A stretch of DNA of 64,000 nt, from positions 1 through 64,000 of the forward strand of contig JAJDBT010000114.1 of NCBI GenBank assembly GCA_029261215.1. The letters run 5' to 3'. Source of the DNA: Nitrospirota bacterium. Lineage in GTDB: Bacteria > Nitrospirota > Nitrospiria > SBBL01 > JAADHI01. Shown piece by piece: positions 1 through 64,000 of this stretch. Below the pieces are notes generated by a model. It saw only the letters and a program-made list of their open reading frames with translations, made no database searches and was not told the DNA's origin. How positions within the stretch are numbered: position 1 is the stretch's first letter; the number at the start of each line of letters is the position of its first letter. The translations under genes were made by a program, and so were the position numbers.

Positions 1-29
1 GCTGCCGCGTAAACCCGCTGCGCTGAGCT

Positions 30-76
30 CCTGATGTTTTAGTACGGGAAAAACCCGCCCAGACTAAAACATCAGG
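30..76. repeat. Inverted repeat with nested hairpin
   Basis: Positions 30-43 and 63-76 are perfect 14-base inverted arms (CCTGATGTTTTAGT and its complement). The 19-base loop holds a second small hairpin, CGGG-aaaaa-CCCG. No U-tract follows, so a terminator reading is weak. It may belong to the end of a mobile element or to the 3' end of a gene outside the window. Confidence 0.6.
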
Positions 77-88
77 CCCATTAAAAAG

Positions 89-122
89 CGGACAACTCAT
101 GTGCTCTAAATCCGGACAACTC
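89..122. repeat. Direct repeats, possible insertion-element end
   Basis: CGGACAACTC occurs at 89-98 and again at 113-122, a period of 24 bases. Short repeated motifs of this type occur at the ends of some IS21-family elements. No transposase is visible in the window, so the assignment is only a suggestion. The repeats lie 75 bases upstream of leuS and could contribute to its promoter region. Confidence 0.3.
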
Positions 123-196
123 TATTTGCTTTTAACAGAAACACCCGCTTCTCTTGCCAATTCAAAGATGCTGTGATAGATTCTGTCGGCTAAAAA

Positions 197-2695
197 ATGG
201 ATAAAAACTACCAACCTAAAGAGATTGAACCTCGCTGGCAAAATGCCTGGGAAACACAGGAAACATTCAAGGTTTCCGAGGCGGATGACCGCCCCAAATA
301 TTACATCCTCGAAATGTTTCCTTACCCCTCAGGTCGTATCCACATGGGACATGTCCGGGTCTATGCCATCGGTGATGTGATCGCCCGCTTTAAACGCATG
401 CGTGGGCATAGAGTACTCCACCCTATGGGCTGGGATGCCTTCGGTTTGCCGGCGGAAAACGCGGCTATTAAAAGGAAAATTCCTCCGGCGGACTGGACAA
501 ACCAAAACATCAGCGACATGCGGACACAAATGAAGGCACTGGGCCTTTCATTTGACTGGGAACGTGAAGTGCGTACCTGCAGTCCCGATTATTACCGCTG
601 GAACCAATGGCTTTTTATCAAAATGTTTGAGCGGGGGCTGGCCTACCGAAAAGAGGCCACGGTCAATTGGTGTCCAAGCTGCGTCACGGTGCTGGCCAAT
701 GAGCAAGTGGTAGAAGGCTTGTGCTGGCGTTGCGACAGCCTCGTCACGCAAAAAGCCCTCAAACAATGGTTTTTCCGCATAACGGACTACGCAGAGGAAT
801 TGCTTTCCAGCTGCGCTCAGCTGACCGGCTGGCCAGAGCGTGTTCTGGTCATGCAGAAAAACTGGATCGGAAAAAGCGAAGGACTCGAAGTTGATTTTAA
901 GTGGGCCGAGGGCGAAGAGACCCTAAAAATTTTCACCACACGGCCAGACACCCTTTTTGGGGTCACCTTCATGAGCATCGCGGCGGAACATCCGCTTGTG
1001 CAAAAATTGATTATGGGCCGGAAAGAAGCTAGGGCAGTAAACGCGTTTATACAAAAATACCGCGATCAGGATCTGACCGTGCAGACGGTATTAAACCAGG
1101 AAAAGGAAGGCGTGTTCACCGGCGCATATGCAGTCCACCCGCTCACGGGTGCGAAAATCCCCATCTGGGTCGCCAACTTTGTGTTAATGGGCTATGGCAC
1201 CGGTATCGTCATGGCCGTACCCGCACACGATCAACGAGATTTTGAATTTGCGCAAAAATACAATCTTCCCATCAAGCTCGTTATTCAAAATGAAGCGCAA
1301 AGTTTAAGCCTGCCACTCGACACCGCCTACACCGAAACCACTGGCACTCTGGTGGATTCAGACACATTTTCCGGGCTGGCACCCAAGGCGGCACAAACAG
1401 CGATCAGCGAACGGCTCGAAGCGGAAAACCTCGGCAAGCGAAAAATTCAATATCGGCTGCGTGACTGGGGCATCTCCCGACAGCGCTATTGGGGCACGCC
1501 AATCCCCATATTGTATTGTGAGCACTGCGGCATCCTCCCCGTGCCAGAGGGCGATCTGCCTGTCACTTTACCCGAAGTCGCAACCTTTGGGGAAGGGGGA
1601 AACCCTCTTCTCAAAAACCAGGATTTTCTGAACACAAACTGCCCAAAATGCCAGGGCCCGGCCACACGGGAAACGGACACGATGGATACCTTTGTGGATT
1701 CTTCCTGGTATTTTTTGCGTTATACCTCTCCACACGAGGGGAAATTACCGGTCGATCCAAAACGCGCAGAGGAGTGGATGGCAGTCGATCAATACGTCGG
1801 TGGCATCGAACACGCGGTACTTCATCTACTTTATGCCCGTTTTTTTACCAAGGTCATGCGCGACATCGGACTGACCACGGTCGATGAACCCTTTATGAAC
1901 CTGCTCACCCAGGGCATGGTGATTAAGGATGGCGCGAAGATGTCAAAATCAAAGGGCAATGTCGTCGATCCTCATCATTTAATTGAAACCTATGGCGCAG
2001 ACACCGCCCGCCTTTTTTCCCTGTTTGCCGCGCCGCCTGAAAAAGATCTGGAATGGAGTGATGAAGGGGTGCAGGGGAGTTTCCGCTTCTTGCAGCGGGT
2101 CTGGCGCTTGGTCGTCGAATACGCAGAAAACAAGCCAGAACCATCGACCTCGTCGGACATCGATTTTTCAGAAGCTTCTGATCGCGTAAAAGACCTGAGA
2201 CGACTGACCCATCAAAGCATTCAAAAGGTCACCTCAGACATTGAGCACGGTCATCAATTCAATACGGCGATTGCCGCGCTGATGTCTTTTTACAACGGCC
2301 TGTCCAAAGACATCGCGGATGGATCCGCCACAAAGGATGAAGCGATCCAGTATGCCGCCGCGCTTTCCGAAGCTGTTCAGAAACTGGTGATTTTACTTTC
2401 ACCCTTTGCACCGCATCTTGCCGAATCGCTCTGGGAGGTTTTGGGGCATTCCTCCTCTATTATGAATATGGATTGGCCGGATTTTGATCCCGCCGTCGTT
2501 CTGGAAGAAACGGTGGAAGTCGTCATTCAGATTAATGGGAAAGTGCGAAACCGCTTTCAAGCAGCAGCAGGCACCCCTGATGCGCTATTGCAGGAACGGG
2601 CACTCTCCGATTCCAAAATTATTTCCTGGCTTGGCGATCAGACCATCAGAAAGGTCTTTGTCATTAAAGGGAAATTGGTTAATATTGTTGTCTGA
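197..2695 (+). CDS. leuS: Leucyl-tRNA synthetase
   Basis: Class I aminoacyl-tRNA synthetase that charges tRNA-Leu with leucine in the cytoplasm. The HIGH signature is HMGH at residues 49-52 and the KMSKS loop is at 581-585. Between them lie zinc-binding-type cysteines (CPSC, CWRC) and the CP1 editing domain with TTRPDTLFG and VPAHDQRDFEFA. The C-terminal anticodon-binding and leucine-specific regions are present. At 832 residues it is normal length for bacterial LeuRS. It starts at the ATG at 197, with only a weak purine-rich upstream region. Its stop overlaps the lptE start (TGATG), so it heads a leuS-lptE-holA operon. Confidence 0.97.
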   Translation: MDKNYQPKEIEPRWQNAWETQETFKVSEADDRPKYYILEMFPYPSGRIHMGHVRVYAIGDVIARFKRMRGHRVLHPMGWDAFGLPAENAAIKRKIPPADWTNQNISDMRTQMKALGLSFDWEREVRTCSPDYYRWNQWLFIKMFERGLAYRKEATVNWCPSCVTVLANEQVVEGLCWRCDSLVTQKALKQWFFRITDYAEELLSSCAQLTGWPERVLVMQKNWIGKSEGLEVDFKWAEGEETLKIFTTRPDTLFGVTFMSIAAEHPLVQKLIMGRKEARAVNAFIQKYRDQDLTVQTVLNQEKEGVFTGAYAVHPLTGAKIPIWVANFVLMGYGTGIVMAVPAHDQRDFEFAQKYNLPIKLVIQNEAQSLSLPLDTAYTETTGTLVDSDTFSGLAPKAAQTAISERLEAENLGKRKIQYRLRDWGISRQRYWGTPIPILYCEHCGILPVPEGDLPVTLPEVATFGEGGNPLLKNQDFLNTNCPKCQGPATRETDTMDTFVDSSWYFLRYTSPHEGKLPVDPKRAEEWMAVDQYVGGIEHAVLHLLYARFFTKVMRDIGLTTVDEPFMNLLTQGMVIKDGAKMSKSKGNVVDPHHLIETYGADTARLFSLFAAPPEKDLEWSDEGVQGSFRFLQRVWRLVVEYAENKPEPSTSSDIDFSEASDRVKDLRRLTHQSIQKVTSDIEHGHQFNTAIAALMSFYNGLSKDIADGSATKDEAIQYAAALSEAVQKLVILLSPFAPHLAESLWEVLGHSSSIMNMDWPDFDPAVVLEETVEVVIQINGKVRNRFQAAAGTPDALLQERALSDSKIISWLGDQTIRKVFVIKGKLVNIVV

Positions 2696-3264
2696 TGATG
2701 ACAAACCCTGCTGTCAAAACGTGGCGTCTATTATCGCCCACAATGCTTTTCCTTTTTCTATCATTACTCACCAGTTGTCACTTCAACAAAATGGCAGAGA
2801 CCAAACATGGGCAAGGGACACCCGAAAAGATCATTGCGATTCCACTCTTTAGCAATGCCACCTTTGAACCCATCCTCGAAAAAGAACTCACGCGCATCTT
2901 CAAGTCTGTTTTTTATCAGGATGGCTGGGAAGTCAAAAACCATGCGAGCGGGGACGACCGGACTTTGTCTGGCAAGATAATCGGTTTTACACAGCGCCCC
3001 ACAGCCTTAACCTCAACGGGTGGGGCGAGGGCCTATCAAATACGTATTGACATGGAGGTCCACCTGCTGCAAGGGCTAGAACAAAAGAAAACGTTTGTTA
3101 AAAATATTTCAGGGATTTCCGATTACGTCGCACAACCCAATGCCACAGCGGATCGATCGGCAAAAGACCGGGCCATTCGGGAAGCAGGGGAAGCCATGGC
3201 CGCACAACTTTCCACACTCATTCGAGTACCGCTCCAAAGACAACCCACAGTGACAACCCCATGA
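2695..3264 (+). CDS. lptE: LPS-assembly lipoprotein LptE
   Basis: Outer-membrane lipoprotein that plugs the LptD barrel during lipopolysaccharide insertion. It has a hydrophobic signal ending in a lipobox (LTSC, Cys about residue 25). The rest is a LptE/RlpB-like beta-sandwich with phrases typical of the family, such as IPLFSNATFEP and LSGKIIGF. Length 189 residues is usual. The assignment also rests on its place between leuS and holA, a common lptE position. The start ATG overlaps the leuS stop and its end overlaps the holA start (ATGA), so all three are probably translationally coupled. Confidence 0.88.
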   Translation: MMTNPAVKTWRLLSPTMLFLFLSLLTSCHFNKMAETKHGQGTPEKIIAIPLFSNATFEPILEKELTRIFKSVFYQDGWEVKNHASGDDRTLSGKIIGFTQRPTALTSTGGARAYQIRIDMEVHLLQGLEQKKTFVKNISGISDYVAQPNATADRSAKDRAIREAGEAMAAQLSTLIRVPLQRQPTVTTP

Positions 3265-4316
3265 CCTTTCAAGACGCACTGCACCATCTTGATCAAGGAA
3301 CCTTCTCCCCCCTTTATCTCATCACAGGGGACGAGCCCTATTTAATCGATCATTTGCGTCACGAATTTCTAAAAAAAATACTCGACCCGGCGGCACACAG
3401 TTTTAACTTCAACGCATTTCGAGCAGAAGAAACGAAACCCGACACCATTCTCTCTGTGGCGAACACTTTTCCCATTCTAAGTCCCCACAGGCTGGTGTTG
3501 ATCCAAAATGCCGATCAATTGAAAGATGACCAGGCTTTGCTCCTGGACTATCTTTCAAACCCTTCAGAAACCACGATTCTGGTTTTTATCGCAGAAAAAC
3601 CAGACATGCGAAAAAAATTCTTTTCAACCTTGAAGAAGAAAGCGACAATTATTGCCTGCCCTCGGCCGAGGGAAAGGGAATTGCCACTCTTGATTCGGCA
3701 GGAGACAAAAAAACTGGGACTCCATCTCTCAGAGGAAGCCCTTTGGTTTTTGAAAGAACACCTCGGCTGCAACCTGCTTGCCATTCATCAGGAACTTGAA
3801 AAAATCGCCCTCTACCACGCCGGAGAGGACCAAGAATCGGAAATAACGATGGATGTTGTACAAACGGTGATCGGAAACGGCCGCAGCCATTCTATTTTTG
3901 AATTGACCCATGCCGTAGGTCAACGGGACGGGCAAGCGGCACTCAAACTCCTTGAGGCCATTCTTTCGGAGGGGGCACATCCACTCTTCGTCCTGAGCAT
4001 GCTGACACGGCTCTGGAGACAAATGGCGATGGCCAAGATGCTGATCGCATCCGGTCAATCTTCAACTGTCCCCAAAAAAATTTCAATGCCGCCAAGCTTG
4101 CTGCAAGCATTTCTTAAGCAGCTAAAAAAATGGTCACTGGAAGACATTCGAAAGGCCTTCGCGATCTCCCTTTCGGCAGACTCCCAACTAAAAGGAAGCC
4201 CCCTGAAAGGAAAACTGATTTTGGAGACCCTGATTTTTGATCTCTGCCTTCATCCACAAACATCCACAGAAAACGGGGCATACAGCACCCCGTTCCTGAG
4301 TTCGGGCAGACTCTAA
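3261..4316 (+). CDS. holA: DNA polymerase III delta subunit
   Basis: Delta subunit of the DNA polymerase III clamp loader, which opens the beta clamp. The N-terminal region has the family phrases PLYLITGDEPYLIDHLR and FNAFRAEET. The middle has the AAA-like region with NLLAIHQELEKIALY, followed by a helical collar domain (FELTHAVGQRDGQAALKLL). Length 351 residues is slightly longer than usual because of a polar C-terminal tail. The start ATG overlaps the lptE stop. It converges on rpsT, with 33 bases between the two stop codons and no clear terminator. Confidence 0.92.
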   Translation: MTFQDALHHLDQGTFSPLYLITGDEPYLIDHLRHEFLKKILDPAAHSFNFNAFRAEETKPDTILSVANTFPILSPHRLVLIQNADQLKDDQALLLDYLSNPSETTILVFIAEKPDMRKKFFSTLKKKATIIACPRPRERELPLLIRQETKKLGLHLSEEALWFLKEHLGCNLLAIHQELEKIALYHAGEDQESEITMDVVQTVIGNGRSHSIFELTHAVGQRDGQAALKLLEAILSEGAHPLFVLSMLTRLWRQMAMAKMLIASGQSSTVPKKISMPPSLLQAFLKQLKKWSLEDIRKAFAISLSADSQLKGSPLKGKLILETLIFDLCLHPQTSTENGAYSTPFLSSGRL

Positions 4317-4349
4317 TTATATGGGAAATCTAGAAGGTCATGATGCCAT

Positions 4350-4625
4350 TTATGCCGAGGGGGCAATCATCTTGTTGGCTTTCATGGTCAAACGAGAAAT
4401 TTTTCGGGAAGCGCGCGCCTTTGGAATTACTCCTTTGGACGCAGCACGATCCAGAGATGAAGTCGCTTCCTTGAGAGTCGATTTAATCGCTTCAAGTTCA
4501 TTTTCGGAAAGGGCGACACCCATTTTTTTGATGGAAGTTTTGATACCGGTAGAAACCGCGCGATTTCTGGATCGTCGTTTTTGGGACTGTCGTTCTCTTT
4601 TCAGTGCAGATGGATGATTTGCCAA
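4350..4625 (-). CDS. rpsT: 30S ribosomal protein S20
   Basis: Small-subunit ribosomal protein S20, which binds 16S rRNA. The N-terminus MANHPSALKRERQSQKRRSR is diagnostic, and the 91-residue basic helical protein has the normal size. A strong ribosome-binding site (AAAGGAGA) lies just upstream of its ATG. It is transcribed away from murJ. A good promoter for it overlaps the first codons of murJ (see the promoter entry). The rpsT-murJ neighbourhood is conserved in many Gram-negative bacteria. Confidence 0.97.
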   Translation of the reverse strand: MANHPSALKRERQSQKRRSRNRAVSTGIKTSIKKMGVALSENELEAIKSTLKEATSSLDRAASKGVIPKARASRKISRLTMKANKMIAPSA

Positions 4626-4654
4626 GGGTAAGTCTCCTTTGAGTAAAAGATGGT

Positions 4655-4683
4655 TTATAGTATGGGACTAGATGCAAAGTCAA
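4655..4683 (-). promoter_or_regulatory. Promoter of rpsT overlapping murJ start
   Basis: On the minus strand, TTGACT (-35, plus positions 4678-4683) and CTATAA (-10, 4655-4660) are separated by 17 bases. They lie about 30-58 bases upstream of the rpsT start codon. The -35 box falls inside the first codons of murJ, so expression of the two divergent genes may interfere. Confidence 0.55.
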
Positions 4684-6285
4684 GAAAAAAGCCCGCACGA
4701 AAAAGATAGCGTTGAAGGACATATTGCGACTTCAGCCGGAATTGTCGCACTGGGAACCTTTTCAAGCCGCATTCTCGGATTTGTCCGGGATGTGATTCTT
4801 GCGGGAATCTTCGGGGCATCCTCCGTAGCCGATGCATTTTATGTGGCCTTTAGAATTCCTAACTTCCTCCGGGAGCTCTTTGCTGAAGGCTCAATGTCTG
4901 CGGCCTTTGTCCCGGTTTTTTCAGAATATCTCACCCTGCACGGGAAGCAAGAAGCCAAAAAATTGGGCCGCGCCGTGCTCACCCTCCTCGTCATTTTGAT
5001 TTCAATCGTGGTCATCCTGGGTATTCTTTTTTCTCCCCAGATTTTAAGTGTCATTGCACGAGGCTTTTTAGGCGATACTGAAAAATTTGAGCTCACGACA
5101 ACGCTGACCCGAATGATGTTTCCCTTTCTACTCTTTATTTCTTGTGCCGCATGGGTCATGGGTATCTTAAACAGCGTCCGCCATTTCGGACCACCTGCTT
5201 TTTCTTCCGCTGTCTACAACGCAGTCAATATTGCGATGGTTCTTACGCTTTCCCCCTATCTGGAACAGCCTGTATTTGCGGCGGCCCTCGGGGTCTCGCT
5301 TGGCGGGGCGGCGCAGTTTCTCATTCAATTGCCAACCTTGTATCGGGAAGGATTTTCAATTTCCCTGCTCAAACCCACTTGGCCACTGCATCCGGGCGTG
5401 ATTAAAATGGGAAAGTTAATCCTGCCTACCATCGTGGGACTTTCAGTCACGCAAATCAATTTATTGGTCAATACCTTTCTCGCCTCTTACCTGCCGCTCG
5501 GCTCTGTCAGCTATCTTTATTACGGGATGCGGCTGATTCATTTTCCGCTCGGCATTTTTGCAGTCGCGCTATCGACGGCACTGTTACCGACACTTTCGAC
5601 ACAAGCCGCAAAAGGAGATATTCCGGCGCTGAGCCGATCCTTTTCTTTCGGGCTTCGGTTTGTTTTTTTTATCACGTTTCCCGCCCTGCTTGGCTTGATC
5701 CTCTTTCGTATTCCGATTATTCAAACCCTTTTTGAACATGGCGAATTTAACCATACAGCCACCCTGGGCACAGCCGACGCTGTTTTGTTTTACGCCCTGG
5801 GCCTATGGGCTTTTGCCGGGGTGCGGATTGTCGTGCCAGTTTTTTATGCGATGCAAGACACCAAAACCCCGGTCAAAGTTGCCATGCTCGCAATGGGACT
5901 CAACCTCGTACTCAATATCGCGCTCATGACACCCATGCAGCACAGTGGGCTGGCCTTGGCAACCTCAATATCTGCCATTTTCAATTTTTCCTGTCTGCTC
6001 TTCATTTTAAAAAAACGAATTGAATGGGCAGACGGAAGACGCATGCTCATTTCACACCTTAAAGTCATCCTCGCCTCACTTGTGATGATCATCCCGGCCT
6101 ATTGGATTTCGACGCAGCCACTGTGGCATACCGCAGGCGGACGGGTCATGAAAACACTATCGCTGACGACAGCCATCACCGCCAGCATTTTAGGCTATTT
6201 TATTTTGCAGTATTTTTTAAGAAGCGAAGAGCTTCATTTTTTGATTGGACTCATCAAAAACCGCCGCCGAAAAAAACTTTTTTAA
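4672..6285 (+). CDS. murJ: Lipid II flippase MurJ
   Basis: Inner-membrane flippase that moves the peptidoglycan precursor lipid II to the periplasmic face. The sequence is hydrophobic throughout and compatible with about 14 membrane helices. It has MurJ signatures: GTFSSRILGFVRDVILAGIFG near residues 30-50, the AFYVAFRIPNFLRELFAEG segment, and SAAFVPVFSEY with the conserved arginines. Length 537 residues is normal. The start is the ATG at 4672, 46 bases from the divergent rpsT. It converges on lpxC, so envelope synthesis genes meet here. Confidence 0.95.
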   Translation: MQSQEKSPHEKDSVEGHIATSAGIVALGTFSSRILGFVRDVILAGIFGASSVADAFYVAFRIPNFLRELFAEGSMSAAFVPVFSEYLTLHGKQEAKKLGRAVLTLLVILISIVVILGILFSPQILSVIARGFLGDTEKFELTTTLTRMMFPFLLFISCAAWVMGILNSVRHFGPPAFSSAVYNAVNIAMVLTLSPYLEQPVFAAALGVSLGGAAQFLIQLPTLYREGFSISLLKPTWPLHPGVIKMGKLILPTIVGLSVTQINLLVNTFLASYLPLGSVSYLYYGMRLIHFPLGIFAVALSTALLPTLSTQAAKGDIPALSRSFSFGLRFVFFITFPALLGLILFRIPIIQTLFEHGEFNHTATLGTADAVLFYALGLWAFAGVRIVVPVFYAMQDTKTPVKVAMLAMGLNLVLNIALMTPMQHSGLALATSISAIFNFSCLLFILKKRIEWADGRRMLISHLKVILASLVMIIPAYWISTQPLWHTAGGRVMKTLSLTTAITASILGYFILQYFLRSEELHFLIGLIKNRRRKKLF

Positions 6286-6344
6286 AAACAAGTTTGGACG
6301 GCCAAGATAAACCCAGGGTTCGGGGTTAATTTTTTTGTGGAAGA

Positions 6345-7256
6345 CTAAACAGTCACAGACAAGTTCTGAAGGCTCGACTGAAAGACAGGTACGCTTTTCT
6401 CACTGCATGAGGCAGTCACAATTCTCCAGGCCTTCTTGTTTTTCATAATCGCTTGAATCATTTCCCCATGCAGCTTGTGTCCGGAACAAACCGCTTCGAT
6501 TCGCCCTAAAATGGGTGCCCCGAGCAAGGAAAAATCTCCAATCAAATCCAGAACTTTGTGGCGGACAAATTCATCCGGGTAACGCAGACCGCCTTCGTTC
6601 ATGACTTTGTCATCGTCAATGACAATTGCATTATCAAGCGATACGCCCAAGGCAAGTCCTTTGGATTGAAGCGCCGCCGCGTCTTTTAAAAACCCAAAAG
6701 TTCTCGCAGACGCCAACTCTCCGATAAAAGCCTGACGACTATGCCAGTAGTGATAAACCTGATCCGAAATCACAGGGTGATCAAATGAAATCTGGCACTT
6801 AACCTCAAAAGACGATGCGGGTTGAATGGTGACCGATTTCCCATTTTCAGAAATCGTCATGGGCTTCAGAATTTCAATAAAAGCACGCTCCTTTTTTTGT
6901 TCAAGCCATCCGGCCTTTTGAAGCAAGGCAATAAAAGGGAAGGCACTGCCATCTAAGGCAGGCAGCTCAGGCCCATCTAATTCAATCACCAGGTTGTCGA
7001 TTTCCAGGGCAGAAATCGCTGACATCAAGTGCTCAACGGTTTGCACTGTTGCGTCACCCGATTTAAGAATCGTTGAAAGGGAAGAAGGAACAACATGGGC
7101 CGCATCCGCCGGAATTGCGGTTCCACCCAAATCTGTTCGGACAAAGACAATCCCTTTGCCTTTTCCGGCCGGGCGTAGGGTCAGATGAATCTGACGACCG
7201 GTGTGAAGCCCGATCCCGCTGCATGAGACGCTTTCCTTGATTGTCTTCTCTTTCAT
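6345..7256 (-). CDS. lpxC: UDP-3-O-acyl-GlcNAc deacetylase
   Basis: Zinc enzyme that removes the N-acetyl group of UDP-3-O-acyl-N-acetylglucosamine, the committed step of lipid A synthesis. Visible signatures are SGIGLHTG at the N-terminus, the zinc histidine in VEHLMSAI, HKVLDLIGDFSLLG with the other zinc ligands (H-x3-D), and GHKLHGEMI near the C-terminus. Length 303 residues is normal. A clear GGAGG ribosome-binding site precedes the ATG. The 270-base leader up to tRNA-Lys contains an operator-like inverted repeat at 7403-7438. Its presence shows an LPS-type outer membrane. Confidence 0.97.
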   Translation of the reverse strand: MKEKTIKESVSCSGIGLHTGRQIHLTLRPAGKGKGIVFVRTDLGGTAIPADAAHVVPSSLSTILKSGDATVQTVEHLMSAISALEIDNLVIELDGPELPALDGSAFPFIALLQKAGWLEQKKERAFIEILKPMTISENGKSVTIQPASSFEVKCQISFDHPVISDQVYHYWHSRQAFIGELASARTFGFLKDAAALQSKGLALGVSLDNAIVIDDDKVMNEGGLRYPDEFVRHKVLDLIGDFSLLGAPILGRIEAVCSGHKLHGEMIQAIMKNKKAWRIVTASCSEKSVPVFQSSLQNLSVTV

Positions 7257-7402
7257 AATTCCTCCATTTCTACAATTGCAGTATTACAAAGCAATTACCA
7301 TGCCTAAAACAATCCAAAGAAAAACCACAAAATAAGCTTGTTTTACAATGCTTTACACACCACATGTAGAATCCAGCCTTTTTGATCTGGTTTTTGTTGC
7401 AA

Positions 7403-7438
7403 AAATACTACACCTAAAATCTTGAATGTGTTGTATTT
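7403..7438. promoter_or_regulatory. Operator-like inverted repeat upstream of lpxC
   Basis: AAATACTACAC (7403-7413) and GTGTTGTATTT (7428-7438) form 11-base inverted arms with one mismatch, 14 bases apart. The complement of the right arm, AAATACAACAC, recurs exactly at 14981-14991 upstream of the porin operon. It lies about 150 bases upstream of the lpxC start. No regulator is identified. Confidence 0.35.
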
Positions 7439-7525
7439 AGACAACAAACATTTTTTTATGAATCTCGCAGGTTTTTTGTGGATCTTGTAAAAAAGGCTGA
7501 GGGGGGAAGGGCTTGGATCACAAAG

Positions 7526-7598
7526 TGAGCCGCCTCGGGATCGAACCGAGGACACTCGCCTTAAAAGGGCGATGCTCTGCCAACTGAGCTAGCGGCTC
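7526..7598 (-). tRNA. tRNA-Lys (UUU)
   Basis: The minus strand folds as a tRNA. The acceptor stem GAGCCGC pairs with GCGGCTC, the D arm is GCTCAGTTGGCAGAGC, and the T arm contains GGTTCGATCC. The anticodon stem TCGCC/GGCGA encloses the loop CTTTTAA, giving anticodon TTT (lysine). The 3' CCA is not encoded: the discriminator A is followed by CTTT. Confidence 0.97.
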
Positions 7599-7702
7599 TT
7601 CTTTGAAAAATGTGGGGGTTTTCTATCATGTTCCGAATTAGACTGTCAACTTTCTCTTAGAAATTGGGGCTTTAAAGGGAGATGTTTCTTCATAGGTCTC
7701 CA

Positions 7703-7748
7703 TATAAAAATCCGCCGTTTGTTTATAAACAAACGGCGGATTTTTATA
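7703..7748. terminator. Perfect 46-base palindrome, probable bidirectional terminator
   Basis: Arms at 7703-7725 and 7726-7748 are exact reverse complements with no spacer. The GC-rich core TCCGCCG/CGGCGGA is flanked by A and T tracts on both sides, so either strand gives a stable hairpin followed by U residues. It lies 28 bases past the end of the 7776-8063 gene and would end the minus-strand electron-transfer operon. Confidence 0.8.
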
Positions 7749-7775
7749 AAACAATGAACACCCATCTCTTTCTCT

Positions 7776-8063
7776 TCACTGATGTCTCTCCATTAAGAAA
7801 CAGGGCTCCTCCGGGAGCAATCTTGTGGAAACAACGCCATGCAAGCCTTTTCTACGAAGCGCCCTCAAAAGAGCTTCCGCATACATTTCAGGAACGTCCA
7901 GGCTGATCTGTTTTGAATCCATTTCGAAAAATACCTGTCCTTTGAGAGTTCCTGCGAGGCTGATCATTTTAAGATAATCCTCACAAGTCAACTGACCAAC
8001 ATCTTCTGCCAGCTCAAGGTGAATATGCTTTTCTCGCATTCTTTTACGTTTTTGAACCGCCAT
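7776..8063 (-). CDS. Small conserved-looking hypothetical protein
   Basis: I do not recognise this 95-residue protein. The first 14 residues are very basic (MAVQKRKRMREK). The rest alternates acidic and hydrophobic segments, with no signal peptide, membrane helix or metal motif. A ribosome-binding site (AAGGAGTGAGG) precedes the ATG, and the gene ends at a strong palindromic terminator. It follows the globin gene on the same strand with a 109-base gap that contains an 11-base inverted repeat (8098-8108 and 8155-8165). It is therefore likely the last gene of the porin-cytochrome-globin transcription unit. Function unknown. Confidence 0.6.
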   Translation of the reverse strand: MAVQKRKRMREKHIHLELAEDVGQLTCEDYLKMISLAGTLKGQVFFEMDSKQISLDVPEMYAEALLRALRRKGLHGVVSTRLLPEEPCFLMERHQ

Positions 8064-8172
8064 ATCCTCACTCCTTATTGATGAAGAAGGTGATCGAAGC
8101 CCGGAAGGATCAGGGTATTTGGAAGGGGGGTGCAGGGTACCCTAAAAAAGAAGACCTTCCGGGCTATACGCA

Positions 8173-8583
8173 TCAAACATGCACCGCCGCATGTTTCATC
8201 GTCATCGACAAAACAAGGTAGAGTTCGGCCCATGCCGCTTCCACTTCTTCTGTGAACGATTCCCCCAGGCCCTTATTCAAGGTCCAGAGCAAAACCTCAC
8301 CGACAGTGTCGTAATCTTCATCTTTCACACCATAAGTCACATGTCTTCGGCCGAGATCCTCGACCACTGGAATCACACGATCCAGATTTTTTAAACTTAA
8401 AACCAGAATCTGAATCGTCGCCATCAATTTTTTCCCCTGCTCCTTTATATCTGAGGTAAACAGAGGTCTTAAACTTGGGTCCAACTCAAACAAGCGCGTA
8501 TAAAACATTTTCGCCGCTTCGTCCGCAATGGGAACAATGGCTTCAAAACTTTCCTGAACAAGAATAATTTGTCTTGGGGTCAT
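8173..8583 (-). CDS. Single-domain bacterial globin
   Basis: Haem-binding globin of the haemoglobin/flavohaemoglobin globin-domain type, without a reductase domain. Its 136 residues match one globin fold. The proximal histidine is in GRRHVTYGV and a B10 tyrosine is in AAKMFYTRLFELDP. The distal E7 position appears to be glutamine (KEQGKKL), as in Vitreoscilla haemoglobin. Proteins of this type bind oxygen or nitric oxide. A good AGGAG site precedes the ATG. It lies downstream of the haem lipoprotein and 11-haem cytochrome genes on the same strand, which suggests a link to NO or oxygen handling in that pathway. That link is inference. Confidence 0.88.
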   Translation of the reverse strand: MTPRQIILVQESFEAIVPIADEAAKMFYTRLFELDPSLRPLFTSDIKEQGKKLMATIQILVLSLKNLDRVIPVVEDLGRRHVTYGVKDEDYDTVGEVLLWTLNKGLGESFTEEVEAAWAELYLVLSMTMKHAAVHV

Positions 8584-8633
8584 CTTCTCCTCCTTTTTTT
8601 ATAAAGTACATATTGTATTGACTGCGTTTCTGC

Positions 8634-9227
8634 TTATGTGCCCAACGGAATACGAATCACCACCCCGCCCATCACATCCCCCAGCTTAAAGTCTGTTTTT
8701 GGACTGTCCTTATGATCGTTGTGGCAGCTGTAACAGGCGGGCGCTACAGCAATATCCGGATAAAGTGCGGTAAAATACTTTTTTCCGCCGAGCGTTTCTT
8801 CCGTGTAATAGCTTTTTCCGGTTTTGTTAATTTCTGCCAAACCGGTTTTTTCGGCTTCTGTTTTGGGTTCATTTTGCTTATTGACCGGCCAAAGCGAAAT
8901 CAGCGAATACGAAAAAGACACTTTGCCACTTTCGGCCACCCTTTCCGCTCCCATCCGAAACATCTGTGCGGGCAAAACCAGGGCCTTGTCATCTTTCCAG
9001 TGCTCGCTGGCCTTGATCACTTTTTCTTCATTTTGCAGCCGGTTTACAATCCATTTGGTATACACCGTCCGGTCCGCTTCCATCACGGCATGCAGTGAAT
9101 CGGCCATCACCTGCGGACTAATGCCAGGGGGGGCGCTTTCCACTTTTGCCGTATTACACGCCGCCATATTGAACGTGACTACGCCAAGCAAGAATAATCT
9201 GGATAATTGCTTCATCTGCTGATTCAT
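8634..9227 (-). CDS. Monohaem c-type lipoprotein, Tll0287-like (DUF3365)
   Basis: A 197-residue exported protein. The N-terminus is a lipoprotein signal ending in MAAC, followed by a Tll0287/DUF3365-like sensor-type haem domain. The single c-haem motif CYSCH lies near residue 168, preceded by a segment typical of the family (YFTALYPDIAVAPACYSCHND). The C-terminus GDVMGGVVIRIPL also fits the family. It is probably anchored in a membrane facing the periplasm. It is the next gene after the 11-haem cytochrome (42-base gap) and may pass electrons or sense redox state. The catalytic role is unknown. Confidence 0.82.
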   Translation of the reverse strand: MNQQMKQLSRLFLLGVVTFNMAACNTAKVESAPPGISPQVMADSLHAVMEADRTVYTKWIVNRLQNEEKVIKASEHWKDDKALVLPAQMFRMGAERVAESGKVSFSYSLISLWPVNKQNEPKTEAEKTGLAEINKTGKSYYTEETLGGKKYFTALYPDIAVAPACYSCHNDHKDSPKTDFKLGDVMGGVVIRIPLGT

Positions 9228-9269
9228 TGTCTTCCTCCAACTATGGATGGCCTCAAGCCACCTCGTTTT

Positions 9270-10664
9270 TTATAAAGACCGTGAAGATTCACCGCGTCCT
9301 TCTTCCTGTTTTTTCTTTTTTTCGAAAACCCGTTTCTTTGCCCAATCAATGCTTTCGATATGGCGGCGGGGTTTTTCTGAAAAATTCCCTTTAATCAGCG
9401 CGACATCCGCCAGGGCGTCCATTGAAAAACGAAGACCGTGACAATTGAGACAGACCTCCCGAATCATCTTTTCGTTGGGCCGCAGGTTCCAGCTCTGGTT
9501 ATGCTGAACTTGTACCTGATCCACACCCTCCTCCCTATGAACAAAGCGCGGCATATGACAGCTCGCGCAGGAAACACCGCTTCCGGCCTTTTCAGAATCT
9601 GCCGCCTCATTTCGAAACAAAACGAAATGTGGGGAGGTCTCATAGGCCCGACTGTGCTCGTCGTCGTGACAGACAAGGCAGGCGTCGACCGCCGCCTTTC
9701 GGGTATCGAAGGCATGTGCGCCATGACACGACACACAGCCCATCGCCTTTTCCCCGGCATCATCCTTCATTCTCGCTTTCGCGATGTTGGGCGTCATTGC
9801 TGGCAGATCGCTGGCCAAACGCATGCCATGCTTTCCCGATAAAAAGCCTTTTACCTGGGTGTCGTGACAGGTTTTGCAGGCATGTTCATTCGGCGTGTTT
9901 TCCCATGCCTCAAGCCCCGTCTCCTGATTTTTGACTGTATGGCAGTCACTGCAATTCACACCGTTTTTCGCGTGAGCCGTGCCCGACCATTCCGCCATTA
10001 AATGAACATCTGCCTTCATTTCGAAAGAGGCATCGGCCTCAGCTTCAGTAAGCGGAGTAAGCGGGCGATTTGAAACCGGACGCACCGGACTTGTTTTTTT
10101 TCGAATGGCAACTTTTTGAATGGGCAGCATATCCGGCTCATCCGAATGTTTTAAAAGAAAGTCTTCATACAAAGCCCGGTTATCGTGAAAATTGTGACAA
10201 CCACCCGAAGCGCAAGTCTCAAAAGGCAGATCTTTGTGGCTGGGCCGATCCTTCGCGATATCCGCATGGCACAAAAAACAAAAATCCTGAGGCAGGGTCA
10301 CACCCATGGGGCCTGACATGTGAGGGCGATGCTCCCGATGACAGGTCACACAAAAACGGGCATCCAGCTTGGCCACACGCTCCGCATTTCTCGGATCGGT
10401 AAACTTTGATTTTGGATGGGAATCCTCCACAAGTTTCATTTCCTCTCCATGACAACTGATACAAGCGTCCTGCAGGACACCCGCTCCGCCAAAGGCTTTT
10501 TTGTGGCAAAGCGTGCAGGCCATCTCGATTTGATGATGGCCGTGTGTGGTCTCGCCCACCAAATAAATCGACTGATCCTCCCCGGACAGTTTGAGCCCAA
10601 AATACACAGCCATCGCAATACTCATCACACCCCATATCCACACTGTTTTTTTCGTGCGCATCAT
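9270..10664 (-). CDS. Membrane-anchored 11-haem cytochrome c
   Basis: A 464-residue multihaem cytochrome with one N-terminal membrane helix (residues about 7-24) and no clear signal-peptidase site, so it is probably anchored in the inner membrane and faces the periplasm. I count ten CXXCH motifs (for example CTLCH, CISCH, CVTCH, CFLCH, CSDCH, CKTCH, CVSCH, CLVCH, CASCH, CLNCH). One more site, CASGGCH, has CX4CH spacing. It overlaps no catalytic family I know, so an electron-carrier role is most likely. The start is directly after the stop of the flavin/haem-b fusion gene, which strongly suggests that protein is its electron donor. The tail is rich in lysine and glutamate. Confidence 0.88.
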   Translation of the reverse strand: MMRTKKTVWIWGVMSIAMAVYFGLKLSGEDQSIYLVGETTHGHHQIEMACTLCHKKAFGGAGVLQDACISCHGEEMKLVEDSHPKSKFTDPRNAERVAKLDARFCVTCHREHRPHMSGPMGVTLPQDFCFLCHADIAKDRPSHKDLPFETCASGGCHNFHDNRALYEDFLLKHSDEPDMLPIQKVAIRKKTSPVRPVSNRPLTPLTEAEADASFEMKADVHLMAEWSGTAHAKNGVNCSDCHTVKNQETGLEAWENTPNEHACKTCHDTQVKGFLSGKHGMRLASDLPAMTPNIAKARMKDDAGEKAMGCVSCHGAHAFDTRKAAVDACLVCHDDEHSRAYETSPHFVLFRNEAADSEKAGSGVSCASCHMPRFVHREEGVDQVQVQHNQSWNLRPNEKMIREVCLNCHGLRFSMDALADVALIKGNFSEKPRRHIESIDWAKKRVFEKKKKQEEGRGESSRSL

Positions 10665-12635
10665 CTAAAAAAAGTAAACCGACATCATGTGAAAAATAAG
10701 CAGTACAGGTAGCGGCCACGACATATAAATATGCAGCTTATTCCCCCAACGTCGGGCAACAGGTCCAAAATTCGGGTTCATCCTCCCCTCCAGTGCCGCG
10801 ATGCCACCGGCCAGGGTTCCCAGGGCAGTTGCGGCTAAAAAAGACAGCATCAGTGCCAAATTAAGATTTGATCCCAGAGAAAGCCCGGTGTGCAGTACCA
10901 AAATTCCTAACATCAATAACCCGATGATGGTGTGCACCATCCGCCACGCGCCGAAACTGCCCAGTCTAAAAAATTTCAGGCGTTTTTTTGCGGACAACAG
11001 CAAGCTTAAAATCGAAAGCCCCAGCAAGTGATAACCCGTCACTTGTTTCCAAAACCCATCCAGCCACAACGTCTCAAGCTTCCAGGCCCCCTGAACCGTT
11101 TTAGAAAGAGGAATGGACGGAAAACTCAAAACAGTGAAAACCAACACTGCGGCGGCAATTGAAATGCCCAGCAAATTTTTCAAAACAGGCTGCGGCCGTT
11201 TTAAAAACGGGGCACCGCACAAATCGGCCAGGAGCGGCTTACACCCGCCGCACATGCGGGACGCACCCGTTTCCGCCGCCAGTTTTTCAAGGGAGGTGCA
11301 TCCCCCCTGAATCAGGCGGCTGAGCGTCCCGCGTGTAATACCGAGACATTGACAGACCACCGCCGCTTCCGGCCAGGCCAAGACGTGCGATTGTTGATCT
11401 GAATACACCTGACCCGTGTAAAGAAAATGGATCACCTGAAAAATCGAAATCCGGTTCTGACGTTTGACCGCCTCTTGAAGACGACTCAGTTCCGGCCATT
11501 CCCCCAGTACAATCAAACCCCGCAACCCCCCCTGATTCAAAATCAACTTACGATAGATGCCTTCTTTTGAGTTTTGATAGATCGGGTTGCGCAGTAAAAG
11601 TCGGCTTTCCTCATTTTCGACTTCGCCCATACTAAATACCTGGGTTCGGATATTTTTAAGTCGTGTTGCGGAAACCGAACCGGTGAAACGGCTCTCACGC
11701 CTTAATATTGCACCGGCTGCGACTTCGGCCTGCTCCAGGCCCGGAGCCACCAGACGGTAAACCATACCCCGATGTTGTGCGCATTCGCCCACGGCATAGA
11801 CTTGTTTCGCCGAGGTTTCCATATAATCATTCACAATAATGCCCTGGCCTATTCTTAGCCCGGCTGTTTTTGCCAGGCTGGTATTGGCCTGAACACCTGT
11901 GGCAAGAATCAGGGTATCGCAATCAATCGTCTGGCCCTGCCAAAGTTGAACGCCCATCACCTGCTCAACGCCAAAAATGGTTTTAATCCCTTCAGAGAGA
12001 TAAAACTCGATTCCAAGGCGCGTCATTTCTGCCTGCAAAAGACTGCTCGCACGTTTGTCCAGTTGCCGGCTCATCAGGCGAACATTGTGATCCACAAGCG
12101 ATACCGCCGCACCGCCGCCTTGCATCGCCAAAGCGCTTTCCAATCCCAGCGCACCGCCTCCAAGCACGACCATCCCACGACCCGGCTTCCGGCGCTCCAG
12201 GAGCGCTCGGGCATCGTTCAAATTGCGAAAAGTAAACACGCCCGGCAAAGAAATGCCGGGCGTGTAATAACGGCGGGCCGAAGAACCTGTTGCAAGCACC
12301 AGGGCGACATAAGATTCAACACGACCTGCAGCATCGGTGACGGTCTTTGATTTTGGGTCAATGCGGAGCACCGCACATCCACGGCGCTCTAAAACAGACG
12401 CCTCTTTCAAGAGATCACCAGAATAATAAATCGCCTGCTCCGGCACGTCTCCGGCAATAAACTCCGAGAGCCGCGCACGCTGATAAGGCGCATCCGGCTC
12501 ATCCCCGTATATCAAAACGGGCAGATCGGGATTACCCTTTAAAAGCAAGGCCGCCGTGCGCATCCCGACCGGCCCGGCCCCGACAATAATCACCGCCCAT
12601 TTTTTTGGATCGACTGCTTCTTTTTGAATCATCAT
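10665..12635 (-). CDS. FAD/[2Fe-2S]/di-haem-b transmembrane oxidoreductase fusion
   Basis: A 656-residue fusion. Residues about 12-400 are a NirB-like FAD-dependent NAD(P)H oxidoreductase with two dinucleotide-binding motifs (VGAGPVGMRTA near 18, LGGGALGLE near 158) and the FAD motif VYAVGEC near 280. Residues about 425-475 are a BFD-like [2Fe-2S] domain with C428, C430, C462 and C465. Residues about 485-656 form five membrane helices. Helix 3 carries H568-X13-H582 and helix 5 carries H635-X13-H649, the spacing that binds two stacked b haems in ferric reductase/NADPH oxidase proteins. It should carry electrons from cytoplasmic NAD(P)H across the membrane. The next gene is the 11-haem cytochrome. 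It overlaps the upstream gene by four bases (ATGA). The partner and substrate are inferred. Confidence 0.85.
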   Translation of the reverse strand: MMIQKEAVDPKKWAVIIVGAGPVGMRTAALLLKGNPDLPVLIYGDEPDAPYQRARLSEFIAGDVPEQAIYYSGDLLKEASVLERRGCAVLRIDPKSKTVTDAAGRVESYVALVLATGSSARRYYTPGISLPGVFTFRNLNDARALLERRKPGRGMVVLGGGALGLESALAMQGGGAAVSLVDHNVRLMSRQLDKRASSLLQAEMTRLGIEFYLSEGIKTIFGVEQVMGVQLWQGQTIDCDTLILATGVQANTSLAKTAGLRIGQGIIVNDYMETSAKQVYAVGECAQHRGMVYRLVAPGLEQAEVAAGAILRRESRFTGSVSATRLKNIRTQVFSMGEVENEESRLLLRNPIYQNSKEGIYRKLILNQGGLRGLIVLGEWPELSRLQEAVKRQNRISIFQVIHFLYTGQVYSDQQSHVLAWPEAAVVCQCLGITRGTLSRLIQGGCTSLEKLAAETGASRMCGGCKPLLADLCGAPFLKRPQPVLKNLLGISIAAAVLVFTVLSFPSIPLSKTVQGAWKLETLWLDGFWKQVTGYHLLGLSILSLLLSAKKRLKFFRLGSFGAWRMVHTIIGLLMLGILVLHTGLSLGSNLNLALMLSFLAATALGTLAGGIAALEGRMNPNFGPVARRWGNKLHIYMSWPLPVLLIFHMMSVYFF

Positions 12636-13492
12636 TTCACCTGATTTTGCACCAACAATGTTTTCTCGACCTGTTTCCCCTCTGACAGAATGACCGCTTC
12701 ACTCACGGCGGCTCCGGGAAGCACATCTTCCGGAAGGCGTGCATGCTGCTCCAGAATTTCGTAGATGCGTTTAAAGCGGGAAACCTCTTCCTTGGAAGAC
12801 ACCTTTTTCCCGTAATAAATGCCAAACAAGGGGCTGCGCAGAATGAGCGGTCCGCCATCAAAAAGAACAAAATTGATCGGCATTTCGACCTGTTCTGCAC
12901 CAGAAAGGTGCACGTCATCCCACATCGCGATACGCACATCAATCCCGTCCTTCAACTGGTTGCGAATCGTCAGGAGCACTTCCGCATTCAGCAAGTCCAG
13001 CGGGCGAAGAACAAAGATGCGGCGGATGGCAATGCCAGAACAATGCGCCCGCACCTGATCGCGGTAATAGTTTTTCTTTTGCACCTTCCCCATCCAGTCT
13101 GCAATCTCGATGGAGTTAACCGCCCGCACCTCTTTTTTACAATCGGCCAGCGACTGGCTGGCTTCATAATAATATTCGGCTTCCGTCAGCGGGATGGCCC
13201 CCTCGCTCAGCATTTTCAAAAGGCTTTCCGTCATGCCCATGAAACTCCGGCCTTTTGAAGCCCTTACCGGATCATCTAACTGATCCATCAACGCATCCAA
13301 GGGATGCACGGACATAAAGAGTTTCTTGAAACGGTTCTCGATCTGCTCCAGCTTGTGCATAATCAAAGAAACGCTCAGGGCCAGTAACAAACCCACACCA
13401 AAAACGGTATAGGCTTCTTTTTCCATGTGAAGCCCGAAATGAAACGCAAGGGCAATACTCGAAGCCAAAAGAAATTCGATCAAGCTGTGCAT
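12632..13492 (-). CDS. Membrane-anchored protein of unknown function
   Basis: I do not recognise this 286-residue protein. Two hydrophobic helices (residues about 3-22 and 28-45) are followed by a basic, amphipathic linker (HKLEQIENRFKKLF) and a soluble domain of about 220 residues that should lie in the cytoplasm. The soluble part has alternating beta/alpha character with phrases such as IAIRRIFVLRPLDLLN and DGIDVRIAMWDD. These recall PLD-like or sensor-type domains found in bacterial regulators, but no catalytic HKD motif is visible. It overlaps the flavin fusion by four bases, so it is co-translated with it and may be a regulatory or assembly partner. Confidence 0.65.
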   Translation of the reverse strand: MHSLIEFLLASSIALAFHFGLHMEKEAYTVFGVGLLLALSVSLIMHKLEQIENRFKKLFMSVHPLDALMDQLDDPVRASKGRSFMGMTESLLKMLSEGAIPLTEAEYYYEASQSLADCKKEVRAVNSIEIADWMGKVQKKNYYRDQVRAHCSGIAIRRIFVLRPLDLLNAEVLLTIRNQLKDGIDVRIAMWDDVHLSGAEQVEMPINFVLFDGGPLILRSPLFGIYYGKKVSSKEEVSRFKRIYEILEQHARLPEDVLPGAAVSEAVILSEGKQVEKTLLVQNQVK

Positions 13493-13567
13493 AAAACGGA
13501 CTCCCTGCAGATTTGAATCGTTTGAGCTTTCATTTTTTCACACCCCCAAAACACGACTTTCAAGCCT

Positions 13568-14890
13568 TTAGAACTTGAGCTCTGCCATGAGCCAAAGCTT
13601 GTCGGTATCGACAGCGGTTCCCCCGCTGTTCGCCGGATCGCTGTTCGCGTTATACTTCGCATACTTAATCCCGACGAGCGTGTGCTCGGAGAGGTTTTTA
13701 AGCGCGAGCAGGTCAAGCTCTGTCCCGTAGTCTATGTCCGCCTTGTCCGAGGTAAAAAGATGATAGACCGCCACCAGCTTCACCCCGACGACATTACCGG
13801 ACAAGGTGAAAAAGAGATCTTCCACGCCGTTGACCGGCGTGACCAGAAATTTATCCGCCCAACCCTGAAAGGCATGCAGGGTGGCCAATGGTGTTTGGAA
13901 GGCATAGGTACCGTCGCCTCCCAACACTTCGTAACTCACTTTAAGCGCCGCGCCTTTCATTGAGGCACCCAATTCTCCAAAGAGGTAATCGGCATCCACC
14001 GTTGCAGGGCCATCCGCATAATCGCTTTGATCGGCATATTCTGCCGTATAGAGCAGTGTCATCCCAGCTCCGACCGGAATTGCCCCATTTAAACGAAGGC
14101 CAAGGGTTTTATTCGACGATAAAGCCACATCATCAAAATCCAGCAAGTAGGCATACGCCGAGGCATTCAAAGCGGGCATGCCGCTGTACGCAAGATTGAC
14201 CAAGTGCGAATCCATGCGAAAATTAGCACTCGGGGCGGCGAGGCTCACCCCGATGTCAGTCGGATGATGCGCCCCAAAAATACGATTGACGTTTTCGAGG
14301 TAAATATAGGTTCCGCTCAAACCCGCCATCGGGCTAAAAGCCAGCCGCAGGGCATCAAAGGTCTGTTCATTTTGCCGCCAGCCGACATTCCCGACAAAAC
14401 GGTCATTGTCGAGCTTGATGCGTTGACGCCCTCCTGTAAGGGTCAGGCCTTCCACACCTGTCCATTGAAGATAGGCCTGGTTCAATTCCGTATCTTCCGG
14501 GTCGGCCACAACGGGGTATTGTGACTTCCCGTTGGCTGAGCTGTTGTACTGCTCATTGCCAATCACCGTGACATCCTCAAATTCGAGAAAACCCGAAACT
14601 CCCATAAACACCCCGGTCTTGTAACCCAAGCGGCTGCGCAGGGTAGAGGCATTGGCATTTTTAGGAAGGCCCGCTTGATCGACCCCCTCGTATCGGTAAC
14701 GCACATCCAGACTCACTTTTCCCGTCGTGAGCGCCTCTGAAAGACTCGCGGCCAAAACAGGAACGGCACTTCCCGCCAGCACCATAAAAACAAACAGGAA
14801 CAACACACTTCGGGAGAATGCCCCTGGGCATTGTTTTTCCTGGGACTTCAACAGGGAGTATTTTGGGGTGATCTCACTTCCTTTTTTCAT
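13568..14890 (-). CDS. Outer-membrane beta-barrel porin, alginate-export-like
   Basis: A 440-residue outer-membrane protein. A signal peptide with an extended N-region ends near VLAASLSEAL (residue about 48). The mature part alternates polar and hydrophobic residues with aromatic girdles, and ends in phenylalanine (LMAELKF) as expected for BAM-dependent barrels. VSLDVRYRYEGVDQ and LTLTGGRQRIKLDNDRFVG resemble the alginate-export porin family. Its role could be solute passage or housing a cytochrome. It is the first gene of the minus-strand operon with the cytochromes. Its leader contains an operator-like palindrome (14980-14999) and a terminator-like hairpin (14918-14970). An AGGAGG site precedes the ATG. 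Confidence 0.85.
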   Translation of the reverse strand: MKKGSEITPKYSLLKSQEKQCPGAFSRSVLFLFVFMVLAGSAVPVLAASLSEALTTGKVSLDVRYRYEGVDQAGLPKNANASTLRSRLGYKTGVFMGVSGFLEFEDVTVIGNEQYNSSANGKSQYPVVADPEDTELNQAYLQWTGVEGLTLTGGRQRIKLDNDRFVGNVGWRQNEQTFDALRLAFSPMAGLSGTYIYLENVNRIFGAHHPTDIGVSLAAPSANFRMDSHLVNLAYSGMPALNASAYAYLLDFDDVALSSNKTLGLRLNGAIPVGAGMTLLYTAEYADQSDYADGPATVDADYLFGELGASMKGAALKVSYEVLGGDGTYAFQTPLATLHAFQGWADKFLVTPVNGVEDLFFTLSGNVVGVKLVAVYHLFTSDKADIDYGTELDLLALKNLSEHTLVGIKYAKYNANSDPANSGGTAVDTDKLWLMAELKF

Positions 14891-14917
14891 ACGACTTTCG
14901 TCCTCCTATTCAATCAA

Positions 14918-14970
14918 TAAAAAAAGGCGCACTTTCCAATGACCCACATCATTGTGGAAAGAACGCCTTT
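14918..14970 (-). promoter_or_regulatory. Terminator-like hairpin in porin leader, possible attenuator
   Basis: On the minus strand, AAAGGCG and CTTTCC pair with GGAAAG and CGCCTTT, and an inner AATGA/TCATT pair encloses TGTGGG. The stem ends directly in a run of U residues. It sits between the operator-like site and the porin start codon, so it would stop most transcripts before the operon unless bypassed. A competing small stem, ACGC-AAAG-GCGT, overlaps its 5' side. Confidence 0.55.
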
Positions 14971-14979
14971 GCGTCAGCC

Positions 14980-14999
14980 CAAATACAACACTGTATTTG
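14980..14999. promoter_or_regulatory. Operator-like palindrome upstream of porin operon
   Basis: CAAATACA and TGTATTTG form perfect 8-base arms around ACAC. The 18-base core 14981-14998 matches 15472-15489 at 14 of 18 positions. The two copies lie 91 and 92 bases upstream of the porin and DUF2292 start codons. This suggests one regulator for both units. The regulator is not in the window as far as I can tell. Confidence 0.5.
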
Positions 15000-15051
15000 T
15001 AATAAAATGATTCGTCAGAAGCCCCGTGCTTTGGCCTCTTCTCCCGCACAT

Positions 15052-15093
15052 AAAAAAAGGCCAGGCACCTTCTATTCGATTAGCGCCTGGCCT
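15052..15093 (-). terminator. Rho-independent terminator of DUF2292 gene
   Basis: AGGCCAGGC (15058-15066) and GCCTGGCCT (15085-15093) form a 9-base GC-rich stem. On the minus strand it is followed by seven U residues (A run at 15052-15058). It lies about 87 bases past the DUF2292 stop codon and separates that gene from the porin operon. Confidence 0.85.
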
Positions 15094-15179
15094 CCAGTTT
15101 TCTGGTCAGCTTTTTCCTTGTTCCTCACCCGAGAACACCACTAGTATTCTCCGGCTTTTATCAAAAACCTTGCCTGTGT

Positions 15180-15380
15180 CTACTTCATGCGTCTCTTTTC
15201 AATCGTGTCAATCTGGACTATCTTTGCATCCTGAATTTTAATCTCCACCGATCCATGACGTACCTGTGCAATGCATTCAATTAACTGCGCCATCACCTGC
15301 GGCGTCATACTTGCGGGCAAAACACTCAGATCAAACGTGTCCTTCACTCCGCACATTGTACTTTCTCGTAAATCCCGCAT
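15180..15380 (-). CDS. DUF2292 (YezD-like) small protein
   Basis: A 66-residue protein. Its C-terminal half has the DUF2292 pattern of small YezD-like proteins: helix LIECIAQVRHGSVEI, then strand IKIQDAKIVQIDTIEKRR. The biochemical role of the family is not known to me. I chose the ATG at 15380 because AAAGGG lies five bases upstream; a GTG two codons earlier is also possible. An operator-like site at 15472-15489 is 92 bases upstream, the same distance as the similar site before the porin operon, which suggests co-regulation. A strong terminator follows. Confidence 0.7.
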   Translation of the reverse strand: MRDLRESTMCGVKDTFDLSVLPASMTPQVMAQLIECIAQVRHGSVEIKIQDAKIVQIDTIEKRRMK

Positions 15381-15386
15381 TGTCAC

Positions 15387-15725
15387 CCTTTAATCGCTCA
15401 TGGCCTCTTGGCTTTCGTTATAAACACTAAAAGCAACTAATGTGCCAAAAGACATGCACGACACAATAAAGAAATAAACACCTGTATTTATTCACTTTTT
15501 TATCTTAAGGCCCTCGGCCTTTTAAAATAGACGCATGAAGCAGGGACATTCATTTTTGTCGCAGTCTCGACAAAAATATTTCAAAACATCTTTACCACCC
15601 CACCCAGACTTGTTTTAAAAAGAGAAGTCTCGATTGTAAAAATAAACTTTGATAGACTGGACAACACACTTCGACAGTGGAGACTTCATTCCCGTTTTTC
15701 TAAAAAGAAAGAGCACACCTGATTT
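15387..15725. other. Intergenic region with two operator-like repeats
   Basis: A 339-base AT-rich region between the divergent DUF2292 and VF530-like genes. It holds the operator-like site 15472-15489 (AAATAAACACCTGTATTT) and a separate perfect inverted repeat, ATTTTTGTCG (15552-15561) and CGACAAAAAT (15568-15577), six bases apart. An 8-base inverted pair GAAGTCTC/GAGACTTC lies nearer the VF530-like gene. I see no convincing gene. Confidence 0.6.
15472..15489. promoter_or_regulatory. Operator-like site upstream of DUF2292 gene
   Basis: AAATAAACACCTGTATTT agrees with the site at 14981-14998 at 14 of 18 positions, with identical outer AAATA and CTGTATTT segments. It lies 92 bases upstream of the DUF2292 start. 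The shared sequence and distance suggest the same transcription factor acts on both units. Confidence 0.45.
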
Positions 15726-15965
15726 ATGAGTGAAGAACAAGTCAATAATCCACTGCACGGCATCACCCTGGAGATGATCGTGAATCGTCTCGTTACCCAT
15801 TATGGCTGGCCCGCCCTGGGCGAAGCAATCAACATCCGCTGTTTCAACAGCAATCCCTCAGTAAAGTCCAGCTTGAAATTCCTGAGAAAAACCCCCTGGG
15901 CAAGAAAAAAAGTAGAGCGTTTATTCATTGATATTCAGGATCATCAGATTTGGGACAACTACTAA
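15726..15965 (+). CDS. VF530 family (DUF2132) DNA-binding-like protein
   Basis: A 79-residue protein that matches the VF530/DUF2132 family over its full length. The family pattern is visible as [17 protein letters not shown], then [29 protein letters not shown] and [10 protein letters not shown]530 proteins are small helical proteins annotated as DNA-binding, but the function is not established. It starts at the ATG at 15726 and lies 12 bases upstream of the YaiI-like gene, so the two probably form an operon that ends at the hairpin at 16493-16523. Confidence 0.9.
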
Positions 15966-15977
15966 GGAGCGTTTACT

Positions 15978-16448
15978 GTGCTGCATATTTTTGTGGATGC
16001 GGATGCCTGTCCGGTCAAAAAAGAGGTCTACCGCGTCGCCAGCCGATGCCAGCTTAAGGTCACCCTGGTGGCCAATGCAAGGATGCGTATTCCAGATGAT
16101 AAAAGCGTCGTTCTCAAAGTCGTCTCGGACGGATTTGACGCAGCCGATGACTGGATTGCCGAAACGGTGCAAACAGGAGATATCGTGATTACTGCGGACA
16201 TTCCCCTTGCCAGTCGCTGTTTAAAAGCAGGCGCACACGTTATTGGCCCCACGGGAAAACCCTTCACGGAAGACAATATCGGGGATACCGTCGCAACGCG
16301 GGATTTACTCTCACAACTGCGTGAAACGGGAGAAATCACGGGCGGCCCTCGCCCTTTAACTCAGCGCGACCGCTCCCGCTTTCTCCAGCAGCTCGACCAG
16401 GCAATTCAATTCATCCGCCGGAAACATCCGGGGGGTGTTGCGGAATAA
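15978..16448 (+). CDS. YaiI/YqxD family protein (DUF188)
   Basis: A 156-residue protein of the YaiI/YqxD (DUF188) family, related to PIN-like nucleases. The family start is clear: IFVDADACPVKKEVYRVA. Later signatures are DDWIAETVQTGDIVITADIPLA, GPTGKPFTEDNIG and GGPRPLTQRDRSRF. The acidic residues of the N-terminal DADACP and ITADIP segments fit a metal site. It begins with GTG, supported by AAGGAG eight bases upstream. No confirmed function is known to me. It is co-transcribed with the VF530-like gene. Confidence 0.92.
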   Translation: MLHIFVDADACPVKKEVYRVASRCQLKVTLVANARMRIPDDKSVVLKVVSDGFDAADDWIAETVQTGDIVITADIPLASRCLKAGAHVIGPTGKPFTEDNIGDTVATRDLLSQLRETGEITGGPRPLTQRDRSRFLQQLDQAIQFIRRKHPGGVAE

Positions 16449-16492
16449 GTGTTCAGGTCGATCACATAAATACTAAAAATACGACCAAATCC

Positions 16493-16523
16493 AGTGAGAC
16501 AGAATGACTCATTCTGTCTCACT
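16493..16523 (+). terminator. Hairpin terminator, left boundary of cassette
   Basis: Fifteen-base perfect arms (16493-16507 and 16509-16523) around one base, followed by TTTTTATA on the plus strand. It would end the VF530-YaiI operon. Its 25-base core (16496-16520) matches the core of the hairpin at 18366-18404 at 21 of 25 positions. The two hairpins bracket the DprA/phosphoribosyltransferase cassette. Confidence 0.85.
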
Positions 16524-16655
16524 TTTTATAGGGTTGTTTTAACCAAGTAATTTCTTTCTTGCTTGTATTACTGCGAAGCTCTCGAACTAAATCGAGTCCA
16601 GCGTCATAAAAGGGGAGTTTCTAAACCAGATGATTTGGGGTAGCTTTTTGCTCAT
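16519..16655 (-). pseudogene. Small third gene of cassette, apparently frameshifted
   Basis: An ATG overlaps the dprA-like stop (ATGA) and reads 16 protein-like residues (MSKKLPQIIWFRNSPF). In this frame it then stops after six more codons. Adding one T in the run at the frame break joins it to a second open segment (YDAGLDLVRELRSNTSKK, ending WLKQPYKK) and gives a 45-residue protein. Its stop codon falls inside the right arm of the boundary hairpin. Whether this is an assembly error or real decay cannot be told from the sequence. Confidence 0.4.
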
Positions 16656-17404
16656 AGCAAATTTCCCTGCTGAGAAAGGTTTGTGAGTAGCTTATCCTCT
16701 TTCATACGTTCAAAAACTTTTGTTAGGTTGGCCCTATTGGTCGATCTGCTCTTAGCTAGTTTTTGAGCGCCCATATCTAATAAAATCTGATTTCCACGAG
16801 CATCAACAGACATGTCCTTATATTGAGCAACATACAATGGTAAGCCGGATTTTAGGGTTTCTTTACCAGCGTTTAACGTGCCGCCTTTTTCCCCAGCTTC
16901 AATCACAATCATAACCCGGCTAAGCGCGATAATTAGTTTATTGCGTGTCATGGCTCTAAATGCCTTCCATGGCTCGTCAGGCTCAAACTGGCTGACTACC
17001 AAGACACGATCCCAATCCCAGACAAGCTGGAGCGTTTTTTTGATTCTGAAATGATTTATTCCTTCAGGAAGCACCAAGATGGTTTTGCCACCTGCTTTAA
17101 GGCAATTAAAATGAGCTTCAAAATCAACGCCAGCAGCGTTCCCAGAGACTACAGAAACATTATTTTGAGCAGCTTGCTCCGCGCAGTCTTGTGCAGTCTC
17201 CAAGCCTTTTGTACTTGATTTACGTGATCCACAAAACCCAAGCCCAACCATATTAAGCAACTTTACATTGCCAACCATGTCTAAATGCTTAGGGGCTTTG
17301 TTGCCCATAATAACCCTTACGCGTTTTGGGTACTGTGCATCATCAAGTTCAACCCTGGTTGGCCTCTTATCAATATTTCTGTTATCAAAGTTCAAGTTAC
17401 TCAT
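16652..17404 (-). CDS. DprA/SMF-like Rossmann protein
   Basis: A 250-residue protein with the DprA (SMF) Rossmann-like fold. Visible motifs are GFCGSRKSS near residue 57, VVSGNAAGVDFEAHFNCLKAGG near 85-107, and MTRNKLIIALSRVMIVIEAGEKGGTLNAG near 153-180. They correspond to the GSR, SGxAxGxDxxAH and NR-xxIxxLSxxxxVxEA blocks of DprA. The canonical C-terminal winged-helix domain and the VPG motif are not obvious, so it is a shorter, divergent member. Classical DprA loads RecA on incoming DNA, but small divergent members also occur in conflict-type gene pairs. It starts three bases after the phosphoribosyltransferase stop. The region is visibly more AT-rich than its neighbours. Confidence 0.8.
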   Translation of the reverse strand: MSNLNFDNRNIDKRPTRVELDDAQYPKRVRVIMGNKAPKHLDMVGNVKLLNMVGLGFCGSRKSSTKGLETAQDCAEQAAQNNVSVVSGNAAGVDFEAHFNCLKAGGKTILVLPEGINHFRIKKTLQLVWDWDRVLVVSQFEPDEPWKAFRAMTRNKLIIALSRVMIVIEAGEKGGTLNAGKETLKSGLPLYVAQYKDMSVDARGNQILLDMGAQKLAKSRSTNRANLTKVFERMKEDKLLTNLSQQGNLL

Positions 17405-17407
17405 GCC

Positions 17408-17959
17408 CTACACATTGTCCGTATCACGCAATGTTTTTACAAAGCTAAGCCCGTAAACCTCATGGGCTCCGGCTTGCTGCAACTTCATTGCGATATATTG
17501 AATTGTTATTCCTGACTGATATTTATCATCAATCAGGATAACGGTTTTATCATTTACATTAAATGCAGGGCTGTTTTGGAATAAGACTTGAGCTCCTTCC
17601 CAGACATCCCACTTTTCATTAAATGTAGACGTTTTTACAGATGACTTCTGTCCATTAAAAACAAACCCACCTGTTACATCTTGTTTGCCAACTTTTCCGC
17701 TAACCAAGGAAGTGACGCTGTTGGGTAGATCAAAGTCCTTATCCGGCCTTGCTGGAACCGAGCAAATCAGGTCAGCATCCTTGTAATAAGGAAGATATTG
17801 GACTACTTTTGAAACTGTATCAGCCAGTTGATTAATAGCATTTTGATCTCTATTGTGTTTGCCGTTATGCTCAAGGGCTCCCATCCTAGTGTATTGGCCC
17901 GAGGTGTTATCAGTGAGGTTACTGTCGATAGCAACGGAGAGAGATAAGCAGTCACTCAA
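17408..17959 (-). CDS. Phosphoribosyltransferase-like protein, C-terminal part
   Basis: The PRPP-binding loop of type I phosphoribosyltransferases is visible as VILIDDKYQSGITIQYIA (residues about 139-156), followed by GAHEVYGLSFVKTLRD. An upstream PxxP-type segment, DLICSVPARPDKDFD, fits the ComF/PRTase core. The first possible start is a TTG at 17959 without a ribosome-binding site. The frame stays open upstream for 43 further codons to an A8 tract (18089-18096), where it meets a separate ORF that has a proper ATG. The real protein was therefore probably about 275 residues, broken by a one-base frameshift. It is paired with the DprA-like gene. Substrate unknown. Confidence 0.75.
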   Translation of the reverse strand: MSDCLSLSVAIDSNLTDNTSGQYTRMGALEHNGKHNRDQNAINQLADTVSKVVQYLPYYKDADLICSVPARPDKDFDLPNSVTSLVSGKVGKQDVTGGFVFNGQKSSVKTSTFNEKWDVWEGAQVLFQNSPAFNVNDKTVILIDDKYQSGITIQYIAMKLQQAGAHEVYGLSFVKTLRDTDNV

Positions 17960-18080
17960 ATAAATTAGACTGCCTTGATTTCTCTCCCATTGCTCAACGA
18001 TTTCAATCTCGTTCTGATTAACATACCGCCAATAAGTTTTATACTCCTGGCTCTCTCTGAGCTTTAATCCTGTCTGCGAC

Positions 18081-18233
18081 TCAAATACTTTTTTTTGCAG
18101 CTTCTATTGCTACAGAAACAGAAAATGTTGGCTTAGCTTTACTTTTTTGCACCCCAGAATTATCTGCAAAGCACTTTCGGCGCGGCTCTTGATTATGAGC
18201 AGCAAGAACAGTGTCTTTTGTAATTTCTTTCAT
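18081..18233 (-). pseudogene. N-terminal fragment of the phosphoribosyltransferase gene
   Basis: A 50-codon ORF starting at the ATG at 18231-18233 (MKEITKDTVLAAHNQEPRRK). It reads into a run of eight A residues and stops three codons later. With seven A residues it would continue as FSVSVAIEAAKK-VFESQTGLKL directly into the phosphoribosyltransferase frame. Either the base count is wrong, the gene is broken, or RNA-polymerase slippage on A8 restores the frame. Confidence 0.6.
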
Positions 18234-18365
18234 CTTAAAAACTGCCTTAAGTTAACCACCGCTATTACATCTTAATGTTTGTCATTTAAAAAGTTCCTTT
18301 TTCAGACACATAAAAACTTGAAAAGTAAATTTAAATAAATCAATATCTTAAGTGTCGTGAAAAGG

Positions 18366-18404
18366 GAACAAGAGACAGAATTGCTCACCCTGTCTCTTGT
18401 TCCA
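18366..18404 (-). terminator. Hairpin, right boundary of cassette
   Basis: Fourteen-base perfect arms (18366-18379 and 18391-18404) around an 11-base loop, followed on the minus strand by CTTTTC. It can terminate the DUF445 gene, whose stop lies about 95 bases upstream in that direction. The core 18373-18397 is 21 of 25 identical to the hairpin at 16496-16520. Confidence 0.65.
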
Positions 18405-18498
18405 GTACTTCCATCACAAATTCAGACTGATTTTTCTAATCATAAACTTATTTTTGAGACAAGACCTTAAGAAGTAAACGCTCAAAAACAGCCAGGGC

Positions 18499-19206
18499 CT
18501 ATACTTTTAACAAGGCCGCGATCAAGCCAATCAACCCACCAAATACACCGCCCCACACGACGAGCCAGCCCAAATGCTGCTTGATCATGTCTTGAATGAT
18601 TTCTTTCACTATCTGCGGGGTCAATTCATCCAGGCGTTTTTCGATGATTTCCTCGATTTGGTTTTTAATATCGGCCATGACATCGGGCTGCTCCAGCTCT
18701 TCGCGTAAATTTGCTAAAAACGCTTTGTCCTGCGTCATGTGAATGAGCGATTTTTTCATGGTCTTCACAAAGGGTTCTTTCAGCGGTTTCAATGCGGCTT
18801 CTCCGCCCACAAAACCCAACATGCTGCCAAAAGCTGACTCTTTGATCACCACAACAAAGGCATCAAAAGCAGGGGAGAGGTCTACTTTTTCAATCACGGG
18901 CGCCAGATGCAAATCGCGTTGATGCCCACTGCCGCCGCTTAAAAACCGGTCGATGTTTTCATCGGTGAAAAATTGGGACATCATGAGATGTCGAATGCCT
19001 GCCTTGAATTCCTCGAATCGGGCGGGAATTACACCGGAGCCGTAAAAACCCGGCACCTTCTCAAACAACATGTATATGGCAATCCAGTTCGTCAGTGCCC
19101 CGGCCAGGGCAAAGAGGCCGATATTGAGGATTAAATCCTGTTTTAAAACGTATCCTGCCAATAATAAAATGAAGGCCAGCAGGTTTGTGAGTCCGCTTTT
19201 GTTCAC
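18499..19206 (-). CDS. DUF445 family membrane protein
   Basis: A 235-residue DUF445 (YheB-like) membrane protein. An N-terminal hydrophobic region (residues about 5-45) includes the family phrase NIGLFALAGALTNWIAIYMLFEK, followed by PGFYGSGVIPARFEEFK. The middle is helical and charged, and a C-terminal membrane helix (GWLVVWGGVFGGLIGLIAALL) ends the protein. Both ends anchored in the membrane is typical. Function unknown. It lies upstream of the cassette on the same strand, and its own terminator is probably the hairpin at 18366-18404. Confidence 0.88.
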   Translation of the reverse strand: MNKSGLTNLLAFILLLAGYVLKQDLILNIGLFALAGALTNWIAIYMLFEKVPGFYGSGVIPARFEEFKAGIRHLMMSQFFTDENIDRFLSGGSGHQRDLHLAPVIEKVDLSPAFDAFVVVIKESAFGSMLGFVGGEAALKPLKEPFVKTMKKSLIHMTQDKAFLANLREELEQPDVMADIKNQIEEIIEKRLDELTPQIVKEIIQDMIKQHLGWLVVWGGVFGGLIGLIAALLKV

Positions 19207-19290
19207 ATGTTTCTCCCTTTTTACGAGACTTTTTTCAAATGGTCCCCTGAAACGTAATCAATGTTGATTGTCTTCGATAATGCGTTTAAA

Positions 19291-19367
19291 TGGTGCGCCC
19301 GACAGGAATTGAACCTGTAACCTACGGCTTAGAAGGCCGTTGCTCTATCCAATTGAGCTACGGGCGC
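19291..19367 (-). tRNA. tRNA-Arg (UCU)
   Basis: On the minus strand the acceptor stem GCGCCCG pairs with CGGGCGC. The D arm is GCTCAATTGGATAGAGC and the T loop is GGTTCAATTCC. The anticodon stem ACGGC/GCCGT encloses CTTCTAA, giving TCT (arginine). The 3' CCA is encoded, unlike in the tRNA-Lys gene of this window. Confidence 0.97.
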
Positions 19368-19503
19368 ATAAGTTGGGTGAGTCGTATGGAAAACGCCGAT
19401 ATTCTATCCAAGTCGCCCCCACAAGGCAAGTTTTCTATGTTGATTTTTCATCCTGGGATGCGTATCTTTGTTTCATTCTTAAACGCAATGATAAGGAGCG
19501 GCC

Positions 19504-20592
19504 TTGCGTCACCCAATCCATCGGCGATTTGACCTTTTAAGACACATTGCCCTCTTCACACTCGTATTTTTCTTTTTCATTCGCTCCGCACACGGTCTGA
19601 CGCCGGATGAAGAAAACACGATTAAAATTTACGAACAGGTCAATGCCAGCGTCATTAATATCACCAATATCGCGGTCAACTACGATTTTTTTCTGAATCC
19701 CGTTCCCTCTCAGGCTTCGGGTTCGGGCTCAATCATCAGCAAGCGCGGGCATATTTTAACCAATACCCATGTCGTGAAAGGCTCTGAACGCCTGATTGTC
19801 ACGCTTGCGGATGGGAGCAAGTGGCCCGCCAAACTCATCGGCTCAGACCCGGTGACGGATTTGGCGGTAATTAAAATCGAAGCGCCAGCCCAGCTGCTTA
19901 CGGTCATTCCCATGGGACACTCCGCGCAATTGCGCACAGGACAAAAGGTGCTGGCCATCGGAAACCCCTTTGGACTTGAACGAACCCTGACCACAGGCAT
20001 CGTCAGTGCAATCCGAAAAGGCATTAAAACCGATGAACTGGAAATGGAAGAGGTGATTCAAATTGATGCGGCCATTAATCCCGGAAACTCCGGCGGACCA
20101 CTCATCGATTCCGAAGGGAAGATGATCGGGATCAACACGGCTATTTTCACGCCTTCGGGCGGCAGCGTCGGCATCGGCTTTGCCGTTCCCATTGATACGG
20201 CCAAAAACATCCTCAGTGATCTCATGACGAAGGGGTATGTGGCCTATCCCTGGCTCGGCATCGAAACACAAACGCTCATCCCCGAAGTGGCACAGGTGCT
20301 CTCACTTCCAGTAAACCGGGGAGCAATGGTTGCACGGATTTCTCGTGGCGGCCCGGCTCACCGCGCCGGAATTCATGGCGGAAGCAAACGGGTTGAAATC
20401 GGGAATGCGATTTTTGTGATCGGAGGAGATATTATTGTCGCGATTGATGGGATGCCCTTCAACACGGCACAGGCCTTTCATGAAATTTTAAAGACCAAAA
20501 AACCTGGAGACCAAATCAAGCTCACCCTTTGGCGCGCAAAAAAAAAGATGACACTCGTGGTTCAGCTTGGCGAACGCCCCAGACAAAAATGA
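19504..20592 (+). CDS. HtrA/DegP-like periplasmic serine protease
   Basis: Trypsin-like protease with one PDZ domain, 362 residues. A signal peptide covers residues 1-30 (hydrophobic core LFTLVFFFFI). The catalytic triad is H89 (TNTHVV), D119 (DPVTDLAVIKI) and S196 (GNSGGPL). The C-terminal third is a PDZ domain with GGDIIVAIDGMPF. HtrA-like proteases degrade or refold damaged envelope proteins. The start is TTG, supported by AAGGAG upstream. It lies 275 bases before gspC, but the strong promoter at 20664-20691 indicates that the secretion operon is transcribed separately. Confidence 0.93.
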   Translation: MRHPIHRRFDLLRHIALFTLVFFFFIRSAHGLTPDEENTIKIYEQVNASVINITNIAVNYDFFLNPVPSQASGSGSIISKRGHILTNTHVVKGSERLIVTLADGSKWPAKLIGSDPVTDLAVIKIEAPAQLLTVIPMGHSAQLRTGQKVLAIGNPFGLERTLTTGIVSAIRKGIKTDELEMEEVIQIDAAINPGNSGGPLIDSEGKMIGINTAIFTPSGGSVGIGFAVPIDTAKNILSDLMTKGYVAYPWLGIETQTLIPEVAQVLSLPVNRGAMVARISRGGPAHRAGIHGGSKRVEIGNAIFVIGGDIIVAIDGMPFNTAQAFHEILKTKKPGDQIKLTLWRAKKKMTLVVQLGERPRQK

Positions 20593-20663
20593 TTCGGAGC
20601 CATTCCTTTCAGACGGACATGATGATCAGCCATTTGACCTCTGCAAGACGTGGTGCTTCCTGG

Positions 20664-20691
20664 TTGACATTGCCCATAAACTATCTATAAT
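20664..20691 (+). promoter_or_regulatory. Sigma-70-type promoter of type II secretion operon
   Basis: TTGACA (20664-20669) and TATAAT (20686-20691) are both perfect consensus hexamers with a 16-base spacer. The site is about 180 bases upstream of gspC, within the 275-base gap after the HtrA-like gene. No gene is visible in that gap. Confidence 0.75.
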
Positions 20692-20867
20692 CAGGCGAAA
20701 CGCTCAAGCTTATGTTATGCTTGAATAAGGCTTTGTCAATTCTATCACTGATACGGAATAACGCGCATGTTACAACACCCATTATGTAGCACGATTTTTT
20801 CCAAAAATAAGTTTTCCAGATACGGGTCCAACGAGGTCGCAATTCAACCCATCGATCTAAAAAGATA

Positions 20868-21797
20868 ATGTTTCAATTTCCCTATCTCATACTCCATCTT
20901 GTCATGATTACCGCAGGAACATACTTCATAGCGGACATGGCAAACCTGACACTGGCCTCTCAGCTTGAGAACCGCTTTGAATCATCCCAGCCCGGGGAAG
21001 GCCCCGACGGACTCCAGGCAAGACCCCCGTTAAGGAACAAAAGGGACGATTACGATGTCATTATTAAAAAAAACATCTTTAATTCGACAAGTAATCCGCT
21101 CGAAAAGCAACAAACAACCTCATTCGTTGCGCAACCTCTTGAGACGGCATCGCTTCCCCCGCTGAACATCAGCCTCATCGGGACAGCACTTTCAGGGAAA
21201 GGTCTTGACCTTGCCATTATCAAAGACCCTAAAGAAAAAGAACAGATGCTCTATCATAAAGGGGATGTCATTGGAGCTTTTTCAGGTGGAGATGCGGCGA
21301 GCAAAGCCAAGATCGTCGAAATTCATCGCAATGAAATTGTATTGCTTCGCGGCGGGAAAAAAGTGGTGCTCAGGGTCGAGGATAAACCTGAAAAAAACAT
21401 CCCTGCACCACGAAGGGTCTCTAAACGAACCACACCCACGCCAAACAGCTCCGGAGACACGATTCGACAGGTTTCAGAAGGTCAGTGGCTTCTTGACCGG
21501 CGGGAATTGGACGATGCGCTCAAAAACCTGCCACAATTGCTGACCAAAGCGAGGGTCATCCCCAGCTTTAAAGACGGGCAGCCGGATGGTTTTCGCATTT
21601 TTGCAATCGCACAAGACAGCCTTTATTCAAAAATCGGCCTCCAGAATGGGGATATCCTCCATCGCATTAATGGGGTCGATGTCAAAAGCCCCCAAAATTT
21701 TATGAAAGTGATTGAACAATTAAAAGATGAAAACCACATCAACGTCGACTTGATGCGAAACAATCAAAAAGAAACCTTTAGTTACGAGATTCGATAA
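20868..21797 (+). CDS. gspC: Type II secretion protein GspC
   Basis: Inner-membrane protein that links the secretin to the inner-membrane platform. One N-terminal membrane helix is followed by a disordered linker and a homology region (residues about 88-165, with LNISLIGTALSG and VLLRGGKKVVLRV) that should bind GspD. The C-terminus is a PDZ-like domain with SKIGLQNGDILHRINGVDV. Length 309 residues is normal. It is the first gene of a 12-gene operon, 9 bases before gspD. The ribosome-binding site is weak (AAAAAG). Confidence 0.88.
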   Translation: MFQFPYLILHLVMITAGTYFIADMANLTLASQLENRFESSQPGEGPDGLQARPPLRNKRDDYDVIIKKNIFNSTSNPLEKQQTTSFVAQPLETASLPPLNISLIGTALSGKGLDLAIIKDPKEKEQMLYHKGDVIGAFSGGDAASKAKIVEIHRNEIVLLRGGKKVVLRVEDKPEKNIPAPRRVSKRTTPTPNSSGDTIRQVSEGQWLLDRRELDDALKNLPQLLTKARVIPSFKDGQPDGFRIFAIAQDSLYSKIGLQNGDILHRINGVDVKSPQNFMKVIEQLKDENHINVDLMRNNQKETFSYEIR

Positions 21798-21806
21798 GGA
21801 CACTGC

Positions 21807-23309
21807 ATGCAATGGCAATTTAAGGCCTCAGAAATATTCTGGGCCATTTTTTTTGTACTATTTTTTTTAGTGCCGCTTCAGGCCCAGGTTGCAGAAGAAG
21901 TCCCTGCTGGACCTCCGGAGATCTCCCGCCTCGAAACAGCCGACCCTGTTTCCAAAAACAATTCAAAAGAAGTCACGCTCGATTTTACCGACGTTGACCT
22001 GCCTGTGTTGGTTAAACTCATCAGCGAACTCACCGGGAAAAACTTTGTCATCGATGAGAAAGTTCGGGGAAAAATCTCTATTATTTCACCGAGCAAAATT
22101 CCAGTGGACCGGGTTTATGATGTCTTTTTGTCCGTATTAGAGTTGAAAGGACTGGCCGTCGTGGAAAGTGGCGAGGTCTATCTCATCCGCCCGTTCGCAG
22201 AGATCGAAGCGGACACCGAGGTTTATGTCTACCAACTGAAAAATATGAAAACCGAAGAAATGGCAAAAGTGCTTCGGGGGCTGGTGGCAAAACCAGCCGG
22301 ACGCCGAAGGAAAAACCAGGCTTCATCCAAAGGCCTGGCAGACCAGGTTCAAATTCTCACAGACAAAGAAACCAACACCCTCATTATCACCGCAACCAAG
22401 GAAGACTACCAAACCCTGACAGAAGTCATCGAAAAACTCGACCAGAAACGCCGGCAGGTCTATGTTGAGGCCATTGTCATGGAACTCTCCGCCGATAAAT
22501 TCAAGGAATTGGGAACGGATATCAGCGGCGCATTTGGCTCAAAAGTGGATGCCTTTGGAAATAATAACCTGGGCCTTTTTGGCGGGGTGAATGGACTGGA
22601 CATTGCCAGCTTAACGGCCGCTGCTGCAAACGGCATCTCAATTGGTGCGGCCAATATTCAACTCATTATCAGGGCGCTCAAATCCTCCTCGGATGTCAAT
22701 ATTCTCTCCACACCGCAAATTTTGACGACAGACAAACAAAAGGCAGAAATTGTCGTCGCGCAGAATGTGCCGTTTCCTGGCGCACAAAGCCAAACCACCG
22801 GCGGCAACGTGCAAACCACCATTGAACGGAAAGACGTCGGAATTATCCTCCGTCTAACGCCCGATGTCCTGGATAACCAGCGGGTCCAGATGGATGTCTA
22901 TCAGGAAATTTCTTCTGTTGTTGAAACGGCACAGACCTCCGATGGCGCAAATCTGGGACCAACAACCAATAAACGCTCCGCCAGTACAACGGTTGTCGTG
23001 GGGGACGGACAAACCGTTGTGATCGGGGGACTGATTCGAGACAATATCATTTCAATTGATCGGAAGGTGCCCTTTTTGGGAGACATTCCATTTTTAGGAT
23101 GGCTGTTCCATTTTAAATCGGATCGCGTCGAAAAGACCAACTTGATGATCTTTCTCACCCCGCACATTATTCTAAATGAGGACGAGTTGTCCGAAATCAA
23201 ACGAAAAAAAGCAAACGAAACAAACTTTTTTATGAGTGAATACATGCCAAAACATCATCAAATAGGAAAAACCACCGCCTTTACCGAGATGATCAATCTG
23301 CCCAAGTAA
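21807..23309 (+). CDS. gspD: Type II secretion outer-membrane secretin GspD
   Basis: Forms the outer-membrane channel of the type II secretion system. A signal peptide (residues about 1-26) precedes an N0 domain (VTLDFTDVDLPVLVKLISEL) and repeated N domains (VYQLKNMKTEEMAKVLRGLV, TLIITATKEDYQTLTEVIE). The secretin core follows, with VYVEAIVMELS, VNILSTPQILT, RLTPDVLDNQRV and the ending VPFLGDIPFLGWLF. At 500 residues it is shorter than many secretins, with one N domain apparently missing. It lies between gspC and gspE. Confidence 0.95.
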   Translation: MQWQFKASEIFWAIFFVLFFLVPLQAQVAEEVPAGPPEISRLETADPVSKNNSKEVTLDFTDVDLPVLVKLISELTGKNFVIDEKVRGKISIISPSKIPVDRVYDVFLSVLELKGLAVVESGEVYLIRPFAEIEADTEVYVYQLKNMKTEEMAKVLRGLVAKPAGRRRKNQASSKGLADQVQILTDKETNTLIITATKEDYQTLTEVIEKLDQKRRQVYVEAIVMELSADKFKELGTDISGAFGSKVDAFGNNNLGLFGGVNGLDIASLTAAAANGISIGAANIQLIIRALKSSSDVNILSTPQILTTDKQKAEIVVAQNVPFPGAQSQTTGGNVQTTIERKDVGIILRLTPDVLDNQRVQMDVYQEISSVVETAQTSDGANLGPTTNKRSASTTVVVGDGQTVVIGGLIRDNIISIDRKVPFLGDIPFLGWLFHFKSDRVEKTNLMIFLTPHIILNEDELSEIKRKKANETNFFMSEYMPKHHQIGKTTAFTEMINLPK

Positions 23310-23353
23310 TCACCCGGTTCCTGAATATGAATCAAAATGCATGAGGTTTTCTT

Positions 23354-25060
23354 TTGATTGCAAAAAAACGCCCGCTCATTGGCGAAATCCTAGTCCAAAA
23401 AGGCGCCATTACCCCGGCTCAAGTCGTCGAAGCCCTGAAGCTTCAAAAAGAAGACGACGGACTGCTTGGCGAAATTCTGCTTCGACAGAAACTGCTCAAA
23501 GAAGAAACCCTTCTGTCAGCCCTCTCCGAACAATGGGACATCCCTTATCTGACGCATTTGGACATCAATGAAATTGACCCGACACTGACTGAAAAAGTCC
23601 CGCTTTCTTTTGCAAAACGGCATCAGTTTCTCCCCATTAAACGTGTCGGAAAGGTCGTCCACTGCGCCACATCAAAACCCCTGAACCTTACCGCACTGGA
23701 TGATTTTCACTTAATGCTCAAGGCTCAAATAGAGCTGTCGATCGCCCCTTCCAGTGAAATCATGCGCTGTATTCATCTCGTTTATGAAATGGCGACAGAA
23801 CGACCTGAAGAAGCCATGTCCGATTTTTCCGGGGGAAACCTCAGCACACTCGCCGAAGAACTCGCAGAACCGGAAGACCTGCTTGATACGGATGACGAAG
23901 CCCCGATGATCCTTTTGGTCAACTCCATCTTTTTTCAGGCGGTTCAGCAGCGTGCTTCCGACATCCATTTTGAACCTTTTGAACGAGAAGTGACCATCCG
24001 CTTTCGTGTAGATGGGGTGCTGTACAACATTTTAAATTCCCCAAAACGCTTGCAGTCCGCCCTGATTTCCCGTGTAAAGATTATGGCGGGCATGAATATC
24101 GCCGAAAAAAGGCTGCCGCAAGATGGACGAATCAGTCTGCGCATCGGTGGCCGGGAAATCGACATTCGTGTCTCCGATGTCCCCACGGCCCACGGGGAGC
24201 GACTCGTTTTGCGTATTTTGGAAAAAACAAATGAATCGCTCAACTTAAATGAAATTGGCCTTTCAAAAAAGGACTTGGGCTCAATGGAGCGTCTCATCCA
24301 AATGGCGCACGGCATCATTCTTGTCACCGGGCCAACGGGCAGCGGAAAAACCACCACCCTGTATTCCGCGCTCAGCCGAATCAATTCTCCGGATAAAAAC
24401 ATTCTCACCATCGAAGACCCGATTGAATATCAACTACAGGGCATCGGGCAAATTCAGGTGAATTCCAAAATAGACCTCACCTTTGCGAACGGGCTTCGTT
24501 CGATCTTGAGGCAAGACCCTGACGTGATTATGATCGGGGAAATTCGGGACGGCGAAACGGCAAACATCGCCATCCACGCCTCGCTGACCGGGCATCTTGT
24601 CTTTTCAACCCTGCACACCAATGACTCGGCCGGTGCCGTCACCCGCCTTGTGGATATGGGCATCGAACCCTTTCTTGTCTCCTCATCTGTCGTCGCCATT
24701 ATCGCCCAGCGACTGGTTCGAAAAATCTGTACAACCTGCCGAAAACCTTACACCCCGACACCGGAAGAATGCAAAAAACTAGGGCTTCCCCCGGAGGGCG
24801 ACTACTCTTTTTTTAAAGGGGCCGGATGTGACAAATGCCTCAATACCGGCTTCAAGGGACGCATGGGGATTTATGAAATTCTGATGGTGGATGATGAGAT
24901 TAGAAACATGATCCTCACAAAAGTGGATTCGGGTCAGATCAAGGCCAAAGCCATCGCGCACGGCATGACAAGCCTTCGGGAAGATGGCGCACAACGGGTG
25001 ATCGCCGGGCTCACCACGACAGAAGAAGTCATTCGCGTGACCCAGGAGGAAAACCTTTAA
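23354..25060 (+). CDS. gspE: Type II secretion ATPase GspE
   Basis: Hexameric cytoplasmic ATPase that drives pseudopilus assembly. The N-terminal GspE domain (residues 1-150) is followed by the ATPase core: Walker A GPTGSGKTTTLYSAL near residue 328, Asp box and Walker B region EDPIEYQLQGI / DPDVIMIGEIRD, and the His box. A CxxC zinc motif pair (CTTC and CDKC) lies near residues 460-495, as in GspE of this class. Length 568 residues is normal. The start is TTG at 23354 with GAGG seven bases upstream. It sits between gspD and gspF. Confidence 0.96.
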   Translation: MIAKKRPLIGEILVQKGAITPAQVVEALKLQKEDDGLLGEILLRQKLLKEETLLSALSEQWDIPYLTHLDINEIDPTLTEKVPLSFAKRHQFLPIKRVGKVVHCATSKPLNLTALDDFHLMLKAQIELSIAPSSEIMRCIHLVYEMATERPEEAMSDFSGGNLSTLAEELAEPEDLLDTDDEAPMILLVNSIFFQAVQQRASDIHFEPFEREVTIRFRVDGVLYNILNSPKRLQSALISRVKIMAGMNIAEKRLPQDGRISLRIGGREIDIRVSDVPTAHGERLVLRILEKTNESLNLNEIGLSKKDLGSMERLIQMAHGIILVTGPTGSGKTTTLYSALSRINSPDKNILTIEDPIEYQLQGIGQIQVNSKIDLTFANGLRSILRQDPDVIMIGEIRDGETANIAIHASLTGHLVFSTLHTNDSAGAVTRLVDMGIEPFLVSSSVVAIIAQRLVRKICTTCRKPYTPTPEECKKLGLPPEGDYSFFKGAGCDKCLNTGFKGRMGIYEILMVDDEIRNMILTKVDSGQIKAKAIAHGMTSLREDGAQRVIAGLTTTEEVIRVTQEENL

Positions 25061-25063
25061 ACA

Positions 25064-26281
25064 ATGGCAGTCTTTGAATACAAGGGACTGGATGTTCGAG
25101 GAAAAAACACCGCCGGCGTCATTGATGCCGACAATCCACGGCAGGCCCGATCCAAACTACGTCAAAGCGGAATTTTCCCCACCGAAGTCATGTCAGCAAA
25201 AGCCGCCGCCGCAGTTCAGGACCGGGAGGCGTTTTCCTTTGGCCAGGGCATTTCGCTTTCGGATACCGCACTTGCGACCCGCCAAATGTCAACGCTGCTT
25301 GGTGCTGGCCTGTCAATTATGGAGAGCCTGGCCGCACTGATTGAACAAACCGAAAACAAGGCCGGAAAAAAAATATGGGTCGATGTGCGGGAAGGGGTCA
25401 AGGAAGGCGGCACCCTTGCGGATGCCCTGAGTCGCCACCCCAAAATCTTTTCCACCCTCTATTGCCAAATGGTTCGCGCCGGAGAGGCGAGCGGTGCACT
25501 CGATCAAATCCTGCTTCGTCTCGCAGACTACCTCGAAAATCAGGTGAGATTACGCGGAAAGATTTTTTCGATGATGACCTATCCTGTTTTGATGATGGTT
25601 GTCAGCATGTTGATTTTGCTTTTTTTGGTCGCTTACGTCGTACCTAAAGTCACCTCTATTTTTGATGATTTAAATCAGGCGCTACCCTTGCCAACGATTA
25701 TCTTGCTGTCCATCAGTGATTTCATTCAGAGTTACGGGTGGCTTGTCTTTCTCATCATCGCCCTGGGGGTGTTCTTTTTAAAACGACATATCAATACCCC
25801 CGTTGGACGGGAAAAATATGACCGGATTTCACTGAAGCTGCCCCTGATTGGCCGGGTCGTTAAAATGGTGGCCATTTCACGCTTTACCAAAACACTGTCT
25901 ACGCTGCTGGCCAGTGGCGTAGAACTTTTAAAAGCACTTGAAATTGTACAGGAAGTCGTGGGAAATAAAGTCCTCGAAGAAACCATACAGGAAGCACGCG
26001 GCAATATTCGAGAAGGAGAGGCCATTGCCGACCCACTTAAACGCAGTGGTCTTTTTCCGCCCCTGGTAACCCATATGATCAGCATCGGGGAAAAAAGCGG
26101 GGAGCTTGAAAATATGCTTCAAAAAGTTTCAGAGGCCTACGACAACGAGGTTGAAAACGTGGTGACCGGGATGACGTCTCTCCTGGGGCCGCTGATGATT
26201 TTGGGGATGGGATTCGCTATCCTGTTTATTGTGCTGGCGATCTTGCTGCCGATCTTTGAAGTAAGTCAAATGGTAGGATAG
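25064..26281 (+). CDS. gspF: Type II secretion inner-membrane protein GspF
   Basis: Polytopic inner-membrane platform protein that contacts GspE and GspL. The opening phrase MAVFEYKGLDVRGKNTAGVIDADNP-type start is diagnostic of the PulF/PilC family. Two GspF domains follow (residues about 70-190 and 270-390), each with a cytoplasmic helical bundle and membrane helices, including TYPVLMMVVSMLILLFLVAYV. The C-terminus ends IFIVLAILLPIFEVSQMVG, typical of the family. Length 405 residues is normal. It starts four bases after gspE. Confidence 0.96.
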   Translation: MAVFEYKGLDVRGKNTAGVIDADNPRQARSKLRQSGIFPTEVMSAKAAAAVQDREAFSFGQGISLSDTALATRQMSTLLGAGLSIMESLAALIEQTENKAGKKIWVDVREGVKEGGTLADALSRHPKIFSTLYCQMVRAGEASGALDQILLRLADYLENQVRLRGKIFSMMTYPVLMMVVSMLILLFLVAYVVPKVTSIFDDLNQALPLPTIILLSISDFIQSYGWLVFLIIALGVFFLKRHINTPVGREKYDRISLKLPLIGRVVKMVAISRFTKTLSTLLASGVELLKALEIVQEVVGNKVLEETIQEARGNIREGEAIADPLKRSGLFPPLVTHMISIGEKSGELENMLQKVSEAYDNEVENVVTGMTSLLGPLMILGMGFAILFIVLAILLPIFEVSQMVG

Positions 26282-26283
26282 GG

Positions 26284-26757
26284 ATGAGGAAAGTCATGAA
26301 CGCTAAAAAAAAGAAACAGGAAAAAAAACAAGGCCGCTCTGAACGCGGCTTTACCTTGATCGAAATAATGGTTGTGGTGACCATTCTGGCGATTTTGATT
26401 GCCTTGGTCGCACCCAAAATGGTGGGACGAACAGACCAGGCCCGACGGGTTTCGACAAAAGCGCAGATTAAAAATATAGAGGGCGCGCTTCAGTTATATA
26501 AACTCGACAACGGGGTTTATCCTAGTACAGAACAAGGGCTTGAAGCCCTGGTCGATCTTCCCACGATTGGGGTCATTCCAAAAAACTGGAAAGAAGAGGG
26601 TTATTTGGCCAAGATTCCTGACGATGCCTGGGGAAACCCTTATGTCTATGTCAGCCCCGGCTCACAAGGCGAGTATGATCTGGTTTCTTACGGCGCCGAC
26701 AGTGAACCGGGTGGAGAAGGGGATGATGCCGACATCGAAAGCTGGGATCTCAACTAA
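26284..26757 (+). CDS. gspG: Type II secretion major pseudopilin GspG
   Basis: Major subunit of the pseudopilus that pushes substrates through the secretin. The prepilin leader ends at G followed by FTLIEIMVVVTILAILIALV, with glutamate at position 5 of the mature helix. The body carries the GspG signatures RVSTKAQIKNIEGALQLYKLDNGVYPSTEQGLEAL and DAWGNPYVYVSPGSQGEYDLVSYGADSEPGGEG (each in separate blocks). The last region binds calcium in known GspG. Length 157 residues includes a long basic leader. The ATG at 26284 or 26299 could be used. Confidence 0.96.
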   Translation: MRKVMNAKKKKQEKKQGRSERGFTLIEIMVVVTILAILIALVAPKMVGRTDQARRVSTKAQIKNIEGALQLYKLDNGVYPSTEQGLEALVDLPTIGVIPKNWKEEGYLAKIPDDAWGNPYVYVSPGSQGEYDLVSYGADSEPGGEGDDADIESWDLN

Positions 26758-27262
26758 AAGACAGGATGCCGGCTTTACACTCCTTGAACTGGTCATCATC
26801 ATCACCATTTTGGGAATCACGGCGTTGATGGTCTTTCCAAAGCTTTCGGCCTTTAACATCAATAAAGGCAAAGGGGCGACGCGTCACCTCGTCCGCTTAA
26901 TTCAGCACCTTGCAGAGGAGTCGGCCGCGACAAAACAGGTTTTTAGACTGCATTACGATCTGGAAGAAAACAACTATTCGGTCAAAGTGTTACAAGGGCG
27001 GGAATTTATTCCCTTTTCAGACTCACTGGCTTCCGGGGGAAAACTCCCCAAGGGACTTTCCTTTGAAGACATCATCACGCCTCGTCATGGAAAAGTCCTT
27101 GAGGGGGACGCTTTTACCGAATTTTTTCCCTTGGGTGTGGAAAAAACAGTCATCCACCTGAAAGACGGGGAACGCAGCTGGAGCCTGATGATCAACGGAC
27201 TGACCGGCCGGGTAAAAGTCTTTGACGAATACGTGGACCAATATGAACGTACACCACTGTAA
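26723..27262 (+). CDS. gspH: Type II secretion minor pseudopilin GspH
   Basis: Minor pseudopilin at the tip of the pseudopilus. The leader is followed by FTLLELVIIITILGITALMVF with glutamate at position 5 of the mature helix. The remaining 130 residues are a beta-rich GspH-type head. I chose the paired ATG codons at 26723/26726, preceded by GGAGAAGGGG, rather than the much longer open frame upstream, which runs in shadow of gspG. The start overlaps the end of gspG by 35 bases. Length 179 residues. Confidence 0.85.
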   Translation: MMPTSKAGISTKRQDAGFTLLELVIIITILGITALMVFPKLSAFNINKGKGATRHLVRLIQHLAEESAATKQVFRLHYDLEENNYSVKVLQGREFIPFSDSLASGGKLPKGLSFEDIITPRHGKVLEGDAFTEFFPLGVEKTVIHLKDGERSWSLMINGLTGRVKVFDEYVDQYERTPL

Positions 27263-27347
27263 TACAGACAGTTTTTTCGGTTCGGCCTGTCCGAATTTTG
27301 CACCGGCTCAAGACGCACGGCGCGCAGCTCTGGAGCGTATTTTTCAC

Positions 27348-27809
27348 ATGCAGGAAAGGAGTCCGTCCCGCAGCAAGGCGGCCATCCCACAAAAGAAAAG
27401 CATCGTGGGTCGAAAAAAAGGCTTTACCCTGATCGAAATCATGGTCGCATTGTCCGTGCTTTCCATTTCCCTTGTGGTTTTGCTGGGGCTTCGAAACAGC
27501 GATATCGCCCTCGCGGCAAAAGGACGCAGCATCATCGAAGCCACGATTTTGGCCCGGCAGAAAATCACTGAAATTTCATCGGCCGGTTTTCCCAGCCTGG
27601 GAGAAGCGCAGGGTGATTTTGCAGAAGAATTTCCTCAGTACACATGGCGTCAAACGGTCGTCCAAACCCCTTTTGAGCAAGTGCGGGAGCTGTATCTCGA
27701 AATCGTCTGGAAAAATAATACGCAGGAAGAACGTGTCGGCGTGACAACCTACCTTTTTGACCACAAGGGCACAAACAAAGTCATTCCTGCCCAGGGAAGT
27801 GGGAATTGA
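27348..27809 (+). CDS. gspI: Type II secretion minor pseudopilin GspI
   Basis: Minor pseudopilin. The basic leader (GRKKG) is followed by FTLIEIMVALSVLSISLVVLLGL, a GspI-like helix with glutamate at position 5. The remainder has GspI-type features: TILARQKITEISSAGFPSLGE and a beta-rich head ending in a short tail. I prefer the ATG at 27348 with TGGAG upstream; the frame is open further upstream to TTG 27222 and ATG 27243, but that part overlaps gspH. Length 153 residues. The stop overlaps the gspJ start. Confidence 0.8.
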   Translation: MQERSPSRSKAAIPQKKSIVGRKKGFTLIEIMVALSVLSISLVVLLGLRNSDIALAAKGRSIIEATILARQKITEISSAGFPSLGEAQGDFAEEFPQYTWRQTVVQTPFEQVRELYLEIVWKNNTQEERVGVTTYLFDHKGTNKVIPAQGSGN

Positions 27810-28486
27810 AACAAATCAATAAAATGGACGGGCATTGCCACTTGAAAAACAATATACAGGGCTTCACCCTTTTGGAAATGATGATTTCCTTAGGCATCTT
27901 ATCCCTCATTTTTATTTTGATTTATGGCACCTTTAACAATGTGTCCCGAACCAGCCGACAAATGGAAGAGGATGCCGACCGTTATCGTCTGGCCCGGCAC
28001 GGGATCTATTATCTTTCGAATGATCTCAGCATGGTTTACATCACCGCCGATGTATCAAACGGCGCAGTTGCAGGCAGTAGTACGCTTGTTTTTAAAGGGG
28101 AAGATCAGGAACGATTGCAGGGAAACACTACCTATCCCAATGACACGATTGAGTTCAGCACCGTCTCTCATCGCAGCATCGGAATGGACGCGCCGGAATC
28201 CGATCAGGCCGTCGTACGATATTCACTGCAGGAGAACTACCTCATTCAGGAAGCGCAACTATCCAATGGCCGTTCCGTCATCAACGAGCTGGGCGGCCCC
28301 ATCGAGGGACTCAGTTTTCGATATCTTGAAAAAGTGGGGGGAGACTGGCTTGATACCTGGGATGCCGAGGAAAAAAAACAAAAACCCCCGGTTGCAGTGG
28401 AAATCGAATTGATCCTTCAAAAAGAGGATCGCGAGGCCCGGCGCTTTAAAACCTGGGTCGATATTCCAGTTGGGCTCGGTTCATGA
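27806..28486 (+). CDS. gspJ: Type II secretion minor pseudopilin GspJ
   Basis: Minor pseudopilin that with GspI and GspK caps the pseudopilus. The leader ends at G before FTLLEMMISLGILSLIFILIYG, with glutamate at mature position 5. The globular part contains DADRYRLARHGIYYLSNDLSM and IEGLSFRYLE, typical of GspJ. Length 226 residues. The start is TTG at 27806, overlapping the gspI stop and preceded by AGGGAAGTGGG; an ATG at 27824 is also possible. gspN follows with a four-base overlap (ATGA). Confidence 0.9.
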   Translation: MKQINKMDGHCHLKNNIQGFTLLEMMISLGILSLIFILIYGTFNNVSRTSRQMEEDADRYRLARHGIYYLSNDLSMVYITADVSNGAVAGSSTLVFKGEDQERLQGNTTYPNDTIEFSTVSHRSIGMDAPESDQAVVRYSLQENYLIQEAQLSNGRSVINELGGPIEGLSFRYLEKVGGDWLDTWDAEEKKQKPPVAVEIELILQKEDREARRFKTWVDIPVGLGS

Positions 28487-29382
28487 AAATTCAAAAAGAC
28501 AAACTCATGTTGCTCTTTTTCTACCTGCTTTTTGGCCTCTTAAGCCTTGCCTTTTTTCTGGTCTTAACCTTTCCATTTGATTTAATGGAAAAACAGGTGC
28601 TCCGGCAATTGGCCGCAAAAACCGAATGTGTCGTTACTATCAAGGAAAGTCATTACCGCTTTCCCGCAAAAGCCACCTGGCAGGGCATTCAAAGCATCTG
28701 CCCAAAAAGAGTCTTCGGCTTGCAGGAAACAGGGCTGCTCACGCTTCAGTTTAAATCGCTGACCGCAGGCCTGGCCCTGATCCCACTGCTATTGAAACAA
28801 GAAGCACAAATCCGCTTCGAACTCGAATCTAAACTGGGGAACGTTCCTGGGACATTGACCCTTCTGGAAAAAGACGAACAGCTGACTTTTTTTCTTAAAA
28901 CAAACGAGGCCAAACTAAAGATCGAAGAAGCCGGTCTCTCAGGAGGACTCTCTTTTGAAAGTGAGAGTGAATGGACGGATCAAGACATACTGAAGGGAAC
29001 GGGAAAAGTCAGCTTTAGTATTGAAAATGGGCGGTTTAAAGAATTTAACGGGACCGCGCTTCCCATCGGAGAAGTCACCTTTTCATCCATTACAGGACAG
29101 TTTTTTTGGACAGAAGGACGCGCAGTCATTGAAGCGTTTTCAGCCCAGGGCGATATGGCTGATATCGAAAGCGAAAACGGAATCCTCCTGCTTCGCATGC
29201 CGCCGGAGAACAGCCTGCTGACCCTCTCGCTCAGCGCAATGCCGAAGGGGGCGCTAAAAGAAATGGCAGGTCTCTTCATTCAAGGGTACAATGGACGGGA
29301 CGCTTTGAAGCTGAGAGTGAACGGGCCGGTACGGGCACCAAAACTCTCACTCAATGGAAAGACCGTCACGCTTGGATTTTAA
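28483..29382 (+). CDS. gspN: Type II secretion protein GspN
   Basis: A 299-residue inner-membrane protein with one N-terminal helix (residues about 8-29) and a periplasmic domain of beta-strand repeats. It matches the GspN family of delta-proteobacterial and Nitrospira-type systems. FPFDLMEKQVLRQLA near the N-terminus, SGKVSFSIENGRFKE-like repeats, and the ending GPVRAPKLSLNGK support this. Its role in secretion is poorly known. It lies unusually between gspJ and gspL. Start overlaps the gspJ stop (ATGA). Confidence 0.85.
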   Translation: MKIQKDKLMLLFFYLLFGLLSLAFFLVLTFPFDLMEKQVLRQLAAKTECVVTIKESHYRFPAKATWQGIQSICPKRVFGLQETGLLTLQFKSLTAGLALIPLLLKQEAQIRFELESKLGNVPGTLTLLEKDEQLTFFLKTNEAKLKIEEAGLSGGLSFESESEWTDQDILKGTGKVSFSIENGRFKEFNGTALPIGEVTFSSITGQFFWTEGRAVIEAFSAQGDMADIESENGILLLRMPPENSLLTLSLSAMPKGALKEMAGLFIQGYNGRDALKLRVNGPVRAPKLSLNGKTVTLGF

Positions 29383-29396
29383 GGAATAATCACCGG

Positions 29397-31085
29397 ATGA
29401 AACAAACACTGCTTGGACTGGATATTGGAGCGAACACGATTAAAGGGGTTCGTCTCGCCAAAAGTTTCCGGGGACTTCGTCTGCTGGATCACTTTGAAAT
29501 CACCGTGCCTGCCGGGCTGGAGGATGAAATATCCGACGCGCCACTGACAAAAGCACAGATCAAAGCCTTATCAACACTCCTCGCAGAGGGAAAAATTATG
29601 AAAGGCGACCTGGTCACACTGGCGGTGCCTGGCGACCTTGTTTCCACACGTGAAATCACCCTGCCCTTCACTGATCTCAAAAAAATTGATCAGATTTTAC
29701 CCTTTGAAACCGAGGGAGAACTTCCCTTCGATATCGAAACCGCCTCGATTGACTACATGGTGCTGCAACGACCGAAAAAAGACACCGCTCAACACAATAC
29801 GACTTTGCTTGTTTCCGCGATGCCCAACACCACATTAAAGGCTTACCTTGATCTATTGCGACCTATTGGCATCGACCCTGCCTGGATCGGGACCAACGCA
29901 CTCTCCCTCTTTACGTTTTCAACCTATTTCCTTGACCTGGATGCGAATGGGAACACAGACATCCTCCTCATTGACATGGGGGCAAAAAGAACCACCCTCT
30001 GCCACACTCAAAGAGGGCAGGTACATTGGGTCCGCACCCTGTCCTTAGGGGGCGATTTGATCACGGAAAGACTGGCAGAACGACTGGGTCTTTCCTGGGA
30101 CGAAGCGGAAAAAAAGAAATCAGAAATATATCTCGGCATTGATCATCCCACAGACGAAAAGAACATCATCGCCCTTGAAGCTGTGGAAAGCGCGGTCACA
30201 CAAATCGTCACCGAAATCGAAAAAAGTCGACAAATGCTCAGTCCATCTCATGAAGAGCGTCCCTCTGAAATCGAGCCTCCCTACGGGAAGACAGAACGCC
30301 CGTCTTTTTATCTTTGCGGAGGCAGCAGCCGATTAAAAGGTCTGAAAAACCACCTCTCTGCTATTTTGAAAATGGACGCCGTCCACATTAAAACTCAAAA
30401 AGGAAGCCGCATCGGCAATATCCAGGGCATTGAAAAGTTTGACCCGGAATCGATTTCGGAGGTTTACCCCGTGGCTTTTGGACTGGCCCTTCAGGACAGC
30501 GAAGGCCCGCCCATAAATTTTCGCCAAGGGGAATTTGTCTTTGGAAAAGAGAGCATCGCACGAAGACAACGCTTTGTCAGCTTGGGCCTCATCCTGCTCC
30601 TGCTTTTGGGATTGATGGGCGGAGATCTTTACCTGCATTATCAAAAAAAAGAAGCACAGTACCAATCCATCAAAACCACGCTTCGACAGACCTTTGTTCA
30701 AATTTTTCCAAATATTCGCAATGTCGTCAACGAAGTGGAACAAACCCGCACCGCGATCAAGGAACGTCGTGAAACAGGGCAATTTTTTGGAATCAATGAA
30801 AGCAGCCCGCTCACCGCTTTGAAGGAGATCTCCGAAGCGATTCCCGACAACATCAAGATTGATGTCTTTAACCTGGTCATTGACAGTGGCACAGTCCGTA
30901 TTCAGGCTCAGACCGATTCATTTGAATCGGTGGACCGGATTCGCAGCGGCTTGCTCACTGGAAAACAGTTTCAGCAAGTTGAGGTCAGTGACGCCAAGGC
31001 GGCGGCAAACCAAAAAAATGTCCGTTTTCGAATCAAAATGACTCTGCTTGGAAAGGAACACCTTGGAAAAAAGCGGACTTCTTAG
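29397..31085 (+). CDS. gspL: Type II secretion protein GspL with PilM-like domain
   Basis: A 562-residue protein. The N-terminal 360 residues form an actin-like ATPase fold of the PilM/GspL type, opening with LLGLDIGANTIKGVRL and containing DILLIDMGAKRTTLCH and YLCGGSSRLKGLKNHL. After a basic segment, one membrane helix (residues about 390-410, LGLILLLLLGLMGGDLYL) leads to a periplasmic ferredoxin-like GspL domain. It should recruit GspE to the inner membrane. It is longer than typical GspL (about 400 residues), because the actin-like domain is complete. Its end overlaps gspM. Confidence 0.88.
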   Translation: MKQTLLGLDIGANTIKGVRLAKSFRGLRLLDHFEITVPAGLEDEISDAPLTKAQIKALSTLLAEGKIMKGDLVTLAVPGDLVSTREITLPFTDLKKIDQILPFETEGELPFDIETASIDYMVLQRPKKDTAQHNTTLLVSAMPNTTLKAYLDLLRPIGIDPAWIGTNALSLFTFSTYFLDLDANGNTDILLIDMGAKRTTLCHTQRGQVHWVRTLSLGGDLITERLAERLGLSWDEAEKKKSEIYLGIDHPTDEKNIIALEAVESAVTQIVTEIEKSRQMLSPSHEERPSEIEPPYGKTERPSFYLCGGSSRLKGLKNHLSAILKMDAVHIKTQKGSRIGNIQGIEKFDPESISEVYPVAFGLALQDSEGPPINFRQGEFVFGKESIARRQRFVSLGLILLLLLGLMGGDLYLHYQKKEAQYQSIKTTLRQTFVQIFPNIRNVVNEVEQTRTAIKERRETGQFFGINESSPLTALKEISEAIPDNIKIDVFNLVIDSGTVRIQAQTDSFESVDRIRSGLLTGKQFQQVEVSDAKAAANQKNVRFRIKMTLLGKEHLGKKRTS

Positions 31086-31632
31086 TCGAATCGACCAATT
31101 TCTAATCCGTCTCTCGACACGCGAAAAATGGATGCTGGGCGGAGGAGGACTCGTTGCGCTTTTCTTGATCCTCTATTTTATGATGGTTGATCCCACCCTG
31201 GAGCGCATGGCGCAACTGGATCGCCTGATCCCAAGAAAAGAACAGGATTTAAGTGAGCTTTTGAAATTAAAACAAGAGTATCAGAGCATCTCTGATGAAA
31301 TTGAGGCCATTGAAAAACGACTCCCCGCTGAAGGGATTTTTTCACCCCTTTCCTTCCTTGAAGAAAATGCCGCCAAAAATCGGATAAAAAACAATATCGC
31401 CTTTATCCGCCCCTTGACCTCACAGGCACACAAATCGCGTTACCGCGAGATGCCCGTTGAAGTGAAGTTCGAAAAAGTAACGCTTTCGCAAATCATCCCT
31501 TTTCTCAGCGCACTTGAAAATGGGCCGCATCCACTTCGCATTAAACGCATCTCCATGAAAACCCAATTTTCGAATGCAGACTTGCTTGATGTCACCTTTT
31601 TGGTGCTTTCCTATGAAAAGGTCTCACCTTAA
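31063..31632 (+). CDS. gspM: Type II secretion protein GspM
   Basis: Inner-membrane protein that partners GspL. A basic N-terminus (STREKW) precedes one membrane helix (residues about 29-48, GLVALFLILYFMMVDP), a coiled coil (LDRLIPRKEQDLSELLKLKQEY and onward) and a small periplasmic ferredoxin-like domain. I chose TTG at 31063 because AAAGGA lies five bases upstream; a TTG at 31048 is possible. Length 189 residues. It overlaps gspL by 23 bases and is followed by gspK. Confidence 0.85.
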   Translation: MEKSGLLSRIDQFLIRLSTREKWMLGGGGLVALFLILYFMMVDPTLERMAQLDRLIPRKEQDLSELLKLKQEYQSISDEIEAIEKRLPAEGIFSPLSFLEENAAKNRIKNNIAFIRPLTSQAHKSRYREMPVEVKFEKVTLSQIIPFLSALENGPHPLRIKRISMKTQFSNADLLDVTFLVLSYEKVSP

Positions 31633-31633
31633 T

Positions 31634-32590
31634 ATGCAGGGAGCCAATCCTTCCCCGCTTAAAAACCAACAGGGTTTTGCCCTCTTATTAAGCCTTTTAA
31701 TCTTATTTTTATTGGTGGTGATCATCTTTGAAGCCGATTTTCAGATCAGGGCCGATCTTCGAGCCGCCGGGAATTTTCGTGACGATTTAAAAGCCTATTA
31801 TCTTTCCCGTTCCGGGGTTTCTGCGGGCGAAGCGCTTTTAATCGACGACGCAAAAACCAGCAATCTCTACGACGACCTCAGTGAACTCTGGGCTTTTCCG
31901 ATTCCGGAATACCCTTTGGGCGATGGATTACTCAGCGGCTTTATCGTTGATGAAGAGCGAAAAATCAATCTCAATTTTCTGGTTAAATTAAACGTAGGGA
32001 AGGAAACCGTCAGTCAAGAACGAAAAGACCAACTCATCCGCTTGTTTGTCCTATTGGAAGTGAATCCGGACCTGGTCGATGCCATTATTGACTGGATTGA
32101 TGAAAATGACGAAGCGCTGCCCTTTGGGGCCGAAAGCGCCGCCTACCAAACCCGGGAACCCGGCTATTCGGCCAAAAATGGAAAAATGAATACATTGAGT
32201 GAACTCCGCATGGTTCAAGGCATCACCCCGGAGATATACAACAAAATCACCCCCTACCTCACGGTCTACGGCCTTGGAAAGATCAATGTCAATACGGCTG
32301 ACCCCTTCGTACTGCAAAGTATCGATGAGGCCATTGATGAAACTGAGGCCCGGCGCTTGATCGAAAAACGGCCTTTTGAAAATGCAACGGCTCAAGATTT
32401 TAAAGATGAACTTCCGGAAGAAGTCGATGGACGGATCAGAGCGGACGACCGAATCAATTGGTTTACAATACGCAGCAGCTTTTTTTCTCTTGAATCCACT
32501 GGACAAGTCAATGATACGCGAAAAATTACAAAGGCCATTATCGAACGATCCGGAATAAGTACAAAACTCCTTTATTTTCGGGTAGAATAG
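31634..32590 (+). CDS. gspK: Type II secretion minor pseudopilin GspK
   Basis: Tip pseudopilin of the type II system. The leader is followed by FALLLSLLILFLLVVIIF, which lacks the mature position-5 glutamate, a known feature of GspK. The body has the two SAM-like alpha-helical regions (RLFVLLEVNPDLVDAIIDWID and KINVNTADPFVLQSI) and calcium-type loops. I chose ATG 31634, directly after the gspM stop; ATG 31613 within gspM is possible. Length 318 residues. It is the last gene of the operon, an unusual place since gspK normally follows gspJ. Confidence 0.9.
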   Translation: MQGANPSPLKNQQGFALLLSLLILFLLVVIIFEADFQIRADLRAAGNFRDDLKAYYLSRSGVSAGEALLIDDAKTSNLYDDLSELWAFPIPEYPLGDGLLSGFIVDEERKINLNFLVKLNVGKETVSQERKDQLIRLFVLLEVNPDLVDAIIDWIDENDEALPFGAESAAYQTREPGYSAKNGKMNTLSELRMVQGITPEIYNKITPYLTVYGLGKINVNTADPFVLQSIDEAIDETEARRLIEKRPFENATAQDFKDELPEEVDGRIRADDRINWFTIRSSFFSLESTGQVNDTRKITKAIIERSGISTKLLYFRVE

Positions 32591-32632
32591 ACCCTTCTTC
32601 CACACCTTTTCCACAGCTTATAATCAGAAATT

Positions 32633-32680
32633 CCACAATATCATGTGATATTAGCTTCAAAATGCTACAATATGTGGTAG
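32633..32680 (+). promoter_or_regulatory. Pair of NrdR boxes upstream of nrdJ
   Basis: CCACAATATCATGTGA (32633-32648) and CTACAATATGTGGTAG (32665-32680) match the NrdR-box pattern of inverted ACA/TGT ends around an AT-rich centre. Start-to-start distance is 32 bases, about three helical turns, as usual for NrdR pairs. NrdR represses ribonucleotide reductase genes when (d)ATP is plentiful. The gene for NrdR is not in this window. Confidence 0.75.
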
Positions 32681-32688
32681 ATGATCAC

Positions 32689-32717
32689 TTGACAAGTCTT
32701 CAGAATTCTTTTATACC
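32689..32717 (+). promoter_or_regulatory. Promoter of nrdJ
   Basis: TTGACA (32689-32694) and TATACC (32712-32717) are separated by 17 bases and lie just downstream of the NrdR boxes, about 90 bases before the nrdJ start. The geometry fits repression from directly upstream of the -35 element. Confidence 0.7.
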
Positions 32718-32803
32718 CTTAACATACAGAAGTAGTCGTTATTATTGCACTGGATCTCAGCATTTAATCCAAACACAAACCATCACAGGGGGGGAAGAAG
32801 CAC

Positions 32804-35164
32804 ATGGAAGGGATTCGACAAAACGGCAAAGCAACAAGGGACACCGCGACAAAAACAAAAGTATCCGAGGATAACGGTATGCCAATCTCCCCAAATGCCC
32901 TGCGTGTTTTGGAAAAGAGATACCTTGTTAAAGACCTGGACGGGAAAGTCATTGAAGAAGCGGCCGACCTTTTTCACCGTGTTGCACACAATATTGCACA
33001 GGCCGATCTCATCTATGATAAGGATGCCGATTTATCAGAGACCGAAGATCAATTTTATGAGTTAATGTCTAATTTGAAATTCCTCCCCAATTCCCCAACC
33101 TTGATGAATGCAGGGCGTGACCTTCAACAGCTTTCGGCTTGTTTTGTGCTTCCGGTTGAGGATTCGATGGAATCAATTTTTGAAACCGTGAAACAGGCCG
33201 CCATTATTCATAAATCGGGTGGGGGCACAGGGTTTTCGTTCTCAAGACTACGTCCAAAAGATGATCGGGTTCAATCCACCGGTGGCGTCGCTTCAGGTCC
33301 GATTTCTTTCATGAAGGTCTTCAATCATGCGACAGAAGCCGTCAAACAAGGCGGGACACGACGTGGCGCCAACATGGGAATTCTCCGGGTAGATCATCCA
33401 GACATTCTCGATTTCATCTCGTGTAAGTCCGATACATCGGAAGTGACCAATTTTAATATTTCAGTGGCGCTGACTGATAAATTTATGGATGCCTACAAAA
33501 AAAGAGGAGAGTATGAACTGATCTCTCCGAGAACGGGCACTGCCGTCAAAACCATCTCTGCCGAGATGGTGATGAATAAAATCGCAGAACAAGCCTGGCA
33601 AACCGGGGAACCCGGACTTTTTTTTATTGACGCCACAAACCGCACCAACCCCACACCACACATCGCCGATATGGAAGCGACCAATCCCTGCGGGGAACAG
33701 CCGCTACTCCCTTATGAAAGCTGTACCTTAGGCAGTATTGTTCTGGATCGCCATCTCAAGGAAGTCGATGGGCAATATCAAATCAATTGGTCTGCCCTCG
33801 AAGAAACGGTTCGCACCTCGGTTCACTTTCTCGACAATGTCCTGGACATGAATCGTTACCCCATCGCAGAAATTGAAAAAATCACACGGGCCAATCGTAA
33901 AATCGGGCTCGGCATCATGGGTTTTTCCAGAATGCTTTTTAAACTGGAAATTCCATATAACTCTAAAGATGGCATTGAAATGGCCCGAACGGTCATGGGC
34001 TTTATCCATAAAATGGCCTGTGATCAATCCGCCCGTATCGCCGAAAAACGAGGGGTATACGACTATTGGGAAGGCTCACGACATCAGGAACAGGGAAAGC
34101 GCTTACGTAATTCCTACCTCACCACTGTCGCGCCCACCGGGACCATCTCAATGATTGCAGATACCTCAGGGGGCTGTGAACCAGAGTTTTCGCTTGTCTG
34201 GTATAAGAACGTCATGGATGGAGAACATCTTCCTTATGTGCTCGACTATTTTATCGAAGTGGCAAAACGAGAAGAATTTTACAGCAAGGATCTTTTGGAT
34301 AAAATTATTGCCAACAAGGGTTCGGTTCAAGGGATCTCCCAGGTGCCTCAACATTGGCAAAATGTTTTCGTGACCTCTCATGGGATTTCGCCGGAATGGC
34401 ATGTCCGAATGCAGGCGGCCTTTCAGGAATACTCAGATTCTGCCGTCAGCAAAACAATCAACCTGCCCACTGAGGCGACAGCGGATCAGATTAAAGACGC
34501 CTATCTTCTCGCCTACGGACTGGGCTGCAAAGGAATCACGGTTTATCGGGATGGCTGTCGTCCCGATCAGGTCATGAATGTCGGAAAATCAACCAAGGGG
34601 ACTTCAGGCAAACAGGCCGACAAACCCTTGAACCCGAAGACGGCACATTTCCCTATCGTGACCCCTCGCCCCAGACCGGATGTCATGCTCGGTACCACGA
34701 CGCGGCGTCAAACGTCCTGCGGAGACCTTTACCTCACAGTGAATCAGGATCAAGAGGACGGGAAACCCTTTGAGGCGTTTGCCACAATGGGAAAGGCCGG
34801 AGGCTGTGAAGGATCATTTAATGAAGCCATCGGAAGACTCATTTCGCTCTGCATGCGGGCAGGCGTCACCCCCAGAGATATCGTCAAACAGTTGATCGGA
34901 ATTCGCTGCAACAAGCCCTTTGGCATCGGCCCCGACAAAGTGCTTTCATGCTCTGATGCCATTGCAAAGATCTTCAATCAATCTCTGGAAACAAAGGTTT
35001 CTGAAGAAAGGGACATGGTTGCCAGTTCAGCAACAGCGGTTGCCGATGAAATCATGATGGAAACACAAAAAATGGTTTTTCCCTGTCCGGATTGCGGTTG
35101 TGAGCTCATCTTTGGAGAAGGGTGTGAAAAATGCCATCACTGCGGTTATTCAAGATGTTATTAA
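32804..35164 (+). CDS. nrdJ: Adenosylcobalamin-dependent ribonucleotide reductase (class II)
   Basis: Reduces ribonucleotides to deoxyribonucleotides with a B12-generated radical, with or without oxygen. The N-terminal region has LKFLPNSPTLMNAGRDLQQLSACFVLP. The core has SGGGTGFSFSRLRPK, GTRRGANMGILRVDHPDI and ATNPCGEQPLLPYESC with the active-site cysteines and finger loop. The family phrase YLTTVAPTGTISMIADTSGG is present. The C-terminal zinc-ribbon ends with CPDCGCELIFGEGCEKCHHC. Length 786 residues is normal. A GGGGGAAG site precedes the ATG. NrdR boxes and a good promoter lie upstream; a terminator follows. Confidence 0.96.
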   Translation: MEGIRQNGKATRDTATKTKVSEDNGMPISPNALRVLEKRYLVKDLDGKVIEEAADLFHRVAHNIAQADLIYDKDADLSETEDQFYELMSNLKFLPNSPTLMNAGRDLQQLSACFVLPVEDSMESIFETVKQAAIIHKSGGGTGFSFSRLRPKDDRVQSTGGVASGPISFMKVFNHATEAVKQGGTRRGANMGILRVDHPDILDFISCKSDTSEVTNFNISVALTDKFMDAYKKRGEYELISPRTGTAVKTISAEMVMNKIAEQAWQTGEPGLFFIDATNRTNPTPHIADMEATNPCGEQPLLPYESCTLGSIVLDRHLKEVDGQYQINWSALEETVRTSVHFLDNVLDMNRYPIAEIEKITRANRKIGLGIMGFSRMLFKLEIPYNSKDGIEMARTVMGFIHKMACDQSARIAEKRGVYDYWEGSRHQEQGKRLRNSYLTTVAPTGTISMIADTSGGCEPEFSLVWYKNVMDGEHLPYVLDYFIEVAKREEFYSKDLLDKIIANKGSVQGISQVPQHWQNVFVTSHGISPEWHVRMQAAFQEYSDSAVSKTINLPTEATADQIKDAYLLAYGLGCKGITVYRDGCRPDQVMNVGKSTKGTSGKQADKPLNPKTAHFPIVTPRPRPDVMLGTTTRRQTSCGDLYLTVNQDQEDGKPFEAFATMGKAGGCEGSFNEAIGRLISLCMRAGVTPRDIVKQLIGIRCNKPFGIGPDKVLSCSDAIAKIFNQSLETKVSEERDMVASSATAVADEIMMETQKMVFPCPDCGCELIFGEGCEKCHHCGYSRCY

Positions 35165-35180
35165 TCTAGACTGAACACAC

Positions 35181-35215
35181 AAAAAAAGGGACCTATGACA
35201 TAGGTCCCTTTTTTT
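35181..35215. terminator. Bidirectional terminator after nrdJ
   Basis: Seventeen-base perfect arms (35181-35197 and 35199-35215) around one base: A7 then GGGACCTATG and its complement then T7. It ends nrdJ on the plus strand and the roadblock gene on the minus strand. Confidence 0.92.
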
Positions 35216-35238
35216 ATGCCATCCACTAAAACACCGCC

Positions 35239-35652
35239 TCAGTCAATCAAAAACTCCAAAGTTGGGACAATAGACCTCAGCCGTACCCAGGCCATCCCAA
35301 TATTCGTCTTATCCTGTGTGACCAGAAAAAGAATCACCCTGCCTTCTTTAATAGTTTTTGCAAAATAAAAATTGTGTTCAAATGCAATTTGAACCTCTTT
35401 GTAATAATCTTCTTCTTTTTTTTGAATCTTCAATTGATGACAGGCCGTCTCAAGCAGGGCCTTTAGAGCCTCACCACCTGTAAAATCGATCATTCTTTCT
35501 GTAATCACCTCTTTTTTTTCTTTCTGGAAAAGAGGTGACGAAGATAAATGACGCATCTCTCGTTTATTAATATCAATGACCCCACAGGCCACAGCACTAC
35601 CTACGCCATGCAATACTTTTTTACATACTTCTTCTATCTGATTTCCTAACAT
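35239..35652 (-). CDS. Roadblock/LC7-like small protein
   Basis: A 137-residue soluble protein with the size and strand-helix pattern of roadblock/LC7 domains: a helix (NQIEEVCKKVL), strands SAVACGVIDIN and FAKTIKEGRVILFLVTQ, and a final strand. In bacteria such domains often regulate small GTPases of the MglA type or polarity and motility. The match is by pattern only, so the assignment is tentative. It follows the DUF4388 gene by nine bases on the same strand, and that protein also ends in a roadblock-like domain, which suggests a heterodimer. Confidence 0.6.
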   Translation of the reverse strand: MLGNQIEEVCKKVLHGVGSAVACGVIDINKREMRHLSSSPLFQKEKKEVITERMIDFTGGEALKALLETACHQLKIQKKEEDYYKEVQIAFEHNFYFAKTIKEGRVILFLVTQDKTNIGMAWVRLRSIVPTLEFLID

Positions 35653-35661
35653 TTCACCTTC

Positions 35662-36861
35662 TTAATTTAAAATACATCGTGTCACTGTTGCCATATGCGC
35701 CCTAAATAAAGATGCGGCGCTATTCCCGATTAAACCGGAAACAACCACGAGTGCGTAATCACATCGTTTATCCCAAAATAAGGCAAGGCCAACTTCATTG
35801 GTGACTGCTTCAAAAGCACCCATATGACTTTCAGGATCATGGACAATTTCTTTCAATAACGCATAAACAGGCTCAATCCATACAGCGCCATCGGACAGAC
35901 CCTGAAGCAGGGTGATTTTCTTTTTTGGTACGGATATTTCCAAAACAAGGGCCTCTGGCAATGCCTGTCGCACAAGGGCGCAAGCGGCATCCCAGTGTTC
36001 CTGTGTATTCGACTCAGGGGGCGCTTTGATTTCTTCTTTCTTATAATTTTTTATTTTTTCTTCGGCTTTTTCTTCCATGTGCCCTGAGATCAACCCTTTT
36101 TTGGCTAAATCAAATAAGGTCTTACAGACAACAAATTCGCTAAAAAGTGTTTGCTCCAGTATTTCTGTCACATTAGATTTCCCATCAATCAGATCATAGA
36201 CCAACAATTCCTGATCGTTAAGATGGGTTTGACCATCCTCTTTCCGATTTATCCCAATAAAATCAAATGCCTCTTCTTCAGTCGCTACTTTTAGAGGCGG
36301 AGTGGCTTCTAATCGGCGAAATACCATATCAAGAGAACTAACGACTTTTTCGATCAAGGGCCATTCGTCAATCATGACAGCCCCTTCCATCATCAATCCA
36401 TTGACACTTAATGGTTGAACAAAAACAGGTTTCACAAACTCATGGAAATAATCAATGGATTCTCTCGGCTCAAAAATATACAGTCCCTCTTTCCAATGAA
36501 GTAGATTAAAAAATACCCGTTTAATTTGTATGTGCAGGCCTAAACAAACTTCTTCTTCGGTACAATATTTTTCTCGACAGAGAATATAGCCAAGGCGGTC
36601 AAGTGTTCCTTTTTGTAATTCTAGCGCCTCTTCTAGATGCTTTTTAGACAATCGCCCAGATTTAATAAGAATATGACCTAACTGCATGTCTAGGTGAGAT
36701 TCAGAACTCTGGGCCAAAACCAAACCATTGCTTTCAAAACCCAGAGTGATGGTTTCTCCCGCCTCGGATGTGACAAACAGCAAACCCGTTTTTTGTTTAA
36801 TATTAATGAGTTCCATAATATCAAACGGAGAAAAATCGTTTAATGTGCCTTCAAGTGCCAT
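35662..36861 (-). CDS. DUF4388 (PATAN) protein with C-terminal roadblock-like domain
   Basis: A 399-residue soluble protein. The N-terminal 200 residues are a DUF4388/PATAN domain, with the family opening MALEGTLNDFSPFDIMELINIKQKTGLL in separate pieces, GRLSKKHLEEAL, and LHWKEGLYIFEP. This domain occurs in bacterial signalling proteins, often linked to gliding, polarity or GTPase control. A charged linker (about 250-280) leads to a roadblock-like C-terminal domain (residues about 285-399). It is transcribed with the small roadblock gene downstream. Confidence 0.8.
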   Translation of the reverse strand: MALEGTLNDFSPFDIMELINIKQKTGLLFVTSEAGETITLGFESNGLVLAQSSESHLDMQLGHILIKSGRLSKKHLEEALELQKGTLDRLGYILCREKYCTEEEVCLGLHIQIKRVFFNLLHWKEGLYIFEPRESIDYFHEFVKPVFVQPLSVNGLMMEGAVMIDEWPLIEKVVSSLDMVFRRLEATPPLKVATEEEAFDFIGINRKEDGQTHLNDQELLVYDLIDGKSNVTEILEQTLFSEFVVCKTLFDLAKKGLISGHMEEKAEEKIKNYKKEEIKAPPESNTQEHWDAACALVRQALPEALVLEISVPKKKITLLQGLSDGAVWIEPVYALLKEIVHDPESHMGAFEAVTNEVGLALFWDKRCDYALVVVSGLIGNSAASLFRAHMATVTRCILN

Positions 36862-37114
36862 TTAGCCCCAATATCCTTAACCCCGTTTATGGAATCGTTT
36901 TACCGCATGACAATGCCATAGTATAGGCTAGCAAATATTTCACTCCAGTCAATGGCTAGAAGATTTAAGAGGGGAACACCCCTCATCAGGGTTTAAAAAC
37001 AGGCGTTTCGAGGGAGGCTTTGGATAGAGCTGTTGAAATTAGGATATGTTTTAAATGAGAAGCATGCCATTCTTCGTAAAGAAGAAATGATCTCAATGAA
37101 ATTAAACGGTTTTT

Positions 37115-38566
37115 TTATAAAAAAATCTGGACAGAATCGATCGCCGCTTTAATGATCGGCTCCGGATAGAGGCCCAGAAACAAGGTTAAAAATGCTGTAA
37201 TACCTAAGGCCACTTTAAGGGTCGGGGAAAACGAAAGAACAGTTCCTGCATTGGGTTCGTCCATATACATCACTTGGACAACCCGAAAATAATAATAGAG
37301 GGAAACCACACTATTGAGAATCCCGATAATCGCCAGCCAATAAAATCCCCCCTGAATAGCGGAATTGAAAAGGTAGAGTTTTCCAACAAATCCAGCCGAC
37401 GGGGGAATTCCGATAAGGGACAAGGCAAAAATAATAAAAACAAGTCCCAGCATGGGGTTTGTTCTTGCCAAGCCTTTAAAGTCTGATATCTGATCCCCTT
37501 TCATATTCGCAGAGCATAGCAGAATGATTAATGTGAAGGCCCCAAGGGTCATAAAAACATAGCCCACAAGATAAATCAGGATCGCAGCGTATCCAATTTG
37601 GCTGGCTGTAATTAATCCGATCATTAAATAACCGGCGTGTGCAATGGATGAGTAGGCAAGCAAGCGCTTCATATTCGTTTGCACCAATGCCACCAGGTTG
37701 CCTAATGTCATGGTCAGGACGGCGATCACCCAAAGAACTGGCCACCAATTCCCGCTGCTCAAGGCAAAAGCATTAATAAAAACGCGTAACATGACCGAAA
37801 AAGCGGCCGCTTTTGAACCAGCAGACAAAAAAGCAGTCACGGGTGTTGGAGAACCTTCATAGACATCAGGAGCCCACATATGGAAAGGAACAGCTGATAT
37901 TTTAAAACCAAAACCTGTAATCAATAACACAAAGGCCATAATCAGGGACAGGCTAGAAGTAACACCATTTTCCTGAAGAAAGGCAGCGATTTCACCCAAA
38001 TTTGTCGTACCCGTTGCTCCAAACAAAAACGCGACGCCATACAAAATGAGCCCTGATGAGAAAACGCCAGTCAAAAAATACTTAATCCCACCCTCAATTG
38101 ACTTCGGATCTTTTCTCATAAATGCGGCTAACACATACAAGGACATCGACATCAACTCAAGCGAAAGATAAAACGAGAGCAGATCTGTCGCAGAGGGCAT
38201 AAACATCATCCCAATAGTCGCAAATAAGATTAAGCCATAATATTCACCCAGGTTAATTCGCTCTATTTTGATATAACGAATCGACATCAAGATAATCAGC
38301 GCCGAAATCATCAGGAAAAGCGTTTTAAAAAAAAGCGCGTAATTATCCAGCGCAATCATTCCACTAAAGGTCGATATCGATTTTCCCCATAAAAATAAAG
38401 TGGAAACGCCTGAAACACACAACCCGGCCAAAGAAAAATACCCCAATTGTTCTTTTTTATCTCGTGCAATGAAGGGATCCATCACAAAAAGGGCACAGGC
38501 AAAAATGGCGAGAATGCTCTCAGGAAAAATCGCAATCAGTTGAATATCTGGCATTATGGGCGTCAT
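37115..38566 (-). CDS. nuoN: NADH-quinone oxidoreductase subunit N
   Basis: Antiporter-like membrane subunit of complex I, 483 residues and about 14 helices. It has the conserved TM5 glutamate (LSFYLSLELMSMSLYVL) and the TM7 lysine in GFGFKISAVPFHMWAPDVYEGSPTPV. The TM8/TM12 region includes KRLLAYSSIAHAGYLMIG and PPSAGFVGKLYLF. NuoN is the innermost proton-pumping subunit. It is the last gene of the 16-gene nuo operon, one base after nuoM. Confidence 0.95.
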   Translation of the reverse strand: MTPIMPDIQLIAIFPESILAIFACALFVMDPFIARDKKEQLGYFSLAGLCVSGVSTLFLWGKSISTFSGMIALDNYALFFKTLFLMISALIILMSIRYIKIERINLGEYYGLILFATIGMMFMPSATDLLSFYLSLELMSMSLYVLAAFMRKDPKSIEGGIKYFLTGVFSSGLILYGVAFLFGATGTTNLGEIAAFLQENGVTSSLSLIMAFVLLITGFGFKISAVPFHMWAPDVYEGSPTPVTAFLSAGSKAAAFSVMLRVFINAFALSSGNWWPVLWVIAVLTMTLGNLVALVQTNMKRLLAYSSIAHAGYLMIGLITASQIGYAAILIYLVGYVFMTLGAFTLIILLCSANMKGDQISDFKGLARTNPMLGLVFIIFALSLIGIPPSAGFVGKLYLFNSAIQGGFYWLAIIGILNSVVSLYYYFRVVQVMYMDEPNAGTVLSFSPTLKVALGITAFLTLFLGLYPEPIIKAAIDSVQIFL

Positions 38567-40186
38567 CTAGTCGATCATGCCTTTCTCCGGGTCAATACGG
38601 GCAGCAATCACTGTTTTGTCATTTTTTGAAATGACTTCAACGCTTTTTTCTTCTGATTCCTGTTTTGCCATTGCACCGGCACCTTTCAAGCGCTGGACAA
38701 TTTTTTCAACCGCAGGTTCCATCACCCGGATAAACGGCCTCGGGAATAAACCAATCCAGAACATAAACACAATTAAAGGGGCCATATAGGCAATTTCCCG
38801 GCGATTCATATCCAGAATTTTCTGATTTTCGGGTTTATCGAGCGGGCCAAACATCATGCGTTGAAAAAGCCAGAGCATATAGGCCGCCCCCAGAATAATG
38901 CCAATGACGGCAATCCCTGCATAAATTTTGTTTGCTTCAAATGCCCCGACAAGAATAAGAAATTCCCCCACAAATCCATTTAATCCGGGAAGTCCCATCG
39001 ACGAAAACATGGTCACAGCAAAAACCGCTGAATAAATCGGCATCTTTGAAGACAGCCCACCAAAATCAGCAATCAGACGTGTATGTCTACGCTCATAAAT
39101 CATGCCCACAATTAAAAAGAGGGCGCCAGTCGAAACCCCGTGGTTCACCATTTGGAGAATGCCCCCCGTAATCCCGTGCGTGTTCAAGGCAAAAATACCC
39201 AACATGACAAAACCAAGATGGCTGACGGAGGAATAGGCCACCAATCGTTTAATATCTTTCTGTGCGAGAGCCACAAGCGCGCCATACACAATCCCCACGA
39301 GCGAAAGCCCCGCCATATAGGGCATAAAATAAACGCTCGCTTCAGGAAACATGGGCAGGCAAAAACGAACAAAGCCATAAGTTCCCATTTTCAAGAGAAC
39401 GCCAGCAAGGAGGACGCTGCCCGCCGTCGGCGCATCCGTATGCGCATCGGGCAGCCAGGTATGAAACGGAAACATCGGAACCTTGATCGCAAAACCAAGG
39501 AAAAAAGCAAGAAAGAGCCAGAACTGTAAAGGATGAAGAGGCAAATTCATTTTCTGCAGTTCTAAAACACTGAAGGTATACTGACCAGACCCATACTGTG
39601 GATCGGCATTCAAAAAATAGACGGCAAGAATGCCCAACAGCATAAACAAACTACCAAAGAGGGTATATAGAAAAAACTTAATGGCTGAATAAAGACGACG
39701 GCCGCCCCCCCAAATTCCGATCATAAAATACATCGGAACCAGCATGACTTCCCAAAAGATATAAAACAGGAAAAAATCCATGGACATAAAAACGCCCAAC
39801 ATTCCTGTCTCTAAAAAAAGGATCGAAACGTAGTATTCCTTAATCCGCATATTAATCGCGGTATAGGAACTCACAATAGCAATCGATGAAATAATCGTCG
39901 TCATCACAATAAGAAGCAGGCTGATGCCATCGATTCCAAACGCATATGATACCCCTAAACTGGGAATCCATGTGTGTTGCTCAGTAAATTGCATTTCAGA
40001 TGTGGTCGAATCGAAACCGGGGATCAAGAGCAAAGACACCGCCAGGGTCACAATCGAAACGGCAAAAGCCGTTTGCATGATTTTCTTTTCCTCTTCTTTT
40101 TTCATAAAAAGAAGAATAATCGCCCCGATCAACGGCAAATACGCGATCAGCGAGAGGAGCGGAAATCCATAAACATTTGTTCCCAT
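38567..40186 (-). CDS. nuoM: NADH-quinone oxidoreductase subunit M
   Basis: Antiporter-like membrane subunit of complex I, 539 residues. The TM5 glutamate is in YIFWEVMLVPMYFMIGIWGG and the TM7 lysine is in GFAIKVPMFPFHTWLPDAHTDAPTAGS. KRLVAYSSVSHLGFVMLG and SSMGLPGLNGFVGEFLIL are classical NuoM phrases. A charged C-terminal tail of about 40 residues is unusual (KQESEEKSVEVISKNDK). It is followed by nuoN and preceded by the Mrp-like/NuoL subunit. Confidence 0.95.
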   Translation of the reverse strand: MGTNVYGFPLLSLIAYLPLIGAIILLFMKKEEEKKIMQTAFAVSIVTLAVSLLLIPGFDSTTSEMQFTEQHTWIPSLGVSYAFGIDGISLLLIVMTTIISSIAIVSSYTAINMRIKEYYVSILFLETGMLGVFMSMDFFLFYIFWEVMLVPMYFMIGIWGGGRRLYSAIKFFLYTLFGSLFMLLGILAVYFLNADPQYGSGQYTFSVLELQKMNLPLHPLQFWLFLAFFLGFAIKVPMFPFHTWLPDAHTDAPTAGSVLLAGVLLKMGTYGFVRFCLPMFPEASVYFMPYMAGLSLVGIVYGALVALAQKDIKRLVAYSSVSHLGFVMLGIFALNTHGITGGILQMVNHGVSTGALFLIVGMIYERRHTRLIADFGGLSSKMPIYSAVFAVTMFSSMGLPGLNGFVGEFLILVGAFEANKIYAGIAVIGIILGAAYMLWLFQRMMFGPLDKPENQKILDMNRREIAYMAPLIVFMFWIGLFPRPFIRVMEPAVEKIVQRLKGAGAMAKQESEEKSVEVISKNDKTVIAARIDPEKGMID

Positions 40187-40204
40187 GAAGCCTCCTAGTT
40201 CTAC

Positions 40205-42052
40205 CTAATAATAAATAAACGAAACAACAGCAATGATCACGACACCCATGACCATGGCCATAATATAGTTTTGAATCGCACCCGTCTGTATTTTTCTCAG
40301 ACGTTTCGCACTCCCGCCAATCATGGCAGGAAGCTTGTTGAGAGACTTATCAATGATGTGCATATCAAACATTTCTGAAATTTTACTCTCAAGCAACGTC
40401 ACCCAACCCGCGGCATTCACCAATCCATCAAAAACCCAAGTATCGACAGACCATCCGAGCCGTGATAACTTCTTGGTCGGTTCAATAATGGCTTTTTTAT
40501 AAACTTCAGTAATATACGTTTCATAGACAACCACCGGCTTGTTAATAAACCAGGTAAACCCTTTAATAGCTTTCCGGTAAGTCCAGTCCGTATCCACACT
40601 AATGGTCACTTCGGGGTCGAGTTTTTTCAACAACAGAAAGAAGCCGACAGCGGTCAGGAGCAGGATTTGATACGCGCCAATCACATGCCCCCAAGTATAG
40701 GGATGATAGTCCGACTCAAAAGGAAGGGCTTGATAGAGCGCTCCCGGGAAAACGCCGATAAAGGTACAGGCAAAGGCCGCAAGCCCCATACCCCAGAGCA
40801 TATTCTTTGGCGGATCAATCGCTTTAATTTTTTTCTGATCCCAATCTTTCCAGAAAAAAACATAGTAGGGAAGTTTCAAGCCTGTATGCAGGAAGGTCCC
40901 GGCGGATGCAAGTGTCAAGAGCATCGCCACCCAGGGGCGATGCAACTCTGAGGCGGCAGAGATCACCATTGACTTACTCACAAAACCCGAGAAAAAGGGG
41001 AAGCCCGAAATCGCAAACCCTCCCACCATGTAAAACATAAATGTCCAGGGCATGTACTTGTAGAGCCCACCAAGATCAGTCAGTTTCCTGCGGCCGGTCA
41101 TGAGCATCACCGAGCTCATTCCCATCATTAAAAGACCTTTATAAAGAATATGGGCGAAGGCATGCGAGGTTGCGCCATTCACCGCCATCTGAGAGCCCAT
41201 TCCCGCACCGGCGACCATGTACCCCACCTGACTAATAATGTGATACGCCAGCAAACGACGAATGTCATTTTCAATCACCGCATAAACAACGCCATAAAGC
41301 GCCATAAATACGCCAAGCGGAACGAGCAGTTCTGTGCCGGAAAACCCTCGGAGTAAAACATATACCGCTGTTTTTGTCGTCAATGCACTCATAAAAACAA
41401 CGCCGGTAATCGTCGCCTCCGGGTAAGCGTCCGGCAGCCAGGCGGAAAAGGGCGGCACTGCGGCATTCAACAAGAAGCCCGCAAGAATGAGCATCGGAGC
41501 AAGCCCCTCTTTCGGTAATGCGTTAAATGCAATTTCCCCTGTTTCTCCAATATAGAGAAAAATGCCGGCAAGAAGAAGCAAACCTCCAAAAATATGAACA
41601 TAGAGGTATCGCATCCCAACCACTTCCGAATTTTTCCAAGGGGCATAGAAGACCAGCATTGCAGAGGAAAACGCCATGATCTCCCAGAAAAGAAAGAGTG
41701 TTAAGAGGTCTCCGGCAAAGACAGTACCAAGGGCCGCACCCGCATAAATAAGCCCGGCCATATGTTCTTTATCATTTTTGACATGAAGAGAAAAAACCAT
41801 GCCGATCAGTGTGGCGATGGTGATCACGTAGCCAAAAACCAAGCTTAGTTTGTCTACCCGGCCAAAAATCATCTCCTGCTGACCCATGAGCGGCAAGACG
41901 CCATGGCTCCCGTGAGAGACGATCAGAAGGGCAAGGAAACCCACACAAGGCACAATCAGCTTGAAAATGGACTTCCATTGGGCCTTAACAAATGGCAGGA
42001 TCGCAGCCGCGAGAAAGAATAGAAATCCTGGGTGAATCCAGAGATCAATCAT
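40205..42052 (-). CDS. NuoL-position subunit of Mrp D type, with lateral-helix tail
   Basis: A 615-residue antiporter-like subunit. The body resembles MrpD more than classical NuoL, but the C-terminal 120 residues resemble the NuoL lateral helix and last membrane helix (DGLVNAAGWVTLLESKI, KRLRKIQTGAIQNYIMAMVMG). TM5 glutamate E124 is present (LFWEIMAFSSAML). At the usual TM7 lysine position N196 is found instead (LLNAAVPPFSAWLPDA), while K227 lies in the following helix (ALTTKTAVYVLL) as in MrpD proteins. It probably takes the distal NuoL place in the membrane arm. It lies between a small membrane protein and nuoM. Confidence 0.85.
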   Translation of the reverse strand: MIDLWIHPGFLFFLAAAILPFVKAQWKSIFKLIVPCVGFLALLIVSHGSHGVLPLMGQQEMIFGRVDKLSLVFGYVITIATLIGMVFSLHVKNDKEHMAGLIYAGAALGTVFAGDLLTLFLFWEIMAFSSAMLVFYAPWKNSEVVGMRYLYVHIFGGLLLLAGIFLYIGETGEIAFNALPKEGLAPMLILAGFLLNAAVPPFSAWLPDAYPEATITGVVFMSALTTKTAVYVLLRGFSGTELLVPLGVFMALYGVVYAVIENDIRRLLAYHIISQVGYMVAGAGMGSQMAVNGATSHAFAHILYKGLLMMGMSSVMLMTGRRKLTDLGGLYKYMPWTFMFYMVGGFAISGFPFFSGFVSKSMVISAASELHRPWVAMLLTLASAGTFLHTGLKLPYYVFFWKDWDQKKIKAIDPPKNMLWGMGLAAFACTFIGVFPGALYQALPFESDYHPYTWGHVIGAYQILLLTAVGFFLLLKKLDPEVTISVDTDWTYRKAIKGFTWFINKPVVVYETYITEVYKKAIIEPTKKLSRLGWSVDTWVFDGLVNAAGWVTLLESKISEMFDMHIIDKSLNKLPAMIGGSAKRLRKIQTGAIQNYIMAMVMGVVIIAVVSFIYY

Positions 42053-42317
42053 AATAGTTTTCAGGCTTCATTAAGAATGCGTGGCCAATCCATTTCGAAA
42101 TCACAATAATTAAATAGGTTGAGATAAATCCATATAGAGAAGAAAACCCTGGAATCCAGTCCCAAAAAAAATAAATGTGAACCAAATGCAATGCAGGGAT
42201 ATGAATCACCACATCAACGATGACAAGGACGATCCCGAAAATGAGAAAGAACTTTTTTGTTTTTTTCATTTCTTCCGGGTTTTCAATAATCTTTTCAAGC
42301 CAATTTATAATCCACAT
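42045..42317 (-). CDS. Small membrane protein in nuo operon
   Basis: I do not recognise this 90-residue protein. It has an amphipathic N-terminus (NWLEKIIENPEEMKKTKKF), then membrane helices at about 22-42 and 57-78. Its aromatic- and histidine-rich centre (IHIPALHLVHIYFFWDWIPGF) is unusual. It overlaps the genes on both sides by a few bases, so it is co-translated with the two Mrp-like subunits and may be an extra membrane-arm subunit or an assembly factor. Confidence 0.7.
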   Translation of the reverse strand: MWIINWLEKIIENPEEMKKTKKFFLIFGIVLVIVDVVIHIPALHLVHIYFFWDWIPGFSSLYGFISTYLIIVISKWIGHAFLMKPENYYD

Positions 42318-43825
42318 CAGCCAATCACCAATTTTGCGAGGTTAAGAAATAAGTTTGGGAAGATCCCCAAAAGTACAGCGATGACCGCTGTCACACAGAG
42401 CGGACCCACCAGAAACTTATGGTCAGCCTCACTGACTGCGTGATGCTCATCATGCCCACCGCCGTCTTTGTCTCCAGCAAGCGCATGTTCATGATCTTCA
42501 TCCGGCGCTTTAAAAAAAGCATTATAGACAATGGGCAGAAAATACCCTGCATTGAGCAAGGTACTTGTCAACAAAACAATTAAAACAGGAATTTGATCGG
42601 ATTGAATTGAACCCAGGGCCAAGTACCATTTTGATGTAAATCCGGAAACGGGCGGTACTCCGATCATGCTTAGCGCTCCGATAGTAAAGGCCGCCATCGT
42701 CAAGGGGAGTTGGCGGCCAATCCCTTTCATTTGGGAAATATCTGTTTTATGTGTGATGACATAAATAGATCCGGCCGCATAAAACAATGTAATTTTTGAA
42801 AAAGCATGATTCGCAATGTGAATAATGCCCCCTGTCATCCCTGACACACTGAGCAATGCCCCGCCTAAAACAATGTATGAAAGCTGACTGACTGTGGAAT
42901 AGGCAAGACGGGCCTTTAAATTGTCCCGAGTCATCGCAAAGAGAGAGGACATCAAAATAGTAAAAGACGCCAAAACAACGGTCACCGTACCCAAATGCAG
43001 GGACTGCATCAGATCAACCCCGAAAACGTGGAAGATAATGCGCAACACTGAAAAGACGCCGGTGTTGACTACAGCCACAGCATGAAGCAGGGCACTCACG
43101 GGCGTTGGGGCAACCATTGCCGCAGGCAGCCAGGCATGAAAGGGCATGATCGCTGCTTTTCCGACACCAAAAAGCAGAAGAAAATAAATGATCACCAATA
43201 CTGTAGAATTGACTCCGGCAGGGAAAAGGCCCCCATGCTGAAAATCGAGTGTACCGGCTACCGCGTAGGTTAAAATCATTCCGGCCAATAAAAATGCTTT
43301 AGATGTTCCTAACAAATAAAACAAGTATTTATTTGCGCCCGCATAGGCCACCTCGGTCTGCTTATGCGAAACAAGAGGATAGGTGATCAGCGTCAACATT
43401 TCGTAAAAAAGGTAAAGTGTCACGAGATTAGCAGAAAAAGCCACGCCCATCGTCATCGATAGCGTCACGGCAAAACAGGCATAAAACCGTGTTTGCGCAT
43501 GCTCTTTGGTCGGACGCATGTACCCAATGGAATAGAAAGAGGTGATCAGCCACAAGGTTGATGCAACGGTGGCAAAAGTAATGCCCAAGGCGTCTACCTT
43601 GAGGGAAAAAGAAACTTCTTCCAGAAAAGTGAAAAGCGTAAAACTATAGGTATTTCCGGCCAAAATACCGGGGATCATTGAAACCACAAGCAGAAACTTC
43701 GCAAGGGCCGTGATTAAAGAACAGGCTTCCCTTTTGTTGGGGTTATCTCTGTTGGCAATAATGAAGCCGGCACCAATCAAGGAAACCAGCATGACAAGCA
43801 TGGGGCGAAATGAAACGATATCCAT
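42317..43825 (-). CDS. Additional antiporter-like complex I subunit (Mrp D type)
   Basis: A 502-residue, about 14-helix subunit similar to MrpD/NuoM/NuoN proteins. Proton-channel residues are visible: E142 in LFYEMLTLITYPLV and K223 in GVGKAAIMPFHAWLPAAMVAPTPVSALLH. The C-terminal region includes an unusual loop rich in His, Asp and Glu (about residues 438-467, EDHEHALAGDKDGGGHDEHH) that may bind metal. Together with the 615-residue subunit, NuoM and NuoN this makes four antiporter-like subunits, where standard complex I has three. It lies directly after nuoK. Confidence 0.88.
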   Translation of the reverse strand: MDIVSFRPMLVMLVSLIGAGFIIANRDNPNKREACSLITALAKFLLVVSMIPGILAGNTYSFTLFTFLEEVSFSLKVDALGITFATVASTLWLITSFYSIGYMRPTKEHAQTRFYACFAVTLSMTMGVAFSANLVTLYLFYEMLTLITYPLVSHKQTEVAYAGANKYLFYLLGTSKAFLLAGMILTYAVAGTLDFQHGGLFPAGVNSTVLVIIYFLLLFGVGKAAIMPFHAWLPAAMVAPTPVSALLHAVAVVNTGVFSVLRIIFHVFGVDLMQSLHLGTVTVVLASFTILMSSLFAMTRDNLKARLAYSTVSQLSYIVLGGALLSVSGMTGGIIHIANHAFSKITLFYAAGSIYVITHKTDISQMKGIGRQLPLTMAAFTIGALSMIGVPPVSGFTSKWYLALGSIQSDQIPVLIVLLTSTLLNAGYFLPIVYNAFFKAPDEDHEHALAGDKDGGGHDEHHAVSEADHKFLVGPLCVTAVIAVLLGIFPNLFLNLAKLVIG

Positions 43826-43856
43826 CAGTCGGTTCTACTATCCTTTATTGAACGCA

Positions 43857-44159
43857 CTACCATTTTAAAAGATTGATCTCGTCCACATTCAACGTGGATT
43901 TCACCCGGTAAAGCGCAATCACCAGGGCCAGACCCAAAGCAACTTCAGCCGCTGCCATTGTCAGGATAAAAAAGACCATCATCTGACCCGTGATCGTTTG
44001 GTGAAAATTGGAATAGGCGACAAAGGTAATGTTTGCTGAATTTAAAATCAACTCAATCGAAAGAAGCACCATAATGATGTTCCTTCGAATTAAAACCCCT
44101 ATCACACCGATTGAAAAAAGGAAAAAACCAAGCGTAATATACCACTCTAAAGGAATCAT
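43857..44159 (-). CDS. nuoK: NADH-quinone oxidoreductase subunit K
   Basis: Small three-helix subunit of the complex I membrane arm, 100 residues, normal length. The two conserved glutamates are in LLSIELILNSANITF and AAAEVALGLALVIALYR. The family ending VDEINLLKW is present. The start overlaps the nuoJ stop by four bases. It sits 31 bases before the additional Mrp-like subunit. Confidence 0.96.
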   Translation of the reverse strand: MIPLEWYITLGFFLFSIGVIGVLIRRNIIMVLLSIELILNSANITFVAYSNFHQTITGQMMVFFILTMAAAEVALGLALVIALYRVKSTLNVDEINLLKW

Positions 44160-44737
44160 CTTTCTCCGACTATTGCCTCTTTTGCTTTTCTTCGGGAAGA
44201 AAGATCTACCCTCCCACCGGGACCTTTTGGCTTTTTTATTCCTCTTCCGGCCAAGATAATTGCGCCAAACATTGCGACCAGCAGGATAAAGGATGCAATT
44301 TCAAAGGGAAAAATAAAGTCCGTAAAAAGGGCATTGCCTATTGCCCGAGTATGCCCAATTTCCTCCACATACTCCACAGTAAACGGGCCACCTTTGCTTA
44401 ATATCTCTGTCTTGAAGCCAGCAAAAACCATTAAAAACAGGACAACTGCACCGAGAAAAGCCCCGATTTTGTACTGTTTATGAAAATACCGCTTTTCCTG
44501 TTCTGGATTAAAAAGCATTAAAACAAAAACATAAGTCACCAAAATCGCGCCAGCATACACAATAATCTGGACTGCGGCGATAAACTCGGCATTAAGCAAG
44601 ATATAAATCCCTGCAATATGAATAAAGGTCATGAGAAGCGATAAGGCACTATAAACCAGGTTCGGCGTAAATACGGCAACCACTGCCCCGGCAACAGCCA
44701 TTCCCCCAAAGTAAAAAAAGAGTAATTGCGCCGTCAT
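44156..44737 (-). CDS. nuoJ: NADH-quinone oxidoreductase subunit J
   Basis: Five-helix membrane subunit of complex I, 193 residues. Family phrases are FTPNLVYSALSLLMTFIHIAGIYILLNAEFIAAVQIIVYAGAILV in consecutive blocks, including the pi-bulge region of helix 3 (VQIIVYAGAIL). A basic C-terminal tail follows the last helix. Its start overlaps the nuoI stop by one base and nuoK follows with a four-base overlap. Confidence 0.95.
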   Translation of the reverse strand: MTAQLLFFYFGGMAVAGAVVAVFTPNLVYSALSLLMTFIHIAGIYILLNAEFIAAVQIIVYAGAILVTYVFVLMLFNPEQEKRYFHKQYKIGAFLGAVVLFLMVFAGFKTEILSKGGPFTVEYVEEIGHTRAIGNALFTDFIFPFEIASFILLVAMFGAIILAGRGIKKPKGPGGRVDLSSRRKAKEAIVGER

Positions 44738-45291
44738 TACGCTTCCCCTTTTTTTGCATAAGGGTAGTTTTTGGCCTTTAGTTTTTCGTAAAGATTAATT
44801 TTTTCATCTGAATATTCAGGACGTTTTTCACGAATGGGAAAATATTTATCTCCCAGCGTCAGCATCGTATCCTTGGTCATGACTAATTTTCGTTTATCCG
44901 TTGTTGCCAATTCATATTCCTTGCTTGAGGCCAGCGCCGTGACAGGACAGGCCTGCACACAAAAACCACAAAAGACACATTTCGTCATATCCAGTATGTA
45001 GGTTTCCGCAATCCGTTTTTGAGGCAGATCAGGCCGTTCCGCACTAATGACTGTAATGCAGTGTGAAGGGCAGGCCGCTTCACACAGCGCACATCCCACG
45101 CATTTTTCAGTGCCATCATCATAACGCAGATGCACAATGGCACCACGCCATCCATCTGGCAAATCCGGCTTCTGATGGGGATATAACTCCGTAATCGATT
45201 TCCCCTTGATCAGATGCTTCATTGTCAGACGAAGTCCCTGCAAAATTTCAGAGAAAAAAACGGTTTTAAATAAGCTTCTGCCCATTGCCAT
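44737..45291 (-). CDS. nuoI: NADH-quinone oxidoreductase subunit I
   Basis: Peripheral subunit with two [4Fe-4S] clusters (N6a and N6b) that pass electrons toward NuoB. Both CxxCxxCxxxCP motifs are clear: CVGCALCEAACPSHCI (residues about 61-76) and CVFCGFCVQACPVTAL (about 101-116). Length 184 residues is normal. An N-terminal amphipathic helix region (GLRLTMKHLIKGKSIT) fits contact with the membrane arm. It lies between nuoH and nuoJ. Confidence 0.97.
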   Translation of the reverse strand: MAMGRSLFKTVFFSEILQGLRLTMKHLIKGKSITELYPHQKPDLPDGWRGAIVHLRYDDGTEKCVGCALCEAACPSHCITVISAERPDLPQKRIAETYILDMTKCVFCGFCVQACPVTALASSKEYELATTDKRKLVMTKDTMLTLGDKYFPIREKRPEYSDEKINLYEKLKAKNYPYAKKGEA

Positions 45292-45303
45292 AATCGACCC
45301 TTT

Positions 45304-46320
45304 TTAATTCAAGAAGTACTTTACGATCGATGTGAGTAAAACATTCACCAGAGCGAGCGGCAACATGATCTTCCAACCAAAAGCCATGAGCTGATCAAAA
45401 CGAAGCCTCGGCACCGTCGCCCGCAACCAAATGTAGAAAAAAAGTAGGAAATAAACCTTGGCCAAAAACCAGAAAATCGGCGGAATAAAATCCAATGCCG
45501 CCAATGGCGCCTGCCATCCCCCGAGAAATGCAACGACAGCAACGCAGGACACCAAAATCATATTCGCGTATTCCGCCAGAAAGAAGAAAGAAAACCGCAT
45601 GCCCGAATATTCCGTAAAGAAACCCGCAACAAGTTCACTTTCGGCCTCCGGCATATCAAAAGGAAGCCGGTTTGTCTCTGCAATCGCACAAATCATATAA
45701 ATGACAAAAGCCACAGGCTGCGTAATCACATACCAATGCCAAAACCCGCCGCCTTGCGCTTCGGTCATTGTTTTCATGGAGAGCGACCCCGAGAGAAGAA
45801 CAGGTCCCACCAGAGCCAAACCCAGGGGCAACTCATAACTAATCACCTGCGCGGCCGAACGAAGCCCCCCTAAAAGCGCATACTTGCTATTCGATGCCCA
45901 TCCGCCAAGCAAAATGCCATAGGCTCCAATAGAAGAGAAGGCCAGCACGTAGAGTAACCCGATATTAATGTCTGTAATGTAGGGTGTAAATTCAATCGAA
46001 CCGATAAAAAATGAATCCCGTCCAAAGGGCACCACAGCAAATCCAATCAAGGCTGGCACGAGGACAAGAATAGGCGCTGCGGAAAAGATAATCTTATTTG
46101 CTCCGGCGGGAATAATATCTTCTTTAAAGAAAAGCTTAAGACCATCCGCCAAGGGCTGAAGCAAACCATGCGGACCAACTTCCATTGGCCCCAGTCGATC
46201 CTGCATATCACTTAAAATTTTTCGCTCTGCATAGGTCAGATAGGCAACGTGGGTTAAGACAACACCCAGTACCACGGCAATGTGAACTACAATAACAACA
46301 ATTTGAATGATTAAATCCAT
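45304..46320 (-). CDS. nuoH: NADH-quinone oxidoreductase subunit H
   Basis: Membrane subunit that forms the quinone cavity with NuoB and NuoD, 338 residues and about 8 helices. Signatures are AYLTYAERKILSDMQDRLGPMEVGPHGLLQPLADGLKLFFKED in consecutive pieces, RSAAQVISYELPLGLALVG, and NRLPFDMPEAESELVAGFFTEYSGMRF, with the functional glutamates. It lies between nuoG and nuoI and has normal length. Confidence 0.97.
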   Translation of the reverse strand: MDLIIQIVVIVVHIAVVLGVVLTHVAYLTYAERKILSDMQDRLGPMEVGPHGLLQPLADGLKLFFKEDIIPAGANKIIFSAAPILVLVPALIGFAVVPFGRDSFFIGSIEFTPYITDINIGLLYVLAFSSIGAYGILLGGWASNSKYALLGGLRSAAQVISYELPLGLALVGPVLLSGSLSMKTMTEAQGGGFWHWYVITQPVAFVIYMICAIAETNRLPFDMPEAESELVAGFFTEYSGMRFSFFFLAEYANMILVSCVAVVAFLGGWQAPLAALDFIPPIFWFLAKVYFLLFFYIWLRATVPRLRFDQLMAFGWKIMLPLALVNVLLTSIVKYFLN

Positions 46321-46344
46321 CTTACCCCTGAAACACTCAATTCA

Positions 46345-48948
46345 CTAAGTAGAGACCCGAACCTTCGCCAAAGAAACCCTTCCCCGATCCCCATAAGGAA
46401 CCCCCGTGGTTGAATCTGTCGTGAAGGGCAGCATTTTTTTAATCTCCAGCGCAAAATGCTCGGAAATAAACAGCGTCCCTTCCGATAACTTCTTGCTGTA
46501 TTTCACCGGAAGCTCTATGACGGCATCACTTCCTTCCACAGAAATTTGAACCAGCTCTTCCTCTTCGATTTCCAAACGTTCCGCATCTTCCGGATGCATT
46601 AAAACCATCATTTTATCTTGTAAAGTCGTCAGTCCAGTCGCATAGGTAGACATTTTTCCAGAATGAAACAGGCTTTGCCCAACCTGAAGATCAAAAGCCC
46701 CATTTTTCACAAAGGGCTCTGGCGCCAGCCACGTCACATTCGCCCGGGCGGCATAAGCCGCAAGGGACTCCTGCATCTTGCTGCCAAGCAGTACGGGCCA
46801 GCCTTGCGGCATCGCCATCACAGCCTCTTTCCAAACCGCATCGACCGAAGCGTAACCGAGCAGCTTCTGATAAGGGACCTTCTCCGTCGTTTTCATTTTA
46901 TTAATCAGGGTTGAAAAAATTTGCCAATCCGGTTTCGCATTTCCAAGGGGATCAATCGCTTCCCGTATCTTTTGTGTCTCTCCTTCATGATTCGTAAATC
47001 GCCCGGATTTTTCGGCATAACTGGCTCCCGGCAATACGACATGCGCCAAAGCCGTCGTTTCAGTCGGATAGAGATCCTGACAAATCAAAAAATCAAGCTG
47101 CTTAAGGGCCTCTGCCACTCTTTTTTGAGGAAGAGAACGCAGGGGATTTTCTCCCACTAGATAAAGCGCCTTAATTTCACCCCGTGCTGCAGCATCAATC
47201 ATTTCAAGCGCAGTATAGCCTCGCTCTTCTTTTTTGAGCGATTGAAAACCGGGCAAAAATTCCGGGGTACCTCCCATCTCAACCGCACCAAAGGCGTTGC
47301 TTTCTTTTGCCAAAGCCAAAATACCCGTACCGGGGCGCCCCACCTGCCCTGATAAAATGGAAAGCTCCGCCAAACGCAGCATAGACTGATAACCTTCAAT
47401 CCCCCGCAAGATCGAACGCCCCACAATAATAAGACCACGCTCTGCATTGGCAAAACCGGCACCAATATCCTTAAATGCCTGCTCCGAAACACCCGTGGCC
47501 GACTCAATCTGATCAAAAGAAATGCCATTCACTGCAAATTTAATTTTTTCAAACAAGTCCGAAGGCGTATGTGGAGACGGAGTGCCTTCAAGGATTGCCT
47601 TTGTAAACCCCAAAATTGCCGCATTTTCCGACCCCATACTAATTTCAGTATGTTGAGTCGCCAAATGCGGCAGGTGACTAATATAGGTCTCCCTTTTACG
47701 GTGATAAGGGGCCACCGTAAACAGCTTTGTCTTGTGGTTTCGGATTGCATCTTTGACTTTTAATGCGGTAATCGGGTTTGTTTCTGTCATGTCTCCTGCG
47801 AAAACAAGGAGGCAATCTGCTTCAGAAATATCTTCGTAGCGGCTCAGCCGGGCTGTACCAAAAACATCAGTCAATGCGGCAATAGCATTGATATATCCAA
47901 AACGTGCGCCGCTATCAATATGGGGGGTACCCACACTTTCCCGCATCAGCTTTTGAAAAAGGTAGATTTCTTCATTGGTACACTGCGCAGAAATAATCCC
48001 ACCGACGGCCTTTGGCCCATGGGTTTGAATGGCCGCTTTCAAACCATCAGTCACGGTCTGATAGGCCCACTCCCAAGTCACCTCAAGATCATTATTATTC
48101 AAGCGAATACGAGGGCGCGTCAAACGCGATTCATGATTGACCGCGCCGTAACCAAAAAAACCACGCGCACAAAGATCCCCGCCGTTTCGGCCGACTCCGG
48201 TTTCAGAGCTCACACGCTTAATGTCTTCATCCACGGTTTCAAGCGTTAGCGTACATCCATCACCACAATAGTTGCAGACCGTTTCCGTTTTTTTAAGCTG
48301 CCATGTCCGATAATCAAACATCGAAACCCGCGAGGTCAGTGCCCCTACCGGACAAATCTGAATACAGCCGCCGCAAAACTCACAGTCCAGCTCTTGCTGC
48401 GCAAAAGCCCCGACTTCGTGCATGGAACCCCGATTCATAGAGCCCAAGGCGTTTGAACCAATCACTTCGTCACAATAACGGACACAGCGCAAACAGCTCA
48501 CGCAACGGTTCATCTCTTTTTCGATCAGAGGGCCGAAATAGGTTTTTTCAAAGGTTCGCTTTGTTTCCCCGAAAGGACTGGTCATCGCGCCATATTGATG
48601 GGCAAAATCCTGAAGCTGGCATTCGCCGCCCTGGTCACACTCCGGGCAATCTAGCGGATGATTCCCCAACAAAAACGCCATGACGCCTTTTTGCGCATCC
48701 AGGACTTTTTCTGAAGCGGTCTGAACCACCATGCCTTCCGAAACTTCCGTACTACAAGAGGTCTGAAGCTTTGGCATCTTTTCAATTTCGACCAAACACA
48801 TCCGGCAATTGGCATCCGGTTTGAGCTTGGGATGATAGCAAAAATGGGCGATTTCGGCTCCGGCGAGCTTGGCCGCCTCAATCACGCGCGTACCCTTTTC
48901 GACTGTGACTTCCTGATCATTAATTTTGAGCGTAATCCGTGAACTCAT
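46345..48948 (-). CDS. nuoG: NADH-quinone oxidoreductase subunit G
   Basis: Iron-sulfur subunit of the NADH module, 867 residues. The N-terminal [2Fe-2S] domain has CYHPKLKPDANCRMC, then the [4Fe-4S] sites CPECDQGGECQLQDFAHQ, CVSCLRCVRYC and CEFCGGCIQICP. A further CNYCGDGC site opens the molybdopterin-oxidoreductase-like domain, which in complex I usually lacks the cofactor. The N7-type cysteines are therefore present. The final 100 residues are a molydopterin dinucleotide-binding-type domain. It follows nuoF by 64 bases. Confidence 0.95.
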   Translation of the reverse strand: MSSRITLKINDQEVTVEKGTRVIEAAKLAGAEIAHFCYHPKLKPDANCRMCLVEIEKMPKLQTSCSTEVSEGMVVQTASEKVLDAQKGVMAFLLGNHPLDCPECDQGGECQLQDFAHQYGAMTSPFGETKRTFEKTYFGPLIEKEMNRCVSCLRCVRYCDEVIGSNALGSMNRGSMHEVGAFAQQELDCEFCGGCIQICPVGALTSRVSMFDYRTWQLKKTETVCNYCGDGCTLTLETVDEDIKRVSSETGVGRNGGDLCARGFFGYGAVNHESRLTRPRIRLNNNDLEVTWEWAYQTVTDGLKAAIQTHGPKAVGGIISAQCTNEEIYLFQKLMRESVGTPHIDSGARFGYINAIAALTDVFGTARLSRYEDISEADCLLVFAGDMTETNPITALKVKDAIRNHKTKLFTVAPYHRKRETYISHLPHLATQHTEISMGSENAAILGFTKAILEGTPSPHTPSDLFEKIKFAVNGISFDQIESATGVSEQAFKDIGAGFANAERGLIIVGRSILRGIEGYQSMLRLAELSILSGQVGRPGTGILALAKESNAFGAVEMGGTPEFLPGFQSLKKEERGYTALEMIDAAARGEIKALYLVGENPLRSLPQKRVAEALKQLDFLICQDLYPTETTALAHVVLPGASYAEKSGRFTNHEGETQKIREAIDPLGNAKPDWQIFSTLINKMKTTEKVPYQKLLGYASVDAVWKEAVMAMPQGWPVLLGSKMQESLAAYAARANVTWLAPEPFVKNGAFDLQVGQSLFHSGKMSTYATGLTTLQDKMMVLMHPEDAERLEIEEEELVQISVEGSDAVIELPVKYSKKLSEGTLFISEHFALEIKKMLPFTTDSTTGVPYGDRGRVSLAKVRVST

Positions 48949-49012
48949 TACCAGATTATTTCCTTATGGATAATATTCCAATGGTTAAAATTGCACCGCG
49001 TCATATCACTTG

Positions 49013-50314
49013 CTAATGCACCATAGACAATGTGGCATTTGGATGAAATGGACAGCATTTTTCCCGAATATGCTGCTCATACTCTGCCCTAAAATGTTTG
49101 ATGCTCGAGAGTATCGGGCCAACTTCCGCCTCGCCAAAGGCACAAACAGTCTTCCCCTCAATTCTTCGGCAAAGATTTTCCAGCTGCTCAATATCGCCTT
49201 CCCGCCCATGCCCCTGCTCAATGCGATGCAATATCTGAAGAACCCATCCACTGCCTTCACGGCAAGGGGTGCATTGTCCGCAAGACTCGTGATGAAAAAA
49301 TTCCATCAAGTTCATCGCGGCCCAGACAATACAGGTCTCTTCTTCCATCACCGTAATGCCACCCGAACCCAACATGGAACCCGCCTCTTTGATCGATTCA
49401 AAATCCAAAGGGATGTCCAGGTGTTCCGGCTTCATCATGGGAGCAGAAGCCCCACCGGGAATAAAGGCTTTCAAGGGTTTATCACCCCGCATCCCGCCAG
49501 CAATATCATAAATCATCTCGCGAAGCGTCACGCCCATCGGGACTTCATAATTGCCCGGCCGCTTGACATGTCCGCTCACGGAAAAAACGCGTGTCCCCGT
49601 ACTTTTCCCAATCCCGATTGAGGCAAACCATTCGGCTCCTCGATTAATAATGTGAGGCAAGTTGGCCAGGGTTTCAACATTATTAATCACTGTGGGTTCC
49701 TGATACAAACCATGAATTGCGGGAAAAGGAGGTTTAATTCGCGGTTTGCCCCGCTTCCCTTCGATAGACTCCAGGAGCGCCGTCTCTTCACCGCAAATAT
49801 AAGCGCCTGCCCCTCGATGCACAGAAACATCGACGTTGACGCCGCTGCCAAAAAGATCCTTCCCGAAAAGATTGGCTCGATAGGCCTCCTGAATCGCGTT
49901 TTCTAAAACTTCCGCACCCAGATCAAATTCTCCCCGAATATAAATGTAGGCTCTTTCTGCACCGATTGCGTAACAACAAATCGCAAGCCCCTCCAGCATT
50001 TGGTGGGGATCCCGTTCTATCAGCTGACGATCCTTGTAGGTCCCGGGCTCACTCTCATCTGCGTTACAGCAAAGATATTTTAGCCCCTTATGATCTTTAG
50101 GAATAAAACTCCATTTAAGACCCGTCGGAAAACCCGCCCCACCACGTCCGCGCAACCCCGACTTTTTGACTTCTTCGATAATATCCGCTGGGGTCCGCTC
50201 CTTTAAGACTTTTTCAAGCGCAGCATACCCACCGGCTTGTCGATAGGCTTCGAGAGACCCTGTATACCCGGGTTGCGCCATATTTTTAAGAAGAACCAAT
50301 TCGTATTTTGGCAT
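49013..50314 (-). CDS. nuoF: NADH-quinone oxidoreductase subunit F
   Basis: NADH-binding flavoprotein, 433 residues. It has the FMN/NADH motif RGRGGAGFPTGLKWSF, the NADESEPGTYKDR segment and the GAGAYICGEETALLESIEG motif. The N3 [4Fe-4S] site is ESCGQCTPCREGSGW with a further cysteine in LCRRIEGKTVCAFGE. NADH is oxidised here and electrons enter the cluster chain. Its start overlaps the nuoE stop by one base. Confidence 0.97.
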   Translation of the reverse strand: MPKYELVLLKNMAQPGYTGSLEAYRQAGGYAALEKVLKERTPADIIEEVKKSGLRGRGGAGFPTGLKWSFIPKDHKGLKYLCCNADESEPGTYKDRQLIERDPHQMLEGLAICCYAIGAERAYIYIRGEFDLGAEVLENAIQEAYRANLFGKDLFGSGVNVDVSVHRGAGAYICGEETALLESIEGKRGKPRIKPPFPAIHGLYQEPTVINNVETLANLPHIINRGAEWFASIGIGKSTGTRVFSVSGHVKRPGNYEVPMGVTLREMIYDIAGGMRGDKPLKAFIPGGASAPMMKPEHLDIPLDFESIKEAGSMLGSGGITVMEEETCIVWAAMNLMEFFHHESCGQCTPCREGSGWVLQILHRIEQGHGREGDIEQLENLCRRIEGKTVCAFGEAEVGPILSSIKHFRAEYEQHIREKCCPFHPNATLSMVH

Positions 50315-50853
50315 TATTTCTGTCCTTGCAAAGCAGGAAGCATAAACGGGCCTGTCGCTAAAGCACTCTTGCCCTGCTCTTTTAAATCACTCAATATTTG
50401 ATCGACTTTTTCGGGAGTCAGCTGCTCGTAGTAACGATCATTAATTTGCATCATCGGCCCACTGCCACAGGAAGCCAGACACTCAACGACCTTCAGTGTA
50501 AAGAAACCATCTTCGGTCGTCTCCCCAATACCAATACCCAGCTTTTTTTGAAGATGCTCTACGATTGATGCCGCCCCAACCAGCGCGCAAGAAAGAGTTT
50601 TACAGACCTGCACAAGATAGGTGCCGACTGGCTTCATATTGTATTGACTGTAAAATGTGGCGACGTCGTAGACTTGAATCGGCGTTAGTTCAAGAATCTC
50701 TGCAATATCAATCATCGCAGGCTCCGAAACATAACCCAAGTCTTCCTGAGCAATGCGAAGTGCAGGCAAGGTCAGGGAGCGCCGATCGGGATACTTCGGC
50801 AACTCCGCTTCGATGCGGGCAACGGCTTCTTTTGAGAGGGCTTTATACTTCAC
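50314..50853 (-). CDS. nuoE: NADH-quinone oxidoreductase subunit E
   Basis: Thioredoxin-like subunit with the N1a [2Fe-2S] cluster, 179 residues. The four cysteines are in CKTLSCAL (residues about 84-89) and CLASCGSGP (about 124-128). The N-terminal helical domain includes RRSLTLPALRIAQEDLGYVSEPAM and the ATFYSQYNMKPVG segment. It lies between nuoD and nuoF. Confidence 0.96.
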   Translation of the reverse strand: MKYKALSKEAVARIEAELPKYPDRRSLTLPALRIAQEDLGYVSEPAMIDIAEILELTPIQVYDVATFYSQYNMKPVGTYLVQVCKTLSCALVGAASIVEHLQKKLGIGIGETTEDGFFTLKVVECLASCGSGPMMQINDRYYEQLTPEKVDQILSDLKEQGKSALATGPFMLPALQGQK

Positions 50854-50897
50854 TGATACGCTTTATACTCACAATTTCGATTTATTTCACCTAAAAA

Positions 50898-52154
50898 CTA
50901 GCGATCACACTCGCCCATCACAATGTCATACGTTCCAAATATCGTGACAATATCCGCAATCATGTACCCCAAAGCCATATGCTCAAAGGCCCCCATGTGA
51001 ATAAAGGATGGTGGACGAATACGCAAACGATAAGGCTTGTTGCCTCCTTGACTTACAATATAAAAACCCAGCTCGCCTTTTGGACCTTCTGTCCCACAAT
51101 ACACTTCCCCTTCAGGAACATCAAAACCTTCGGTCGCGATCATAAAGTGATGGATAAGGCTTTCCATATCGGTTTCAACTTTATCTCGAGGGGGGTAGGT
51201 CAGATTAGGCAGATCAACCGCGATCAAACCTTCCGGGAGCTGATCAAGGCACTGCTTGATAATCTTGGCGCTCTGACGCATTTCTTCAACGCGAATCCAA
51301 TAGCGATCATAGGTATCCCCATTTTTCCCCAGAGGAACCTCCCACTCCACTTTATCGTAAGCCCCGTAGGGCTCCGCTTTTCGTACGTCGTAATTTACGC
51401 CTGAACCTCTCAATGCCGGCCCCGTCAAACCAAAATTCACGGCGTCTTCTGCAGAGATCATCGCAATATCCCGGGTTCGCCCCACCCAAATACGATTTGT
51501 CTCCAAAAGCGTATTGTACTCATCCACTTTTTCCGGAAATGTTTTAAGAAACTGATATAGCCGGTCCACAACTTCTTGTGACAAATCACGATCTACGCCG
51601 CCCACACGAAAATAACTCATCGTCAAACGCGCACCACAGATCAACTCAAAAAGATCCAACAAGATCTCTCGCTCGCGAAAGGTGTAGAAAAAAACAGTCA
51701 TCGCACCAATATCGAGCGCCTGAGTTCCCAGCCAAAAAAGATGCCCCGCCAATCGCTGCATTTCCGCAACAATGGTTCGAATATACTCGGCCCGCTCCGG
51801 AATCTCGACCTGAAGCAACTTCTCAACCGCCCGGACAAAAGCGTAGTTGTTGGTCATTGAAGAAGTGTAGTCCAAGCGATCTGTTAAGGGAATAATCTGA
51901 GTATAAGTGGAATTTTCGGCAAGTTTTTCAACCCCGCGATGAAGATAGCCCAGATAAGGCGTCGCCTTTACAATGACCTCGCCTTCCATTTCAAGGACGA
52001 TACGAAGAACGCCATGCGTCGATGGATGCTGCGGCCCCATATTCAGCAGAAGGTCTTCTACCCGTTTTTTGGGTTTTCCATCGACATACTCGATGTCGAG
52101 CTCATCTTCACCGTAGTGATCAAGCCGGTCAGCTGTTTCTTGTTTTTCTTCCAT
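50898..52154 (-). CDS. nuoD: NADH-quinone oxidoreductase subunit D
   Basis: 49-kDa type subunit lining the quinone site with NuoB, 418 residues. Signatures include NMGPQHPSTHGVLRIVLEMEGE (in blocks), YLHRGVEKLAE, DRLDYTSSMTNNYAFVRAVEKLL and the ending IADIVTIFGTYDIVMGECDR. It is a separate gene, not fused to NuoC. A short charged N-terminal extension is present. It lies 68 bases after nuoC, the largest gap among the first subunits. Confidence 0.97.
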   Translation of the reverse strand: MEEKQETADRLDHYGEDELDIEYVDGKPKKRVEDLLLNMGPQHPSTHGVLRIVLEMEGEVIVKATPYLGYLHRGVEKLAENSTYTQIIPLTDRLDYTSSMTNNYAFVRAVEKLLQVEIPERAEYIRTIVAEMQRLAGHLFWLGTQALDIGAMTVFFYTFREREILLDLFELICGARLTMSYFRVGGVDRDLSQEVVDRLYQFLKTFPEKVDEYNTLLETNRIWVGRTRDIAMISAEDAVNFGLTGPALRGSGVNYDVRKAEPYGAYDKVEWEVPLGKNGDTYDRYWIRVEEMRQSAKIIKQCLDQLPEGLIAVDLPNLTYPPRDKVETDMESLIHHFMIATEGFDVPEGEVYCGTEGPKGELGFYIVSQGGNKPYRLRIRPPSFIHMGAFEHMALGYMIADIVTIFGTYDIVMGECDR

Positions 52155-52222
52155 ATCCAGTCAATCTCGCCTAATGCACGGTTCTATTATTTCAAGGACA
52201 AATCAAGACCATCATACACAGA

Positions 52223-52720
52223 CTAACCCGCGTCGCCTGAAAGATTTTCAAAACTGTCCCGCCAACCCCGGCCTTCGACAGGGAAATCTTTTCTGAGAGG
52301 AAAGCCCTCATCATAATCTTCCGTCATCAGGATACGCCTCAAATCAGGATGGCCCTTAAAAGAAATGCCCATCATGTCGTAGACTTCTCGTTCCATGAAA
52401 TTAGCGGCCCGCCAAAGCGAAACGACAGAGTCGATACGACAGTCCTCCTCCGGAACCCGGGATTTCAAACGAAGACGATGGTTTTTCTCAAGAGAATACA
52501 ATTGATAAACGACTTCAAAACGCGGGGCCTCATTTGGAAAATCGACAGAACAGAGATCCGTCAACATGTCAAAATCAAGAGAAGCGTCTGCCTTAACAAA
52601 ACGACAAACCGTCATAATCTGATCTCGTGCGACTTCTATTGTCAGTTCCCCAAAAGCCTCTTTCGCAGAGAGAAAACCCTTTGGACAGGCGGCCTTTATT
52701 GTTTCTGCGATCACATGCAT
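52223..52720 (-). CDS. nuoC: NADH-quinone oxidoreductase subunit C
   Basis: 30-kDa type subunit of the complex I peripheral arm, 165 residues. Family signatures are DFDMLTDLCSVDFPNEAPRFEVVYQLYSL (in blocks), REVYDMMGISFKGHPDLRRILMTEDYDEGFPLRKDFP. I chose the ATG at 52720 with AAAGGA upstream; the frame is open further upstream but there it overlaps nuoB. It lies 19 bases after nuoB and before nuoD. Confidence 0.93.
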   Translation of the reverse strand: MHVIAETIKAACPKGFLSAKEAFGELTIEVARDQIMTVCRFVKADASLDFDMLTDLCSVDFPNEAPRFEVVYQLYSLEKNHRLRLKSRVPEEDCRIDSVVSLWRAANFMEREVYDMMGISFKGHPDLRRILMTEDYDEGFPLRKDFPVEGRGWRDSFENLSGDAG

Positions 52721-52739
52721 ACGATTTGAGAGATTTCCT

Positions 52740-53219
52740 TTAGGTTCTGAAAACCTTGCCTTCCATAATTTTTTCCTGAAGCCGCAAAATACCGGCCAAA
52801 AGCGCTTCCGGCCGAGGCGGACATCCCGGCACGTAAACATCCACTGGCACAAAACGATCCACACCCTGAACGACACTGTAACTATTATATATATTGCCCG
52901 AAGTAGCGCAGGAGCCCATTGAAATCACATATCTTGGCTCAGGCATCTGATCATAAATCCTTCGAATCACAGGAGCCATCTTCCGGCAAACCGTACCTGC
53001 CACAATCATTAAATCTGCTTGACGGGGAGAAGCCCGAAAAACGCCTGCCCCAAATCGATCCAGATCGTAACGGCCCGCCACCACGGAAATCATCTCAATG
53101 GCACAACAGGCAAGACCAAAGGTCATCGGCCACAAAGCGGACTTTCGTGCCCAGTTCACAGCAGAGTCAATCGTGGTGGTCATGATATTGGTTTCAAACT
53201 GACGGTCAATTAGTCCCAT
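52740..53219 (-). CDS. nuoB: NADH-quinone oxidoreductase subunit B
   Basis: Carries the N2 [4Fe-4S] cluster, the immediate donor to quinone, 159 residues. The four ligand cysteines are visible: the adjacent pair in GLACCAIEM, one in MGSCATSGN and one in [34 protein letters not shown] is typical of the family. It overlaps nuoA by 10 bases. Confidence 0.97.
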
Positions 53220-53581
53220 TCAAGGGCCCCCTTTTTCCATGCGTAAAAATAGCCGACAAATAAAATCGTCAAGAATAAAATCATCTCAACCAGAGCAAAC
53301 AGCCCCAGCTGATTAAAACTCACCGCCCAGGGATAAAGAAAAACCATCTCAATGTCAAATAGAACAAAGAGCATTGCGATGAGATAGTAGCGAAGCGGAA
53401 ACCGCTGCCGGGCATCCGTTTCCGGTAAAATACCACTTTCATAGGGTGTCAATTTTTGGTCGTAGGTGTTCTTAGGGCGGACAAGATAACCTGCAACAAT
53501 CGTCACGACTCCAAACGCAAGCGCGATGAAGAAAAAAACGAGAATTGGAAGGTAATTAGAAGGCAAAAGCGCTTTAAGCAC
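53210..53581 (-). CDS. nuoA: NADH-quinone oxidoreductase subunit A
   Basis: Three-helix membrane subunit at the junction of the two arms, 123 residues. It has the family phrases [45 protein letters not shown] in consecutive pieces, with the loop that is conserved near the quinone site. It is the first gene of the nuo operon. A -35-like TTGACT (53640-53645) and -10-like TATGAT (53619-53624) lie upstream on the minus strand. Confidence 0.95.
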
Positions 53582-53618
53582 AGATAGTTATCCCCCCCGA
53601 AGTTAAAAGAGGGCACAT

Positions 53619-53645
53619 CATATAAAATAAGAAATTTAAAGTCAA
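53619..53645 (-). promoter_or_regulatory. Possible promoter of nuo operon
   Basis: On the minus strand TTGACT is followed by TATGAT, with a rather short spacer of about 15 bases. The site lies about 40 bases upstream of nuoA in the 280-base gap to moeA. The same gap should also hold the moeA promoter (TTGCAA near 53788 and TAGAGT near 53811). Confidence 0.35.
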
Positions 53646-53861
53646 GCCATCGACATAAAAGGCAGGTAGAAACAAATATTCACGACAAAACAGCGATAAC
53701 CTTACTTTTATGGACATATTTTTTTCAACAAAGACAGGTCAGGATTTTCAATCTTTTTCAAAAAAAATGACTTTGGAAATCCCAGACTTGCAACCGCTAA
53801 TTCATTCGTCTAGAGTGACTTTTATTAAAATATCCGCATATTGACTTAAGGGAGGGATTTA

Positions 53862-55079
53862 ATGATTTCGGTGGAAGAAGCACAAAAAATTATTCTGGAC
53901 GAGATCAAGCAGACAGCGCCTGAAAAGGTCCTGCTTTCTCAAGCCTTGAATAGAACACTTGCCGAAGATATTCGCTCCCCCTTAGATCACCCCCCCTGGG
54001 ACACCTCTGCAATGGACGGCTACGCCATTCGTATTTCGGATACGGCATCCGCTTCCAAGAGTACACCCGTTCACTTAACCGTCATTGAAGAAATTCCCGC
54101 AGGAAAACTCCCTCAAAAAATACTGGGGAAGGGGGAAGCGGCCAAAATCATGACAGGCGCACCCTTACCCAAAGGCGCGGAAGCGGTGGTGAAAGTTGAA
54201 GAAACTGCGACAGACGGCGAAGGGGTTCATATCTACACCCCGTCGGAAAATGGGGAGTACATTCGACTACAAGGGGAGGCGGTTCGAGCCGGAGATGCTG
54301 TTTTAAAAAAAGGAACGGGCATCCGATCGGCTGAAATTGCAATGATGGCCTCGGTCGGAAAATCCGTTGTACCCGTTTTTCAACAACCCAGAATTGCCGT
54401 TCTCTCCACAGGAGACGAACTCGCCGACCTCGACGAACCACGGGGCCTCGACAAAATATTAAACAGCAATGGCTATGGCCTGGCTGCACAAGTTGCGGAA
54501 GCCGGAGGCATTCCAGTCACCCTCGGTATTGCCAAAGATTCAAAAGAAGATCTTAAGACAAAAATTACCATAGGACTCACATCCGACTTTTTACTCATTT
54601 CCGGAGGCGTCTCCATGGGCGACTATGACTTTGTGCTCGAAGTCCTCGAATCCCTGGGCGTGACCATGCGGCTATGGAAAGTCGCAATGAAACCCGGAAA
54701 ACCCGTCGCCTTCGGCACTTTTCAGGGACGGCCTGTGTTCGGCCTGCCCGGAAATCCCGTTTCTTCAATGGTCACTTTTGAAGAATTTGTCCGGCCTGCT
54801 ATTTTAAAAGCCTCTGGCCGCGACAAAATTTTCAGACCGATGCTCACCGCAATCCTCTCGGAAGACATCGAAAAACGCCCAGGACGACGACAGTTTCTCC
54901 GAGCCGTGGTTTCCGTTGAAAATGGCGAGTACAAAGTATGCTCAACCGGGGATCAAGGCAGCGCCATCCTCATGTCTCTCGTGAAAGCCAACGCACTGAT
55001 GATCCTGCCCGAAGCAGGGGAAATCATAAAGGCCGGAGAAAAAGTAACGGTTCAAATGCTTTCCGAAATTACAGCGTAA
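53862..55079 (+). CDS. moeA: Molybdopterin molybdenumtransferase MoeA
   Basis: Inserts molybdate into adenylated molybdopterin to make Moco, 405 residues. Visible features are the N-terminal region with [38 protein letters not shown], the central [12 protein letters not shown] and [15 protein letters not shown], and [19 protein letters not shown]. The ending domain [22 protein letters not shown] is also typical. A GGGAGGG site precedes the ATG. Its presence implies molybdoenzymes in this organism. Confidence 0.95.
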
Positions 55080-55184
55080 CCGGGTCAAACACATTACAGA
55101 TAAAAGGGAGACGATCACCCGGAAACAACACCCCAGACGCAGCTTGCTCAAATACACTTACCCATAAATTAATAAGGCATAATT

Positions 55185-56267
55185 TTATTGGCGGGTGTTC
55201 AAAAAGAGATAGACCGCGACGGCGAGAAGCAGGATATTCGCGCTCCAGCCAGCGAGCCAGGGCGGTAAAATGGCCAATCGACCCAGGGCCAGGGTAATCG
55301 AAAAAACCAGCCAGTAAGATAGGGCAATGGCCAGACTCAGTGCAACACCCGAGGCAAGCCCTGAGCTTCGGCGGCCTTTTAATGCGAAGGGCACCCCCAA
55401 AAGAACCATCGTAAAGTTCACAAAAGGCATGGCTTGTTTTCCCCTTAAATCCACCTCGTACCGCGTGGCATCAAATCCGGCCTTTGTGAGCTGCTCGGAA
55501 TACGATTGAAGATCGTCATAGGTCATCTCTTTAAGCTCAAATGTCGCTTCGTCAAAATCTTCCGGTTTTTTAGAAATGTTGATCTCAAGACGTTCGAACT
55601 GATCGAATTGAAGTACCCCCCTTTTGGAAAAGACACGTCGTCTGCCGTTTAAGAGTACCCAGGTTCCCCCTTCGTAAAGAAGCTCGGCCGCCTCTGTCTC
55701 CTCCTGAAGCGCAAACTGTTCCGACAAGACATAAAGATGAACCCCTTGCATTCGGGTTTTATCCGGAGAAACCACTTGAGCGTAAATGAGCCGTCGGCTA
55801 TCCAGGTGCATCCAGGTTTTATTTTGGACAAAACGCCCAGTGGGCGTTCTTTTTTCAATGTGGACGGCCCGAATAAATTCTGAACGTTTCATCAGATTCG
55901 GAATCAGTGTGCCGCTCAGTTGATAGGACACCCCGCTCACAAAAACCCCGAAACAAAGGAGGGGAATCACCAGTCGAAAAACAGAAATTCCGGCGCTTTT
56001 AAAAGCCGTAATCTCATTATTTTTTGCCATACCGCCCAAGGTGATCAGGGTACTCAAAAGCAGAACCAGGGGAAGTGATTCCGATAACATGCGAAGCACT
56101 CGAAAAAAGAAATACTTGAACAACCACTGCCATTCAGGATCGAATGGGTAGAGCAAGCGGATCTTCTCAATAAAGTCCACCGAAAACTCGACAAGCGAAA
56201 GGGACACAGCGGTCACGACAAAAACCTGTAGGTACTCTTTCAAGACATATCGTGTGATCATTGACAT
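55185..56267 (-). CDS. lptG: LPS export permease LptG
   Basis: Inner-membrane permease of the LptB2FG transporter that extracts LPS, 360 residues. It has six membrane helices: three near the N-terminus (with YVLKEYLQVFVVTAVSLSL) and three near the C-terminus (FVNFTMVLLGVPFALKGRRSSG). The YjgP/YjgQ family loop region lies between them. I assign it LptG and the upstream gene LptF from order and length, but the two can be swapped. The gap to the upstream gene is six bases, so they form an operon. Confidence 0.88.
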   Translation of the reverse strand: MSMITRYVLKEYLQVFVVTAVSLSLVEFSVDFIEKIRLLYPFDPEWQWLFKYFFFRVLRMLSESLPLVLLLSTLITLGGMAKNNEITAFKSAGISVFRLVIPLLCFGVFVSGVSYQLSGTLIPNLMKRSEFIRAVHIEKRTPTGRFVQNKTWMHLDSRRLIYAQVVSPDKTRMQGVHLYVLSEQFALQEETEAAELLYEGGTWVLLNGRRRVFSKRGVLQFDQFERLEINISKKPEDFDEATFELKEMTYDDLQSYSEQLTKAGFDATRYEVDLRGKQAMPFVNFTMVLLGVPFALKGRRSSGLASGVALSLAIALSYWLVFSITLALGRLAILPPWLAGWSANILLLAVAVYLFLNTRQ

Positions 56268-56273
56268 GCGAGC

Positions 56274-57416
56274 TTAAGGCCTTTTACTCGATATGCCAAA
56301 GAGGGTTGGGGAAACATTGACCGCAACCTTCCGGAGTAGATACGCGCAACAAGGGAGCAGGACAACGATCGGGAATATCGCCGCAACAATGGGGGGTGCA
56401 ATTCGCGCGGTAATCAGTGAATCACCCAGCATCATTAACATGTAGTAGAGTGTAATGATCATAATCCCGGCGGCAAAACCGCCGACCCGTGTAATCCGGC
56501 CGGAAACAATCCCCAGAGGCATTCCCATCAGGCAAAAAATGAGTGAGGCCAATGCAAACAAAAATCGCCTGTAAAATCGCGAAAGCAGGCGTAAGGCATT
56601 CAGGTCCTCTCCTTTTGTTTCAGAAATTCTTGCCTGAAGCTCGGCATAAGACGGGCCGTCAACGTCGTCTTGTCTCTGCACCATTTCAGAAAAATCAATC
56701 TTGACGTCATAGTTCGCAAAAGTCATTTTTTGATACCGTTCACTATTTGGGAGGCTTTGGTGCAAGCTCCCGTCGACAAGATGAAGACCAATGGTCTGTG
56801 TGGCCTGATCTGAAATAAGCACGCCTTCCTTGGCCACAATCACGACAGGCGCATCTGCCTTTCTTTGATCAAAAATGAAGACCCCTTTCATATCTGAAAA
56901 AGTGGGCATAGACTCCACATAAATCATCATATTCGAAAAAATCCCATTAAACTGCCCTTCTTCCAGACCGACGCTGGCTCGCTGCATCAGCAACTTGACT
57001 GCGAGCGATTTTAAAGATCCCTGTGTCGAACCAGACATCACGCCCATTGAAAGTGTCAGTAAGGAAACCCCGACAGCAAAAATCAGTACCGGCCTGAACA
57101 AACGCCAAAACCCCATGCCTGCCGCATGCAGGGCGATAATTTCATTATCGGCAGACAGTCGGTTAAAGGTCGTGACAGAGGCCATCATCACCGCCATCGG
57201 CAAGGTAATCACAAAAAAGGAGGGAAGCACCCGAAGAAACAGTTCTCCGACGCTCAGAAGATCAACGCCTTTGTCGATCACCAATTCCATCAACTTCAGG
57301 ATTTGCTGGCTTACCAACAGAAATACCAGAATGAAGACCCCTAAAAAAAACGGGCCGGTCAGCTCCTTTAGTATATAGCGATCCAATTTCGAGAACATAG
57401 AATCACAATAATTCAT
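56274..57416 (-). CDS. lptF: LPS export permease LptF
   Basis: Second permease of LptB2FG, 380 residues. Family signatures are LDRYILKELTGPFFLGVFILVFLLVSQQILKLMELVIDKGV in consecutive pieces, DNEIIALHAAGMGFWRLF, and the C-terminal ALASLIFCLMGMPLGIVSGRI. Between the helix groups lies the periplasmic beta-jellyroll domain. The start ATG at 57416 has weak upstream purines; the ATG at residue 7 (57398) is also possible. It precedes lptG. Confidence 0.88.
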   Translation of the reverse strand: MNYCDSMFSKLDRYILKELTGPFFLGVFILVFLLVSQQILKLMELVIDKGVDLLSVGELFLRVLPSFFVITLPMAVMMASVTTFNRLSADNEIIALHAAGMGFWRLFRPVLIFAVGVSLLTLSMGVMSGSTQGSLKSLAVKLLMQRASVGLEEGQFNGIFSNMMIYVESMPTFSDMKGVFIFDQRKADAPVVIVAKEGVLISDQATQTIGLHLVDGSLHQSLPNSERYQKMTFANYDVKIDFSEMVQRQDDVDGPSYAELQARISETKGEDLNALRLLSRFYRRFLFALASLIFCLMGMPLGIVSGRITRVGGFAAGIMIITLYYMLMMLGDSLITARIAPPIVAAIFPIVVLLPCCAYLLRKVAVNVSPTLFGISSKRP

Positions 57417-57823
57417 CCATCACATCATTGCAAACAGAGACGTGGAGACAAAAATGGCACGACCCAAAATCTGTTTTTGAATCACCCTACGTACCGGAAT
57501 CCAAATGACGGATAACTTGACACCTCTAACTAGATCAATATTTAGAACACACTCCTCTAAAAATCATGATCGCCTAAAAAGCGTTGGGTTATTTGGAATA
57601 ATTAGTGTGATTATTCCAAATAACCCAACAGGTTGACTGACGAAAAACTTGACACTTTCTCTCGCGCAAAAACGAGATGAAGCCATGAAACATACGACAA
57701 CCTACAACTTATCTATTTGGCGTAGTAATTGCTTATCTAAGTAATTGCTTATCAGAAATCAGCCTGTTGGGTTATTTTAACTACAAAGAATAGAAACTGA
57801 AGAATTATGAAGGAGGAAGAATT
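57417..57823. other. Repeat-rich intergenic region upstream of PEP-CTERM gene
   Basis: A 407-base region with no convincing gene. It holds a 20-base-arm inverted repeat (57583-57629), a third copy of its GTTGGGTTATTT end at 57766-57777, a tandem 13-base repeat GTAATTGCTTATC (57725-57737 and 57741-57753), and several TTGACA hexamers (for example near 57517 and 57649). The PEP-CTERM gene's GGAGG site ends the region. Confidence 0.65.
57583..57629. repeat. Long perfect inverted repeat
   Basis: GTTGGGTTATTTGGAATAAT (57583-57602) and its exact complement (57610-57629) are separated by the seven bases TAGTGTG. GTTGGGTTATTT recurs at 57766-57777, closer to the PEP-CTERM start. No U-tract follows. 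It could be a regulator site, a cruciform or a remnant of a mobile palindrome. Confidence 0.8.
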
Positions 57824-59275
57824 ATGAAAGCATTTCTTCAGCACATAACGAAGGGCTTGTGTGCCATTGCGTTTTTGCTGTTTGCCCATACAGGAGTCGC
57901 ATACAGTGACGCGATTATCAGCTTTGGAGACACAATCCTGGGTGTGAATGATGAAGGGCATCTCAATGTATTCCCTGGTCGCGATGGGGCTGGATTGAAT
58001 CCAGACACGGCTGGCGGCTCGAGGCCCGTCGGTCTTTGGCGACTCGGACTTGGCGACGCAACCGCGCCTGGCTGTCTGTGTGAAGGTTGGGGCGTTGCAG
58101 TTACGACGTCTTCCGGTTCCCGTGAGGCCGGTTTTGCAAACGAAGCACTGGGAAGCGGCGGACTCACTGGCGGCACGTTTGGTGCGACAAGTACAACCGC
58201 CACATCGTCTATCGGCCTATCAGGCGCTCCGGTTCAAGTCACGCACGTCTACGGTCCATCTCTTGCCGCAGACGTTTTTCAAGGACAAGTGACTATTAGA
58301 AACACCTCAACAACAGACACAATGGAAGATGTCGTCTATCGACGTGCGATGGACTGGGATGTCCCGCCCACCGAGTTCAGAGAATATGTCACCCATGGTG
58401 GCGTTGAAGCCAACTTGGAATCTGTTGGAGGAAATGTGCGCTTCGCATCCGATAACGGATTTGCAAACTCAGACCCTCGTATTGCTGCAGGCGCATTGGA
58501 TTCTTCAACTATTAATGTTGACTTTGAAGATAACGGGGTAGCCGATCACGGCTCAGTTTTCGACTTTGCCTTTGGCGACATTGCGCCTGGTGAAAGCCGA
58601 ATCTTCAACATCTTTTATGGTTCGGCAGCGACGGAATTTGAAGCAAAAACAGCCATTGACGTACTCGGCGCAGATGTTTATTCACTGGGACAAAGTAGCA
58701 CACCAGGCGGACCTACAGTCGGCACACCTGCTACATTTTTGTTCGCATTTGGCGGTGTGGGTGGGATTGAACCCGGCAGTGACCCCTCAGTTCCGGTTTT
58801 GCCCTTTGTTCCCGCACCAGGGATGTTTGAGTTTCCAGAACCAACGCCTCGACGGTGGTTCGATCCACCCTTTGTCGATGGGTTCACCTATACCCTCGAC
58901 GGTGGTGCAACATTTACAGAAGTGATGGCTCCTCCAGCGAGTTTCGGCTTTGGTGAACTCACCATCCTTGATGATGCAGGCTCTACGATCGGAACCCTAG
59001 TTGCGGGCGGATCATTTGACCTTACTCCTTACGGACTGACAACCTTCTCGCTGGTTGGTATTGATCCCTTGTTAGATGAGGCTGATCCAGATTTTTTGAA
59101 AGCATTTCCGACCTTTCTTGATTGGACTGGGACTGCAAGTACCTTGCACATGGATTCCATTACGAGCACAGGGCCGGGGACAGCGCCCGTTCCAGAGCCA
59201 GGTACGATTATTTTACTGGGAACAGGACTGGCGGGTATCGCTTTCTACAATCGCCACCGTAGCAGAATAAAGTAA
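57824..59275 (+). CDS. PEP-CTERM sorting domain surface protein
   Basis: A 483-residue exported protein. Signal peptide at residues about 1-29 (core ALCAIAFLLFAH-like, ending VAYSDA). The mature part is acidic, rich in Gly, Thr and Ser, with beta-sandwich character. The C-terminus has the PEP-CTERM tripartite signal: VPEPGT (about 454-459), a hydrophobic helix (IILLGTGLAGIAFY) and a basic tail (NRHRSRIK). Such proteins are processed by an exosortase, which is not in this window. A GGAGG site precedes the ATG. No specific function is apparent. Confidence 0.88.
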   Translation: MKAFLQHITKGLCAIAFLLFAHTGVAYSDAIISFGDTILGVNDEGHLNVFPGRDGAGLNPDTAGGSRPVGLWRLGLGDATAPGCLCEGWGVAVTTSSGSREAGFANEALGSGGLTGGTFGATSTTATSSIGLSGAPVQVTHVYGPSLAADVFQGQVTIRNTSTTDTMEDVVYRRAMDWDVPPTEFREYVTHGGVEANLESVGGNVRFASDNGFANSDPRIAAGALDSSTINVDFEDNGVADHGSVFDFAFGDIAPGESRIFNIFYGSAATEFEAKTAIDVLGADVYSLGQSSTPGGPTVGTPATFLFAFGGVGGIEPGSDPSVPVLPFVPAPGMFEFPEPTPRRWFDPPFVDGFTYTLDGGATFTEVMAPPASFGFGELTILDDAGSTIGTLVAGGSFDLTPYGLTTFSLVGIDPLLDEADPDFLKAFPTFLDWTGTASTLHMDSITSTGPGTAPVPEPGTIILLGTGLAGIAFYNRHRSRIK

Positions 59276-59290
59276 GTGTTTTTCTTTTTG

Positions 59291-59337
59291 AAAAAAGGGG
59301 GCTTTCGGGCGCTTTGCGCCCGAAAGCCCCCTTTTTT
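59291..59337 (+). terminator. Strong terminator after PEP-CTERM gene
   Basis: Arms at 59291-59312 and 59316-59337 pair perfectly around TTT, with a GC-rich core GGGGGCTTTCGGGCGC. A runs on the left and T runs on the right allow termination from both strands. Confidence 0.93.
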
Positions 59338-59445
59338 TCGTTGCTTTGAATATTAATTCTTCTTATACTTCGCACCCAAGTCTTGAGAAGGGATCAATCT
59401 TCCTGCTCAAACAATATTTTCATTCAATGAACGGAGAATATTTCA

Positions 59446-60030
59446 ATGATAAAAACATCCCTATTAGTCATCGTCTTATTTTTAACAACAATTAGTTATG
59501 CCGCGGACAAAGAAGGGAAATTTGCCATAAAAGGTGTTGGAAATTCATCATGTAAAAATTTCTTGGAATTATCCGAGAAGGCTTCGCTAAATAAATTTCT
59601 TTATGCAGGGTGGATGAATGGATACCTCACGGCACAAAACCAACACTTAAACACCACATTCGACCTAACTTCCTGGGAAACAATTCATACTCTTGGTGAA
59701 TATTTACGAAATTACTGCGAAAAAAATCCTGATAAAAGCTTCTATATCGCCATGGCAAGCATGGTGAATGGCCTATTTGAGAATCGTGTCCAATCCTTTT
59801 CGCCCACGGAATCTTTCGGGACGGGAAAGAATGGGATTAAAATTTATCAAAATAGTTTGGCCCGTGTCCAATCAAATCTCAAAAAACTAGGTCTTTACAA
59901 CGGGACAATTGATGGAAAAAATACAGAAGAGACGCAAAAAGCAATTAGGGCCTTCCAGGAAAAAAACCAATTTATTGTCACAGGCATTCCAGATCAGCAA
60001 ACACTCCATGCATTATTGGTTCAGGAATAA
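59446..60030 (+). CDS. Exported protein with peptidoglycan-binding domain
   Basis: A 194-residue exported protein. Signal peptide at residues 1-20 (LLVIVLFLTTISYAADK). The middle region has a pattern with two cysteines (CKNFLEL near 36 and RNYCEKNPD near 91), with FLYAGWMNGYLTAQNQ between them. It is reminiscent of HdeA/Rap1a-like small periplasmic domains. The C-terminal 60 residues are a peptidoglycan-binding domain (VQSNLKKLGLYNGTIDGKNTEETQKAIRAFQ). The partner is unknown. Confidence 0.75.
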   Translation: MIKTSLLVIVLFLTTISYAADKEGKFAIKGVGNSSCKNFLELSEKASLNKFLYAGWMNGYLTAQNQHLNTTFDLTSWETIHTLGEYLRNYCEKNPDKSFYIAMASMVNGLFENRVQSFSPTESFGTGKNGIKIYQNSLARVQSNLKKLGLYNGTIDGKNTEETQKAIRAFQEKNQFIVTGIPDQQTLHALLVQE

Positions 60031-60181
60031 CCTAAACACCTCTGAAATTTATTCTCGCCCAATGCTCTACGGTCAAAACTGGGGCTTCCCTCTAGAGACA
60101 TTAGAGAGGGGAAATAGGTAATTTATTATCGACAGATTAAAGACAATAACGGAGGAACGCATACTAAGCCATCTCGAACAC

Positions 60182-61039
60182 TTGGAAGGCGAACGGGAAC
60201 CGAAAAACTCCTCACAGGCATTAAATAGAGCAGCCGCATATATACAAGACCAGATGTCTTCTTTTGGCTTGCATGCCACACAAGCCCCATTTACAGCCCA
60301 AAATGTTCCAGGGCAAAGCCTTGGGGAGGACACTTTCTTCAATGTCATTGGAACTGGCGTTCATTTCAAACAACACAACGCGCTTCTGCTCATCGGCGCG
60401 CACTACGACACCGTTGCCGACTCACCCGGCGCAGATGACAATGCAAGCAGTCTCGCCGTACTGTTGGAAGTCGCGCGGGTACTGTCTAAAATGCAGGGTC
60501 GTCTGACCCCGCAATTTGTTGCCTTCTCCCTTGAGGAGCGCGGCTTTATCGGTAGCACGGCCTATCTCGAATCTTTGGAACAAAACAAAACCCCCATTTC
60601 TGGGGCAATCATTTTAGAATGTGTCGGTTACACCGACCTTAACCCAGGATCGCAGCATACCCCTCCGGGGCTTCCCTTTGCCTTACCGGACGTGGGCGAT
60701 TTTATTGGACTGCTCGGCAACGAAGCGGCCAAACCGATTCAAACCGCCTTTGAATCCGCCGTGGATGCGTACACACCCGATCTCCCTAAAATCAGTCTGC
60801 TCGTTCCCGGAAACAGCGCTGCGCTGCCGGATGCAAGACGCTCGGACCATGTCCCCTTTTGGGACAAAGGCTATCCAGCAATCATGCTCACCGATACGGC
60901 CAATTTCAGAAATCCTCATTATCATCAGGGCAGCGACCGAATCGAAACCCTCGATCTTGACTTTATCGTCAAAGTGGCCAAAGCCGTGGCCGCCACCGTC
61001 ATCCACCTTGCTGAATTGGAAACAATCGAAACCCCATGA
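60182..61039 (+). CDS. M28 family zinc peptidase
   Basis: Metallo-aminopeptidase-like protein of family M28, 285 residues. Metal-binding motifs are visible: IGAHYDTVADSPGADDNASS, SLEERGFIGSTAYLES and SDHVPFWDKGYPAIML, with a final histidine in NPHYHQGSDRIETLD. No clear signal peptide. The annotated start is a TTG at 60182 without ribosome-binding site. The frame stays open to 60122, and an upstream non-ATG start (ATT near 60125) with GAGAGGGG before it would add 19 residues. It overlaps the Nudix gene by four bases (ATGA). Confidence 0.85.
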   Translation: MEGEREPKNSSQALNRAAAYIQDQMSSFGLHATQAPFTAQNVPGQSLGEDTFFNVIGTGVHFKQHNALLLIGAHYDTVADSPGADDNASSLAVLLEVARVLSKMQGRLTPQFVAFSLEERGFIGSTAYLESLEQNKTPISGAIILECVGYTDLNPGSQHTPPGLPFALPDVGDFIGLLGNEAAKPIQTAFESAVDAYTPDLPKISLLVPGNSAALPDARRSDHVPFWDKGYPAIMLTDTANFRNPHYHQGSDRIETLDLDFIVKVAKAVAATVIHLAELETIETP

Positions 61040-61560
61040 TCAAAGAAATTTACAAAGGCAGCCCCGTGCACCTCTTTGTGGAAGAGGTGACTTTGCCGAA
61101 TGGACAAAAAACCACACTTGAGATTATTCGGCATCCGGGGGCCTCTGCCGTCGTCCCGTTACGAGACGATGGACAAGTCATCTTAATCCACCAATACCGG
61201 CATGCCGCAGGCGGTTATCTGTATGAAATTCCTGCCGGAAAACTTTCAAAAGGAGAAAAACCGGAAGACTGTGCACTGCGGGAAGTTGAAGAAGAAATCG
61301 GTGTGCGTGTCGGCCGTCTTCAAAAGCTCACGGCCATTTTCACTGTCCCGGGGTTTTGCGACGAGGTCATTCATTTGTACCTCGGCACTGAACTCACGCC
61401 TTCCAAGCAAAACCTTGATCATGATGAAGTGATTGAAATCGTCACGCTGCCCTTCGATACAGTGATGGCAAAAATTAAAGACCAAAGCATTTGTGATGCA
61501 AAAAGCATCGTGGCCCTGCAACTCGCATACGCCGAAGCCAAAATACAAAAGCTCATATAA
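61036..61560 (+). CDS. Nudix hydrolase, ADP-ribose pyrophosphatase-like
   Basis: A 174-residue Nudix hydrolase. The Nudix box runs from GKLSKGEKPEDC to ALREVEEEIGV (residues about 72-94), matching GX5EX7REUXEEXGU. The upstream IHQYRHAAGGYLYEIPAGKL is typical of ADP-ribose pyrophosphatases and related NudF-like enzymes. It should hydrolyse a nucleoside diphosphate linked to another moiety. It is coupled to the M28 gene (ATGA) and lies 13 bases before gcvPB. Confidence 0.9.
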   Translation: MIKEIYKGSPVHLFVEEVTLPNGQKTTLEIIRHPGASAVVPLRDDGQVILIHQYRHAAGGYLYEIPAGKLSKGEKPEDCALREVEEEIGVRVGRLQKLTAIFTVPGFCDEVIHLYLGTELTPSKQNLDHDEVIEIVTLPFDTVMAKIKDQSICDAKSIVALQLAYAEAKIQKLI

Positions 61561-61573
61561 CCCAGAGGAAGAT

Positions 61574-63019
61574 ATGCCAGAAAAATTACTCTTTGAAAAA
61601 TCAGTGCCCGGACGCCGGGGCGTGACCTTCCCCACAGCATCACTGGAAGGCTTTTCAGTGGATGCCGTCCTTCCCAAAAAATGCCAACGCGAATCCGAAC
61701 TGACCTTGCCCGAAATCAGTGAAAACGAACTGATGCGGCATTACACACGGCTTTCCTATGAAAGCTACGGGGTGGACACCGGCTTTTATCCGCTCGGCTC
61801 CTGCACCATGAAATACAACCCGAAAATCCACGAAGATGTCGCGCGTTTTCCCGGTTTTTCAGAAATCCACCCGCTTCAGCCAGAAGAAAGCGTTCAGGGT
61901 GCCTTAGGTCTGCTCTATGGACTTCAAAACATGCTGTCCGAAATTGCGGGCATGGCGCGGGTTTCGCTTCAACCCGTGGCCGGAGCGCAGGGAGAGATGA
62001 CCGGGATGCTCATCGCACGGGCCTATCATTTGGCGCAAGGCCGGCAGCGTAAGCACGTCATTATTCCCGATTCCGCGCACGGCACAAATCCCGCCAGCGC
62101 ACACCTCGCGGGCTACACCATCAAAACCGTAAAATCCAATCGGGAAGGCATCATCGATCTTGAAGATTTAAAACAGGTTGTGAATCAAGACACTGCGGCT
62201 TTAATGCTGACCAATCCAAACACGCTGGGCCTCTTTGAACGAAAAATCGGTGAGGTGGTTCAGGTCATCCACGATGCGGGAGCGCTCGTTTATTTAGACG
62301 GCGCCAATTTAAACGCGCTGTTGGGACTCACGCGGCCTGGGGACATGGGCTTTGATATTGTGCATTTTAATCTCCACAAAACCTTTTCAACGCCCCACGG
62401 CGGGGGCGGCCCTGGGGCCGGGCCTGTCGGCGTGGTCAGCCATCTTACGCCTTATTTGCCTTCACCCCTGATTGAAAAAAAAGGTGAGCATTTTTTTATG
62501 GATTCGAACCGGCCCCAATCTATTGGCCGCGTCCACAGTTTTTATGGCAATTTTGGCATTCTCCTCCGGGCCTATACCTATATCCGGCGGCTGGGGGCGG
62601 AAGGTTTGTCGGCCATCAGCCGCAATACAATCATCAACGCCAACTACCTAAAAAAACAACTGGAAGCGTCTTACGAGATCCCGATGAAACGCCCCTGCAT
62701 GCATGAATTTATTCTTTCAGCCAAGGCATTTCGGGATAAAGGCATTCATGCCTGGGACATCGCCAAACGGCTCATCGACTATGGGTATTACCCCCCCACA
62801 GTCAACTTCCCCCTGATTGTGCCGGAATCTTTGATGATTGAAGCCCCCGAAAGCGAGGCGCGTGAAACATTGGACGATTTTGCGAAGGTCTTGATTCTAA
62901 TCCGAAAAGAAATTGACGAAAGCCCGGAAAAATTAACACAGGCTCCCACAACTCAAAAGGTGGGGCGCATGAATGAAGTCCTGGCCGCAAGACAGCTGAA
63001 TGTGCGTTATCCCGCCTAA
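61574..63019 (+). CDS. gcvPB: Glycine dehydrogenase (decarboxylating) subunit 2
   Basis: PLP-dependent subunit 2 of the two-subunit P-protein of the glycine cleavage system, 481 residues. The PLP lysine is in HFNLHKTFSTPHGGGGPGAGP. SYESYGVDTGFYPLGSCTMKYNPKI and QPVAGAQGEMTGMLIARAYH are typical of the family. The start is the ATG at 61574 with AGAGGA nine bases upstream. No gcvPA, gcvH or gcvT is nearby in the window, so the other subunits must be elsewhere. Confidence 0.95.
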   Translation: MPEKLLFEKSVPGRRGVTFPTASLEGFSVDAVLPKKCQRESELTLPEISENELMRHYTRLSYESYGVDTGFYPLGSCTMKYNPKIHEDVARFPGFSEIHPLQPEESVQGALGLLYGLQNMLSEIAGMARVSLQPVAGAQGEMTGMLIARAYHLAQGRQRKHVIIPDSAHGTNPASAHLAGYTIKTVKSNREGIIDLEDLKQVVNQDTAALMLTNPNTLGLFERKIGEVVQVIHDAGALVYLDGANLNALLGLTRPGDMGFDIVHFNLHKTFSTPHGGGGPGAGPVGVVSHLTPYLPSPLIEKKGEHFFMDSNRPQSIGRVHSFYGNFGILLRAYTYIRRLGAEGLSAISRNTIINANYLKKQLEASYEIPMKRPCMHEFILSAKAFRDKGIHAWDIAKRLIDYGYYPPTVNFPLIVPESLMIEAPESEARETLDDFAKVLILIRKEIDESPEKLTQAPTTQKVGRMNEVLAARQLNVRYPA

Positions 63020-63032
63020 ATACATGAAGAAC

Positions 63033-63063
63033 CGCCCGCTCCTATCATGATAAGGAGCGGGCG
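63033..63063. terminator. Hairpin between gcvPB and hemerythrin gene
   Basis: CGCCCGCTCCT (63033-63043) and AGGAGCGGGCG (63053-63063) form a GC-rich 11-base stem around ATCATGATA. It sits between two convergent genes and lacks a clear U-tract, so it may stop both. Confidence 0.6.
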
Positions 63064-63069
63064 ACAAAG

Positions 63070-63474
63070 TCAGTTTTGCTCAAGGGCTTCATACCCTTTA
63101 TACAGAATATTTTCTTCCTTGGTGATTCGAATGGAAAGCGTCCCGCTCAGCCGGCCAAAGTCTCGGGCAAATTCAACTCCGGAACCACCATTTGAATATT
63201 TTTCAAAAAAATCTAATGCCGCTTTCGAGATCCCCGACATATCCGAGGCGTACATCGCCAACGTCCTTTTTAAGGGTGCGTCGTTTTCCGCCTTTTCTCT
63301 CAGCACGGGATAGAGTGCTTCATCTTCTTTTTTGAGATGTGCAAGTAAGCCCTTTTTAGCCAACAAGAGTGTCTCCTGACCTTCCTTTGTCGTAATGCCC
63401 AACTTCTTGACTTTTGCCAGTGTTGCAACAATCACAGCATGATCTTTTTTTAAAGCTTCGATCAATTGAGACAT
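63070..63474 (-). CDS. Hemerythrin HHE-domain protein
   Basis: A 134-residue helical protein of the hemerythrin-like HHE type. The likely di-iron ligands are H12 (LKKDHAVI), H46 and E50 (LLAHLKKEDEALYP), and a C-terminal glutamate in ITKEENILY. Such proteins bind oxygen or nitric oxide or help repair iron-sulfur sites. A GGGGGAAA site precedes the ATG. It converges on gcvPB and is divergent from nothing known, so no functional link to neighbours is evident. Confidence 0.85.
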   Translation of the reverse strand: MSQLIEALKKDHAVIVATLAKVKKLGITTKEGQETLLLAKKGLLAHLKKEDEALYPVLREKAENDAPLKRTLAMYASDMSGISKAALDFFEKYSNGGSGVEFARDFGRLSGTLSIRITKEENILYKGYEALEQN

Positions 63475-63630
63475 GGTATTTCCCCCTCTTCTTGTTGAGT
63501 TTTCAGGTTTTTTTAAAATCGCGAAACAATTTTATCAGAAATTTAAAATCATGCGGGCTTCAGGTAAATCAAAACCAATGTGAGCTGAGGAGCGATCAAT
63601 GACATTGGTCTTGCCTTTTAGCATCAGCAT

Positions 63631-64000
63631 TCATTTCCCAACTTCAATTGAGTTTAGGGCCGTTTCCTTAGTGCAGACTTTGGGAGGCTCCCTTAACGCT
63701 AACAACTGATTGATCTCTTGAAGCAATTCATGAATACGATCTTTTTTTCTGATTTTGATCGGAGAACGATCCCCCGTTTTAATCCGTTTCTGAAGTTCAA
63801 GCGTAATCCGATGAAGCGCGCCAACCGTGTGATAGGTCACACGCCACCCCAAATTCCAAAATAAAAAGATAATCACCGGTAAAACACAAACGCCGATGAA
63901 CATCGTTTGTTGAACACGAAGCAATACGTCTTCCAGTGGAATCATCTCCTCTTTCCAAGAGGCCAAATAGAAATAAATTCCGCCGATACCAACACAAAAA
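63631..64000 (-). CDS. Partial membrane protein with HAMP-like region
   Basis: The N-terminus lies outside the window. The visible part has the end of a first membrane helix (GIGGIYFYLASW), a short loop, and a second membrane helix (MFIGVCVLPVIIFLFW). After it comes an amphipathic helix pair (ITLELQKRIKTGDRSP and KDRIHELLQEINQLLAL) that resembles HAMP domains of sensors or chemoreceptors. It ends with a short tail. No output domain is present, so this may be a small membrane protein rather than a full receptor. Confidence 0.55.
   Translation of the reverse strand, partial: FCVGIGGIYFYLASWKEEMIPLEDVLLRVQQTMFIGVCVLPVIIFLFWNLGWRVTYHTVGALHRITLELQKRIKTGDRSPIKIRKKDRIHELLQEINQLLALREPPKVCTKETALNSIEVGK

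Follow-up and report, generated by a model that had tools for sequence, protein, structure and literature searches.

The window, the whole 64,000-nucleotide stretch analyzed here, is part of contig JAJDBT010000114.1 from a Nitrospirota bacterium (assembly GCA_029261215.1). The genome holding it measures 3.37 Mb. Seven minus-strand ORFs occupy positions 7776 to 14890 (Table 1), and ORF calls together with Pfam searches confirmed the positions and domain content that a sequence-only reading of the window had listed. The porin and membrane protein genes are separated by 75 bp, the membrane protein and fusion genes overlap by 4 bp, the fusion and cytochrome genes abut (0 bp), and the remaining spacers are 42 bp (cytochrome/Tll0287), 50 bp (Tll0287/globin), and 109 bp (globin/95-aa gene). 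From this spacing and the shared strand, we infer that the seven ORFs probably form an operon. The tight packing agrees with the seven-gene operon of the sequence-only reading, but only fusion-cytochrome-Tll0287, with or without the globin, is broadly conserved. The unit is a three-gene core of the fusion, the 11-haem cytochrome, and the Tll0287 protein, to which a usual globin and optional extras are added.

TABLE 1 Genes and leader of the unit in the window
Feature	Positions	Strand	Status and basis
Alginate_exp/Opr-type porin, 440 aa	13568..14890	-	optional; Pfam
Membrane protein, no Pfam family, 286 aa	12632..13492	-	optional; overlaps start of fusion by 4 bp
Fusion, 656 aa	10665..12635	-	core; Pfam, NCBIfam, conserved ligands
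11-haem cytochrome c, 464 aa, N-terminal membrane anchor	9270..10664	-	core; Pfam, haem motifs
Tll0287/sCache_heme monohaem lipoprotein, 197 aa	8634..9227	-	core; Pfam
Single-domain 3/3 globin, 136 aa, without signal peptide	8173..8583	-	usual partner; Pfam
95-aa protein, no Pfam family	7776..8063	-	doubtful member; relative only in L003
Leader with hairpins	14925..15092	-	possible antitermination site
DUF2292 mini-protein, 66 aa, upstream of leader	15180..15380	-	DUF2292 1.9e-12; membership uncertain

The fusion protein runs from a NirB-type FAD/NADH domain through Rubredoxin_C and BFD [2Fe-2S] domains to five membrane helices (Pfam: Pyr_redox_2, 2.9e-51; Rubredoxin_C, 8e-12; Fer2_BFD, 7.8e-9). 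Positions 2 to 465 match the NirB family TIGR02374 with 329 bits, below the family cutoff of 578. The BFD cysteines C428, C430, C462, and C465 are invariant in the alignment, and in 8 of the 9 sequences compared, the second NAD-binding strand closes with an acidic residue, which suggests use of NADH, not NADPH. The C-terminal half shows five hydrophobic peaks, with positive charge on two predicted cytoplasmic loops, and the invariant H-X13-H pairs H568/H582 and H635/H649 in helices 3 and 5 fit the ligands of two b haems. Pfam assigned the membrane domain in 27 members to DUF4405 (18), b561 (4), or Ferric_reduct (3; best 5e-4), all with weak affinity, and a PDB search with this domain found no relative. 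The FAD/NADH/BFD front half is common to the fusion and the assimilatory nitrite reductase NirB, whereas the sirohaem/[4Fe-4S] half of NirB is missing and a membrane haem b domain stands in its place. We also considered the fusion as a replacement for NirB and rejected this role, as a true NirB is present in most hosts. Ferric reductases and NOX enzymes resemble the fusion in having two H-X13-H pairs in helices 3 and 5 and a cytoplasmic flavin/NADH input; however, their flavin part is of the FNR type, while that of the fusion is of the NirB type with a [2Fe-2S] center and the acceptor would be a multihaem cytochrome, and the Pfam match to ferric reductases is weak and limited to 3 of the 27 members.

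The cytochrome (Pfam: Cytochrom_c3_2, 1.1e-17) has 11 haem sites, ten CXXCH motifs and one CX4CH motif (CASGGCH), and its N-terminal anchor shows no evident cleavage site when judged by eye. Five haems lie in a c3-like N-terminal half and six in the C-terminal half. Across 29 sequences, the invariant histidines comprise the 11 of the motifs and exactly 11 others, of which five fall in the five-haem half and six in the six-haem half. Because the 11 invariant non-CXXCH histidines match the 11 haems in number, the simplest reading is that the cytochrome is a predicted all-bis-His wire and not a nitrite reductase. The C-terminal half appears to be distantly related to NrfA, the eight-haem nitrite reductase (ONR), and HAO: profile comparisons aligned short segments, with E values from about 6e-9 to 3e-8, and Foldseek returned one weak useful match, to HAO (E value of 9e-4; TM score of 0.3), using a structural model whose pLDDT was 42 from 9 sequences and 68.6 from 29, with the N-terminal half still unreliable. 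The catalytic haem of NrfA enzymes is bound by CXXCK, or by CXXCH with its distal side open. The cytochrome, by comparison, has no CXXCK haem, carries a fused five-haem N-terminal half, and has a matching invariant histidine for each haem, so that an open distal side is unlikely. The sequence-only reading had allowed that it might prove to be a known enzyme such as a nitrite reductase; given the lack of CXXCK and the one invariant non-motif histidine per haem, we rejected an NrfA-like enzyme.

The lipoprotein matches the Tll0287-like family (PF11845; 1.2e-21), and its CXXCH motif is invariant in the family alignment. It is the most conserved member of the set, with a mean identity to the window protein of 61%, compared with 55% for the globin, 48% for the cytochrome, and 42% for the fusion. 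PDB searches with the Tll0287 protein yielded nothing usable for placing a distal haem ligand. The PF11845 domain with a CXXCH-bound haem c is shared with the sCache_heme family (Tll0287/DUF3365) (PMC12889525). Characterized stand-alone sCache_heme proteins use a cysteine axial ligand, behave in a redox-like manner, and have so far been regarded as redox proteins and not as binders of nitric oxide (NO), whereas a relative without this cysteine binds NO tightly (PMC12889525). The Tll0287 protein of the unit also stands alone, but it lacks the cysteine ligand, no cysteine outside CXXCH being conserved in the family of the core, and it differs further in being encoded beside an NADH-linked cytochrome unit.

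The globin (Pfam, 8e-16) appears to be a single-domain 3/3 globin of the NO dioxygenase type. Residues Y28, Q49, and H81 are conserved in 21 sequences and correspond to Tyr B10, Gln E7, and His F8 when positioned by eye against flavohaemoglobin; the closest PDB relatives are the bacterial globins 3wfw and 3s1i. Where a single-domain globin is missing, a truncated globin is present in two loci (L137 and L163) and a hemerythrin-like gene lies beside two others (L138 and L139). A gas-binding protein may recur in the absence of the globin, and some of the 38 loci examined carry none.

These comparisons cover 38 other loci from Nitrospirota and from Gamma- and Alphaproteobacteria, and the named supporting genomes are mostly metagenome assembled. 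Full-length relatives of the fusion occur in Nitrospiria, Muproteobacteria, Thiogranum, Hyphomicrobiaceae, and another gammaproteobacterium, and each is accompanied by the 11-haem cytochrome, a Tll0287 protein, and a globin. An NADH-type fusion adjoins the cytochrome in 32 of the 38 loci (two of them cut by contig ends); four loci hold a fusion variant with a GPP34 domain in place of the NADH part, another is cut off by the contig end, and the last has the cytochrome alone. Tll0287 is present in 35/38 loci and the single-domain globin in 22/38. The fusion, cytochrome, and Tll0287 protein are a recurring unit that is kept together across phyla, and the conserved synteny that the sequence-only reading had put forward as a check was found in distant phyla. 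The remaining genes are more restricted. Relatives of the porin (Pfam: Alginate_exp, 1.6e-8) occur in seven of the 38 loci, one of them weak. Those of the 286-aa membrane protein were found only in L003, a same-genus locus on a Nitrospiria MAG contig (81% identity), and in L074 (49%), where the gene adjoins a porin and NrtABC, and the 95-aa protein has a recognizable relative only in L003 (38%). The last two are lineage-limited extras.

The cytochrome was detected in 3 of 270 genomes of the class to which the window belongs, in 27 of 369 sampled Gammaproteobacteria, and in 4 of 385 genomes of the class that includes the Hyphomicrobiaceae. Because this spread is patchy, it suggests horizontal transfer, and given the Gammaproteobacterial count, cultured hosts may exist. 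No plasmid carrying the cytochrome was found at an E value of ≤1e-20.

Its gene neighborhoods tie the unit to assimilatory nitrate metabolism. Nitrate-assimilation genes (NrtABC, an ANTAR regulator, NarK, NirBD, and NasA/NapA) neighbor it at 17 of the 38 loci, as called with NCBIfam and Pfam: the nitrate ABC transporter ATPase scored above the cutoff (TIGR01184; 351 bits), the NarK-like MFS protein was a best match under the cutoff, and ANTAR response regulators were also identified. At L129, the unit shares one stretch with NasA, NirD, NirB, NrtABC, and ANTAR genes, and at L125, it lies with NrtABC and a NapA gene. An ANTAR gene is adjacent to the unit in 12 cases, which is far beyond chance since most hosts have only a single ANTAR gene. 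NirB was found in 22 of 27 cytochrome-bearing Gammaproteobacteria versus 140 of 342 others (P = 6.3e-5, uncorrected for genome kinship). About half of the 38 loci have no nitrate neighbors, and neither does the unit in the window; NasA and NirBD of its genome lie on another contig. Copper nitrite reductase, which is one source of periplasmic NO, was above the cutoff in 1 of 32 host genomes.

Two characterized systems come closest. In Bradyrhizobium japonicum, mutants showed that the narK-bjgb-flp-nasC operon, under NasS-NasT (ANTAR) control, provides NO defense through a globin and a flavoprotein (PMC4724949). As described there, a single-domain globin and an FAD/NAD(P)H flavoprotein are encoded beside nitrate transport and assimilation genes, as in our unit; however, Flp is a cytoplasmic flavoprotein (PMC4724949), and the operon is not known to include a haem b membrane protein, a cytochrome with many haems, or a member of the Tll0287 family. 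The SHP operon encodes a cytochrome b, diheme cytochromes c, and the sphaeroides haem protein, for which NO dioxygenase activity has been reported, and it resembles our unit in that a membrane cytochrome b supplies electrons, by way of c haems, to a haem protein of the periplasm that binds ligands (PMC2909971). Its proposed donor is quinol and its carrier a diheme cytochrome, in contrast to NADH and an 11-haem cytochrome in our unit (PMC2909971). SHP is also not a Tll0287 protein, whereas the periplasmic monohaem protein of the unit belongs to PF11845, and no Pfam match to an SHP or diheme cytochrome domain was obtained among the seven window proteins. We found no description of this gene combination in the open-access literature (subscription papers lay outside the search); within that scope, this real and widespread gene set, a proposed electron-export unit, is undescribed.

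Our preferred reading, which we hold tentatively and place a little short of an even chance, is that the unit is an NADH-driven inner-membrane electron exporter in bacteria that assimilate nitrate, most likely serving NO defense. The cytoplasmic NirB-type domain would oxidize NADH, passing electrons to FAD and then to the [2Fe-2S] center, and the two b haems of the fusion would carry them across the inner membrane. From there, the membrane-tethered cytochrome would lead the electrons out to the periplasm, where they would probably end on the Tll0287 protein. Periplasmic NO or a related nitrogen oxide would then be handled by Tll0287, and cytoplasmic NO by the globin. Homology and protein anatomy lead us to infer an outward flow from NADH, because the fusion has a NirB half and the membrane potential favors electrons leaving the cytoplasm. 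The sequence-only reading had proposed such a route from NAD(P)H to the periplasm, and the domain order, topology, conserved ligands, and conserved synteny support it. It had also suggested a link to nitrogen oxides, which the nitrate-assimilation neighbors support in part; that NO or nitrite accepts the electrons is conjectural, and NO as the substrate and Tll0287 as the terminal site are likewise presumptive. NO is the most likely target: Tll0287 is the most conserved member and lacks the cysteine ligand, other gas-binding proteins may stand in for the globin at some loci, and B. japonicum offers a precedent. Against NO speak the current view of stand-alone sCache_heme proteins as redox proteins, the loci that have neither nitrate neighbors nor gas-binding proteins, the missing nitrate neighbor in the window, and the rarity of copper nitrite reductase among the hosts. 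More specifically, Tll0287 might be the enzyme of an NADH-dependent periplasmic NO/nitrite reductase system that is fed by the fusion and the 11-haem wire and acts with the cytoplasmic globin, which would clear NO from both the cytoplasm and the periplasm while nitrate is being assimilated; we consider this narrower version rather unlikely.

We regard as unlikely that the unit performs periplasmic nitrate or nitrite reduction for assimilation, with the cytochrome or Tll0287 reducing nitrite or the cytochrome feeding a periplasmic nitrate reductase. The nitrate-transport neighbors, the apparent distant relationship of the cytochrome C-terminal half to NrfA and the eight-haem nitrite reductase, the adjoining NapA in one genome, and the absence of NrfA from all 32 host genomes searched would fit such a path, but without CXXCK and with an invariant histidine for each haem, the cytochrome has no obvious open site, and most hosts already have a nitrite enzyme in true NirB. 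NapA is present in only 7 of the 32 hosts, and a general role of the cytochrome as NapA donor was rejected on this count. Somewhat less likely again is a redox valve that passes surplus NADH electrons via periplasmic cytochromes to a terminal oxidase or another sink, with an indirect link to nitrogen oxides. A class I cytochrome c gene between Tll0287 and the globin in many Gammaproteobacterial loci and the redox-like behavior of stand-alone sCache_heme proteins (PMC12889525) are consistent with a valve, which would, however, be wasteful in NADH-poor lithotrophs and leaves the ANTAR, NrtABC, and globin neighbors unexplained.

The sequence-only reading had also considered a route to the outer membrane. 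The porin gene within the unit and the DmsE/MtrA-like score of the cytochrome could point to a conduit in which the porin forms a sleeve and electrons reach acceptors that are solid or lie outside the cell, but MtrAB-type conduits pair a large MtrB porin with a soluble periplasmic cytochrome, whereas here the porin is small, of the Alginate_exp/Opr type, and optional, the cytochrome is anchored in the membrane at its N terminus, and the unit has no outer-surface cytochrome; we consider such a conduit highly improbable. Least probable is a reverse flow by which lithotrophs would drive electrons from the periplasm into the cell for the reduction of NAD+. Some named hosts (Thiogranum, Muproteobacteria, and Nitrospiria) are probably lithotrophs, but inward movement through haem b would oppose the membrane potential with no proton-coupled part in the unit, and NirB-type modules draw their electrons from NADH.

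If the preferred reading of an NADH-driven exporter serving NO defense is right, cytoplasmic NADH would be linked directly to periplasmic haem chemistry, while periplasmic cytochromes usually receive electrons via quinol. Stand-alone sCache_heme proteins would gain a testable electron partner, and NO defense in nitrate assimilation would gain a periplasmic arm.

The leader upstream of the porin folds into two terminator-like hairpins, at about 15059 to 15092 and 14925 to 14969 (the second approximate), with a fold z-score of -5.95. An ANTAR-controlled leader would be expected to have a pair of hexaloop hairpins with A1 and G4 in their loops, of which the second overlaps a terminator. Here, a hexaloop hairpin, CAAATAC-AGTGTT-GTATTTG, with A1 and G4 in the loop, lies at 14980 to 14999; the base of the terminator carries AAAGGCGT (AAAGGC), and the second hexaloop stem is weak. 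In the leader of the same-genus locus L003, the loops deviate at A1. A search of Rfam found no convincing match to the leader in the window, and a strict combined scan for a hexaloop and a terminator did not flag it. Within the window and the retrieved stretches, to which these statistics apply, hexaloop hairpins joined to terminators were found in several Gammaproteobacterial unit leaders and in the NasA and NirD leaders of the window's own genome, and shuffled windows gave zero matches in the same scan. ANTAR targets have been described as hexaloop hairpins coupled to terminators (PMC3369931), and ANTAR control of the unit in the window is plausible.

Departures from the main unit's layout were seen at several of the examined loci. 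At four of them (L156, L157, L158 and L162), the unit is a variant whose membrane haem-b part carries a fused GPP34 (GOLPH3-like) domain in place of the NADH domain. Truncated globins stand at the usual globin position in two loci, L137 and L163, and the one in L137 is followed by a 2Fe-2S/FAD/NAD reductase. L160 has a protein related at 37% identity to the 11-haem cytochrome, with neither the fusion nor the Tll0287 protein beside it.

A second, smaller unit lies shortly past the window end, with a succinate-dehydrogenase-like flavoprotein gene as its divergent neighbour. The hemerythrin-like gene that adjoins it repeats the gas-binding theme of the main unit's globin.

Upstream of the main unit, a strong terminator lies 3' of a DUF2292 mini-gene. 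The whole genome encodes a single ANTAR protein, on another contig (C76), whose long N-terminal part, judged by eye, reads as GAF-like repeats, not as a response-regulator domain.

Coordinates of the features (G000, the window's own genome; L, examined loci)
Feature	Position	Strand	Remark
DUF2292 mini-gene	window 15180-15380	-	immediately upstream of main unit
Hemerythrin-like protein	window 63073-63474	-	PF01814, 2.3e-10; adjoins second unit
Second unit	G000:C18:64115-66087 (= L086:8116-10088)		
Membrane protein	within second unit		163 aa; two H-X13-H pairs
Tll0287-like protein	within second unit		
c3-like cytochrome	within second unit		five haems
ANTAR protein	L141:421-1683		
Truncated globin	L137:6731-8074		
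Truncated globin	L163:10399-10752		
11-haem cytochrome relative	L160:9240-10556

Follow-up and report, generated by a model that had tools for sequence, protein, structure and literature searches.

The window, by which we mean the whole 64,000-nucleotide stretch of Nitrospirota DNA analysed here, carries on its minus strand a gene in which one open frame fills positions 10665 to 12635; the plus strand of this span is broken by many stops. The gene encodes a fusion of a NirB-like flavin head, a BFD-like [2Fe-2S] domain and a membrane part:

10665-12635, minus strand: fused FAD / BFD [2Fe-2S] / four-histidine membrane protein, 656 aa
11718-12596, minus strand: Pyr_redox_2 FAD/NAD domain, residues 14-306 (Pfam 175 bits, cut-off 26.1)
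11457-11669, minus strand: Rubredoxin_C-type interface domain, residues 323-393 (Pfam 45.4 bits, cut-off 25.9)
11223-11360, minus strand: BFD-like [2Fe-2S] domain (Fer2_BFD, PF04324), residues 426-471 (Pfam 36.2 bits, cut-off 26)
10668-11210, minus strand: five-helix membrane part, residues 476-656 (histidine positions, AlphaFold2 helices, conservation)
10932-10934, minus strand: codon of H568, putative cytoplasmic-side haem b ligand (42/42 rows)
10890-10892, minus strand: codon of H582, putative periplasmic-side haem b ligand (42/42 rows)
10731-10733, minus strand: codon of H635, putative cytoplasmic-side haem b ligand (42/42 rows)
10689-10691, minus strand: codon of H649, putative periplasmic-side haem b ligand (42/42 rows)

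The flavin part belongs to the PF07992 fold, both by its Pfam score and by its match to 3ef6, the best found in a fold search with an AlphaFold2 model (Z 39.0, 2.5 A over 389 residues). It is of the BphA4/NirB type, with the fold of the toluene/biphenyl dioxygenase ferredoxin reductases, and the matches of whole-model fold searches were filled by this domain (residues 11-415). The model of the fused protein, built from a 12-sequence alignment (A3), has a mean pLDDT of 79, and the membrane part, taken in blocks of ten, has values of 44-77. NCBIfam gives NirB as the top match (TIGR02374, 329.2 bits, positions 2-465 of 794); as this lies below the cut-off of 578.35 bits and the sirohaem half is missing, the protein was rejected as a NirB nitrite reductase. 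In the NAD site, an acidic residue closing the second strand signals NADH rather than NADPH. Since this position is D or E in 11 of the 12 A3 rows, NADH appears to be favoured. The [2Fe-2S] cluster is probably held by C428, C430, C462 and C465, which are kept in 40-41 of 42 aligned rows. The exceptions, L077 and L089, retain the membrane part and the gene for its cytochrome partner (described below) and lack the flavin/BFD half; the stretch preceding the membrane part has no Pfam match in L077. At L089 (7486-8736), a GPP34 (Golgi phosphoprotein 3-like) domain of 144.4 bits stands N-terminally in place of the flavin and BFD domains. These 42 rows were drawn from 43 loci, one of which has no fused gene or membrane part.

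An earlier note on this DNA, which did not give the strand, had read the histidine pairs H568-X13-H582 and H635-X13-H649 in helices 3 and 5 of a five-helix C-terminus, preceded by NirB-type flavin and BFD-like domains. The spacings are exact in the 656-aa translation, the order of domains is that of the Pfam matches above cut-off, and the AlphaFold2 helices (484-504, 520-551, 561-583, 591-618, and 623-639 with 641-655) agree, placing H568 and H582 in helix 3 and H635 and H649 in helix 5. These four residues are identical in 42/42 aligned relatives. The protein's other histidines are at 183, 288, 403, 417 and 536, and none of them is invariant among the 42 rows; H536, also in the membrane part, is found in 2. 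In the alignment of relatives, lysine plus arginine averages 4.67 and 4.05 in the inner loops and 2.5, 0.88 and 0.24 in the outer segments. By the positive-inside pattern the fused protein would therefore be oriented N-in, C-out, with the flavin head and H568/H635 towards the cytoplasm and H582/H649 towards the outside. Because helices 3 and 5 are parallel and both spacings are x13, the pairs would lie at equal depths.

The same note had taken this spacing as that of ferric reductases and NADPH oxidases. The x13/x13 pattern holds, but it is not a unique match, as bc1-type cytochrome b shares it and NADPH oxidases have x13/x12. Ferric reductases and NADPH oxidases (PF01794) resemble the membrane part in having two helices, each with two histidines about 13 residues apart. 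However, their flavin domain follows the membrane part, whereas here the head is N-terminal and of another fold, and the chain ends at residue 656 after helix 5, with no C-terminal FAD/NAD(P) domain. The likeness to NADPH oxidases is an analogy only.

Pfam searches with 3, then 12 members of the membrane part gave only sub-threshold matches, and no unrelated transporter family, a possibility raised in the earlier note, came up. DUF4405 was matched by 6/12 members (best 0.0014). Two candidate families were rejected as below cut-off: prokaryotic cytochrome b561 (PF01292, cut-off 30.1 bits; 3/12 members, best 0.01) and Ferric_reduct (PF01794, cut-off 28 bits; 2/12 members, best E 0.0073). The window's own member had no Ferric_reduct match at E up to 1. 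An NCBIfam search of the membrane part found nothing relevant, and profiles A2 and A5, both of the membrane part, had no match among PDB sequences. Comparison by hhalign with E. coli MsrQ, a true Ferric_reduct protein by our control (60.5 bits), gave 0.1% probability, and a profile comparison with E. coli YodB found no similarity, each being a single sequence and so a weak comparator. Two stand-alone membrane proteins did match the membrane-part profile, at L040 (E 3.3e-9, 70 columns) and L032 (E 2.8e-6, 74 columns), and these A5 matches (G592 and G152, respectively) were counted as distant relatives, not as cassettes. The proteins of L040/L090 and L032/L091 share with the membrane part the profile match around helices 2-4 and the H-x13-H motif twice, but have no flavin or BFD fusion and have a long loop before the last helix. 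These matches suggest that the membrane part belongs to a wider four-histidine family, as yet without a name, whose partners vary. At L090 (7675-12903) the stand-alone relative lies near a cNMP/4Fe-4S protein and genes that by eye are NuoEF-like, possibly another NADH-to-membrane route. At L091 (3-4159) the four-histidine protein lies between genes for 4-haem and 10-haem cytochromes.

The fused gene has neighbours on the same strand that the earlier note did not mention, namely an 11-haem c cytochrome, a Tll0287-like haem protein and, usually, a globin. These three and the fused gene are called the cassette below; the last two features listed are local accessories:

9270-10664, minus strand: membrane-anchored 11-haem c cytochrome, 10 CxxCH and 1 CX4CH (motif reading, conservation)
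8634-9227, minus strand: Tll0287-like (PF11845, DUF3365, haem Cache) one-haem protein (Pfam 78.1 bits, cut-off 24.1)
8173-8583, minus strand: single-domain globin (PF00042; Pfam 59 bits, cut-off 22)
12632-13492, minus strand: probably membrane-anchored protein, 286 aa, overlapping the start of the fused gene by 4 bases
13568-14890, minus strand: outer-membrane porin (Alginate_exp; Pfam 34.2 bits, cut-off 25.2)

The 11-haem gene starts directly after the stop codon of the fused gene. None of its 43 copies (one, L088, cut by Ns) contains CxxCK. Besides 11 motif histidines the protein has 12 conserved non-motif histidines; 22 of these 23 are present in 42/42 copies and the other, His173, in 39, L088 being left out of this count because a run of N cuts the gene. 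With histidines enough for bis-His haems throughout and no CxxCK, the protein reads best as an electron wire. It has a DmsE-type resemblance in NCBIfam, where its NrfA score is 31.8 against a cut-off of 595. Among PDB sequences its profile (A4) matched NrfA (1.8e-8) and an eight-haem nitrite reductase (2.8e-7) over short stretches only. The similarity to these enzymes is thus distant, and the protein differs from them in having no CxxCK haem, in its 11 sites and in its N-terminal membrane anchor. The AlphaFold2 model is poor (pLDDT 52), and Foldseek with it returned nothing below E 1. Because of this model and the missing CxxCK, no catalytic haem was assigned. Placing the NrfA catalytic histidine by hand was abandoned as ambiguous, since two haem pairs both resemble the same NrfA pair.

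The Tll0287-like protein is probably exported. The C, C and H of its CxxCH motif are present in 41/41 copies, and among these copies there is no conserved cysteine beyond the two of the motif that could act as distal ligand. Met89 is found in 39/41 and Met186 in 38/41, and the sixth haem ligand may be Met or another residue. In this the protein is unlike those stand-alone Tll0287-type relatives for which the available part of PMC12889525 describes Cys/His haem ligation. According to the same part of that source, NO is bound by a haem Cache domain from this Pfam family that is joined to signalling parts, and weakly by a stand-alone protein; NO is therefore a candidate only.

The PDB chains nearest to the globin are 3wfw and 3s1i. 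After it, a 95-aa frame (7776-8063, minus strand) has no family match and a possible counterpart at L011 (12124-12429). The protein of 12632-13492 has no Pfam or NCBIfam match and is present in 3/43 loci, its only relatives beyond the window being at L010 (49%) and L011 (81%). The porin adjoins the cassette in 6/43 loci (the window and 5 others) and was not found in 37/43. Type II secretion genes (GspC-like, secretin, ATPase and GspF-like), ordinary in kind, lie near the cassette on the plus strand (20868-26278).

Related loci were collected with three profiles. A2, a profile of 3 sequences, picked out 11 loci among named genomes in the first scan, all 11 with the four cassette genes. Profile A5 matched 11/103 genomes of one Hyphomicrobiaceae family (one a distant relative), 3/395 Nitrospirota genomes and 5/248 genomes of the class of the Phycisphaera locus (again with one distant relative); the 10 new loci from A5 all have the four genes in the same order, with the fused gene in L045 cut by a contig end. 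The cytochrome profile A4 matched 26/369 genomes, 27 matches in all, in the class of the gammaproteobacterial locus L015. We read 20 of these as neighbourhoods; G061 was L015 already, and G813, G928, G1033, G775, G817 and the other match of G945 were left out. Duplicates were counted once (L007/L009/L033 = L011; L008/L035 = L010; L022 = L019; L023 = L018; L024 = L021; L036 = L012; L055 = L015), while L018 and L019, near copies, were both counted. The resulting 43 loci hold the cytochrome in 43 (present by construction in the last 20, which were fetched by it), the fused protein or membrane part in 42, the Tll0287-like gene (tll) in 41 and the globin in 33. Membrane part, 11-haem cytochrome and tll occur together in 41/43, the two loci without tll being a lone cytochrome (L087) and the N-gapped L088, and a haem c partner adjoins the membrane part in 42/42 loci that have one. 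At L083, L084, L085 and L086 the stretch read holds the other three genes and no globin. A one-haem cytochrome c gene adjoins tll in 10/43 loci, usually between tll and the globin (L015, L017, L048, L070, L071, L074, L075, L081, L082 and L083); a similar small cytochrome is present at L049 and, judged by eye, at L050.

Pairwise distances of the FAD part, membrane part, cytochrome, tll and globin correlate with one another (Pearson 0.62-0.81, 32-38 loci, uncorrected for relatedness, with L045, L077 and L087-L089 left out). The cassette was found in at least four phyla. In the cytochrome tree, which has several open forks, two changes are needed to account for the Nitrospiria rows, and G023 does not group with the window pair, a pattern that fits transfer of the cassette between phyla. 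A PLSDB search with the membrane part only found no plasmid copy.

The neighbourhood points to nitrate use. Blast with the neighbours of G023 and other loci placed an NrtA-type binding protein within the stretch read at 13/43 loci, and at least one of binding protein, ABC parts, ANTAR regulator, NarK, NirB and NasA at 16/43; weak matches, including an ANTAR-like one at L088, were dropped by identity and score limits, and 27/43 loci have no nitrate neighbour. With about 17 kb read per locus, genomes of about 4 Mb and 0-3 binding proteins per genome, chance would give less than one binding-protein neighbour in 43 loci, the loci not being independent. At least one NrtA-type binding protein is encoded in 36/42 carrier genomes. 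The nitrate-use neighbours span Nitrospiria, Gammaproteobacteria, Muproteobacteria, Verrucomicrobiales, Hyphomicrobiaceae and one unassigned bacterium. At L072 a single strand reads ANTAR, globin, fused gene, 11-haem cytochrome, tll, binding protein, permease, ATPase, NirB, NasA. By Pfam, the three binding proteins tried (L010, L013 and L016) were all over the NMT1_2 cut-off and a neighbour in L013 has an ANTAR domain; the ntrB-like permease of L014 (145.7 bits, cut-off 209) and the NarK-family transporter of L010 (250 bits, cut-off 311.7) are, like NMT1_2, family-level names. The window's genome (G000) and its sister (G002) had no match to the NrtA-type binding protein, so the link to nitrate belongs to the cassette family and not to the window. 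The window's genome does have a full-length NirB-like frame beside a NasA/Fdh-like molybdenum reductase, which falls short of the formate dehydrogenase cut-off and of that for assimilatory nitrate reductase. Since NirB is already present, nitrite assimilation needs no cassette in this cell. The idea that the cassette replaces NirB as a general rule was dropped, as NIR_SIR matches were found in 13/13 genomes tested.

We propose, giving it an even chance of being right, that the cassette is a transmembrane NADH:cytochrome c electron exporter, most likely for reductive nitrite or NO handling. NADH would reduce FAD in the cytoplasmic NirB-like head, and the electrons would move on through the BFD [2Fe-2S] cluster to a cytoplasmic-side haem b (H568/H635), then across to a periplasmic-side haem b (H582/H649) and on to the membrane-anchored 11-haem cytochrome. 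The Tll0287-like protein may exchange electrons with this cytochrome, as may a one-haem cytochrome c in some lineages, while the globin would act on the cytoplasmic side. The cassette would most likely serve nitrate-importing and nitrate-assimilating cells in the reductive handling of nitrite or NO. We infer the cofactors, topology, electron direction and substrate from sequence and models. Passing electrons outward from NADH is downhill, lowers the membrane potential and saves no energy, in keeping with a role in detoxification or assimilation and not in respiration. Counting against the proposal are the lack of an NrtA-type binding protein in the window's genome and its sister, the 27/43 loci that have no nitrate neighbour, the NirB that this cell already has, the 11-haem protein in which no catalytic haem could be placed, the weak NO binding of a stand-alone Tll0287-type protein, and the two loci (L077 and L089) without the flavin half. 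The earlier note had seen in the fusion an independent solution to transmembrane NAD(P)H oxidation. A separate route of this kind is plausible, because the membrane part does not demonstrably belong to the ferric reductases and the head precedes four invariant histidines, but the protein is not a free-standing oxidase: the cassette with its 11-haem cytochrome is conserved, and the wire from the fused protein therefore most likely ends in periplasmic haem c.

Several other readings bear on this proposal. The same chain might run inward, from periplasmic cytochromes by way of both haems b into the [2Fe-2S]/FAD head and on to NAD+ or a cytoplasmic nitrate or nitrite reductase. The head does resemble the electron-entry half of NirB (TIGR02374, 329 bits), cassettes lie beside NasA or NirB in L013, L072 and L080, and the distant relative at L090 adjoins a 4Fe-4S protein and a NuoEF-like module. 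However, such flow would oppose the membrane potential and require a low-potential donor, and none was identified; we regard it as unlikely. To the same degree we doubt that the 11-haem cytochrome itself reduces nitrite to ammonia in the periplasm with NADH electrons supplied by the fused protein. The profile matches to NrfA and the eight-haem enzyme and the nitrate-use neighbours speak for such a role, but those matches are short, the NrfA score is under its cut-off, CxxCK is lacking in every copy, and 12 non-motif histidines for 11 haems leave little need for an open haem. Somewhat less probable still is a conduit for extracellular electron transfer or metal redox with the porin as its outer-membrane part: a porin beside the cassette at six loci, the window included, and a multihaem cytochrome with DmsE-type resemblance are consistent with it, yet most loci show no porin and the nitrate-use neighbours would be left unexplained.

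Two further readings narrow the role of the membrane part or change its acceptor. The head could serve mainly to re-reduce the cytoplasmic globin for NO removal, with the membrane part a mere anchor, as the globin's presence at 33/43 loci might suggest, together with the narK-bjgb-flp-nasC operon of Bradyrhizobium, in which Flp is thought to re-reduce Bjgb (PMC4724949, in the part available). We consider this quite improbable, as it explains neither the four invariant histidines nor the constant 11-haem partner, and L083-L086 keep the other three genes with no globin in the stretch read. Least probable of all would be an NADPH-oxidase- or ferric-reductase-like enzyme passing electrons to oxygen or ferric iron outside. 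It has in its favour the two H-x13-H helices and the weak Ferric_reduct match of two members; against it, every Ferric_reduct score is below cut-off, the MsrQ comparison failed, and a haem c partner adjoins the membrane part wherever the latter occurs.

Returning to the electron exporter, its head has the FAD, Rubredoxin_C and BFD order of the NADH diaphorase half of NirB/NasC-type enzymes, to which NirB positions 2-465 align, but a membrane part takes the place of the sirohaem half (329 bits vs. a cut-off of 578). The nearest functional parallel to the cassette is the NO-protecting nitrate operon of Bradyrhizobium, narK-bjgb-flp-nasC, in which a globin and a flavoprotein detoxify NO (PMC4724949). 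Globin, NAD(P)H flavoprotein and nitrate genes form one unit there as well, under NasT control; however, the available part of that paper reports no membrane part and no haem c, and Flp is of the cytoplasmic type. A literature search over titles and the beginnings of abstracts, itself weak evidence of absence, found no description of the fusion or the cassette, and the gene set seems to be previously undescribed. More tentatively, and with less than even confidence, we suggest that the cassette is a horizontally spread N-oxide module of nitrate-assimilation operons, in which an NADH-driven transmembrane flavocytochrome would power a periplasmic nitrite/NO reductase made of the 11-haem and haem-Cache proteins. 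The membrane part would then represent a new di-haem b family whose input partners are a NirB/BFD head, NuoEF-type neighbours or none.

To our knowledge, few protein types move NADH electrons straight across a membrane without quinone. If the proposal is correct, the cassette would give bacteria an added route for spending NADH outside the cytoplasm on nitrogen oxides, and would provide a testable function for an unnamed membrane family and an unnamed 11-haem cytochrome.

Follow-up and report, generated by a model that had tools for sequence, protein, structure and literature searches.

A DprA-like protein and a phosphoribosyltransferase (PRTase), encoded between two housekeeping genes in the 64,000-nucleotide stretch of a Nitrospirota genome analysed here (the window), resemble the ShosTA defence module and are flanked by two related palindromic sites. 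Considered jointly, these features are best explained, with somewhat more confidence than doubt, by a ShosTA-like module carried as a site-bounded, exchangeable cassette. According to this explanation, a ShosTA-like toxin-antitoxin (TA) module would have entered an intergenic region between housekeeping genes as a cassette flanked by two directly oriented sites, and the site itself would be a site-specific recombination point where whole defence or TA modules join and exchange in the family of the source genome. Both recombination at the site and defence activity are matters that we infer from sequence. The less expected result was the presence of oriented palindromic sites around this module and other defence modules.

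Inserted segment and gene content

The segment lies between a DUF188 (YaiI-type) gene on the + strand and a DUF445 gene on the - strand. In another genome of the same genus (G001) the stop codons of these two genes are 15 bp apart and the locus is empty, and the segment of about 2 kb is thus regarded as an insertion. The two flanking genes occur together only in the source genome and G001 among eight family genomes including the source, and the transferred look claimed by the preliminary description is borne out by this single informative relative. The GC content is 0.402 in 16450-18498 and 0.477 in the remaining window, and only 3 of 620 stretches of the same length, taken by sliding along the window, were equally AT-rich, in agreement with the AT-richer stretch noted earlier. 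The spacer has diverged, so that the exact insertion ends are not resolvable. No palindrome was found at the empty G001 locus, and recombination between two pre-existing sites therefore leaves the first entry unexplained. The features of the segment are listed below, where the intact PRTase used for comparison is that of L013, an alphaproteobacterial chromosome assembled from a metagenome.

16450-18498, ends approximate: inserted segment that separates the stop codons of DUF188 and DUF445, from the G001 comparison and GC content
16495-16521, + orientation: left 27-bp palindromic site, centre GACTC; the hairpin spans 16493-16523, and a short run of T comes after it (+ strand)
16587-16655, - strand: third ORF of 22 codons, in ATGA overlap with the stop of the DprA-like gene
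16652-17404, - strand: DprA-like (SMF/SLOG) protein of 250 aa, putative ShosA/PsyrA-like antitoxin
17408-17959, - strand: PRTase ORF of 183 aa with a TTG start, putative C-terminal part of a ShosT-like toxin
18081-18233, - strand: ORF of 50 aa, the detached N-terminal part of the PRTase; its alignment with residues 9-42 of the intact L013 PRTase has 17/34 identities
18089-18096, - strand: run of eight A (coding strand) at which the PRTase frame breaks; homology to L013 resumes at residue 52
18371-18397, + orientation: right palindromic site, centre TGCTC, with two departures from the consensus; arms extend over 18365-18403

The head-to-tail packing of the PRTase, the DprA-like protein and the small third ORF was found as previously described, with a gap of 3 bases between the first two and the ATGA overlap after them. 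The third ORF is perhaps the remnant of a third gene; searched as one reading-frame stretch against the fetched loci outside the window, it gave a best E-value no better than 0.3. In addition, a stretch of 89 bp in front of the PRTase gene (18276-18364) is about 80% identical to one in front of a BrnT gene (L047, about 308-395), which is part of another site-bounded module.

The DprA-like protein matched the Pfam family DNA_processg_A (8.7e-41) and the PADLOC profiles PsyrA (1.1e-52) and ShosA (1.4e-32). The PRTase ORF matched PsyrT (3.5e-9) and ShosT (5e-5), and the PsyrT match is confined to its C-terminal part, covering positions 538-685 of the 689 in the profile, that is, the last quarter. 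On Pfam Pribosyltran it scored 20.4 bits, under the curated cut-off of 26.3, and the Pfam scan revealed no helicase domain in it. The closest full relative found is that of L013, where the DprA-like protein is 66% identical over residues 1-250 and is preceded by an intact PRTase of 282 aa (ShosT, 1.8e-7). In L013 the DprA-like gene is followed, with the same ATGA overlap, by a gene for a UzuA-like protein with a weak GIY-YIG match; the genes for the PRTase, DprA-like and UzuA-like proteins overlap as a single operon (L013:4156-6694).

The Pfam name alone would suit a housekeeping or competence role, with a DprA paralogue next to a salvage-type PRTase, but this reading is hardly credible and is the least probable of those considered. 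The source genome has its own DprA, a separate gene of 376 aa, from which the cassette gene is distinct, and the DprA-size matches in four same-genus relatives have 369-412 aa. The pair is neither universal nor syntenic in relatives: the 250-aa form is present in none of these four genomes, and relatives of the DprA-like protein (E<=1e-25) were found in six genomes besides the source among 395 of the phylum. The ORF directly upstream of the DprA-like gene has 270-295 aa in five of these six and 105 aa in the sixth, and all three that were scanned match PsyrT/ShosT. The search for the pair elsewhere proposed in the preliminary description found it kept in L013 and in the three phylum relatives scanned, and a partial relative (L014) shares its contig with a type I methyltransferase gene at a distance of about 0.8 kb. 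Relatives were also found in plasmid (171) and phage (29) records, all below 60% identity, while the search of viral contigs confirmed no close relative.

Passages of PMC9122126 report protection of E. coli against T7 and lambda by a DprA-PRTase pair, and passages of a review (PMC12593503) describe ShosT as disturbing purine metabolism, ShosA as binding DNA and counteracting it, and T7 Gp0.7 as the trigger. By its profile matches, the cassette of the window appears to be a ShosTA-like module, a variant of the known DprA-PRTase type. By analogy, an intact version should act like ShosTA: on infection, the PRTase would act as a poison of nucleotide metabolism, an effect that the DNA-binding DprA-like protein would counter.

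The window copy itself appears to be damaged. Upstream of the TTG the PRTase frame stays open for a considerable distance but offers no start codon, and this open stretch aligns with the intact L013 PRTase from residue 52 on with 45% identity, while the 50-aa ORF, which aligns with the residues before the break, is in a different frame; the two frames part at the run of eight A. The break may stem from decay, slippage, phase variation or assembly error. The alignments suggest that the PRTase toxin of this copy is probably lost or dead, and the module would then consist of an antitoxin with a damaged partner. The earlier proposal of a defence or conflict module is therefore retained in part: the cassette is acquired and, by homology to PsyrA/ShosA and PsyrT/ShosT, of the conflict or defence type, but the pair is already known as ShosTA-type and its PRTase gene looks broken.

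A family of oriented sites and the modules between them

The cores of the two edge palindromes (16496-16520 and 18372-18396) have 21 of 25 bases in common (84%), as had been reported. The palindrome pattern has two matches in the window, and none of 100 window shuffles gave two. The hairpin core was found at nine places in the source genome (G000) and at none for the reversed control. When two mismatches were allowed, the counts for core and reversed control were 25 and 8 in G000, 25 and 15 in G003, 8 and 7 in G001, 7 and 3 in G002, and 6 and 5 in G004; as these control counts indicate, many of the loose matches are due to chance. A site was retained only if it fitted a longer consensus with three or fewer substitutions. 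In this way six family genomes contributed 55 sites (22, 12, 8, 5, 4, and 4), those of G143, G255, and G293 having been collected only around exact matches, and one poor match in G001 (three substitutions, L057) having been dropped. The exact longer pattern occurred in 5 of the 395 phylum genomes, all in the family of the source, and the reversed control in none; it was absent from the 389 sampled phylum genomes outside the family and gave no match in viral contigs. G003, a genome of the same genus outside the 395-genome sample, also has it. Exact sites per family genome numbered 5, 4, and 4 in G000, G003, and G255, as compared to 3, 3, 2, 0, and 0 in the others.

The site has 27 bp, composed of two 11-bp arms and an asymmetric centre of 5 bp which gives it an orientation. 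The 25-mer is preceded by T in 50 and followed by A in 52 of the 55 sites (the right site of the window has A and T at these positions), the arms are perfect in 25, and the centre is mostly [T/G]AC[T/C][C/A]. Orientation was set by the middle base, and the C at this position is thus partly a product of the definition; the bases independent of this rule are also conserved, with A before the middle base in 49 and a pyrimidine after it in all 55. Of 21 pairs of neighbouring sites no more than 6 kb apart, 18 point the same way (p=7e-4 under the assumption of independence, although the sites within an array, and the site pairs, are not independent); this count leaves out one degenerate site lying 35 bp from another. 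In the source genome, 20 of the 22 sites are on nine short contigs (59.8 kb in all), for which misbinning is possible, and some of the sites in other family genomes are on contigs of 43-328 kb. Pup-proteasome-type genes, recognised by eye on one contig of the source genome, suggest a member of the Nitrospirota.

Defence or TA modules were identified in twelve of the 21 intervals that neighbouring sites delimit:

G000: type III restriction-modification (C28), BrnTA (C73), GmrSD/HEC-06 (C74), Gabija (C100; GajA 3.9e-282, GajB 6.5e-237), and the module of the window
G003: retron II-A with an OLD-type ATPase, the reverse transcriptase being split over two ORFs
G004: HigBA-type pair
G255: AbiA; PDC-M50A with ThsB; HEC-01/OLD-type pair
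G143: PD-Lambda-5_B
G293: IrrE-HTH protein with a PIN protein

The two reverse transcriptase ORFs of the retron (L067:7590-8579) make it a second apparently broken defence gene between sites. Among the nine remaining intervals, one has a lone ParD antitoxin, two measure 34 and 247 bp and leave no room for a gene, and the proteins of the other six gave no recognised defence match, both profile libraries having been applied to some of these six. Site-bounded intervals without a recognised module include L046:440-1466, L044:2011-3659, L048:3599-5348, L064:3027-4569, and L111:290-1097, encoding DUF6338, DUF3892, radical SAM and unknown proteins, and these intervals are candidates for new defence systems. 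As a rough control, ten genes of the window away from the sites gave two PADLOC hits, neither of them defence (by eye, a trypsin-type protease and a GspE-type ATPase); this set is small and serves as no formal test of enrichment.

The earlier description of a related hairpin pair at the edges of the cassette is accordingly too narrow: the pair exists, but its two members are part of a set of oriented sites that extends through the family and also borders many further defence modules. A module flanked by two copies and absent from G001 could also be an ordinary transposon or island insertion, with the palindromes as the ends of one transposon family. This is improbable, since adjacent modules share single sites in an array-like manner and are unrelated to each other, no common transposase is known in any of the 21 intervals, and the copies are direct, not inverted.

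Flank comparison and candidate recombinases

The 500 bp on each side of every site were compared with those of every other site, and pairs from the same locus less than 600 bp apart were dropped. Homology beginning within 15 bp of the site was found in 28 pairs, on the right only in 9 and on the left only in 19, and in none on both sides; these pairs are not independent, as a few flank types recur. For example, two source-genome contigs share the site and 193 bp to its right at 99.5%, while the left side differs at once. In one of the 28 pairs (C74-5348 and C8-2071) the opposite flank matches as well, at a distance of 40 and 14 bp from the site. That match is included among 27 further flank matches (9 right and 18 left) that begin away from the site in at least one of the two members. 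Such a one-sided pattern would be expected from exchange at the site and not from a passive repeat.

The palindromes might instead be a terminator-like or REP-like repeat, dispersed and enriched in variable islands with few genes, that has no role in moving the defence genes also residing there, a reading which we consider unlikely but the most serious of the alternatives. The left hairpin with its T run is terminator-like, even if four sites of this kind were found where 2.9 are expected from shuffles, and some sites of the family lie just past the stop codon of a gene. Against a mere repeat stand the centre of fixed asymmetry, the shared orientation of neighbours and the related flanks, which in all 28 pairs adjoin the site on a single side. 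Moreover, the source genome, which has the most collected sites, has no Y1 transposase; 6 of 8 family genomes have one, including the siteless G002, and a Y1/REP transposase is not supported as the agent.

The sites do not fit a Xer dif module either, given the length of 27 bp in place of 28, the 5-bp centre, the unlike arms and the shared orientation of most neighbours. A true integron integrase (IntI) scored over the cut-off in three of five genomes of the genus, and the palindromes could thus be attC sites of its chromosomal integron. We regard this as very improbable and rejected it as well. An attC site needs conserved outer boxes; in the 55 sites no sequence is conserved beyond one base on either side of the 27 bp. 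The sites and IntI are also not co-distributed, since IntI of G000 has an in-frame stop, G002, a sister species, has an intact IntI and no fitting site, and G003 has sites and no IntI over the cut-off. No site was found in the stretches fetched around IntI of G000, G001, and G002. The IntI genes of G000 (C39:31399-32337, L089) and G002 (C56:3467-4408, L090) are located beside heme-synthesis genes.

With these agents set aside, exchange at the site would call for a recombinase, and none could be tied to the sites, both tyrosine-recombinase candidates being patchily distributed. The first candidate is a tandem pair of 352 and 326 aa (L136:5103-7077; L137:5797-7771), with strong matches (80-100% identity) in three of the eight family genomes. 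These are G000, G003, and G255, the three with the most exact sites, and no site with up to three substitutions was found in the 13-14 kb around the pair in G000 and G003.

The second candidate is a tyrosine recombinase of about 200 aa (Pfam Phage_integrase). In G255 there are three places where its 3' end, a leader of about 94 bp and the site are found in combination; two of them include the full gene, and the third was judged by eye. Pieces of the leader are present at five sites without the gene. At E<=1e-20 the enzyme was detected in two of the five site-bearing family genomes among the 395 scanned, a sample that does not include G003. Its copy on C100 of G000 has no site within about 700 bp past the stop, and the copy on C54 has none in the surrounding 17 kb. 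A different palindrome, of 24-43 bp, was observed 160-171 bp upstream of this integrase in six of eight copies (L150-L153, about 9812-9862, and also L110 and L108), four of them plasmid-borne; it accompanies the enzyme more widely than the 27-bp site does. The plasmid hosts are three cyanobacteria and one gammaproteobacterium, four of the 1103 plasmid records with a relative of the integrase having been examined. The Spartinivicinus plasmid has a second copy of the upstream palindrome about 3 kb further on. These observations give hints that small recombinases with palindromic sites form a broader class, but they do not mark this enzyme as the agent in the family.

The most far-reaching reading is a cassette-exchange system, apparently undescribed and distinct from integrons and Xer modules, that would bound and shuffle whole antiphage systems, often with several genes each, on chromosomes within a single family, with the tandem tyrosine pair or the enzyme of about 200 aa as candidate recombinase. 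We give this broader proposal an even chance. No description of such a site system was found in the open-access literature searched, in which bioRxiv was thinly covered.

Comparison with known systems

Defence genes turn over fast and, to our knowledge, few vehicles are known that swap whole defence systems. If the proposal is true, a short site that bounds Gabija, retron, restriction and TA modules alike would be a dedicated device for shuffling immunity, and it would offer a handle for finding systems, any unknown module between two sites being a candidate. Exchange at such sites would also explain how a ShosTA-like pair comes to stand alone between two housekeeping genes.

Integron arrays likewise consist of modules separated by single oriented sites, as do the arrays of this family. 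The family sites differ from them in having neither outer boxes of the attC type nor a link to IntI, and in separating multi-gene modules of up to about 5 kb.

With regard to its genes, the module shares with ShosTA, as described in passages of PMC9122126 and PMC12593503, a putative stand-alone PRTase followed by a DprA-like protein, a mobile location and no helicase domain. It differs in that the DprA-like protein is shorter (250 aa, aligned from about position 85 of the 303 in the ShosA profile) and has its better score with PsyrA, the PRTase matches ShosT only weakly, and the toxin frame is broken. The resemblance to PsyrTA of Pseudomonas syringae, whose toxin is listed as RecQ in a passage of PMC8790059, lies in PsyrA being the best antitoxin profile and in the match of the PRTase to the C-terminal end of PsyrT, whereas the PRTase of the window is without the RecQ helicase part.

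With regard to its sites, the arrangement is similar to the Acinetobacter dif (pdif) modules, in which, according to passages of PMC13141974, the modules, frequently TA pairs, are divided by a short site in which an asymmetric spacer lies between 11-bp arms. In contrast to pdif as presented in those passages, the spacer of the family sites has 5 and not 6 bp, and their arms differ from the printed XerC and XerD arms. The family sites are, in addition, mostly in the same orientation instead of alternating, are chromosomal, and bound large multi-gene defence systems.
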